Of a stretch of 26,111 nucleotides of DNA, positions 1 through 26,111 are shown one piece after another (position 1 is the first letter of the stretch; each line of letters begins with the position of its first letter). Location of the stretch: positions 1 to 26,111 of the IMG/VR virus record IMGVR_UViG_3300033143_002220, one strand, 5' to 3'. The notes under the pieces were generated by a model. That model did not search any database. It was not told the origin of the DNA and was given only the letters and a program-made list of their open reading frames with translations. Origin of the DNA: a virus. A program made the position numbers and the translations under genes.

Positions 1-574
1 CGCTGGTTGTAATACTACTGTCATAAGATTCCTTTTGCACTATAATAGTCCCAGCAACTGCGCCAAACTTTGAATGCCACTTAAGAGCTATACTACTACC
101 TGGCTGTACTGTTATATTAGTATGTATTGTTTGTGTTTTAAAAGCTTGACCTATATCTAGTCTATCAAGTTGCCCTTTATCTTCTACATTTAATATGTTT
201 GCTGCTATAAATGCTTCTGTATTTAATTCTTTATCTTCAGTACTTATACAAACTGGTGTAGTACTCTTTCTACTCTCAGTGATTAAATCACCAGCTATTC
301 TATGTATTGTTACTGTACTATTTCTAGCCCCACCTGTTGTGGCACTTAGTTTAAATTCTGTGAAAGTAACTGGTACTTCTTCTTCGTTTTTAAATACCCA
401 GAAGTACTCTTCTGATATTGCATAATCAAAAGAAATACTCCAGGTATCTATAGTAGCTACTGGTTCTTCAAACTCATACTCTGTATAGTTTTCTACTTCT
501 ACATCTTCCACCTCTGGTGGAACAACAATCTCTACTTCTTTGTCTTCTGTAGAATCTTCGACTACTTCTGTCAT
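1..574 (-). CDS. Hypothetical protein, 3' end cut off by the window edge
   Basis: An uninterrupted reading frame starts at ATG (complement of 572-574), directly against the stop of the HNH gene, and runs off the left edge after about 191 codons. The first 40 or so residues are very acidic (Glu/Asp/Val rich). The rest alternates Thr/Ser/Val and polar residues in a beta-rich pattern without Cys clusters or membrane segments, which would suit a structural or head/tail accessory protein. It is the last gene of the late operon visible here. I do not recognise the family; function is unknown. Confidence 0.75.
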   Translation of the reverse strand, partial: MTEVVEDSTEDKEVEIVVPPEVEDVEVENYTEYEFEEPVATIDTWSISFDYAISEEYFWVFKNEEEVPVTFTEFKLSATTGGARNSTVTIHRIAGDLITESRKSTTPVCISTEDKELNTEAFIAANILNVEDKGQLDRLDIGQAFKTQTIHTNITVQPGSSIALKWHSKFGAVAGTIIVQKESYDSSITTS

Positions 575-952
575 TTATTCCCCCAGTATCTTAACTCTTT
601 GTTTATCACACCACCTAGCTTGTTTAGGTCCTGTTGCCAAAGAAGGTGTTTTACCATATACTTTATGTAGTTTATTCATATGATGTTCCTTACATAAAGT
701 AACTGTTTGATTGTAAATTTCTTCATGATGGTCTACTTTAAATACCTCGCGGTGTTTAAGTATATCATCAACGCAGCAGATGATCACCCCCTTCTCTTGC
801 TTCCATTTCTTCCAAAGCAATGTCATAGTATAAAAGTGATGGAACTGTAATTCTTCCTCAGTTCCGCAAATGTAGCACTGTGTATCTTTCTTATAAGTAC
901 TTTTAGCAAAATCCCTTACGTACTTTATTTCGTCCCTTTTTAAGTCTGTCAT
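575..952 (-). CDS. HNH endonuclease
   Basis: A 125-residue protein with an HNH/zinc-finger core: CYIC near residues 26-29, then QFHHF near 36-40 (the first catalytic His pair), and CKEHH...LH near 87-95 as the second half with its metal-binding Cys and His. Known family behaviour: HNH nucleases often sit beside phage terminases and are needed for cos cleavage or packaging in HK97-type phages; others are free-standing homing nucleases. Its place in the operon, abutting genes on both sides just downstream of TerL, favours a packaging role (inference). The fold assignment is firm and the role is not. Confidence 0.82.
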   Translation of the reverse strand: MTDLKRDEIKYVRDFAKSTYKKDTQCYICGTEEELQFHHFYTMTLLWKKWKQEKGVIICCVDDILKHREVFKVDHHEEIYNQTVTLCKEHHMNKLHKVYGKTPSLATGPKQARWCDKQRVKILGE

Positions 953-1294
953 TTACTTTCCCATATAGGCTTCGGCCGCATTTACTATACTGGCTCTACG
1001 AGCTTGTTCTTTATCTATTCTATCCATGTTGGCGTCTACTTTATCTAATGTATGTGATAACCTAGATAAATATAAGTTATGAGCTTCAGTAATTGCCTCT
1101 AGCCGTATTACTCGTTCGACTAATTCCGGTTTTTTCATTATTCTATCAACGTCACCAGTAAGGGTTGCTGCCCACCAAACTGTTGAAACTATATTTGTCA
1201 GCAATAAAACTATTATAGTTATAGAGACATTTTTAGTCTGGTGCCAATCTGTTCTTACTCTTCTTTCTTCACCCTCATATTCTTTGTTTTTCAT
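953..1294 (-). CDS. Single-TM protein with C-terminal coiled coil (holin- or spanin-like topology)
   Basis: 113 residues. A charged N-terminus (about 20 residues) precedes one hydrophobic segment at about residues 23-45 with two Trp at its end. After it comes a long amphipathic region with heptad spacing of Leu/Ile/Val (about 55-105), likely a coiled coil. The start overlaps the end of TerL by 4 bases, so translation is probably coupled. The topology matches phage inner-membrane lysis proteins (i-spanin or pinholin), but no motif proves it; no endolysin is visible in the window. Treat as a membrane protein of unknown role. Confidence 0.7.
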   Translation of the reverse strand: MKNKEYEGEERRVRTDWHQTKNVSITIIVLLLTNIVSTVWWAATLTGDVDRIMKKPELVERVIRLEAITEAHNLYLSRLSHTLDKVDANMDRIDKEQARRASIVNAAEAYMGK

Positions 1295-2586
1295 TCTAGT
1301 ATACTATCCACGTTATATGAATGGGTGTAAAGAGCGTAACGCAATGCATCCGCTATATGAGAATACTCATCGTGGCGTGGGCGTTCGTTAAGTAAGCCTG
1401 CTTTATCATCCCATCTGTAATTATCTAAACAATCTAATACGTGCTGACACTTAGAGTCCACAAATAGTCTATCGTTATCTATAAGTGAACAAACATAACC
1501 TATACCGTCTAATCGTGATTTATTAGCATTAGTACAGCTAATATCGTAATCATAGGCTAAATCATATTTTGTTTGTGCAGCTGCACTATCTATATATATA
1601 AAATCTATATTCCAGTCGTCTATTTTCTCTTGTATCTTTTCAGCATACTGAGAAGTAGATTTTCCGTTTTCTAGGTAGTCAGCTACGACGTAATAATCAC
1701 GCCCATCTGTTAATAATACTACCATTGCCGTTGGGTCTCTAAATCCTAAGTCGAGTCCCGCTACTACATCCAATGTTCGTATATCTTCGGGTTTTACTTC
1801 GATGATATTTTGTTTCTTTAATTCGTAAATCTGTCCTTCTAAAGCAATGAAATCACATTCATACTCTTGCCCGAACTCGGCTTTGCTCATTGAGCGTCTA
1901 GCTTGCTCAATAATAGATACGTCTACGCGGGGGTTATCTTTCCACGTACTTTTGATAGATGCCCATTCAGGGAAGTTTTCATCAAATCCGCGCTTGTAAA
2001 AATCATAAAACCAGTTTTTACCACGGGGTGTACTAATAAATATAGCTTTAGAATTTGGCTTATCCAATGTTGGTTGCAACTGTATGTTAAATACATCTGC
2101 ACCATCATCATTAAGAGCTGCTTCATCAAATAAAATAAGGTCATAACTTCTCCCAACTACACTATCCGCTTGTGATACAGAACCCATACGTATAACAGAA
2201 CCATTAGCTAATTCTATAACTTTATCTTTTGCGTTCTTCTTTACTATTTCTATATCAAATATTTTAATTAAGTTTAATTGTAAATCCCAGCTAATTGCTG
2301 AAAGACTATAATTTGGTGCAATAATAAGTATCTGACTACCAGGTACTAAAGTTACTAAGTGACCAATTATATTACTAATATAACTCTTACCAGTACGTCT
2401 ACTAAGTACTGCTGTAACAAATCGTATTACAGGATTTTGAATCGCATTGATTAGTGCCACTTGTGGAGCAATTGGCTCAATATCTATTAAGTCTAAATAT
2501 TTCTTAATAGGTAGTTTTAAGAATCTTTCTTCCTGTGTATACGGTGTTAACTCTGTTGTGCTAATATATTCTCTACTTACTTCCAT
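1291..2586 (-). CDS. terL: Terminase large subunit (packaging ATPase/nuclease)
   Basis: 431 residues, normal for TerL. The ATPase half shows a Walker A-like P-loop SRRTGKS at residues 62-68, Walker B with catalytic acid LILFDEA at 150-156, and a coupling motif STPRG at 185-189. The nuclease half shows the RNase H-like acids: GLDLGF (D279), YIDSAA (D333) and the C-terminal DEYSHIADALRY (D406, H410, D413). It pumps DNA into the prohead and cuts concatemers, working with TerS encoded just upstream. It overlaps TerS by 14 bases and the membrane gene by 4. No defects seen. Identification is secure. Confidence 0.96.
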   Translation of the reverse strand: MEVSREYISTTELTPYTQEERFLKLPIKKYLDLIDIEPIAPQVALINAIQNPVIRFVTAVLSRRTGKSYISNIIGHLVTLVPGSQILIIAPNYSLSAISWDLQLNLIKIFDIEIVKKNAKDKVIELANGSVIRMGSVSQADSVVGRSYDLILFDEAALNDDGADVFNIQLQPTLDKPNSKAIFISTPRGKNWFYDFYKRGFDENFPEWASIKSTWKDNPRVDVSIIEQARRSMSKAEFGQEYECDFIALEGQIYELKKQNIIEVKPEDIRTLDVVAGLDLGFRDPTAMVVLLTDGRDYYVVADYLENGKSTSQYAEKIQEKIDDWNIDFIYIDSAAAQTKYDLAYDYDISCTNANKSRLDGIGYVCSLIDNDRLFVDSKCQHVLDCLDNYRWDDKAGLLNERPRHDEYSHIADALRYALYTHSYNVDSILE

Positions 2587-3043
2587 CGTTTACTAGTTTC
2601 CCTAGCAGATCATTGTAATTGTTTCCGAAACTAGCACCATTAATCTGTGTATTGTTAACAGTACCCGGTGCAGAAGTTTTATTTTCTGCTTGCATTGCCT
2701 TTATTTCGTCCATGCGCATCTTATGAGCTATTACCATTAAATCTGCTATATCCTTATTACTTCCTATTTCAGCTTCTTCTAATTCTAGAAGTTTTTTATC
2801 TATCATCTCAGTCATTACACTGCTGATCTTTGATCTATTGAAATATCCTTGTTCCAAGAATACAGTATCAATAAAACGTTTAACTTCTTTATTATTAAGT
2901 AGAGCAATAACCTTATTCTTTTCAATCCCTAGAGCTGTTGCGGTTTCATCAATGTCGTTAGTTTCTAAAAACATTGTGGCAACGGCCACCATTTCGGGAG
3001 GCATTGTATAAGCTTCATCTGGATCTAAAAGTTCCGTTGTCAT
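2573..3043 (-). CDS. terS: Terminase small subunit
   Basis: 156 residues. The N-terminal half contains a helix-turn-helix-like stretch (about residues 27-50, with DIDETATALGI followed by NKVIALLNN), as expected for a TerS DNA-recognition domain. The middle is helical and charged, suiting oligomerisation. The C-terminus is a Gly/Asn-rich tail with NNTQING and a short conserved-looking NDLLGKLV segment. It lies immediately upstream of TerL with overlap, the classic TerS-TerL order. The call rests on context, length and HTH rather than a strongly conserved motif. Confidence 0.82.
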   Translation of the reverse strand: MTTELLDPDEAYTMPPEMVAVATMFLETNDIDETATALGIEKNKVIALLNNKEVKRFIDTVFLEQGYFNRSKISSVMTEMIDKKLLELEEAEIGSNKDIADLMVIAHKMRMDEIKAMQAENKTSAPGTVNNTQINGASFGNNYNDLLGKLVNDGSK

Positions 3044-3351
3044 TAATCCTCCACTAGTGTATATACATAAGGTGTTTCATTTAAGTTATACGTATATGTT
3101 ATATTTTCTATCGTATATGTATACGTTATATTTTGTATATCATACATATAAGGTGTTTCTGATAATGTGTAATTGTACATGATTTCATCCAATATATATG
3201 ATACAGTAGGCTCTATCATTGCGTATAAGTAAGTATATTCTTGTAATGCGATTTCCACATTAGGAATAACTTTCCCAGGACAAGTTACTAAACCATCTAT
3301 TGTAATGCAAGTTTGGTCAATTGTAAATATTGTTCTGTCTATAGTTAGCAT
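3043..3351 (-). CDS. Tyr/Thr-rich internal-repeat protein, unknown
   Basis: 102 residues. The first third repeats a short pattern (LTIDRTIFTIDQTCITIDG: three xTID units). The last 40 residues repeat a Tyr-rich unit about every 8-11 residues (ETPYMYDI, ITYTYTIEN, ITYTYNLN, ETPYVYTL). Alternating Tyr/Thr implies beta strands, perhaps a beta-solenoid or amyloid-like stack. The gene shares one base with TerS (stop/start overlap), so it is in the late operon. No known family is recognised; a tail-associated structural role is only a guess. Confidence 0.65.
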   Translation of the reverse strand: MLTIDRTIFTIDQTCITIDGLVTCPGKVIPNVEIALQEYTYLYAMIEPTVSYILDEIMYNYTLSETPYMYDIQNITYTYTIENITYTYNLNETPYVYTLVED

Positions 3352-3356
3352 TAGAT

Positions 3357-3665
3357 TTAACCTCTATTAGGATTACCTCTATTAGGATTACCTCTATTAG
3401 TCCTACTGATGATGGTGGTTAAATCTGTGCCCATTCTAGTACGCTCTACATCCATTTCTTGTTTTTTAGCTTCTGTTAAATCCTGTATGATTATACGTAT
3501 ATACTCATTTACTATTACTTGTTCCAGCTTTCTAGCCAGGAATTCATCCATAGTTTCAGTACTTAACTTCTCTGCTTCATATGCCGCCTCAATATATGGG
3601 GCTACTTCTGCAGGAAACATTAAATTAGTTACTAGTTGTTCTGTTGATGGTAAATTATATGCCAT
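3357..3665 (-). CDS. Small helical protein with C-terminal NRGNP repeats, unknown
   Basis: 102 residues. Residues about 5-85 are predicted helical and charged. The protein ends in a pentapeptide repeat, NRGNP twice plus NRG, encoded by the 15-bp DNA repeat at 3361-3400. Its start overlaps the stop of the upstream fibre gene by one base, so translation is probably coupled. Such position next to a fibre could suit a fibre chaperone or assembly factor, but this is inference from neighbourhood only. Confidence 0.65.
   Translation of the reverse strand: MAYNLPSTEQLVTNLMFPAEVAPYIEAAYEAEKLSTETMDEFLARKLEQVIVNEYIRIIIQDLTEAKKQEMDVERTRMGTDLTTIISRTNRGNPNRGNPNRG
3361..3400 (-). repeat. 15-bp tandem repeat coding NRGNP
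   Basis: Two exact 15-bp units (3361-3375 and 3376-3390, CCTCTATTAGGATTA on the plus strand) and a 10-bp third copy (3391-3400). The unit is a multiple of three, so copy-number change would lengthen or shorten the protein tail without a frameshift. Confidence 0.9.
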
Positions 3666-4774
3666 TATGATACAATTGCCAGCTTAACTGGTATTCCTCC
3701 TACCTTTATAGTTATGTAATCCGTTGGTGTTTCTGTTGTAATTGTTGAAGTACTCATAGTAGCAAAATCAATAGTTCTTAATGTTGAAAACTCTAGGTCC
3801 GTTCCATTGTTATATATTGAATCTTCCTTATTAAGACCAAAAGTAATTCCTGCTCCTTTACCAGTATTTTCAAGTACTATTGCATGATTGTTTGTGGCTC
3901 CAGATATTCCTTTAGTATAAAATGCATATGCATTAACCGGTGCTGAACTGCCTATATTACCACAAGAAAAACCATATATATCTGTTGGTGTAGTACCATA
4001 TAATGTATCTGTTGTAGGTACACTATATCCTGATATTTTATTTAAGGTACCAGCAGTAATAGTAGAAGCAATTATTGCTTTAAAACACGAAGGGTGTCTT
4101 AAATCTGTTTCTGGTGCATCAAATAAATCAAATGGGCTAGAACTTGTTAGTTCCGCAACCATAACGCTTGGTGCAACATTATTTGCTGATCCATCTATAT
4201 TTACTGTTCCGTATACTCCGGCAGGTACCCCAGCCGCTCCAGCGTTTATATTAGTTGTAAATTGTAATGCCCCATACGGTGTTGTACCTAATGGTGATTC
4301 AGTTGTACTTTCTGCATTTAGTAATGGTAATCCATAACCTAGTGCAGTAGTAGCAAGGCTAGCTTCACCTATAACTAAACTATCTGGTATGCTTATACCC
4401 TTAGCAGTATACCACCCTAAATTGGCTACATCAACGAATTCACCTTTTAATAGGTCTACCCCATTATTTTTAAATGCAAATAATGTAGATTTATCATTAT
4501 TTAAGGTATTTACTGTATCAAATATATATGCGTCTTCAACGCTATGTCCTATTTCTCGTACTCCAGACATCATCTGTAAGGGGTACTCTCCAGTTAGTAA
4601 AGAATCTACTACATCTGCTAACGTAATACTTCCTGATAATACTCCACCTGATTTATCAAATTTATCACTATATAGTTCTATAAAATTATCATTAATTTTG
4701 TCACATGCAGCTCTAAGATCATCGCCATCGCCAGCATCAGGAGCTGATCCTAAGTTTAAGGGTTGACGTGACAT
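3665..4774 (-). CDS. Tail fibre / phage structural protein
   Basis: 369 residues. The N-terminus holds the common phage fibre adaptor pattern: LNLGSAPDAGDGDDLR, then KINDNFIELY at about residues 26-35, followed by a beta-rich Gly/Ser/Thr body. The last 15 residues (YITIKVGGIPVKLAI) match a short C-terminal signature shared by many phage tail proteins. It overlaps the BppU-like gene by one base. Likely a virion fibre or spike involved in host contact. The class is well supported, the receptor is unknown. Confidence 0.82.
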   Translation of the reverse strand: MSRQPLNLGSAPDAGDGDDLRAACDKINDNFIELYSDKFDKSGGVLSGSITLADVVDSLLTGEYPLQMMSGVREIGHSVEDAYIFDTVNTLNNDKSTLFAFKNNGVDLLKGEFVDVANLGWYTAKGISIPDSLVIGEASLATTALGYGLPLLNAESTTESPLGTTPYGALQFTTNINAGAAGVPAGVYGTVNIDGSANNVAPSVMVAELTSSSPFDLFDAPETDLRHPSCFKAIIASTITAGTLNKISGYSVPTTDTLYGTTPTDIYGFSCGNIGSSAPVNAYAFYTKGISGATNNHAIVLENTGKGAGITFGLNKEDSIYNNGTDLEFSTLRTIDFATMSTSTITTETPTDYITIKVGGIPVKLAIVS

Positions 4775-5127
4775 TATGCTATATCTATAGTTATATCTTG
4801 AAGTACTTTAACTTTTCCGTAAGCTATAGTTTCAACATCTGAAGTTGATATAACTCTCTGTATATCATAGTAGTAAGAACCTACTGCCAGTTCAGCTGTC
4901 TGCGCGGCAGTAACTGTTAGTGTAGTAATTCCTTCAGTTGCTGGTGTACCTGTAGGTACGGAATATTGTACTTGTAAAGCTGCGTCTACATCATCATCTG
5001 TCTTACTAACTTTAAATGTAATAAATAATTCCCAAGCACCTATATTTTGCGGTGTACCCGCTGAATCAGTAACTGTTATAGTGTACTCTTTAGTGTCTCC
5101 GCGGTAAAAATCATTTATTGTTAACAT
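4774..5127 (-). CDS. BppU-like / immunoglobulin-like tail-associated protein
   Basis: 117 residues. It starts with INDFYRGDTKEYTITVTD, the opening of the Ig-like N-terminal domain found in baseplate upper proteins (BppU) and many stand-alone phage proteins, followed by beta-strand spacing (WELFITFKVS, LTVTAAQTAEL, GSYYYDIQRV). It has no membrane segment. It sits between two fibre-region genes, suggesting a connector or accessory in the host-binding device. Assignment is by pattern recognition of the RGDT-containing start, so it is moderate. Confidence 0.7.
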   Translation of the reverse strand: MLTINDFYRGDTKEYTITVTDSAGTPQNIGAWELFITFKVSKTDDDVDAALQVQYSVPTGTPATEGITTLTVTAAQTAELAVGSYYYDIQRVISTSDVETIAYGKVKVLQDITIDIA

Positions 5128-5142
5128 TTATTGCTATCTCCC

Positions 5143-5526
5143 TTATTGTATCCCTAGAGCGAATGGAGCAACCGGGACTTTGATATCTATTGCTCCGTTT
5201 ATTAAAGTTCCTATATATACTTCATTAGAATATACGGATTCTATATTATATGTATTATATGCAACAGCTGCGCAATAATACGCTTGTCCATCTTCTGGTA
5301 CAATATCTGCTATTAATACACTAGTTGCTGCTGCGTCTGGTATAACTGAACTTGTTGTGTAAGCCCCTGAGTTAGTTCCACAATAGAACTTAAAACCTAC
5401 TAAATCTATTAATGGTGTACCATCTTCATTTGTTAATGGTGCAGTCCAATTAAATTCTGTCTTAATAGCGCCAAACGTCATTGTTAATGGTAGTAGTAAT
5501 GCAATTAGTAATAAATACTTCTTCAT
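5143..5526 (-). CDS. Exported fibronectin type III-like protein
   Basis: 127 residues. A clear Sec signal peptide (MKK, then a Leu-rich core to about residue 19, cleavage near FG-A) precedes one beta-sandwich domain with FnIII features: FNWTAPLTNEDG near the start, a central Cys pair (FYCG and YYCAAVAYN) and a C-terminal SNEVYIG strand. A signal peptide is odd for a virion component, so it probably acts in the periplasm or at the cell surface, for example in lysis or receptor masking (inference). It overlaps the next gene upstream by 4 bases and keeps the operon spacing. Confidence 0.75.
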   Translation of the reverse strand: MKKYLLLIALLLPLTMTFGAIKTEFNWTAPLTNEDGTPLIDLVGFKFYCGTNSGAYTTSSVIPDAAATSVLIADIVPEDGQAYYCAAVAYNTYNIESVYSNEVYIGTLINGAIDIKVPVAPFALGIQ

Positions 5527-5807
5527 TTATTAATCTCCTTAAGTAACTTTGTATGTTCCCTTTTATGTTTTTCTAAAATGGCTTTCTGGCGCTGAGAGCG
5601 CTCAACTTCCGGAATAAGTTCTATTTCAAATATCTTATCATCTAAAGTCTGGACTCTTTGTTCCTGAAAGTATTCATTCATACTTTCATGTGTAACGAAC
5701 TTTTGTTCAGCAGCCCATAGAGCGAATGTCCAACCACCACCAGTAACTATCATACCAATTACGGTTAGTACACTAAGTAGTTGTTTAATTGTGATTTTAT
5801 CTAACAT
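5523..5807 (-). CDS. Small single-TM protein with cytosolic coiled coil
   Basis: 94 residues. One hydrophobic segment at about residues 10-31 is followed by a highly charged helical tail (Glu/Lys/Arg/Gln rich, about 40-94). Shape and location beside an exported protein fit a lysis accessory (holin, antiholin or i-spanin), and a similar layout recurs in the 953-1294 gene. No diagnostic motif is present. The gene shares one base with the large fibre gene and 4 bases with the exported protein gene. Confidence 0.68.
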   Translation of the reverse strand: MLDKITIKQLLSVLTVIGMIVTGGGWTFALWAAEQKFVTHESMNEYFQEQRVQTLDDKIFEIELIPEVERSQRQKAILEKHKREHTKLLKEINK

Positions 5808-7561
5808 TATAGTTTTGTAAGACTTAACATTTTAGATTCAGGCCACGCTAAGTCGTAAACTGCTAAATTAGCATAAGCTACAGATCCAGTACTACCAAAA
5901 ACTATGTCAAATGCTTGATTAGAAATATCTGCCGCAAATTGCAAGCCACCTAAAAGTAATCCATTTCTATAGGTAGATATGTACCCTTTATGATCCATAG
6001 TAAACCCAAATCTTGTTGTTTCATCAGCAATAAGCTGGGTATCTCCAGTAATTGGTTTAAACCCATTAATTTTAATATAACTATAATCTGCGCCATTAGT
6101 GTCTATAGCTATAGCTATTTCGTCAGTACTAGCAGCAGTTAGTGTAATTAAAGCCGCTTCATCTTGTTCTGCATCGGATTTAACTTGTATATCTAGTACT
6201 AAAGAGAATCCTTTAGCGTTAGAAGTAATTGCACCATCCGGGTAGCTATATACATCTGCATCTTTTACAACAGCGGCTGTTGTGGTTGGGATATACGCAA
6301 GATGGTTAACTGGTAACCCTTCACCTTCGGTTAATTGTGCACCCCAAGCGTATACAGGAGAACTGCCCCCTGCAGCATTATTTATAATTACAAATTCATC
6401 ACCAACTATTGAATCAACAAGGAAGCGTTGCCATTCTGTTGTTACTGTGACAGTTAGTGCTTGTGTATCCGCTTGTGTAAGTCTGCAATGAATTCTTACT
6501 GTAGTTTCAGTATCCGCCTTTAGCCAAACAGACCCATGAGGCTGGGAGTGTTCTACTGCTCCTGTTTGTGTAAGTCTGGATGAGTTTGTGCTGCCAAAAG
6601 TTATCTTAACAGAACCGTCTAATCCGCCATCCGGTGTTGTAATACCACCAGCTTCTGTTGTGGCTGTATCAGTTGTAGTCCAAACACCATTAGTCATATC
6701 CCCACTATGTAATAATGTATTAGTAGTTGTTGCTTCTAACAGAGTTACAGGGTTTGTATCAATAGTTGCACCCTCAGCATCAGTCATGATATTATCACCA
6801 CCTACTGTGTTTGCGTGTTCATAAGCAAAATGTTCAATACCATCAACATATACTCCATGATAATACGGTGCACTTTCCAGACCTACAGATACATATTCTG
6901 AAGCTACAGTTCCATTACGTTCTAATTGTACGTTAGCAACTTGTATGCTAGCGTCTACAACACCAGTTGGTGATAATAGTCTAAAACCAAATTGAGGGTT
7001 CTCAACCTCAGCAGTAAAACTATATCTATTTGTTACACCTGCATTAGTAGTAACTGGTGTCCATGTAGTACCGCCGTCTAAAGTGATATCTAGAGCTGCT
7101 AGATATTGGAATCCATAATCGAAAGAAGCTACCCATGTAGCTAGTGGTGCTGTGATTGCGGCATTCATGAAAGTAACATAAGTATCTACATTATCTGTAT
7201 ATAGGAATGATCTAAGAAAACCTGAGTTATATGTTATGTATCCATCCGCTACCGGATCTACCACCCATGCAGCATCAGTTAAATCTCTTGAATTACCTTC
7301 AATGTAATTACGTACTCTACGTGTTCCATTAATTCTTAATTCCCCAGCTATTACGTAATAAAGTTCGCCTGTATAATCAAAAGATGAGGCTGTGGTTGCT
7401 CGTACAAAGGTTGGGATTACAGGGGACACAAAAGGTTCACCAGACTGTATTAATTCAGCCTTAGTTGTAGTAGATATATAGTTTTGTGTTTCGATAAGTG
7501 TGTCGATGCTGGCATCAGTTCCTAATGCGGCATGTTCTTTGATGTGATTTGGGATACTCAT
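5807..7561 (-). CDS. Large receptor-binding tail fibre with carbohydrate-binding-like and LamG-like domains
   Basis: 584 residues, the longest gene here. After an N-terminal attachment part (1-80) come two similar beta-sandwich segments, about 86-225 and 281-425. Each opens with an N-hydrophobic-x-S...W pattern (NYIEGNSRDL...W and NTLLHSGDM...W) and closes with an L-E-x-G type strand (VQLERNG, AQLTEGEG), as in carbohydrate-binding module repeats. Residues about 435-584 look like a concanavalin/LamG fold. This is a typical adhesin for glycan receptors, and the two segments probably arose by internal duplication. It is second in the late operon. Confidence 0.78.
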   Translation of the reverse strand: MSIPNHIKEHAALGTDASIDTLIETQNYISTTTKAELIQSGEPFVSPVIPTFVRATTASSFDYTGELYYVIAGELRINGTRRVRNYIEGNSRDLTDAAWVVDPVADGYITYNSGFLRSFLYTDNVDTYVTFMNAAITAPLATWVASFDYGFQYLAALDITLDGGTTWTPVTTNAGVTNRYSFTAEVENPQFGFRLLSPTGVVDASIQVANVQLERNGTVASEYVSVGLESAPYYHGVYVDGIEHFAYEHANTVGGDNIMTDAEGATIDTNPVTLLEATTTNTLLHSGDMTNGVWTTTDTATTEAGGITTPDGGLDGSVKITFGSTNSSRLTQTGAVEHSQPHGSVWLKADTETTVRIHCRLTQADTQALTVTVTTEWQRFLVDSIVGDEFVIINNAAGGSSPVYAWGAQLTEGEGLPVNHLAYIPTTTAAVVKDADVYSYPDGAITSNAKGFSLVLDIQVKSDAEQDEAALITLTAASTDEIAIAIDTNGADYSYIKINGFKPITGDTQLIADETTRFGFTMDHKGYISTYRNGLLLGGLQFAADISNQAFDIVFGSTGSVAYANLAVYDLAWPESKMLSLTKL

Positions 7562-7824
7562 TATGCGTAAGTTAGAGCTACGATGGTTGCTTCAACGTCA
7601 AAAACTTGTGTGAATTTACCATTATCAACCCATTGGATTTGGGAGTCAGCTATTGTCATTCTTGATATTCTCCAAGCAGCAGCAGTTGTTGCTGTTCCGG
7701 GCGCAGCTTCACCAAAATATTTATAGGTTGCGCTCTCATAGATTGGTCCTAAAGCTAACGCAATTTCGATTACTACATCTAATTGTTCTTTTTCGCCATT
7801 AGCTCTTGTAAATTTTGTTCTCAT
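7561..7824 (-). CDS. Small virion-type protein, first gene of the late operon
   Basis: 87 residues: charged start MRTKFTRANGEK, then YKYFGEAAPGTATTAAAWRISRM and a C-terminal beta strand (VFDVEATIVALTY). The phrase with GEAAPGTATTAAAW resembles short proteins often coded beside phage tail fibres. The start is supported by an AGAGGAAA ribosome site about 8 bases upstream. It is the first gene after the 7865-7893 promoter. Exact function is unknown; structural is an inference. Confidence 0.7.
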   Translation of the reverse strand: MRTKFTRANGEKEQLDVVIEIALALGPIYESATYKYFGEAAPGTATTAAAWRISRMTIADSQIQWVDNGKFTQVFDVEATIVALTYA

Positions 7825-7864
7825 TAAGCGTTTCCTCTTAGTATATTATTCCAGTAATTTTATT

Positions 7865-7893
7865 ATTATATCATAGAAATTTGCCACTGTCAA
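7865..7893 (-). promoter_or_regulatory. Consensus sigma70 promoter for the late minus-strand operon
   Basis: Read on the minus strand: TTGACA (complement of 7888-7893), 17-bp spacer, TATAAT (complement of 7865-7870). It lies about 40 bp before the first late gene. A perfect host-type promoter here means late genes may not need a phage sigma factor; timing must then come from repression or antisense effects. Confidence 0.88.
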
Positions 7894-7916
7894 GTAATTT
7901 CTTCAAAAAGGACCAA

Positions 7917-7963
7917 GGGGTGTGGGAAGTTAGGGGTAATTAGGGAAATTTGGGAAATTTGGG
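7917..7963 (+). other. Regularly spaced G-tract block (G-quadruplex-capable)
   Basis: Six runs of 3-4 G (7917-7920, 7924-7926, 7933-7936, 7943-7945, 7952-7954, 7961-7963); the last five are separated by 6-base A/T loops. The last run touches the -35 of the plus promoter, and the block sits between the two divergent promoters. Confidence 0.7.
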
Positions 7964-7965
7964 TG

Positions 7966-7994
7966 TTGACATTATACTGGTAATATGATATAAT
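7966..7994 (+). promoter_or_regulatory. Consensus sigma70 promoter, rightward
   Basis: TTGACA (7966-7971), 17-bp spacer, TATAAT (7989-7994). Divergent from the late-operon promoter, with about 72 bp between the two -35 boxes. The expected start is near 8001, at the foot of the hairpin at 8000-8021. Confidence 0.87.
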
Positions 7995-7999
7995 TATGC

Positions 8000-8051
8000 T
8001 TTCGAGGTAAAAATCTCGAAAACTTAAAATAATTTTTTTTAATTTTTTTTT
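8000..8051 (+). other. 5'-terminal hairpin followed by two T-tracts
   Basis: TTTCGAG (8000-8006) pairs with CTCGAAA (8015-8021) around an 8-base A-rich loop. Then come an AT-rich gap and runs of 8 T (8033-8040) and 9 T (8043-8051). The hairpin would form right at the 5' end of the transcript. The 11-base gap before the T-run makes it a poor classical terminator; an attenuator, a stabilising 5' cap hairpin or a very short RNA are all possible. Confidence 0.55.
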
Positions 8052-8139
8052 GAGACATACCATCGCCGACACCTTAATGAGATAACGCCCATTATTAGCA
8101 CCCTACCGGTTACCAAATTCTTTGGATAACGTACGCGGA

Positions 8140-8201
8140 GGGGGGTTAGGCGAGGTAGGGGGGTGGCGAGGTCTAATAACCGCCCCCTATGTATGGTTAT
8201 T
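8140..8201 (+). repeat. G-rich direct repeat and adjoining hairpin
   Basis: Two near-identical units, GGGGGG-TTA-GGCGAGGT (8140-8156) and GGGGGG-T-GGCGAGGT (8158-8172). A hairpin follows: AATAACC (8175-8181) with GGTTATT (8195-8201). The stretch 8052-8227 has no convincing gene, so this is probably a protein-binding or origin-type control site. Confidence 0.55.
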
Positions 8202-8227
8202 CAAGTCTGTTTTTTGTGTGGGTATTC

Positions 8228-8260
8228 TGGCACGCTTCTTGCCTGTCAATTATCGTGCCA
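8228..8260 (+). promoter_or_regulatory. Sigma54 (-24/-12)-like element 1 with downstream dyad half
   Basis: TGGCAC (8228-8233), 5 bp, TTGCC (8239-8243) matches the sigma54 consensus. About 19 bp after TGGCACG lies CGTGCCA, an inverted copy of the first half. A sigma70 promoter begins about 10 bp further on. Three related elements occur at 8844, 12825 and 15566. Confidence 0.6.
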
Positions 8261-8270
8261 AAAATAATCC

Positions 8271-8298
8271 TTGACATTATATAATTATGATATATACT
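8271..8298 (+). promoter_or_regulatory. Sigma70 promoter for the first plus-strand genes
   Basis: TTGACA (8271-8276), 16-bp spacer, TATACT (8293-8298), 27 bp before the first ATG. Surrounding sequence is strongly AT-rich. Confidence 0.75.
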
Positions 8299-8325
8299 TT
8301 ATATAAACAAACCGAGGAAATAATT

Positions 8326-8454
8326 ATGAACACAAAAAAATTCAACGAGATATTCCCAGCTACTAAAAACCAGATCAGCGATAAGGTTAATCGTGACTGC
8401 TGGATTATACTTGGATTTACTTTCTTTCTAGGCTTGCTTTCTTCATTAGGCTAG
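8326..8454 (+). CDS. 42-residue membrane-anchored peptide, unknown
   Basis: ATG at 8326 follows a good GAGGAA site (spacing about 7). The first 25 residues are polar and basic (MNTKKFNEIF...); the last 17 form one hydrophobic segment (WIILGFTFFLGLLSSLG). This is the first gene behind the 8271 promoter, so probably early. Small C-terminally anchored peptides are common among phage host-takeover genes, but nothing here identifies this one. Confidence 0.65.
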   Translation: MNTKKFNEIFPATKNQISDKVNRDCWIILGFTFFLGLLSSLG

Positions 8455-8495
8455 ACTATAATTATTACAAGTTAATCAGATAGAGGAATAAGAAA

Positions 8496-8633
8496 ATGCT
8501 AAACGAAGAATTTGACAGCCTATGTTTCACCGAATACGATGGTAATGACTACGAAGCCCATAACGAGTTCATGGATGCAGAAGCAATGGAAACGACTCTG
8601 GATGATGTTAATGATATGATGGGGGCTTGTTAA
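8496..8633 (+). CDS. 45-residue acidic protein, unknown
   Basis: ATG at 8496 with a TAGAGGAA site 8-9 bases upstream. Very rich in Asp/Glu (about a third of residues) and Met, with Cys near each end. The acidity recalls DNA-mimic inhibitors, but the protein is short and this is only a possibility. It lies in the same transcription unit as its neighbours, with one base between its stop and the next start. Confidence 0.6.
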   Translation: MLNEEFDSLCFTEYDGNDYEAHNEFMDAEAMETTLDDVNDMMGAC

Positions 8634-8634
8634 G

Positions 8635-8820
8635 GTGAATTTATTTATATTCACAGATCAGACCTCTACAGAAGAGATTCGTAAGGCTGTAAAGGCAGGG
8701 CGCACATTAGTTACCTTTGAACAATATCAAGACCACCTAAAGACTTGCACTTGCAATTCAGAGGAACATGATTTAGGTAGGCTTGAGGCACGAGAAAGGA
8801 GGGACAATAACCCCACGTAA
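8635..8820 (+). CDS. 61-residue protein with Cys/His cluster, GTG start
   Basis: Begins with GTG at 8635, one base after the previous stop, implying coupling. The first part (LFIFTDQTSTEEIRKAVKAGRTLVTF) is a plausible small alpha/beta fold. The second has CTCN...EEHD (a C-x-C and a His), then a charged tail. The stop codon lies inside a perfect 6-bp hairpin (8811-8827). Unknown function. Confidence 0.6.
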   Translation: MNLFIFTDQTSTEEIRKAVKAGRTLVTFEQYQDHLKTCTCNSEEHDLGRLEARERRDNNPT

Positions 8821-8827
8821 TGTGGGG
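8811..8827 (+). terminator. GC hairpin over the stop codon (possible terminator or mRNA end)
   Basis: CCCCAC (8811-8816), 5-base loop, GTGGGG (8822-8827). No T-run follows, so intrinsic termination is doubtful; 3'-end protection is an alternative. Confidence 0.45.
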
Positions 8828-8843
8828 TTGAAGCGCCGAAAGT

Positions 8844-8859
8844 TGGCACGATTCTTGCA
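8844..8859 (+). promoter_or_regulatory. Sigma54 (-24/-12)-like element 2
   Basis: TTGGCACGATTCTTGCA has every conserved base of the sigma54 consensus (TGGCAC 8844-8849, N5, TTGCA 8855-8859). The downstream CGTGCC half lies much further away (about 8910), inside the next repeat. The next gene starts at 9015. Confidence 0.6.
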
Positions 8860-8885
8860 TGAGGTAATAACCACACAGACTGTAG

Positions 8886-8922
8886 GGCGCCGATTATACC
8901 ACACATAATCGTGCCGCGTCAA
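8886..8922 (-). promoter_or_regulatory. Intergenic repeat copy A with leftward sigma70 promoter
   Basis: GGCGCC (8886-8891) then, on the minus strand, TTGACG (complement 8917-8922), 18-bp spacer, TATAAT (complement 8893-8898). The dyad arms are less perfect than in later copies. The promoter points back across 8635-8820, antisense to it. Confidence 0.65.
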
Positions 8923-8958
8923 GCAAGAGTTTTCTATGTGGGTATAAAAACATTCTAT

Positions 8959-8986
8959 TAGACATAAGCTAAAACTATGCTAATAT
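8959..8986 (+). promoter_or_regulatory. Probable promoter for 9015-9492
   Basis: TAGACA (8959-8964), 16 bp, TAATAT (8981-8986). Weaker than others in the window but correctly placed about 28 bp before the next ATG. Confidence 0.5.
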
Positions 8987-9014
8987 TAGGTTACATTTAC
9001 TGAGGAAGCAAATT

Positions 9015-9200
9015 ATGAAAAACCATACAAAAATCAACTCTGTTCACGAAATGAATTATGGGGCACAATCCCGCATGTGGGGCAGATGGCTTAATGGTGA
9101 ATGTATGTTTAATTTTGGGGCTGGTAATTTTACCATAATTAAAACAAGGTTTGGTGCTGGTCGTGTTCGCATCGTTACTAAAATTGCAGAGGAGAAATAA
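9015..9200 (+). CDS. 61-residue basic aromatic protein, unknown
   Basis: ATG at 9015 with GAGGAAG 7 bases upstream. Basic and rich in Gly, Asn, Arg and aromatics (MWGRWLNGECMFNFGAGNF; TRFGAGRVRIV), suggesting a small beta-rich nucleic-acid-binding or ribosome-binding fold. It shares a transcription unit with the next gene, whose ribosome site lies at its end. Not assigned to a family. Confidence 0.62.
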   Translation: MKNHTKINSVHEMNYGAQSRMWGRWLNGECMFNFGAGNFTIIKTRFGAGRVRIVTKIAEEK

Positions 9201-9201
9201 A

Positions 9202-9492
9202 ATGCTTAGAAAAACATACTATCAGGGTGGCATGGGCAAGGTAGCTTTTAATTATTATACCTTGGAATATAAAGGCAGCGGTAATATTGTGGTATATGGC
9301 TGGGGTACCTATGGCCGCTCTAGTGTGCTGGCAGGCCAGAGCCAGAAAACCTTTCTGGATTCATTCAGCTCGGAACAGGCAGCGGTTGCGGCTTTGGTAG
9401 AGGCTGACATTGATCCAGAGGAGGTTCAATGGTCTAATCAATACCTTGAACCACAAAATTCTTTTAACCATCTGGAGGGTAATGACTTATAA
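9202..9492 (+). CDS. 96-residue conserved-type phage protein, unknown
   Basis: I place the start at ATG 9202 rather than an in-frame ATG at 9151 because AGAGGAG lies 8 bases upstream and the earlier start overlaps the previous gene. It shows VVYGWGTYGRSSVLAGQSQKT followed by FLDSF and EQAAVAALVEADI. The segment with WGTYGRSSVLAG looks like a conserved core that I have seen in uncharacterised phage proteins, but I cannot name it. It ends just before the hairpin at 9504-9530. Confidence 0.7.
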   Translation: MLRKTYYQGGMGKVAFNYYTLEYKGSGNIVVYGWGTYGRSSVLAGQSQKTFLDSFSSEQAAVAALVEADIDPEEVQWSNQYLEPQNSFNHLEGNDL

Positions 9493-9503
9493 ATCAATAG
9501 CTT

Positions 9504-9530
9504 ATAACTCCTTGATATATAAGGAGTTAT
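9504..9530 (+). terminator. 10-bp hairpin after 9492, terminator-like
   Basis: ATAACTCCTT (9504-9513) pairs with AAGGAGTTAT (9521-9530) around a 7-base loop. An almost identical hairpin at 10532-10554 has a T-run. Here the following bases are TGGCGCC, so termination is likely weak. Confidence 0.55.
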
Positions 9531-9531
9531 T

Positions 9532-9568
9532 GGCGCCGATTATACCATGTATGATCGGGTGGTGTCAA
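9532..9568 (-). promoter_or_regulatory. Intergenic repeat copy B with leftward sigma70 promoter
   Basis: GGCGCC (9532-9537). Minus strand: TTGACA (complement 9563-9568), 18 bp, TATAAT (complement 9539-9544) preceded by TGG (extended -10). The dyad has one mismatch. Antisense to 9202-9492. Confidence 0.75.
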
Positions 9569-9603
9569 CCAAAAGATTTCTATACGGGCATAAAAATAAA
9601 CAC

Positions 9604-9631
9604 TTGCATTATCTGAAAATAGGTATATACT
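9604..9631 (+). promoter_or_regulatory. Promoter for 9658-10519
   Basis: TTGCAT (9604-9609), 16 bp, TATACT (9626-9631), about 27 bp before the ATG at 9658. Confidence 0.6.
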
Positions 9632-9657
9632 TCTATATAACAACTAGAGGAAATTAC

Positions 9658-9795
9658 ATGATGAAAATATCAAATATAAAAAATACCTTCATTCGCAGAA
9701 TCACCTTAATTCTTGTGGCTATTCCTGCTTTAGTTATCTATTTCCACAATGAAAAAACGGATATGTTAATGTTTGACATTAGGCAAGCATGGTAA
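9658..9795 (+). CDS. 45-residue single-TM protein, unknown
   Basis: Start chosen at ATG 9658 (a second ATG follows directly) because AGAGGAA is 6 bases upstream and the promoter at 9604-9631 would exclude a longer frame. A basic N-terminus (MMKISNIKNTFIRR) is followed by one TM segment (ITLILVAIPALVIYF) and a short polar tail. The stop overlaps the start of the next gene by 7 bases. Confidence 0.6.
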   Translation: MMKISNIKNTFIRRITLILVAIPALVIYFHNEKTDMLMFDIRQAW

Positions 9796-10097
9796 TGATT
9801 GTACAATTTCCCACGACGCTAGTAAGGTTAAAGGTTGCCAAGATTAGGCATGATAATAACCGCAAAAAAGAAAGGGAAGATAAACAATTATTCTACCTTA
9901 CTAAAAATACGGCTAGACTAGCAGCACATCCTGATATACCCCTAGATATAGTGTGTATTAAACACGGTACTGATCTAGTGAATAGATATGATGCAATAAC
10001 AGGGCTACGCTTCGACCAGTGCCCACAATGTATGGGTGATTCTGATAACTTACTAGATAATTATGTTTTGGAGATTGAATTCGATGACCCTGCTTAA
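9789..10097 (+). CDS. 102-residue zinc-ribbon-like protein, unknown
   Basis: ATG at 9789 overlaps the previous gene. The N-terminal 50 residues are basic and helical (KVAKIRHDNNRKKEREDKQ). The C-terminal half has IVCIKH and, 20 residues on, DQCPQCMGD, i.e. C-x2-H...C-x2-C, a possible zinc site. The tail is acidic. It could bind nucleic acid or RNA polymerase, as small phage zinc-ribbon proteins often do; that is inference. Confidence 0.65.
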   Translation: MVMIVQFPTTLVRLKVAKIRHDNNRKKEREDKQLFYLTKNTARLAAHPDIPLDIVCIKHGTDLVNRYDAITGLRFDQCPQCMGDSDNLLDNYVLEIEFDDPA

Positions 10098-10248
10098 AGT
10101 ATGCTATTACAAAAGTAACCGATTTAATATATTACCTTCTGTTTTAGTTACCCCAGAAGGAAACACTTTTATAGTGGCTTTTAAATTTCTACATTGGCAT
10201 TTTGGCATGAAATTTGCATACTATATTGAACCCTTTTCATTAACTTAG
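10084..10248 (+). CDS. 54-residue aromatic protein, unknown
   Basis: I choose ATG 10084 (TTGGAG about 14 bases upstream), overlapping the end of the previous gene by 14 bases; a longer in-frame start at 10063 exists. Content is hydrophobic and aromatic with a central VTPEGNTFIVAFKFLHWHFGM stretch. Not clearly a TM protein. Function unknown. Confidence 0.5.
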   Translation: MTLLKVCYYKSNRFNILPSVLVTPEGNTFIVAFKFLHWHFGMKFAYYIEPFSLT

Positions 10249-10258
10249 GAGAAATAAA

Positions 10259-10519
10259 ATGTTTGGATTAGAATATATATTAGCGGCTGTTAAAGTGTTT
10301 TTTAATGTAGCTTTTGCAATAATGACTGCAATACCTTTTTATTATTGCTGGAATTATATTACACCTATTTACCTTTCTTTTATTCCGGAATTATGGCATA
10401 ATTTGCCCTATTGGGATATTGTAGGGTTATTTTTAGTTTGTACTTTTTTGGGCGAACAAATAAATAAATTAACCCCAAAATTTGTAAAGGTTGATCAGAC
10501 TGTAAATAATTCAGAGTAA
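10259..10519 (+). CDS. 86-residue membrane protein, two to three TM segments
   Basis: ATG 10259 with TAGGAG 8 bases upstream. Hydrophobic stretches lie at about residues 5-30 (YILAAVKVFFNVAFAIMTAI) and 50-65 (DIVGLFLVCTFLG), with Trp/Tyr-rich interfacial parts between. The polar tail ends in VNNSE. Last gene before a strong terminator. A phage inner-membrane protein of unknown role. Confidence 0.65.
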   Translation: MFGLEYILAAVKVFFNVAFAIMTAIPFYYCWNYITPIYLSFIPELWHNLPYWDIVGLFLVCTFLGEQINKLTPKFVKVDQTVNNSE

Positions 10520-10531
10520 TCAATAGCTTAT

Positions 10532-10557
10532 AACTCCTTGATATATAAGGAGTTTTT
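10532..10557 (+). terminator. Rho-independent terminator
   Basis: AACTCCTT (10532-10539), 7-base loop, AAGGAGTT (10547-10554), T-run 10553-10557. Closes the 9658-10519 unit. Confidence 0.8.
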
Positions 10558-10558
10558 C

Positions 10559-10594
10559 GCGCCGATTTTATCACATAAAAGCGGGTGGTGTCAA
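10559..10594 (-). promoter_or_regulatory. Intergenic repeat copy C with leftward sigma70 promoter
   Basis: Minus strand: TTGACA (complement 10589-10594), 18 bp, TAAAAT (complement 10565-10570). Both dyad arms changed together here (left ATTTTAT, right ATAAAA), a compensatory change relative to other copies. Antisense to 10259-10519. Confidence 0.72.
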
Positions 10595-10629
10595 GCAAAA
10601 GTTTTCTATGGAGGTATAAATATAATCGA

Positions 10630-10658
10630 CTGGTATTGCCGGTGGATTTCTGTATAAT
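10630..10658 (+). promoter_or_regulatory. Rightward promoter for 10686-11690
   Basis: TATAAT (10653-10658) with a conserved but non-consensus -35 region CTGGTA (10630-10635), 17-bp spacing. The upstream block TATAAATATAATCGACTGG is shared with copies at 11900 and 13865, so the -35 region may be read with help from an activator. Confidence 0.6.
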
Positions 10659-10685
10659 AGATTTATATTAATAAGGACTAAGAAT

Positions 10686-10922
10686 ATGAGAATAATATTA
10701 ATTCCTGCCTACGGCAGAAAATATAACACAAAACAGGAAATGTTGAACGACTGGAATTCCGGAAAGGATTTCCACATAGTTCAAGGGGCTTATTGCTCTG
10801 TTAGAGATATTACTAATATGATGCGAGATTTCAATTTTATAGAAATAGTATGGATTGATGACTCTGGCACTAAGCCTGATATGCACATACTTTTTGATGG
10901 GGATATATATGATGCTGGATAA
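10686..10922 (+). CDS. 78-residue protein, unknown
   Basis: ATG 10686 with AAGGA 10 bases upstream. Reads as a compact alpha/beta protein: IILIPAYGRKYNTKQEMLNDW, a central FHIVQGAYCSVRDITNMM and an acidic end HILFDGDIYDAG. First gene of a six-gene cassette. No family recognised. Confidence 0.68.
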   Translation: MRIILIPAYGRKYNTKQEMLNDWNSGKDFHIVQGAYCSVRDITNMMRDFNFIEIVWIDDSGTKPDMHILFDGDIYDAG

Positions 10923-10995
10923 ACTATTACTAAAACTATGTGTATTCTATCATGGACTTTTAGGTTACTGGATGGTATTATTATGCGTATCATAA
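10912..10995 (+). CDS. 27-residue hydrophobic peptide
   Basis: A short frame starting at ATG 10912 overlaps the previous gene by 11 bases and the next by 13. The product has a basic start (MLDKLLLKL) and a hydrophobic body (GLLGYWMVLLCV), one TM helix. Accepted on overlap pattern and topology; it could be a chance frame. Confidence 0.38.
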   Translation: MLDKLLLKLCVFYHGLLGYWMVLLCVS

Positions 10996-11063
10996 AAGAT
11001 ATTATCATTTCAATCATTTTTATTATCTTTGCTACTATTGCCATTTTAGCGGGGATGCAATAA
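10983..11063 (+). CDS. 26-residue TM peptide
   Basis: ATG 10983; MRIIKD, then an almost pure Ile/Phe/Ala helix ending AGMQ. Its stop and the next start overlap (TAATG), the usual junction in this phage. A one-helix membrane micropeptide of unknown role. Confidence 0.5.
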   Translation: MRIIKDIIISIIFIIFATIAILAGMQ

Positions 11064-11179
11064 TGAAAATTAAATGTGCAACCACAAAAGAATTGTGGAA
11101 AATGCTGAATACGGGTAGTTATACTATTTATTATAAAACCCTAATTATTGATGAAATGGTTGACAGGGGTTTATTATAA
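11063..11179 (+). CDS. 38-residue protein, unknown
   Basis: Starts at 11063 and ends at 11179, sharing one base with each neighbour (TAATG junctions). Sequence MKIKCATTKELWKML...IIDEMVDRGLL is amphipathic, possibly two helices. Kept because of its exact fit in the gene chain. Confidence 0.5.
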   Translation: MKIKCATTKELWKMLNTGSYTIYYKTLIIDEMVDRGLL

Positions 11180-11400
11180 TGCTAGAATTATTTTATACAT
11201 GCGCTTTATACTGTTATAGTGTAACATTCACACCAGTAGCAGAGGTATCGGATAAGTATTACTATACCGATACATATTTGACTTTCGGGATAGAATCTGA
11301 TACTATAGGCGTATATTTAGAACCCTATATTTATGCTGAAAATGAATATCTGGAAACTGGAATTATTTTATCTTTATCTGTTGACTTTTGGGGGTTATAG
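11179..11400 (+). CDS. 73-residue Tyr-rich acidic protein, unknown
   Basis: ATG 11179 through TAATG coupling. Rich in Tyr and Glu/Asp (DKYYYTDTYLTFGI; VYLEPYIYAENEYLETG), beta-strand-like, with a hydrophobic first segment that might be a weak membrane or signal segment. No motif recognised. Confidence 0.58.
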   Translation: MLELFYTCALYCYSVTFTPVAEVSDKYYYTDTYLTFGIESDTIGVYLEPYIYAENEYLETGIILSLSVDFWGL

Positions 11401-11690
11401 TGCCTGATAAACTTATGGTAACTTGGGAATTTTTACAGGGACATCCTTATTTTATTAAATGTGGTGATCCTTATACCACTGGTAGATATAAATATGTAAA
11501 CGGTAAAATGGTTTTGGAGTTTGCTATTATTTGGAAACAAACAAAATTTAGTTGGAGAAAGTTTGCACAAGTAGCCGATGTTCCTTATATAATTTTGCGC
11601 TGGATTTCAGAAGATGATTTATACTTCCGACCAACCAAAAAAGAAACTGCAATTTTCGACTGTAATAGTTTGACAACTGAGGAAAAATAA
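11400..11690 (+). CDS. 96-residue protein with Trp/Lys-rich body, GTG start
   Basis: I place the start at GTG 11400, which overlaps the previous stop by one base and follows GGGGG; an in-frame TTG at 11388 is possible. Sequence has TWEFLQGHPYFIKCGDPYTTG and WISEDDLYFRPTKKE, suggesting a folded enzyme-like or binding domain. It ends just before the 11693-11698 -10 box, so the next promoter is embedded in its 3' end. Confidence 0.62.
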   Translation: MPDKLMVTWEFLQGHPYFIKCGDPYTTGRYKYVNGKMVLEFAIIWKQTKFSWRKFAQVADVPYIILRWISEDDLYFRPTKKETAIFDCNSLTTEEK

Positions 11691-11698
11691 TATATAAT
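11670..11698 (+). promoter_or_regulatory. Consensus sigma70 promoter for a short noncoding RNA
   Basis: TTGACA (11670-11675), 17 bp, TATAAT (11693-11698), starting inside the end of 11400-11690. No gene begins within 400 bases downstream, and a terminator lies about 100 bases on. Confidence 0.82.
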
Positions 11699-11704
11699 AA
11701 GGAA

Positions 11705-11808
11705 TAAGGGTCGCGACCCCCAAAAACGAAAAAACTGGAGGTGAGGCGGCCGCTGAATCCTGTGATGGTTTTTACTTTTATCCCCTCAACATGCAGGGGT
11801 TTTGTTTT
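11705..11808 (+). ncRNA. Candidate small RNA of about 100 nt
   Basis: Bounded by a perfect promoter (predicted start near 11705) and a rho-independent terminator (11782-11808). Its 5' end is the 12-bp palindrome GGGTCGCGACCC (11708-11719). The middle contains GGAGGTGA (a full match to the anti-Shine-Dalgarno sequence) with no start codon at useful spacing, then the palindrome GCGGCCGC (11746-11753). No sizeable reading frame fits. It may be a regulatory RNA pairing with 16S rRNA or with ribosome-site antisense sequences; this is inference. Confidence 0.62.
11782..11808 (+). terminator. Rho-independent terminator of the small RNA
   Basis: CCCCT (11782-11786), 8-base loop, AGGGG (11795-11799), then TTTTGTTTT (11800-11808). 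Confidence 0.8.
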
Positions 11809-11838
11809 GCCCAAAATATAATAACCCTACTTTTTGTG

Positions 11839-11875
11839 GGCGCCAATTATATCACATATAATTGGGTGGTGTCAA
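11839..11875 (-). promoter_or_regulatory. Intergenic repeat copy D with leftward sigma70 promoter
   Basis: GGCGCC (11839-11844). Minus strand: TTGACA (complement 11870-11875), 18 bp, TATAAT (complement 11846-11851). Dyad AATTATAT-CAC-ATATAATT is perfect, with base pairs different from copies E1 and F. Confidence 0.78.
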
Positions 11876-11910
11876 GCAAAAGTTTTTTATGGGGGTATAA
11901 ATATAATCGA

Positions 11911-11939
11911 CTGGTAATATGGGTAGATGCGTGTATAAT
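11911..11939 (+). promoter_or_regulatory. Rightward promoter of the repeat-D gap
   Basis: CTGGTA (11911-11916), 17 bp, TATAAT (11934-11939), with the same upstream block as 10630. Between it and the next promoter (12031) I find no convincing gene; a 13-codon frame (11948-11989) is the only candidate. Confidence 0.58.
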
Positions 11940-12030
11940 ACTATACATGGACTTGCTAGACAGGGAACCTTATCTGAATACGGCTTGATGGAGATTTTTT
12001 CGGCTAAATTGCAAAAATATGAAAAATCAC

Positions 12031-12059
12031 TTGACAAGACGACGGAATTCATTTAAAAT
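12031..12059 (+). promoter_or_regulatory. Sigma70 promoter for 12099-12521
   Basis: TTGACA (12031-12036), 17 bp, TAAAAT (12054-12059), about 39 bp upstream of the ATG. Confidence 0.78.
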
Positions 12060-12098
12060 AGTCACTCACTTTAACTTAACCAATGGGGCAAAACCATT

Positions 12099-12521
12099 AT
12101 GAATCAAAAATTAAATACAATACAATCACTTAATACAAGGGCGGGTACTATTGCGCAGGCTCGCAGAGAGCTGAAAAATGAATCTGCTTTTATCCGAGAG
12201 GAAAAACGCGGTATGTCACAATCTTTTATCCGTGAAGCATTGGATAAGTTTTTGAGCGTTATGCGCGGTGAACACTGGCAGCAAGATCGTTATATAAATG
12301 GCAGTTATTCGGATGAATTTACACGCCACGTTAGCAGATCAAATAGAAGCTGGTATGGTGCGGCTCGTACTGACGGCCTTAGTGATAACCACACTCAAGC
12401 ACTGATTAATTATCGTGCAGCTTTTATAAAACTTAACACTGCTTTTCTTGAGGCTATTCAAACTGAGGAAGGAAAGGAAAAACTTTTAAGCCGAGCTTGT
12501 TTGAAAAATATCTCAAAATAG
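12099..12521 (+). CDS. 140-residue basic helical protein, unknown
   Basis: ATG 12099; the ribosome site is weak (GGGGC about 10 bases upstream). The protein is basic, Arg/Asn/Ser-rich and largely helical (IQSLNTRAGTIAQARRELKN; SQSFIREALDKFLSVMRGEHW), with a central aromatic/Ser stretch (SRSNRSWYGAARTDGL) and a helical end. Single gene between a strong promoter and a strong terminator, so a monocistronic early cassette. No family recognised; nucleic-acid binding is possible. Confidence 0.72.
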   Translation: MNQKLNTIQSLNTRAGTIAQARRELKNESAFIREEKRGMSQSFIREALDKFLSVMRGEHWQQDRYINGSYSDEFTRHVSRSNRSWYGAARTDGLSDNHTQALINYRAAFIKLNTAFLEAIQTEEGKEKLLSRACLKNISK

Positions 12522-12584
12522 TTGCCCCCTAAAAAAGATCAGTATAATATATTCATAAGGACTGAACAGGACTACTCTTTTTTA

Positions 12585-12608
12585 CCCCTCTTAATTGAGG
12601 GGTTTTTT
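12585..12608 (+). terminator. Rho-independent terminator
   Basis: CCCCTC (12585-12590), 6-base loop TTAATT, GAGGGG (12597-12602), six T (12603-12608). Ends the 12099-12521 unit. Confidence 0.88.
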
Positions 12609-12656
12609 CGTTTTAAAACTTCAAAATAAAAACTCCTTATAAATCAACGACTTAGC

Positions 12657-12693
12657 GGCGCCGATTATACCACGTATAATCGGGCGGTGTCAA
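12657..12693 (-). promoter_or_regulatory. Intergenic repeat copy E1 with leftward sigma70 promoter
   Basis: GGCGCC (12657-12662). Minus strand: TTGACA (complement 12688-12693), 18 bp, TGG-TATAAT (complement 12664-12669). Dyad GATTATAC-CAC-GTATAATC is perfect. Antisense to 12099-12521. Confidence 0.8.
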
Positions 12694-12734
12694 GCTTTTT
12701 CGTACGTTATTTTAATAACCCTACAAAAGGTGGG

Positions 12735-12770
12735 GGCGCCAATTATAGCATATCCGCCCGCGCTTGTCAA
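12735..12770 (-). promoter_or_regulatory. Intergenic repeat copy E2 with leftward sigma70 promoter
   Basis: GGCGCC (12735-12740). Minus strand: TTGACA (complement 12765-12770), 17 bp, TATAAT (complement 12742-12747). The dyad and spacer have diverged but both promoter boxes are intact, which suggests that promoter function is kept. The gap 12522-12931 holds no gene: it contains the terminator, E1, E2, a sigma54-like element and a sigma70 promoter. Confidence 0.75.
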
Positions 12771-12824
12771 TACCCCATAGGGGATATATACAAATTAATT
12801 TGAATATGCTACTATCCAGAAAGT

Positions 12825-12858
12825 TGGCACGGATATTGCAAGGGCAATTATCATGCCA
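12825..12858 (+). promoter_or_regulatory. Sigma54 (-24/-12)-like element 3 with dyad
   Basis: TTGGCACGGATATTGCA is a full sigma54 consensus match (TGGCAC 12825-12830, N5, TTGCA 12836-12840). After 20 bases CATGCCA repeats the first half in inverted form. The -35 of the sigma70 promoter begins about 10 bases later. Confidence 0.62.
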
Positions 12859-12868
12859 GGAATAATGC

Positions 12869-12896
12869 TTGCAATTTGTAACCATAGGCGTATAAT
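12869..12896 (+). promoter_or_regulatory. Sigma70 promoter for the exonuclease gene
   Basis: TTGCAA (12869-12874), 16 bp, TATAAT (12891-12896), 35 bp before the ATG. Confidence 0.68.
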
Positions 12897-12931
12897 ACTT
12901 CTATTCCTTCACATAACCAAGGGCTTTAAAT

Positions 12932-13657
12932 ATGGGCAAAAAATTTACTTACCTTACTATTGATACGGAAACTACTAACGACGATAAAGTGGCAGATTTT
13001 GCGGCTGTTATATCCGACAGAAAAGGTAGGGTATTAAGTCAATGTGCAATACTTGTAAACGGTATTTTTACGGATATGCAAAATCACCCTCTTTTTTGTA
13101 TGGGAGATGATTCCACAGAAAATATATGGGCAAGGGCTAATCTACCAGAAAGATACGAAAAATATAACCGTATGGTAAGTGAGGGTACTCGAATGATTGC
13201 AAGCGTATCTGCAATTAATCGCTGGCTTGACAAGGCAAAAGCTCAATATAATCCTATACTTACGGCCTATAACCTTAAATTTGATGTGGGTAAATGTGCT
13301 AATACTGGAATAGACTTGACAATGTTTGACAAATCATTCTGTTTGTGGTATGCCTCATATACAAAATGGGGTCATTCAAAATCATTTTTAGAATTTGCGC
13401 TAGAAAATCATTGTTTTAATGCCCCTACAAAATATGGGAATATGACAGTCCAAACTAATGCAGAAATTATGGCGCGTTTTGTGTTAGGAAACAGTGACTT
13501 AGAGGATGAACCTCATACGGCACTTGAGGATATTATGTTTTATGAATTGCCGATTTTGAACAAATTGGTAACAACCACAAAATTAGAAACGTATTTAAAC
13601 CCTAGCCCGTATAATTGGCGAGCTATGCAAGCAAAAAACTTATTTAAAGTGAGGTAA
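12932..13657 (+). CDS. DEDDh 3'-5' exonuclease (DnaQ-like)
   Basis: 241 residues with the full DEDDh set: Exo I TIDTETT (D11, E13), Exo II AYNLKFDVG (D118), Exo III PHTALEDIMF (H195, D200). Such enzymes remove nucleotides from 3' ends with two metal ions; in phages they serve proofreading, recombination or host nucleotide recycling. No polymerase domain is fused, and no polymerase gene is visible in the window. A Cys-containing insertion lies at about residues 120-140. It is a single gene with its own promoter and terminator structures. The class is secure, the substrate is not known. Confidence 0.88.
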   Translation: MGKKFTYLTIDTETTNDDKVADFAAVISDRKGRVLSQCAILVNGIFTDMQNHPLFCMGDDSTENIWARANLPERYEKYNRMVSEGTRMIASVSAINRWLDKAKAQYNPILTAYNLKFDVGKCANTGIDLTMFDKSFCLWYASYTKWGHSKSFLEFALENHCFNAPTKYGNMTVQTNAEIMARFVLGNSDLEDEPHTALEDIMFYELPILNKLVTTTKLETYLNPSPYNWRAMQAKNLFKVR

Positions 13658-13665
13658 ATAAAAGC

Positions 13666-13757
13666 AAAACCCACACACAAAGGATGGGCATATGTTCCCA
13701 TAGACAAACTAGGGTTTTCTTTTCCACCCCAAAACTACGGTTATTGGGGTTTTCTTT
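13666..13757 (+). terminator. Double terminator-like RNA structure after the exonuclease gene
   Basis: First structure: AAAACCC (13666-13672) pairs with GGGTTTT (13712-13718), enclosing hairpin ATGGG/CCCAT (13684-13688 / 13697-13701) and followed by CTTTT. Second: CCCCAA (13727-13732) with TTGGGG (13744-13749), then TTTTCTTT. The first is more elaborate than a plain terminator. Confidence 0.65.
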
Positions 13758-13804
13758 GCTTAAAATTTGACAAATAAAAACTCCTTATAAATCAATGACT
13801 TAGC

Positions 13805-13841
13805 GGCGCCAATTATACCATGTATAATTGGGTGGTGTCAA
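13805..13841 (-). promoter_or_regulatory. Intergenic repeat copy F with leftward sigma70 promoter
   Basis: GGCGCC (13805-13810). Minus strand: TTGACA (complement 13836-13841), 18 bp, TGG-TATAAT (complement 13812-13817). Dyad AATTATAC-CAT-GTATAATT is perfect. Antisense to the exonuclease gene. Confidence 0.8.
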
Positions 13842-13876
13842 CCAAAAGTTTTTTATGGGGTCATAAATATAATCAA

Positions 13877-13906
13877 CTGGCAATCTGCAATTAATTCCTG
13901 TAAAAT
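13877..13906 (+). promoter_or_regulatory. Rightward promoter for 13942-14627
   Basis: CTGGCA (13877-13882), 18 bp, TAAAAT (13901-13906), with the block ATAAATATAATCAACTGG upstream as in the other repeat gaps. Confidence 0.58.
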
Positions 13907-13941
13907 TACCAGACAATAAAACAACAGAGGAAACAAAATTT

Positions 13942-14415
13942 ATGCCTATAAAAGAAATTCACATTTATGATATGGATGGATGTATAGTCGATTCCCTTCA
14001 TAGATTTAAGGTTTTACCAAATGGTAAAATTGATTTGCCCTACTGGATAGAAAATTGTACCCCAGAAAAAATAGGGTTGGATACCTTGTTGCCTTTGGCT
14101 AGTCAATATCAGGAACAATTGAAAGACCCTGAAATTTATACGGTTATTGCTACTGCCAGAGTTTTAGAAAAGGCAGACCGTGATTTCATTACAAATATTC
14201 TGGGATTACCTGACAAGGTTATTAGCCGCAACGGTAGAAAAGACCACAGAAAAGGTGCGGATATGAAAATTGCCGGTTTGAGATACCTTAATAATTTAAA
14301 GCAATTTAAATCGGCTATAAAACATTTTTATGAGGATAATAAGGATTATTTATATCCGGTAGCCGAATTTTTAGGTGCTACGCCTCACTATATCCCTTCA
14401 AAACAAGGGGTTTAA
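13942..14415 (+). CDS. HAD-superfamily phosphatase (polynucleotide 3'-phosphatase-like)
   Basis: 157 residues. Motif I YDMDGCIVDS (nucleophile D10, acid D12), motif II VIATAR (T71 at the usual Ser/Thr position), motif III with K104 in RKGADMK, motif IV FYEDN (E131, D132). This is the short cap-less HAD type found in phages, often as the phosphatase part of T4 Pnkp-like repair enzymes or as nucleotidases. No kinase domain is attached. The start is supported by GAGGAAA about 12 bases upstream. Superfamily is firm, substrate open. Confidence 0.85.
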   Translation: MPIKEIHIYDMDGCIVDSLHRFKVLPNGKIDLPYWIENCTPEKIGLDTLLPLASQYQEQLKDPEIYTVIATARVLEKADRDFITNILGLPDKVISRNGRKDHRKGADMKIAGLRYLNNLKQFKSAIKHFYEDNKDYLYPVAEFLGATPHYIPSKQGV

Positions 14416-14420
14416 AGACC

Positions 14421-14627
14421 ATGCAATTTATAGGTTCTTTACTTGCGGCTATTGGTTTTTCATGCCTGTCATTTACCTTTTATTTAGAAGGGTTTATTAT
14501 AGGGTTGCTTTCATGCCTATTTTTAGTGGGGTATTTTAAAGCTACTGGTCAATATTCCCTGTTTTTCTTGCAGTTATTCTTTTCAACCGCAAATTTAATA
14601 GGGATATATAATCAAATTATAATTTGA
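14421..14627 (+). CDS. 68-residue hydrophobic membrane protein
   Basis: ATG 14421, five bases after the HAD stop. Nearly the whole protein is hydrophobic, with two to three TM helices (SLLAAIGFSCLSFTFYLEGF; IIGLLSCLFLVGYF; LFFLQLFFSTANLIGIY). Its stop codon overlaps the -35 box of the next promoter. Role unknown. Confidence 0.65.
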   Translation: MQFIGSLLAAIGFSCLSFTFYLEGFIIGLLSCLFLVGYFKATGQYSLFFLQLFFSTANLIGIYNQIII

Positions 14628-14667
14628 CTTTGGGGTTATAGTCCTGTAAAATTACTGGACTATAACC
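14624..14667 (+). promoter_or_regulatory. Promoter with 11-bp dyad operator around the -10
   Basis: TTGACT (14624-14629), 17 bp, TAAAAT (14647-14652). Perfect inverted repeat GGTTATAGTCC (14634-14644) / GGACTATAACC (14657-14667) flanks the -10 with 12 bases between. This fits a repressor operator; the same bases could fold as a hairpin only in read-through RNA. It drives the TM and SPFH genes. Confidence 0.78.
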
Positions 14668-14683
14668 AATTGAGGAAAATAAA

Positions 14684-14872
14684 ATGTTTTTAAGTTTATT
14701 ATATACGTTATTAACCATTGATATAATTAGCCTTATTGTATTAGTAATGGCTATTAAGGGCGCAAAAATGGGGGATAATCCCCATGAACATTATCAGGAT
14801 TTTGCAGCCGGTTTTCTTATGGGGTTTTTTGTTTTAATAACCCTGATTATAATAACCTTAATTTGGAGTTAA
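14684..14872 (+). CDS. 62-residue two-TM protein
   Basis: ATG 14684 with TGAGGAAA 8 bases upstream. TM helix at about residues 2-24 (LSLLYTLLTIDIISLIVLVMAI), polar loop KGAKMGDNPHEHYQDF, second helix about 41-61 (FAAGFLMGFFVLITLIIIT). Only 3 bases separate it from the SPFH gene, so the two proteins may work together at the membrane (inference). Confidence 0.68.
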   Translation: MFLSLLYTLLTIDIISLIVLVMAIKGAKMGDNPHEHYQDFAAGFLMGFFVLITLIIITLIWS

Positions 14873-14875
14873 GCC

Positions 14876-15403
14876 ATGTTTGATAAATTAATTGATATTA
14901 TACTAGAATTTATAGGGTTATTTCAATTCTGGACGGTTGTGGATACCTATGAGAAAAGTGTGGTTTTACGGTTAGGAAAATATAACCGTACACTTGATAC
15001 GGGCTTTCATTTTATAATCCCTTTTTATATTGAGGTTGTTCTGGTAGATAATACCGTACCTTCTTTAATGGATTTAGGTAGCCAAACACTACAAACGGAA
15101 GATGATATAAATATTGTGGTTACTACTAATGTCCTCTGGGAAATTGTGGATATTAAAAAATTCCTGCTGGATATTGAAGATGCGGAATCCATTATAGAAG
15201 GTGTGGTTTATGGTCAAATTGCCGATTATATTACCAGCACAAAATATGAGGATATTATGGCTGAATCGCCCATGTTACTGAAAGAAAGCCGCATAAAATG
15301 TAAGGTTTATGGTGTTATGATTAAACTCATAACTTTCAGGGATTTTGCAGAAATAAAGACCCTACGAATTATAGGTGATTCGGTGGTTATCCCAGACGAT
15401 TAA
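14876..15403 (+). CDS. SPFH/Band 7 (stomatin-prohibitin-HflK-like) protein
   Basis: 175 residues. Residues 1-20 are hydrophobic (membrane hairpin or anchor). The SPFH core follows: KSVVLRLGKYNRTLDTGFHFIIPF (27-50, the family hallmark), a beta strand with VDNT, TLQTEDDINIVVTTNVLWEI (71-90), and VYGQIADYIT (111-120), then DIMAESPMLLKESRIKCKVYGVMI (126-149), which matches the end of the domain. The long C-terminal coiled coil of cellular members is missing. HflK/HflC relatives regulate FtsH; a phage copy could modulate this or organise membrane patches (inference). Confidence 0.85.
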   Translation: MFDKLIDIILEFIGLFQFWTVVDTYEKSVVLRLGKYNRTLDTGFHFIIPFYIEVVLVDNTVPSLMDLGSQTLQTEDDINIVVTTNVLWEIVDIKKFLLDIEDAESIIEGVVYGQIADYITSTKYEDIMAESPMLLKESRIKCKVYGVMIKLITFRDFAEIKTLRIIGDSVVIPDD

Positions 15404-15431
15404 CCCCACACTTAAAAAGGTATTCCTCCTT

Positions 15432-15456
15432 CCCCACTCTTTTAGTGGGGTTTTTT
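15432..15456 (+). terminator. Rho-independent terminator
   Basis: CCCCACT (15432-15438), 5-base loop, AGTGGGG (15444-15450), six T (15451-15456). Ends the SPFH unit. Confidence 0.9.
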
Positions 15457-15506
15457 ATGCGTGAAATTTAGGGATAGAAAAACTTCAATGAAATCAATGA
15501 CTTAGT

Positions 15507-15543
15507 GGCGCCGATTATATCATATATAATCGGGTGGTGTCAA
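15507..15543 (-). promoter_or_regulatory. Intergenic repeat copy G with leftward sigma70 promoter
   Basis: GGCGCC (15507-15512). Minus strand: TTGACA (complement 15538-15543), 18 bp, TATAAT (complement 15514-15519). Dyad GATTATAT-CAT-ATATAATC is perfect and differs from E1 by paired changes. Antisense to the SPFH gene. Confidence 0.8.
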
Positions 15544-15565
15544 GCGTTTTCGGAAATTAAATTGT

Positions 15566-15599
15566 TGGCATGGTTTTTGCAGGGGCAAATATCGTGCCA
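15566..15599 (+). promoter_or_regulatory. Sigma54-like element 4 with dyad
   Basis: TGGCAT (15566-15571), N5, TTGCA (15577-15581), one base off the -24 consensus. CGTGCCA follows after about 20 bases, as in elements 1 and 3. Confidence 0.58.
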
Positions 15600-15605
15600 A
15601 ATTAT

Positions 15606-15623
15606 TTTTCAATATATTGAAAA
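15606..15623. promoter_or_regulatory. 18-bp perfect palindrome, operator candidate
   Basis: TTTTCAATATATTGAAAA reads the same on both strands. It lies 6 bp before the -35 box of the next promoter, a position suited to an activator or repressor. Confidence 0.65.
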
Positions 15624-15629
15624 TAACTG

Positions 15630-15658
15630 TTGACACCTTCTGAAAATTTCTGTATAAT
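15630..15658 (+). promoter_or_regulatory. Consensus sigma70 promoter for 15725-16060
   Basis: TTGACA (15630-15635), 17 bp, TATAAT (15653-15658). The leader to the ATG is about 60 bases and includes a strong TTTAGGAG site. Confidence 0.88.
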
Positions 15659-15724
15659 TCTTTACATGGAATCGCAAAGGGCGAAACCTAAATCAGAAAT
15701 TAACTTTTAGGAGATTTAAAGAAA

Positions 15725-16060
15725 ATGGCTAAAACTGTAAATTATACCCCAGAGCAAGAAACTGAAATGCGAGCATTGTATATCCCTGAAGAAAGTCAGG
15801 AAAAGCGTGATGCGGTTGTGGAAATGCTGGTCGAAAAATATGCGGCCACTCACAATAAGCGGTCGATTCGTTCAAAACTTTCTAATATGGGCATTTATGT
15901 GCCAATGGAAAAGGTTAGCGCGGTAACTGGCAAGCCAGCAGCAAAAAAGGAAGTTCTAGCGGCTGAATTGGTCGAACTTTCTGGCCTGAATCTGGTATCG
16001 GCTGAAAAGATGCTGGAAGAAACCGTAGTTTCTGAGGTGGAATCCACAACCAGCGACTAA
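15725..16060 (+). CDS. Small HTH-like paralogue 1 (family of three in this window)
   Basis: 111 residues. ATG 15725 behind AGGAG. N-terminal part YTPEQETEMRALYI...RDAVVEMLVEKY, then NKRSIRSKLSNMGIYV (about residues 43-58), which looks like a helix-turn-helix recognition region. After a basic linker with VTGKPAAKKE comes a helical end (ELVELSGLNLVSAEKMLEE). It aligns by eye with the products of 16906-17262 and 21680-22015 along its whole length. All three follow strong promoters or ribosome sites, so they may be abundant DNA-binding or regulatory proteins (inference). No named family recalled. Confidence 0.8.
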   Translation: MAKTVNYTPEQETEMRALYIPEESQEKRDAVVEMLVEKYAATHNKRSIRSKLSNMGIYVPMEKVSAVTGKPAAKKEVLAAELVELSGLNLVSAEKMLEETVVSEVESTTSD

Positions 16061-16086
16061 TCCCTTACTTTCATAATGGTTAAAAA

Positions 16087-16110
16087 GCCCTGCCTTTTGG
16101 TGGGGCTTTT
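16087..16110 (+). terminator. Rho-independent terminator
   Basis: GCCCTGCC (16087-16094), TTTT loop, GGTGGGGC (16099-16106, two G-U pairs), TTTT (16107-16110). Confidence 0.8.
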
Positions 16111-16168
16111 GCGTTGCAAGTCACTGATTTTTAAGAAGAAAAAACTTCAATGAAATCAATGACTTACG

Positions 16169-16205
16169 GGCGCCAATTATACCATGTATAATTGGGTGGT
16201 GTCAA
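16169..16205 (-). promoter_or_regulatory. Intergenic repeat copy H with leftward sigma70 promoter
   Basis: GGCGCC (16169-16174). Minus strand: TTGACA (complement 16200-16205), 18 bp, TGG-TATAAT (complement 16176-16181). Dyad AATTATAC-CAT-GTATAATT is perfect. Antisense to paralogue 1. Confidence 0.8.
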
Positions 16206-16241
16206 GCAAATTCTACTTATGCCCCTATAAGAATGTTTTGG

Positions 16242-16271
16242 TTGACTCCGGCTATGGGCGCATGGTATAAT
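16242..16271 (+). promoter_or_regulatory. Sigma70 promoter with extended -10 reading into noncoding DNA
   Basis: TTGACT (16242-16247), 18 bp, TGG-TATAAT (16266-16271). The next 600 bases contain no convincing gene, so its product is probably an RNA. Confidence 0.8.
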
Positions 16272-16277
16272 GGACTG

Positions 16278-16640
16278 ACGCCCGCAAAATAATAACCCTA
16301 CATTTTGTGTGGGTAATAATAATTCACTTACTTTTGATGGGGTAATTAATTCTGCTTTAAAAAATACGCTACCGCGCCAGTAGTAGTACGACGACGATTA
16401 TTTTTAAGCCTCCCGCGCCAGTAGTAGAGTAACGATTTTATTTGTTTGGGGGTACGCGGAGAAGTACGCAAACTACGGAATTCTGGAAATCAAAAATTTT
16501 CAAAATATCTGCGTTACCGCCGAGTTCCAAACTCAGCGCATGGGCTGCTACGGCAGCTGATTGCGCGAGTACTTGAACGAGTTATTTATAAGAATATTTG
16601 ATTGCATCAGATTTTGATACACACAATCATGCCAGTCAGA
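16278..16640 (+). ncRNA. Gene-free transcribed stretch with strong stem-loops and a direct repeat
   Basis: Downstream of the 16242 promoter. It contains a 15-bp direct repeat CCGCGCCAGTAGTAG (16372-16386 and 16413-16427). A two-part stem-loop follows: GCGCA (16536-16540) with TGCGC (16562-16566), enclosing GCTGC/GCAGC (16544-16548 / 16553-16557) closed by a TACG tetraloop of the stable UNCG type. Just before it GAG-TTCCAAA-CTC can form a 7-base loop. No frame with a ribosome site was found. I see no terminator with a T-run, so the 3' end is undefined. Confidence 0.45.
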
Positions 16641-16659
16641 AAGTGAAGTGTCTCACCGC

Positions 16660-16693
16660 GCCAAATTATATCACAGTACCAGGACGATGTCAA
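16660..16693 (-). promoter_or_regulatory. Intergenic repeat copy I (diverged) with leftward sigma70 promoter
   Basis: GCGCC, then minus strand: TTGACA (complement 16688-16693), 17 bp, TATAAT (complement 16665-16670). The dyad is lost but both boxes are perfect. It points back over the 16278-16640 noncoding RNA. Confidence 0.75.
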
Positions 16694-16710
16694 GAAGTAT
16701 TTTATTTGTG

Positions 16711-16739
16711 TTGACATGTGTGCTGAATTACTGTATAAT
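16711..16739 (+). promoter_or_regulatory. Consensus sigma70 promoter for leader/small RNA
   Basis: TTGACA (16711-16716), 17 bp, TATAAT (16734-16739). First of two perfect promoters ahead of paralogue 2. Confidence 0.88.
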
Positions 16740-16745
16740 ATGTAT

Positions 16746-16854
16746 ATGAGTTTTGGGAGAGAGTTGGCATAACAAGGAAGTAAAAATAAGGATGTTGCCA
16801 ATAAGGAAGTTAAGTAGCCAAATGGAAAATACATGTTGACTCTCTCCCATTTTT
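16746..16854 (+). ncRNA. Candidate GGA-rich small RNA (CsrA-sponge-like)
   Basis: The RNA from the 16711 promoter would start near 16746. Closing stem GGGAGAGAGT (16755-16764) pairs with ACTCTCTCCC (16839-16848), followed by ATTTTT. Inside, TTGGC(AT)AACA pairs with TGTTGCCAA (16764-16774 / 16793-16801), leaving a purine loop. Four A-N-GGA motifs occur (AAGGA three times, ATGGA once), the type bound by CsrA/RsmA. A 15-codon frame with AAGGAAG upstream begins at 16792 (ATG TTG CCA...), so a leader peptide is a rival reading. Confidence 0.5.
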
Positions 16855-16864
16855 AATATATAAT
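16836..16864 (+). promoter_or_regulatory. Consensus sigma70 promoter for paralogue 2
   Basis: TTGACT (16836-16841), 17 bp, TATAAT (16859-16864). Its -35 and spacer overlap the 3' arm of the small-RNA closing stem. The leader has a good CAGGAG site 10 bases before the ATG. Confidence 0.87.
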
Positions 16865-16905
16865 AGTATCTTATTAATTAGTTAACCAATCAGGAGAATT
16901 TTGGA

Positions 16906-17262
16906 ATGACCGAATCAGTATATACAGAAGCAGTAGTAGCAGAAATGGTTAAGGTTTATAACGAGGTTATTAACCGTGACTACGACGCACGTACAGCAGT
17001 AGTAAAGCAGCTGGCTACTAATCTTGGCCAGACCGTCGCATCAGTTCGTTCGAAGCTGGTAGCAGAAAAGGTATACAAGGCGAAGGAAGCCTCAGCAAGC
17101 TCTGCAAAGGGCATCACTAAGGAAGAGTACGTCAAGGCTCTGGAAGCAATGGCAGGCACATCGCTGACTTCATTCACGAAGGCAAGCAAGAAGGATCTTA
17201 AGGCACTGATGGACTTCATCGTCGCTGCCTCAGCAACAAAGGATGCCGACGAAGGTCGGTAA
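16906..17262 (+). CDS. Small HTH-like paralogue 2
   Basis: 118 residues. YTEAVVAEMVKVYNEV...RTAVVKQLATNLGQTVASVRSKLVAEKVYKAKE lines up with paralogues 1 and 3 (the RSKL/AKL...Y segment at about residues 47-57). The C-terminus GTSLTSFTKASKKDLKALMDFI resembles a short SAP/HeH-type helical unit. Codon use is GC-richer than neighbours (many AAG, GCA, CTG, ATC), typical of high expression or a different origin. Two perfect promoters precede it and a 280-base structured RNA follows, so it is probably one of the most strongly expressed genes here. Function unknown. Confidence 0.8.
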   Translation: MTESVYTEAVVAEMVKVYNEVINRDYDARTAVVKQLATNLGQTVASVRSKLVAEKVYKAKEASASSAKGITKEEYVKALEAMAGTSLTSFTKASKKDLKALMDFIVAASATKDADEGR

Positions 17263-17268
17263 AAGGTA

Positions 17269-17545
17269 TAGCTAGCTGCTACAGGTGTGAAACAGAACCT
17301 ACAGTGGCTAGCTAAATTAATAGGTACTTCTTCGCAATACTAGTGCAATGATACATCGAAGTGGTAGGCATACCTGCAGGGCGAGCCTACTGACCTATTT
17401 TATAAGTGTTTTTCTCGGTGGGGTACTATAACACTACGGAACCGAGAGCTTGGGCGAGTTGCCAGCCCCGCAAGCGCACTGCGTCAGCAATCACTGAACT
17501 GCCCATCCCTGGCCTCCGTGCATTAGGGGGATGGGTGGTTTTTTT
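17269..17545 (+). ncRNA. Highly structured 3' RNA ending in a strong terminator
   Basis: Five helices in order: TAGCTAGC/GCTAGCTA (17269-17276 / 17307-17314); a three-way junction closed by AATAGGT/ACCTATT (17319-17325 / 17393-17399) with arms ACTTC/GAAGT (17326-17330 / 17358-17362) and GTAGGC/GCCTAC (17364-17369 / 17385-17390); TCTCGGT/ACCGAGA (17413-17419 / 17441-17447); GCTTG/CAAGC (17448-17452 / 17471-17475) over GGC/GCC. The terminator CCCATCCC/GGGATGGG with seven T follows. No convincing separate promoter, so it is probably a 3' UTR or a processed small RNA. Not a tRNA. Confidence 0.65.
17502..17545 (+). terminator. Rho-independent terminator
   Basis: CCCATCCC (17502-17509), 18-base loop, GGGATGGG (17528-17535), TGG then seven T (17539-17545). 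Confidence 0.88.
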
Positions 17546-17592
17546 ATTTAGTAAACTGCGCCGAACCCGGCCTAGTACTCCCATTATGTAAT

Positions 17593-17622
17593 ATTATACC
17601 ACATTTCGCAAATATTTGTCAA
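17593..17622 (-). promoter_or_regulatory. Leftward sigma70 promoter, diverged repeat copy J
   Basis: Minus strand: TTGACA (complement 17617-17622), 18 bp, TGG-TATAAT (complement 17593-17598). GCGCC occurs at 17558-17562 rather than directly adjacent. It reads antisense to the structured RNA and paralogue 2. Confidence 0.72.
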
Positions 17623-17639
17623 GTCTTATTTTCCAGCGG

Positions 17640-17830
17640 TCAAGCCTCGCTGCGCTCGGCATCAGTCTATATTTCCTCTAAATCAGTGTAATTCTGGCAA
17701 ATCCGGGGCTAATCGCTCTAATTTAGGCTAACTCGCGGCGAAGGCCGCTAATTGGCTGGAGTTGGAATTTTCGCGTACCGCCGCCCGTTTATCTGTAGAT
17801 ACGGTGACCTTTTTGAACTTGGTGGTCAAT
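17640..17830 (+). other. Gene-free GC-richer stretch with repeated CTAAT motifs
   Basis: Five CTAAT/CTAAC-type words at irregular spacing (about 17709-17713, 17718-17722, 17728-17732, 17748-17752 and the GGCTGG end), plus GCGGCG...CGCTAA around 17735-17750. No gene with a ribosome site. Possibly a protein-binding array or a remnant. Confidence 0.35.
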
Positions 17831-17867
17831 TTCGAGTTGACATGTAATGAAAGTATTAAAAAATATG

Positions 17868-17898
17868 AGTTGACAATCAACTCAAATTGGAGTATAAT
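17868..17898 (+). promoter_or_regulatory. Consensus sigma70 promoter with operator over the -35
   Basis: TTGACA (17870-17875), 17 bp, TATAAT (17893-17898). The inverted repeat GAGTTGA-CAA-TCAACTC (17868-17884) covers the -35. A further GAGTTGACA lies at 17834-17842. This is the start of the long operon to 20675. Confidence 0.85.
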
Positions 17899-17942
17899 TA
17901 TTATATTAATTGAAACAACTAACTATTTAGGAGAATACAAAT

Positions 17943-18161
17943 TTGTCTAAAGTTCAAGATAGGGTAACTAAAGTTTTAGATAACATGCGAGCTATGGCAG
18001 AATACGACGAGTATGCTTTAGCCTTTTGTTTTGAGTTGGATGTTATGTTAGCAGGGTTACTAGAAGATGATGTTTTTGGTACTGAAGGGCAATGTGATCC
18101 TCGTGGTGACCAAAGAAAGGATACCTTTTCTATGTATCATGTTGAAGGAGTAGATAAATAA
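17943..18161 (+). CDS. 72-residue acidic protein, TTG start
   Basis: TTG at 17943 is chosen because TTTAGGAG lies about 9 bases upstream, right after the promoter. Helical, acidic: SKVQDRVTKVLDNMRAMAEYDEYALAFCFELDVML, then a Gly/Asp-rich end. First gene of the long early-type operon. No family recognised. Confidence 0.7.
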   Translation: MSKVQDRVTKVLDNMRAMAEYDEYALAFCFELDVMLAGLLEDDVFGTEGQCDPRGDQRKDTFSMYHVEGVDK

Positions 18162-18331
18162 TGGACTATATTTTATTACTAGTAACTTACATCAGTGGTA
18201 ATACACACTATGAAAAGTGTCATACATTTATAGAAGCTCTAGAAGCTACCAGAGCATACAAAGCTTCTGAATTCTTTTTAAGTATAGAAGCAATAAGGGT
18301 TGCCCCTAATGCTAGAGTGGAGTTAGATTAA
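18161..18331 (+). CDS. 56-residue protein, unknown
   Basis: Starts on the last base of the previous stop (TAATG) and ends the same way. MDYILLLVTYISGN...FIEALEATRAYKASEFFLSIEAIRV: strand, helix, strand, as in small phage proteins of the ferredoxin-like type. Unknown function; the exact junctions support it. Confidence 0.6.
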   Translation: MDYILLLVTYISGNTHYEKCHTFIEALEATRAYKASEFFLSIEAIRVAPNARVELD

Positions 18332-18489
18332 TGAGATACGCAATATTCGACTGGACACTATTTAAATTACTAGATACACGCTTTGTATGCGAAGATATAG
18401 CTAAGCTACTGTTAAAACCAAATCAAAAAATAATTGAGGTACAAGACGTATTCTCTATTCCAAGTAAGGAGCAACGCACAAAATGTTAG
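18331..18489 (+). CDS. 52-residue protein, unknown
   Basis: TAATG junction with the previous gene; overlaps the start of the HD gene by 7 bases. Sequence MRYAIFDWTLFKLLDTRFVCEDIAKLLLKPNQKIIEVQDVF is compact alpha/beta. The GTAAGGAGC ribosome site of the next gene lies in its end. Confidence 0.55.
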   Translation: MRYAIFDWTLFKLLDTRFVCEDIAKLLLKPNQKIIEVQDVFSIPSKEQRTKC

Positions 18490-18902
18490 ACAAAGCGATT
18501 AGAATGGCAGCAGAAGCCTTTGAGGGTAAATTTGATAAGGGTGGGCATCCTTACATCTTGCATTGCTTGCACGTAATGAATGCTGTTGACCCAACAGACC
18601 ACGAACTAATGATTATTGCAGTCCTACATGATCTTATTGAAGATACCCCTGCAACCCCATATATATTGACTAACCTAGGCTTTTCTCCTAGAGTTGTGTC
18701 TGCTTTAACATTGCTCACACATGAAAAAGGTGTGGAGTATATGGATTATATCAGAGCTATTGCTATGAACGAAGATGCAGTAGTGGTTAAAAGAGCTGAC
18801 CTAAGACATAACTCAGACATTATGAGAATGAAGGGTCTAAGAGGTAAGGACTTCAAGAGATTGGATAAGTATTTCACAGCCTATGAGTATTTGAGATCAT
18901 GA
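18483..18902 (+). CDS. HD-domain (p)ppGpp hydrolase-like protein (SpoT/MESH1 type)
   Basis: 139 residues, about the length of small stand-alone MESH1-type enzymes. It shows the RelA/SpoT hydrolase pattern: KGGHPYILHCLHV (H22 region), AVLHDLIEDT (H49-D50 and E53-D54), and KRADLRHNSD (D106, N110). The synthetase domain is absent. Such enzymes cut the 3'-pyrophosphate from the alarmone (p)ppGpp using Mn. In a phage this could cancel the host stringent response or an alarmone-based defence (inference). Start at ATG 18483 behind AAGGAG. Family call strong, substrate untested. Confidence 0.87.
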   Translation: MLDKAIRMAAEAFEGKFDKGGHPYILHCLHVMNAVDPTDHELMIIAVLHDLIEDTPATPYILTNLGFSPRVVSALTLLTHEKGVEYMDYIRAIAMNEDAVVVKRADLRHNSDIMRMKGLRGKDFKRLDKYFTAYEYLRS

Positions 18903-19168
18903 AATATAAATGGATTTGGTTCTTAGTAGCCCTTAACGTCTTTGATGTTATAGGCACGTACAACGCGTTTAGTATGGGTATTCAAGAGGCTAATCCTCTA
19001 CTACAAGCATTTGGTATTTGGGGCATTGCAGGAATTAAAGCATTCTTCCTAGTACCCTTTGTTTGGTTTAGGAAAGAATTAATGCAGAGTATGCTTCTAC
19101 GTGGCTTATTATACATAGTTATTATGTGCTACTTGCCAGTAACTATATTACACTTGGTATTTATGTAA
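18899..19168 (+). CDS. DUF5658-like membrane protein
   Basis: 89 residues with three TM stretches. WFLVALNVFDVIGTYNAF followed by QEANPLLQAFG is the DUF5658 signature (conserved Asp and the EANP motif), then IAGIKAFFLVPF. Overlaps the hydrolase stop by 4 bases (ATGA). The family is of unknown function; in phages it is often near early genes. Confidence 0.72.
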   Translation: MKYKWIWFLVALNVFDVIGTYNAFSMGIQEANPLLQAFGIWGIAGIKAFFLVPFVWFRKELMQSMLLRGLLYIVIMCYLPVTILHLVFM

Positions 19169-19371
19169 TGAAACTATTTAACACTTGTTTTTTAATTATA
19201 TCTAAGGATATAGATGAAGAAACTATATGTAAGTTATTAAAAATTAGTAAACCAACACTACAAAGATGGAAGAATGGGGAATCCTCCCCTCATCCTCTAG
19301 GTTATCAATCAATATTTGAGGTATTACTGGAGTATAAAAATGAAACCAAAGAGAAAGAATCCGGTAGCTAA
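19168..19371 (+). CDS. Cro/CI-type HTH protein, 67 residues
   Basis: The start is set at 19168 (TAATG junction); an upstream in-frame ATG at 19126 lies inside the DUF5658 gene. Residues 19-45 read EETICKLLKISKPTLQRWKNGESSP, a clear helix-turn-helix with a recognition helix ending in RWKNG, as in Cro/C1 proteins. Possibly a regulator of this operon or of the dyads near 17868. The first 12 residues are unusually hydrophobic. Confidence 0.75.
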   Translation: MKLFNTCFLIISKDIDEETICKLLKISKPTLQRWKNGESSPHPLGYQSIFEVLLEYKNETKEKESGS

Positions 19372-19462
19372 GAACCTGCACAAGTTTAATCGTGCACAGT
19401 GTATCGACCCTAACAAAAAGGCGTACAACCGAAAAAGGAAACATAAAAACAATGACTACTAA
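19340..19462 (+). CDS. 40-residue very basic protein (DUF7230-like pattern)
   Basis: ATG 19340 with GGAG 7 bases upstream, overlapping the HTH gene. MKPKRKNPVAKNLHKFN...NRKRKHK is Lys/Arg/Asn-rich. The NPVAKNLHKFN phrase is a pattern I associate with a widespread small protein family in phages and bacteria (DUF7230, tentative). Possibly RNA- or ribosome-binding. Confidence 0.62.
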   Translation: MKPKRKNPVAKNLHKFNRAQCIDPNKKAYNRKRKHKNNDY

Positions 19463-19676
19463 AGTATGGAAGTGTGACTACTGCTGTGGGGTAGAAGTAG
19501 ATAAGGCTACAGCGGAAGTTCACGAAAAGAAATGCTGGCGTAATCCAGACATGAAAGATTGTGGTAGTTGTAAGAACCATGAGCGAGTGCCATATGAGAG
19601 GGACTGGACTTGTAAATTTGGGTGGGACTTTATGGATGATAGAGTTTTACCTTGTGAAAAATGGGAGAGAGAATGA
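19452..19676 (+). CDS. 74-residue Cys-rich zinc-binding protein
   Basis: I start at ATG 19452 (AAGGAA upstream); a 19392 start would add a basic tail overlapping the previous gene. The motif row C-x2-C (WKCDYCCG), then H-x4-C (HEKKC), then C-x2-C (DCGSCKNH) and C (WTCKFG), C (LPCEKW) suggests two small zinc knuckles. Unknown partner; zinc fingers of this size often bind DNA or host polymerase. Confidence 0.68.
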   Translation: MTTKVWKCDYCCGVEVDKATAEVHEKKCWRNPDMKDCGSCKNHERVPYERDWTCKFGWDFMDDRVLPCEKWERE

Positions 19677-19852
19677 ATATTAAAGTGACGTCTACAGCGG
19701 CAGCTATACTCACTAAACGAGGTATGGGTGGGGAATACGTATGTCTACGAGATTTACTGCTTAAGTTTTATAGGGATTATCAGGAGAATGAATCTCCTGC
19801 TATTAAAGAATATATTGACCAATTAGTTGGGCAATTGGAGACCTTACAATGA
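19673..19852 (+). CDS. 59-residue helical protein, unknown
   Basis: ATG 19673, overlapping the previous stop (ATGA), with GGGAGAGAG just upstream. MNIKVTSTAAAILTKRGMGGEYVCLRDLLLKFYRDYQENES: helical, mildly basic, ending in an amphipathic helix IKEYIDQLVGQLETL. No motif recognised. Confidence 0.58.
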   Translation: MNIKVTSTAAAILTKRGMGGEYVCLRDLLLKFYRDYQENESPAIKEYIDQLVGQLETLQ

Positions 19853-20043
19853 GAATGATATTTACTACTAATGAAAAGCTGTGCGTCCCTGATAAGATGT
19901 TCAGGAGTTTACTGCGTAATAAGCAAGTAGACATGCAAGGTATGTACTTAGGCGTTGCTTGGGGAACAATCAAGGAAGACCTACAATGTGGCCAATGCCC
20001 AAATAACAGGTGCGTAAATTGCCCAAGGTGTGTGAATGTCTAA
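19849..20043 (+). CDS. 64-residue protein with C-terminal Cys cluster
   Basis: ATG 19849 (ATGA junction). The last third carries CGQCPNNRCVNCPRC, six Cys in about 15 residues, a likely metal cluster or zinc site. Overlaps the next gene by 8 bases. Function unknown. Confidence 0.58.
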   Translation: MRMIFTTNEKLCVPDKMFRSLLRNKQVDMQGMYLGVAWGTIKEDLQCGQCPNNRCVNCPRCVNV

Positions 20044-20167
20044 TATTCAAAAGGTTTTTGTAGGGTTTATTATAGGTTTAAGTCTGGGGTTATCTGCATT
20101 TTATACCTTCTTTGAAGTGGTGGATAGTGGAGAATATTCTCCACCGCGTATTGAGGTGCATAAATGA
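20036..20167 (+). CDS. 43-residue TM peptide
   Basis: ATG 20036, overlapping the previous gene; stop overlaps the next start (ATGA). MSNIQKVFVGFIIGLSLGLSAFYTFF: one TM helix, short polar tail ending IEVHK. Membrane micropeptide of unknown role. Confidence 0.52.
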   Translation: MSNIQKVFVGFIIGLSLGLSAFYTFFEVVDSGEYSPPRIEVHK

Positions 20168-20355
20168 TTAAAAACTTTGAGAAATCTTGGTTAGTACCTA
20201 TTGGTATGTGTATGTTGTGTATGATGCCAGGAATATGGCTTATTTTGTATAGTCCCTATTTTGCAGTAGTTGTATTTTGGGGTGGTATGGTATATAAAGG
20301 ATGGGTAGATAAATATGAGCTGGAATTACAGAGTAGTAAAAAGAACCACTATTGA
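20164..20355 (+). CDS. 63-residue membrane protein
   Basis: ATG 20164. TM helices at about residues 9-30 (LVPIGMCMLCMMPGIWLIL) and 33-45 (FAVVVFWGGMVY), then a basic tail. It shares 41 bases with the next gene in another frame, an unusually long overlap, so one of the two starts or ends may be slightly different. Confidence 0.55.
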   Translation: MIKNFEKSWLVPIGMCMLCMMPGIWLILYSPYFAVVVFWGGMVYKGWVDKYELELQSSKKNHY

Positions 20356-20542
20356 AGGTGATAGTTTTGAGATTAATGAGGTATACTACAATGATGACGG
20401 CAGTATTCGTATGATGTCTGAAAAGGGTATGATACCTTATGGTAATAATAAGGATGAGCTAGTGCAGGATTTGGCGATGATGGCAGGGGCATTTGATCTG
20501 CCGACTCTGGTGGAAGATGAAATCGAATATAAAGAAGAATGA
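20315..20542 (+). CDS. 75-residue conserved-type protein (MSWNYRVVK family)
   Basis: ATG 20315. MSWNYRVVKRT...FEINEVYYNDDGSIRMM...ELVQDLAMM...LPTLVEDEI matches a small uncharacterised protein type common in phages and bacteria that begins MSWNYRV and has the EVYYDxDG strand. No known activity. Ends 12 bases after an overlapping Cys-rich frame begins. Confidence 0.68.
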   Translation: MSWNYRVVKRTTIEGDSFEINEVYYNDDGSIRMMSEKGMIPYGNNKDELVQDLAMMAGAFDLPTLVEDEIEYKEE

Positions 20543-20675
20543 AGGATGCTTAGTTAAGAAGTATTGTGGGTGTCACTTACTGGAGTGCTGTAAGTTTACC
20601 GATCCAAGTACTTCGCACTATTGTAACTTCTTTGAGCATCTGAAAATATATCTTGACACGCCACCTGAAAAATGA
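20517..20675 (+). CDS. 52-residue Cys/His-rich peptide
   Basis: Start at ATG 20517 (GGTGGAAG just upstream) is preferred over 20493. CLVKKYCGCHLLECCKF...HYCNFF has seven Cys and two His, a probable metal-binding knuckle. Its end overlaps the promoter at 20653-20681. Accepted on composition and continuity of the operon; moderate. Confidence 0.45.
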   Translation: MKSNIKKNEGCLVKKYCGCHLLECCKFTDPSTSHYCNFFEHLKIYLDTPPEK

Positions 20676-20681
20676 TATAAT
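20653..20681 (+). promoter_or_regulatory. Consensus sigma70 promoter for the SprT unit
   Basis: TTGACA (20653-20658), 17 bp, TATAAT (20676-20681), about 46 bp before the TTG start. Confidence 0.87.
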
Positions 20682-20727
20682 AAGTTATTGAAATTAAACG
20701 TAACTTAACTTAAGAGGTAGTCACAAA

Positions 20728-21351
20728 TTGCTAACTGAAGCCCAGAAGAATAAAGTTTATGCAGAAATAGCTAACCTTGTAGCAAGAGCTGCATTAGAAT
20801 ATCCTGTGTATGAAGTTAAATTTGAAGATATGGGTCGCGTTGGCGGCAGGTTTTACTCGCCTTTGGCGACAGATTCGTCAAAGTGTATGACTCTAGCTTT
20901 TAATCAAACTCTTATTACTGATAACTTTGACGAATACTTCCTACGTACTATTCCGCACGAAGTTGCGCATATGGTTGACTTTGTACGTCTTGGCTATAAG
21001 CATAGAACTAAAAGGCGGGGTGGTAAGTTAGTACGTGACTCTCATGGTGTAGACTTTCAGACTATCATGTTAGAGCTAGGCGCGTTTTCGAATAAAGTAT
21101 ATGATTCGAAAAGGTGCCACTCTTATGATACATCAAAACTTAAGCCTAAGAAGAAAAGAGTATACCGTAAGTTTGCTTATACCTGTTCTCCCGGTTGTTT
21201 AGGGACACATAAAACATGGGCGGATGCAGATGGTAAAGGTCAATGGGAACTTACCACTATTAGACACAATAAGCTGTTACGTGGTAAAGTTAAAAGATAC
21301 TGGTGTCCTCAATGTGAAGCCACCTTAAAGTTTGCAGGAGAAATTAAATAA
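20728..21351 (+). CDS. SprT-like zinc metalloprotease
   Basis: 207 residues, TTG start at 20728 behind AGAGGTAG. Zincin motif IPHEVAHMVDF (H77, E78, H81) and a third zinc ligand H106 in DSHGVDFQTIM, exactly the SprT/Spartan spacing. A C-terminal zinc ribbon follows: C153-x3-C157 and CPQC (C193, C196). Cellular Spartan cleaves DNA-bound proteins; bacterial SprT is poorly known. A phage enzyme might clear proteins from its own or the host genome (inference). Family assignment is solid. Confidence 0.9.
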   Translation: MLTEAQKNKVYAEIANLVARAALEYPVYEVKFEDMGRVGGRFYSPLATDSSKCMTLAFNQTLITDNFDEYFLRTIPHEVAHMVDFVRLGYKHRTKRRGGKLVRDSHGVDFQTIMLELGAFSNKVYDSKRCHSYDTSKLKPKKKRVYRKFAYTCSPGCLGTHKTWADADGKGQWELTTIRHNKLLRGKVKRYWCPQCEATLKFAGEIK

Positions 21352-21503
21352 TGTATAGACTAAGATTTAGTCAGTTTGAAACTATTGACGTAAAAGAATT
21401 ATCCCAGTATCATTTAGAGTATGCCGATGCTGGCGTTATTACAATTATGAACCTAGATACTAATGAGATGTATATGGGTGAAGGAGTGTGGGCTAGTGTA
21501 TAA
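21351..21503 (+). CDS. 50-residue protein, unknown
   Basis: TAATG junction with the protease stop. MYRLRFSQFETIDVKELSQYHLEYADAGVITIMNLDTNEMYMGEGVW: compact, beta-rich C-terminal half. Overlaps the next gene (GTG 21496) by 8 bases. No motif. Confidence 0.58.
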   Translation: MYRLRFSQFETIDVKELSQYHLEYADAGVITIMNLDTNEMYMGEGVWASV

Positions 21504-21687
21504 AACAGAAATTGAAATTGAGGGCAGACCCACATATACTAGATACTTAGTTTCAGTACCCAGAATGGGCGAATTTATTAAGGTTGAAACCCCCGAAATA
21601 GATTTATATATGCCAGTTAAAAAGGTTATTTGGGATTTCATTAATAGTAGCGTAAAAGTTATAGCAGGAGTACCAGACATTGGCTAA
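21496..21687 (+). CDS. 63-residue beta-type protein, GTG start
   Basis: GTG 21496 chosen over ATG 21463 because GAAGGAG lies about 10 bases upstream and the overlap with the previous gene becomes short. KTEIEIEGRPTYTRYLVSVPRMGEFI...VETPEIDLYMPVKKVIWDF is strand-rich, small barrel-like. Overlaps paralogue 3 by 8 bases. Confidence 0.58.
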   Translation: MYKTEIEIEGRPTYTRYLVSVPRMGEFIKVETPEIDLYMPVKKVIWDFINSSVKVIAGVPDIG

Positions 21688-22015
21688 ACAAAAGTATTCA
21701 ATTAAAGACGAAGAATTAATGCGTAAGACGTATATTACTGATGCGTCGCAAGAAGAAAGGGATGAAGCAGTACTAGACTTAGCTGAACAGTTGGGTAATA
21801 CAAAACGCTCGATTATAGCGAAGCTATCGAAAATGAGGATTTATAAGTCTAAAGCTAGAACTAGCAAGGTGACTGGTGGCAAGGCCGAGACTAAGGAACA
21901 GTTGGTACGTAGAATTGAGGAGCGATTGGGCTATGAACTCGAAGAGTTTGAAGGCCTGGAAAAGGCTCCTAAGCTGGTACTGTTGAAACTATTGAAAAGT
22001 GGGGTAACTAAATAA
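21680..22015 (+). CDS. Small HTH-like paralogue 3
   Basis: 111 residues, TTG start with AGGAG upstream. YSIKDEELMRKTYIT...SQEERDEAVLDLAEQLGNTKRSIIAKLSKMRIYKSKART is closely similar to paralogue 1 (SQEKRDAVV...NKRSIRSKLSNMGIY), followed by SKVTGGKAETKE versus SAVTGKPAAKKE. The C-terminal GYELEEFEGLEKAPKLVLLKLL resembles that of paralogue 2. Sequence identity by eye is highest with paralogue 1. Basic centre suggests DNA binding. Confidence 0.8.
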   Translation: MAKQKYSIKDEELMRKTYITDASQEERDEAVLDLAEQLGNTKRSIIAKLSKMRIYKSKARTSKVTGGKAETKEQLVRRIEERLGYELEEFEGLEKAPKLVLLKLLKSGVTK

Positions 22016-22098
22016 TGGACTTATTAATTATAATAGGTTTAATATTTGTATATGAAAAGATAGATGTGCTCACTAAACTAGTTCAGGAGAAAGAATGA
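22015..22098 (+). CDS. 27-residue membrane micropeptide
   Basis: TAATG start, ATGA end. MDLLIIIGLIFVYEKIDVLTKLVQEKE: short TM segment then an amphipathic charged tail. Kept because both junctions are in the local style; otherwise too short to judge. Confidence 0.45.
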   Translation: MDLLIIIGLIFVYEKIDVLTKLVQEKE

Positions 22099-22346
22099 AG
22101 CCCGCAATGGTACTAATGTTCTTAGGCGTATTTATGCTACTAGTAAATAAAAACCATACCCTTAATAGGGAAGTAGACGCTAGTATGTATAAGAACCTGC
22201 GTACAGTGTTGTCAGCTTGCCCCAGTGTAAACTATAAAGCTAAAGAGCTATTACAAGAAGATGGTATCATAGACCATTGGGAATACGATACCATCTTGAA
22301 AGTTTGTGATAAGGTTATTAGGGATGAGATTAAACTAGAACTCTAA
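22095..22346 (+). CDS. 83-residue protein with N-terminal TM/signal anchor
   Basis: ATG 22095 with CAGGAG 9 bases upstream. MKPAMVLMFLGVFMLLV is a signal anchor, then a polar helical part with two Cys (LSACPS and LKVCDK). It converges with the minus-strand gene and overlaps it by 12 bases, with no terminator between them. Confidence 0.6.
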   Translation: MKPAMVLMFLGVFMLLVNKNHTLNREVDASMYKNLRTVLSACPSVNYKAKELLQEDGIIDHWEYDTILKVCDKVIRDEIKLEL

Positions 22347-23138
22347 TTCGTCTTCTCTTTCCGGTCGAGATTGCTTAGCTTTCTCGATCTTCTTTTTTCT
22401 ATCCTTCTTTAACTGTTCATCTACATCAATACCTTGGTCGACCGCTTCAGGGACGTTGTCCCAATTAAAAGGGTCTAGTATCATGGAGTTAGTATTACGA
22501 CAGCTAACATTAGCTAGCCACGTTTGTAGATACATGTACATAGTTACTTTTGGCACAAGGTTGCCGTGTAGTACATTAAAGTTCATCTTATTACTTACTA
22601 GTGAGGCTTGCTGTCCTGCCTTCTTACCAGTCTTGTAAGTAAGTCCATGCCCGCGTAACTCTATTATCTCCTGAACACTAAGTTGAGGGTCAATAGCATT
22701 GTCACTAAGTATGGATTCTAGGAACTTACCTAGAAAGAACTTAAGTTTAGGGTCTGTTTTATCCCATTCTTCATAATTGATATTGTGATAGAGTTTAAAA
22801 GCATATAATACTAATGGTGTCAGAGAAGCCAATTCAGGGTTCGAAACCATCTTCTTAATAAGCCCACTTCGGGGCGTAAAATAAAGTACTAGAACGAGAT
22901 TCCTAAGATTGGTGCCGGTAATTGTACCATTGCCAGTGTCTATAGACTCGGGCATATTGTCTGCCATTAATGAGGCAGAGATTAAACCATTGTTGGGGTT
23001 TCTTTGTATGGGCATACAGGAAAGTATTTGAAGGGCGTGTTGTAGGAATGTTTCAGTGTCGGGTACAGGAAGTTTAAATTTCCAGTCGTCTTGTAAATGG
23101 GTCTTCCATTTAGCGTAATCATAATTTAGTTCAAACAT
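22335..23138 (-). CDS. Lone minus-strand gene, unknown 267-residue protein
   Basis: I start at the ATG complementary to 23136-23138 (MFELNYDYAKWK) because AAGGAAA lies 9 bases upstream; the frame is open further to a TTG at 23285 (49 more residues, without a ribosome site). The protein is mixed helical with SVQEIIELRGHGLTYKTGKKAG in the middle and a Lys/Arg/Glu-rich tail (QLKKDRKKKIEKAKQ), probably nucleic-acid-binding. No recognised motif. It is the only gene on this strand in the right two thirds of the window, with its own consensus promoter. Confidence 0.78.
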   Translation of the reverse strand: MFELNYDYAKWKTHLQDDWKFKLPVPDTETFLQHALQILSCMPIQRNPNNGLISASLMADNMPESIDTGNGTITGTNLRNLVLVLYFTPRSGLIKKMVSNPELASLTPLVLYAFKLYHNINYEEWDKTDPKLKFFLGKFLESILSDNAIDPQLSVQEIIELRGHGLTYKTGKKAGQQASLVSNKMNFNVLHGNLVPKVTMYMYLQTWLANVSCRNTNSMILDPFNWDNVPEAVDQGIDVDEQLKKDRKKKIEKAKQSRPEREDELEF

Positions 23139-23370
23139 ATTAGTAGTTTCCTTATTAGCGTTTATACTTAATAATAGAATTAAGTATTTAGGTATTTTTA
23201 AAATATAGGTATACCCCATTAGACCTATCGAACGAAGATGCCCTCGAAGCGCGGTAATTTGAGTGATAGTACAATTTCTCTTCAACCATCAAAAAATATA
23301 TGTTTCCGTGAAATTGTTCAATAACTTTTTACCTCCGCTTCGATCATCTTCTTGATCTTGCTGAATTTAT
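23139..23370 (-). promoter_or_regulatory. Long leader of the lone minus-strand gene
   Basis: About 230 bases between predicted start and ATG. It contains hairpin ATACTTAA/TTAAGTAT (complement 23164-23171 / 23180-23187) some 25 bases before the gene, and a strong GGAGG at about 23332-23336 placed before a 10-codon TTG frame, which might be a leader peptide. Purpose unknown. Confidence 0.4.
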
Positions 23371-23376
23371 ACAATT

Positions 23377-23405
23377 ATTATAGCATACTTTTTTCCAAAT
23401 GTCAA
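23377..23405 (-). promoter_or_regulatory. Consensus sigma70 promoter for 22335-23138
   Basis: Minus strand: TTGACA (complement 23400-23405), 17 bp, TATAAT (complement 23377-23382). Confidence 0.87.
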
Positions 23406-23496
23406 TGATATTCTTCAAATAGGACTAGGGTTTGTTAGTAAAATTCATACAAATTAATATATTTTAGTTCGTATTTCAGTTAGCTAAAAACTCTCG

Positions 23497-23525
23497 TTGA
23501 CTTGTTAGTGAAACTGTGTTATAAT
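23497..23525 (+). promoter_or_regulatory. Consensus sigma70 promoter for the right-end operon
   Basis: TTGACT (23497-23502), 17 bp, TATAAT (23520-23525). Divergent from the 23377 promoter. AACTCTC just upstream is repeated in inverse as GAGAGTT in the ribosome-site region (about 23545). The gap 23406-23496 shows nothing else I can name. Confidence 0.86.
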
Positions 23526-23557
23526 ATATTATAAATTAACTGGGAGAGTTTAGTAAA

Positions 23558-23731
23558 ATGAGAGTAACATTCACATTAGGTATAGGTTATGCTGGTGCTA
23601 ACCATGAAGAAACTGTAGAAATTGACGAAGAGTTCTCATCTGATGAAGAAATGAATGAGTACTTAAATGCATATTGGGTTGAGTGGTCTAACAACTACAT
23701 CGACGGTGGTTACGAAATTGAGGAAGGCTAA
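23558..23731 (+). CDS. 57-residue acidic protein (DUF7167-like)
   Basis: ATG 23558 with GGGAGAG about 9 bases upstream. MRVTFTLGIGYAGANHEETVEID...NEYLNAYWVEWSNNYIDGGYEI resembles a small protein type common in phages, with a VGxGxxGxxHxE start and a W...Y-x-D-G-G/W end (DUF7167, tentative). Unknown activity. Confidence 0.65.
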   Translation: MRVTFTLGIGYAGANHEETVEIDEEFSSDEEMNEYLNAYWVEWSNNYIDGGYEIEEG

Positions 23732-24094
23732 ATGCGAGTAATTATTAAAGATAAAGTACTAGTTAAAAGACTATTAAACACCTTCGTGTTAACAGTCACA
23801 TTCATGCACGGCGATGCTGATGCATACACTACAGAAGTTGCTCTATTTCCTTCTTACGACACAGATATTCTAGAGGAGTATATGCAGTTAATAGTAGATT
23901 GTATAAATGAATACCCTCATGGGCGAGGTGGTAGTGATAACTATGATCCTGCTGTTATACAGAAGATTGAAGCATACATTTGCCCACCTGCTGATTGTAC
24001 AGACTTAACTGGATATGAAGCTACCTTTGATTCTTTCGAGTTAGTATTCTATGACGAAATTGGTGCTAAGTTTAACTGTGAGGTGAAAGCATGA
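23732..24094 (+). CDS. 120-residue acidic protein, unknown
   Basis: ATG 23732 directly after the previous stop, with GAGGAAGG upstream. Mixed alpha/beta: RVIIKDKVLVKRLLNTFVLTVTFMHGDADAYTTEVALF, a central ICPPADCTDL Cys pair and a C-terminal strand pair (FELVFYDEIGAKFNCEVKA). No family recognised. Overlaps the lipoprotein start by 4 bases. Confidence 0.65.
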   Translation: MRVIIKDKVLVKRLLNTFVLTVTFMHGDADAYTTEVALFPSYDTDILEEYMQLIVDCINEYPHGRGGSDNYDPAVIQKIEAYICPPADCTDLTGYEATFDSFELVFYDEIGAKFNCEVKA

Positions 24095-24177
24095 AGAAAT
24101 TATTAATCTTATTGACAGCCTTCGCTGTAATTGGTTGTTCTGACCGCTGGGAAGTAGTTGAGGTGTTTGAGGAATGA
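24091..24177 (+). CDS. 28-residue lipoprotein micropeptide
   Basis: ATG 24091, overlapping the previous stop (ATGA), and ending in ATGA with the next gene. MKKLLILLTAFAVIGC is a complete type II signal peptide with lipobox V-I-G-C (Cys16), leaving a mature peptide of only 13 residues (CSDRWEVVEVFEE). Very small phage lipoproteins include o-spanins and receptor-blocking exclusion proteins (T5 Llp type); the acidic tail does not decide between them. Ser and Asp follow the Cys; Asp only at +3, so outer-membrane sorting is plausible. Confidence 0.7.
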   Translation: MKKLLILLTAFAVIGCSDRWEVVEVFEE

Positions 24178-24446
24178 ATGTAATAGTTACAGCCAGGAAT
24201 CACAACACTGGTTGGTACAGGGAAGTTACCCTAACCGGGCGTTGGCAGCTGCGTGATTATGAAGATAAAGTATCTTTATACTTGGAGAGAATATACCCTA
24301 AAACTAGAACCGTACCTAAGGAAGTTCCTGGTCGATTATGGGGTACACGCACAATACAAACTACTGAAAAATATCAGGCTACAGAGTTTATACACGAAGA
24401 AGAAATTAGGATAACTATTGAACACGATATACAGGAGTGTAATTAA
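24174..24446 (+). CDS. 90-residue basic protein, unknown
   Basis: ATG 24174 (ATGA junction, TGAGGA upstream). IVTARNHNTGWYREVTLTGRWQLRDYEDKVSLYLERIYPKT...EFIHEEEIRITIEHDI: strand-helix-strand with a charged linker. Might be a small structural or nucleic-acid-binding protein; no recognised motif. Confidence 0.6.
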   Translation: MNVIVTARNHNTGWYREVTLTGRWQLRDYEDKVSLYLERIYPKTRTVPKEVPGRLWGTRTIQTTEKYQATEFIHEEEIRITIEHDIQECN

Positions 24447-24709
24447 TGAAGTACATTCGTACAGTAGATAATAATGATAAACATGAGATATTTGTCTTCC
24501 CTAACTCTGTCAACCACGACGTTATGGCGGAGGCATTAGCTATGATGAAGAATCAAACTCACGGCAACTGGCAGCGCGTATTTAGAGAGCCTGTATCTGC
24601 TGGTTTTGTTAATGCTATTGGACAGTGTTACGGTGAGAGTGAAACTCTTGGTCTTGAATCTATGGACTGGGATACTGAACTAGTACGCAAGCAAATGGGG
24701 ATTAAATGA
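24446..24709 (+). CDS. 87-residue conserved-type phage protein
   Basis: TAATG junction. IFVFPNSVNHDVMAEALAMMKNQTHGNWQRVFREPVSAGFV followed by CYGESETLGLES is a pattern I have met in uncharacterised phage proteins (the SVNHD and SAGFV...GESETL parts look conserved). No activity known. Confidence 0.68.
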   Translation: MKYIRTVDNNDKHEIFVFPNSVNHDVMAEALAMMKNQTHGNWQRVFREPVSAGFVNAIGQCYGESETLGLESMDWDTELVRKQMGIK

Positions 24710-24879
24710 ACGAAGTACACGTAGTACTAGTAAATAAGGTTGGTTATGGTGACATGATAGTACGGATTTATACTCAACTAGAAGAAGCTGAAGATACTGT
24801 TAAAGACCTAGAAGATCAATCTCCAGAGTATAAAGATGGTGCTACTTATCGTGTAGAATCACACAACGTGAGGGATTAA
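24706..24879 (+). CDS. 57-residue protein, related in pattern to 25211-25393
   Basis: ATGA junction at the start, TAATG at the end. EVHVVLVNKVGYGDMIVRIYTQLEEAEDTVKDLEDQ...YRVESHNV: strand, helix, strand. The product of 25211-25393 shows the same layout (VYVLLKYEADLGQSILGMYEEESDAL...YTVQTHEI), so they may be distant paralogues. A widespread phage layout of unknown function. Confidence 0.6.
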   Translation: MNEVHVVLVNKVGYGDMIVRIYTQLEEAEDTVKDLEDQSPEYKDGATYRVESHNVRD

Positions 24880-25211
24880 TGAATTATTGGGAAGAAAATG
24901 GCATTAAAAAGCCACAGCAGATAGTAGTTTGTGCTGCTTGTATGTATGAAGGTATTATTGTAACTGGTGCTCGACACTGGGATAAGGTAATGCGTACACA
25001 ATATGATATGTCTACTAGGGCTGCATTCTGGGATCAATGGAACTGTGTGCCAGCAATGGGCGAATACGCTCAAGGATTTATTAACCAATTTGGAGACTTC
25101 CTGACACGCAAAGAAGCTATGCAGGTAGTCCTAGCAAACACCCAGAGTCTACGTACTCCACGTGAGAAGTTAGACCCTAATGGAATACTATTTAGTGAGG
25201 ACTTATACTAA
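24879..25211 (+). CDS. 110-residue conserved-type phage protein
   Basis: TAATG at both ends. IVVCAACMYEGIIVTGARHWDKVMRTQ, then QGFINQFGDFLTRKEAMQVVLANTQ and a C-terminal NGILFSEDLY. The parts GARHxD, QGFxxxxGxFLxRxEA and LxSEDLY look like a conserved family seen in phages and bacteria. Function unknown. Confidence 0.72.
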   Translation: MNYWEENGIKKPQQIVVCAACMYEGIIVTGARHWDKVMRTQYDMSTRAAFWDQWNCVPAMGEYAQGFINQFGDFLTRKEAMQVVLANTQSLRTPREKLDPNGILFSEDLY

Positions 25212-25393
25212 TGCAAGTATACGTCTTATTAAAATATGAAGCAGACTTAGGGCAGAGTATCTTAGGTATGTATGAAGAAGAAAGTGACGCTTTGCTGCGT
25301 CTAGGTACATTATATTCCACATCAACAGATAACGGAGAGTTATACACGGTGCAGACACACGAAATATTAAAACTAATGGGGGCATTACATTAA
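25211..25393 (+). CDS. 60-residue protein, same layout as 24706-24879
   Basis: Starts on the last base of the previous stop (TAATG) and ends likewise. QVYVLLKYEADLGQSILGMYEEESDALLRLG...YTVQTHEILKLMGAL. See 24706-24879. Unknown function. Confidence 0.6.
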   Translation: MQVYVLLKYEADLGQSILGMYEEESDALLRLGTLYSTSTDNGELYTVQTHEILKLMGALH

Positions 25394-25647
25394 TGAAGCG
25401 AGTAATCACCGTTGTGATAGATATGCAATGTGACGCAATTAAAACTAAGGACTTAGAAGGTCATATGCAGGATTTTGTACATAAAATTCATCGAGAAGTA
25501 GACCAATTAACTGTGGAACAAAGTAACTACTTGTATAATAGAATGAAAAGCAAACCTTGTGTAGAAGTAGCTGACGTAGAATTTGAACGATATCGAGTAG
25601 AAACTAATATACAGCAATTTATAGGGGAAAGAACACACTATGCTTGA
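25393..25647 (+). CDS. 84-residue helical protein, unknown
   Basis: TAATG start. VITVVIDMQCDAIKTKDLEGHMQDFVHKIHREVDQLTVEQSNYLYNRM and a second helical part with EFERYRVETNIQQFI. Charged, no clear motif. Overlaps the next gene by 8 bases. Confidence 0.58.
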   Translation: MKRVITVVIDMQCDAIKTKDLEGHMQDFVHKIHREVDQLTVEQSNYLYNRMKSKPCVEVADVEFERYRVETNIQQFIGERTHYA

Positions 25648-25801
25648 AGTAACACTAGAATACAGTAAAGCAACAAAGAACACTCATGTGTATGCAGATA
25701 AGGCTGCAAATGCCCCTATCCCTACACTTTATATCAAGAAAACAGATATGCCGGACGAGGCTCCAGCAGAAATTGTTGTGTCTGTGAATTGGGATGCTTA
25801 A
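25640..25801 (+). CDS. 53-residue beta-type protein, unknown
   Basis: ATG 25640 with GGGGAAAG about 9 bases upstream. LEVTLEYSKATKNTHVYADKAANAPIPTLYIKKTDMPDEAPAEIVVSVNW suggests a small beta sandwich or SH3-like fold; the phrase TLYIKKTDMP resembles short phage proteins I cannot name. Overlaps the next gene by 8 bases. Confidence 0.58.
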   Translation: MLEVTLEYSKATKNTHVYADKAANAPIPTLYIKKTDMPDEAPAEIVVSVNWDA

Positions 25802-25991
25802 TAGTAAACAAAAACTAGCATACAAGTATTATAAAGCCTTTGGTGCTTTATGCTGTCATGTTGAAGAAGCGAAAGGGTATAGCGAAGAAGAGCTAGACGA
25901 ACTTAGAACAATTAGGCATATACTACATAATGGGTATTTGGAGTATGACCCTGATTGTACATTTGACGTTAGCAAGGAGTATAAACTATGA
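25794..25991 (+). CDS. 65-residue helical protein, unknown
   Basis: ATG 25794 within the end of the previous gene. NSKQKLAYKYYKAFGALCCHVEEAKGYSEEELDELRTIRHILHNG is helical with a Cys pair (CC) and several His. An AAGGAG ribosome site for the next gene lies in its end. Confidence 0.55.
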   Translation: MLNSKQKLAYKYYKAFGALCCHVEEAKGYSEEELDELRTIRHILHNGYLEYDPDCTFDVSKEYKL

Positions 25992-26111
25992 CAGGGTTAC
26001 AACGTAAACTTAAGCAGTTTATCTGCAAGCATGAATGGAGAACATTATCTATTTCACCAACAAGTGCTAGACGCGAGTGTACTAAGTGTAGCGCTTGGAG
26101 CAAGGGAGAGA
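25988..26111 (+). CDS. Small zinc-finger-like protein, cut by the window edge
   Basis: ATG 25988 with AAGGAG about 10 bases upstream; runs off the right edge after 41 codons. TGLQRKLKQFICKHEWRTL...RRECTKCSAWSKGE shows C-x-H and C-x2-C, a likely zinc site. Incomplete, so no function assigned. Confidence 0.62.
   Translation, partial: MTGLQRKLKQFICKHEWRTLSISPTSARRECTKCSAWSKGE

Follow-up and report, generated by a model that had tools for sequence, protein, structure and literature searches.

Leftward sigma70-type promoters with palindromic cores recur between early gene cassettes of uncultivated phages

The window analysed here, 26,111 bases long, is the entire record of an uncultivated virus. 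A ~36-bp block with the recurring pattern GCGCC...(C/T)GTCAA occurs ten times between positions 8887 and 16693, and each copy carries a leftward sigma70 promoter with consensus or near-consensus boxes. These copies and one further leftward promoter are as follows:

8887..8922, minus strand: block copy 1, TTGACG-18-TATAAT-GGCGC; dyad 8891-8911 with 7-bp arms and a 7-nt loop
9533..9568, minus strand: block copy 2, TTGACA-18-TATAAT; dyad 9536-9558 with one G-T mismatch; +1 palindrome 9504-9530
10559..10594, minus strand: block copy 3, TTGACA-18-TAAAAT; other arm changed complementarily; +1 palindrome 10532-10554
11840..11875, minus strand: block copy 4; dyad 11843-11865
12658..12693, minus strand: block copy 5; dyad 12661-12683
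12736..12770, minus strand: block copy 6; promoter kept with a 17-bp spacer, dyad lost
13806..13841, minus strand: block copy 7; dyad 13809-13831
15508..15543, minus strand: block copy 8; dyad 15511-15533
16170..16205, minus strand: block copy 9; dyad 16173-16195
16658..16693, minus strand: block copy 10; promoter kept with a 17-bp spacer, dyad lost
17593..17622, minus strand: consensus leftward promoter without the GCGCC block

An earlier note on this DNA had counted eleven repeat copies. Ten are true blocks, but 17593 is a consensus promoter only and was not counted because its GCGCC part is missing. The boxes are as that note described them: the −35 is TTGACA everywhere except in the first copy (TTGACG at 8887), the −10 is TATAAT with a single exception (TAAAAT at 10559), and the spacing is 17-18 bp, within the 16-18 bp that separate the hexamers of sigma70 promoters. 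The spacer is 18 bp in every block except those at 12736 and 16658. An extended TG −10, which the note had called frequent, was present in 11/11 window promoters. Exact TTGACA-N17/18-TATAAT occurred 17 times in the window (0.05 expected); expected counts and a read-backwards control ruled out a chance origin of the promoter matches. To this description we add two palindromes, a GC-rich discriminator, divergent rightward partner promoters and sites resembling those of host regulators.

Read in gene direction, the unit comprises the upstream gene, often an intrinsic terminator, a first palindrome (hairpin 1), GCGCC, palindrome 2, GTGTCAA, a rightward promoter and the next gene. Four window blocks are preceded by a rightward terminator that has no T-run on its reverse side. 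The terminators and partner promoters in the window are:

11782..11799, plus strand: intrinsic terminator in gene direction, before block 11840
12584..12603, plus strand: intrinsic terminator in gene direction, ~55 bp before block 12658; reverse side without T-run
15432..15450, plus strand: intrinsic terminator in gene direction, ~57 bp before block 15508
16092..16106, plus strand: intrinsic terminator in gene direction, before block 16170
15630..15658, plus strand: rightward consensus promoter, divergent partner of block 15508
16242..16271, plus strand: rightward promoter TTGACT-18-TATAAT, partner of block 16170
16711..16739, plus strand: rightward consensus promoter, partner of block 16658

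We searched for further copies with a degenerate pattern and by reading longer stretches of uncultivated phage contigs. This search in related phage genomes, which the earlier note had proposed, returned 164 copies in 33 contigs, 32 of which hold at least two. Among the 164 copies the −35 was TTGACA in 155, and the −10 was TATAAT in 110 and TAAAAT in 53. INPHARED isolates gave no block match over 80%, and neither megablast with window positions 1-25,000 nor tblastn with the array proteins tried found a match among isolates. Host genomes gave 22 scattered matches (Bacteroidales, Chloroflexi and others) that look like chance.

Box conservation in these contigs is partly built in, since the set was found with patterns that contain the promoter. 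For this reason, these contigs were searched again, now for GCGCC together with a perfect AT-rich dyad and with no promoter demanded; opposite-strand readings and hairpin-1 palindromes were excluded from the count. Both boxes were present at the correct spacing in 117 of ~122 dyads (~96%), and four of the five exceptions lacking standard boxes had TTGACC. Both promoter and palindrome are therefore maintained. Conversely, the promoter is present in copies without the dyad: those at 12736 and 16658 in the window, three in L153 (a contig with a 68% identical terminase) and several in L089. Selection on promoter function, argued in the earlier note, is thus well supported by dyad-less copies that retain the boxes and by dyad-only finds that recover them.

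Block promoters are a distinct class, with an 18-bp spacer, a GCGC discriminator and usually two palindromes. Compared to 43 other promoters in the same contigs, they more often had an 18-bp spacer (91% vs 21%) and a palindrome of at least 8 bp near +1 (50% vs 2%), and the GC of their discriminators was higher (74% vs 33%). Rightward promoters with at least 11/12 box matches lay within 170 nt of 22 copies (none in shuffles).

Block orientation was uniform within each contig (mixed in 0/33). The nearest upstream ORF ran rightward, antisense to the block promoter, in 126/156 cases, and the nearest right-hand ORF was rightward in 110/148, so that block promoters face away from the right-hand cassette. 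We observed no evident minus-strand ORF that block promoters would serve. The earlier claim that the promoters point left, antisense to the early cassettes and toward the terminase/late side, holds in the window and likewise in contigs L007, L011 and L143. This shared direction is what would be expected if the leftward promoters silenced early genes and also sent transcripts across the early region to the late operon. We consider such late feeding most improbable: the late operon is equipped with an ordinary leftward promoter of its own at 7865, no block lies at the boundary adjoining it, and leftward terminators are common in relatives. Of the two roles suggested in the earlier note, silencing of early genes is plausible, whereas feeding of late transcription is the weaker.

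The terminators bear on what the leftward RNA could do. Rightward terminators were found within 250 nt of 43/164 copies (3 in shuffles), and intrinsic terminators against the leftward transcript within 250 nt of 37/164 (~1 in shuffles). The latter suggest that leftward RNA may be made but is often kept short, and their frequency favours a role in interference or as a boundary over antisense RNA or late feeding. In 15/164 copies the leftward terminator sits right at hairpin 1, and for this reason long antisense RNA cannot be what the blocks generally serve to make. Hairpin 1 itself is not a general intrinsic terminator; the T content that follows it was not raised overall, and only those 15 copies qualify leftward.

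We tentatively propose, at somewhat under even confidence, that the block is a boundary module of the early cassettes, in which a head-on leftward sigma70 promoter would brake or insulate the preceding cassette by transcriptional interference. The promoter, read by host sigma70 polymerase, would sit head-on to the cassette just upstream and, in most cases, would diverge from the promoter that reads rightward into the next one. A polymerase initiating at the block promoter or occupying it would hinder the rightward reading of the cassette before the block, so that read-through would be stopped and the upstream gene turned down. Firing or occupancy would matter, not a coded product. The box excess over chance, the single orientation per contig, the antisense upstream ORFs, the distinct promoter class and the nearby terminators all support this proposal. 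We infer polymerase binding, initiation, interference and gating from the sequences, conservation, orientation, covariation and neighbourhood that we observed. Uniform orientation could also stem from co-spread of blocks with cassettes.

Work in E. coli showed that an antisense promoter set behind a terminator represses the gene to a degree that scales with the strength of that promoter (PMC4731013). The parts used there share the layout of the blocks, namely a gene, a unidirectional terminator and a back-reading promoter, but they are engineered, whereas the blocks are natural, repeated and equipped with palindromes. If the boundary proposal is true, the blocks would be a natural counterpart of an engineered gene-tuning part, present at almost all early-gene boundaries throughout a clade of uncultivated phages.

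Composite repeats at cassette borders could instead be recombination joints, as in the PeSL elements of T4-type phages, that let cassettes shuffle with promoter and palindromes largely carried along. The order of the shared exonuclease, HAD-like and SprT-like genes differs among the window, L011 and L143. As described (cited in PMC4503421), PeSL elements are short repeats that join a promoter to a stem-loop, lie between small early genes and are densely packed in regions that are shuffled; the blocks likewise pair a promoter with a stem-loop in the spaces between early genes. Unlike PeSL so described, they have a promoter directed against the cassettes, a second palindrome over the −10, a GCGC discriminator and regulator-like sites. 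A PeSL promoter drives the downstream gene; the block promoter points away from it, as the ORF directions given above indicate. The block arms also diverge, and the boxes are kept where the remainder has decayed. A joint of this kind is improbable in our assessment.

The two palindromes differ in position and behaviour. Hairpin 1 mostly starts 0-6 nt past GCGC, at about +1 of the predicted leftward RNA, and was above the 95% null in 74% of copies. Palindrome 2 covers the −10 and spacer; in the window it is a dyad in 8/10 blocks, for example CCAATTATAC-CAT-GTATAATTGG, with the −10 within the left arm. A perfect stem of at least 7 bp occurred in 104/147 distinct blocks (mean 1.2 with spacers shuffled). 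The arms differ between copies, even within one genome, yet remain complementary: 51 gapless copies showed 42 double changes, where shuffling gave 18.8 and slid partners no more than 10. The stem register and centre move, and the loop varies from 2 to 9 nt. Among mismatches in 112 palindrome-2 stems we found one G-T and no A-C. Because mismatches of the G-U type are almost absent, these data suggest pairing in DNA rather than RNA, and palindrome correction via template switching could be an alternative keeper of the arm match.

A symmetric operator for a single homodimeric repressor is argued against by the varying arms, the shifting register and loop and the near-absence of mismatches; half-sites are not conserved, the centre is not fixed and pairing is near-perfect. 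Rfam returned no family at gathering threshold in the window, the sub-threshold match at 16050-17900 being chance-like. By inspection, aligned blocks have no RYYYAAC/GTTRRRY core of an integron attC site. Bidirectional promoters (PMC10268837) share with the blocks a symmetry around the −10. Their −10s overlap and their starts usually lie 18 bp apart (7-25), whereas dyad geometry in the blocks gives back-to-back −10s and ~29 bp, outside that range, with symmetry that extends beyond the −10; we therefore rejected this class. The ESAS repeats of Cluster K mycobacteriophages (PMC3203893) are also dispersed inverted repeats with a variable spacer beside small non-structural genes. They have a conserved consensus and lie at translation starts, whereas the blocks are promoters at gene ends. 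Under the boundary proposal, promoter strength would probably be set at the two palindromes, one at +1 and the other over the −10/spacer, either by proteins or by folding of the DNA itself. The proposal alone does not require strict complementarity of the palindromes, and the block raises the question of what demands a DNA palindrome in the core of a promoter.

Nor does a boundary role alone require the sigma54, Fur and parS sites. We matched sigma54, Fur, parS and NtrC consensuses, written from general knowledge, to 180 kb of array DNA and to the remaining 366 kb of the contigs. Strict sigma54 −24/−12 elements numbered 26 in arrays (0.1 shuffled, 1 in other contig DNA), Fur boxes 18 (0 and 1), parS matches 6 (0 and 0) and NtrC-like sites 5 (0.1 and 0); relatedness among some of the contigs means that these counts are not wholly independent. 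With the sigma54, Fur and parS motifs reversed, the count was 0. Enrichment of DnaA, LexA, CRP, FNR and ArgR sites in arrays was not convincing. In the window, sigma54-type sites were the only regulator class found:

8844..8858, plus strand: sigma54-type −24/−12 element TGGCACGATTCTTGC
12825..12839, plus strand: sigma54-type element TGGCACGGATATTGC, with an inverted relative at 12843-12858
15566..15599, no strand assigned: palindrome with sigma54-type elements on both strands

The putative sites keep to particular places. The Fur core lay exactly 21 nt before the block in 13/28 sites and NtrC-like sites 23 nt before it (~+1 to +25 for both), with parS matches 39-47 nt before it; many gene-oriented sigma54 sites lay 64-98 nt after it. 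Fur-like boxes occupied the slot of the +1 palindrome in 13/101 hairpins, compared to 0.065 for arm-shuffled palindromes. Sites were found on both strands and in tandem (three Fur boxes at 30-bp spacing in L079, 1813-1885; sigma54 elements 18 bp apart in L143).

Two other explanations address this clustering better than a boundary role does. The first is a sponge, in which high-affinity intergenic sites would titrate host sigma70 and sigma54 polymerase, Fur, NtrC and ParB as phage genomes multiply. The enrichment over near-zero counts in shuffled arrays, the tandem and two-stranded placement and the Fur-type hairpins are consistent with it, and we nevertheless judge it unlikely. Decoys have no need of uniform orientation or a fixed register to cassettes, about ten sites per genome are few against abundant proteins, the five other regulators lack convincing enrichment, related contigs are not independent, and regulation of phage promoters by host factors predicts the same motifs. 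It is distinctly unlikely that palindromised, non-productive promoters and operators capture these same polymerases and regulators and so disable host regulation without a protein inhibitor. The second explanation is a sensor of host state, each leftward promoter being repressed at +1 by a different host regulator that would make early genes respond to the status of iron, nitrogen or segregation. It would account for the exact Fur and NtrC-like registers. Host CtrA sites do regulate genes of unrelated Alphaproteobacteria phages, where they likewise form focused sets of sites for a host global regulator; that case involves one regulator, whereas the arrays here hold several putative ones built into an antisense promoter array (PMC9437464). 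Most hairpin-1 palindromes, and all of those in the window, match no recognised regulator, and we regard the sensor as quite improbable. The consensus sites that lie together here offer a direct test of whether phages can, with nothing but DNA, sense, block or absorb the transcription factors of a host.

Proteins encoded in the arrays may also act on the block promoters. Two such genes lie in the window:

15725..16060, plus strand: small HTH protein of a GcrA-like family
16906..17262, plus strand: second GcrA-like paralogue

GcrA is a sigma70 cofactor. Many arrays encode two to four such GcrA-like proteins, and 23/35 members matched PF07750 (best 7e-7), the first member falling below the curated cutoff (24.4 vs 26.9). 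Fold comparison with solved structures gave no match below 0.001. The N-terminal HTH of the AF2 model superposed on a viral protein annotated as GcrA over 51 aa at 1.3 Å, and these proteins are candidate regulators of the block promoters.

The arrays, in which small early gene cassettes alternate with the promoter blocks, encode two to four GcrA-like small helix-turn-helix (HTH) paralogues per phage in many of the contigs. Those in the window are:

15725-16060, GcrA-like small HTH protein
16906-17262, GcrA-like small HTH protein
21680-22015, GcrA-like small HTH protein

An SPFH/Band 7 protein (14876-15403) is also encoded by an early cassette of the window. We also observed putative sigma54-type elements, TGGCA(C/T)-N5-TTGC, at 8228, 8844, 10203, 12825 and 15566-15599 of the window, several of them lying in inverted pairs.

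Among the related uncultivated phage contigs, L079 carries three candidate Fur boxes, each a perfect match, in tandem with a period of 30 bp (1810-1890), adjoined by a consensus promoter. Three GTTAGTAAGTGCTCACT-type palindromes are clustered in tandem at L143:10100-10470, and the same ~370 bp holds several predicted sigma54-type sites and one predicted Fur box. Clustered TTATCCACA repeats resembling DnaA boxes adjoin a block at L011:6961-7017; these repeats were not enriched across the arrays as a whole.

The array ends in L011 and in the window hold long stretches that are apparently non-coding (L011:7750-9060; window 17263-17560). The only Rfam family found in these two stretches was a tRNA match at L011:8306-8377.

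A second family of leftward promoters (L011:7020-7150, L011:9121, L150, L155 and L083) lacks the dyad; its members have CACTG ahead of the -10, together with repeats of the AGTGGAAAACCTTG type. Variant blocks at L146:6680, L077:3251 and L080:5328 have a long palindrome with the -10 in the opposite arm.
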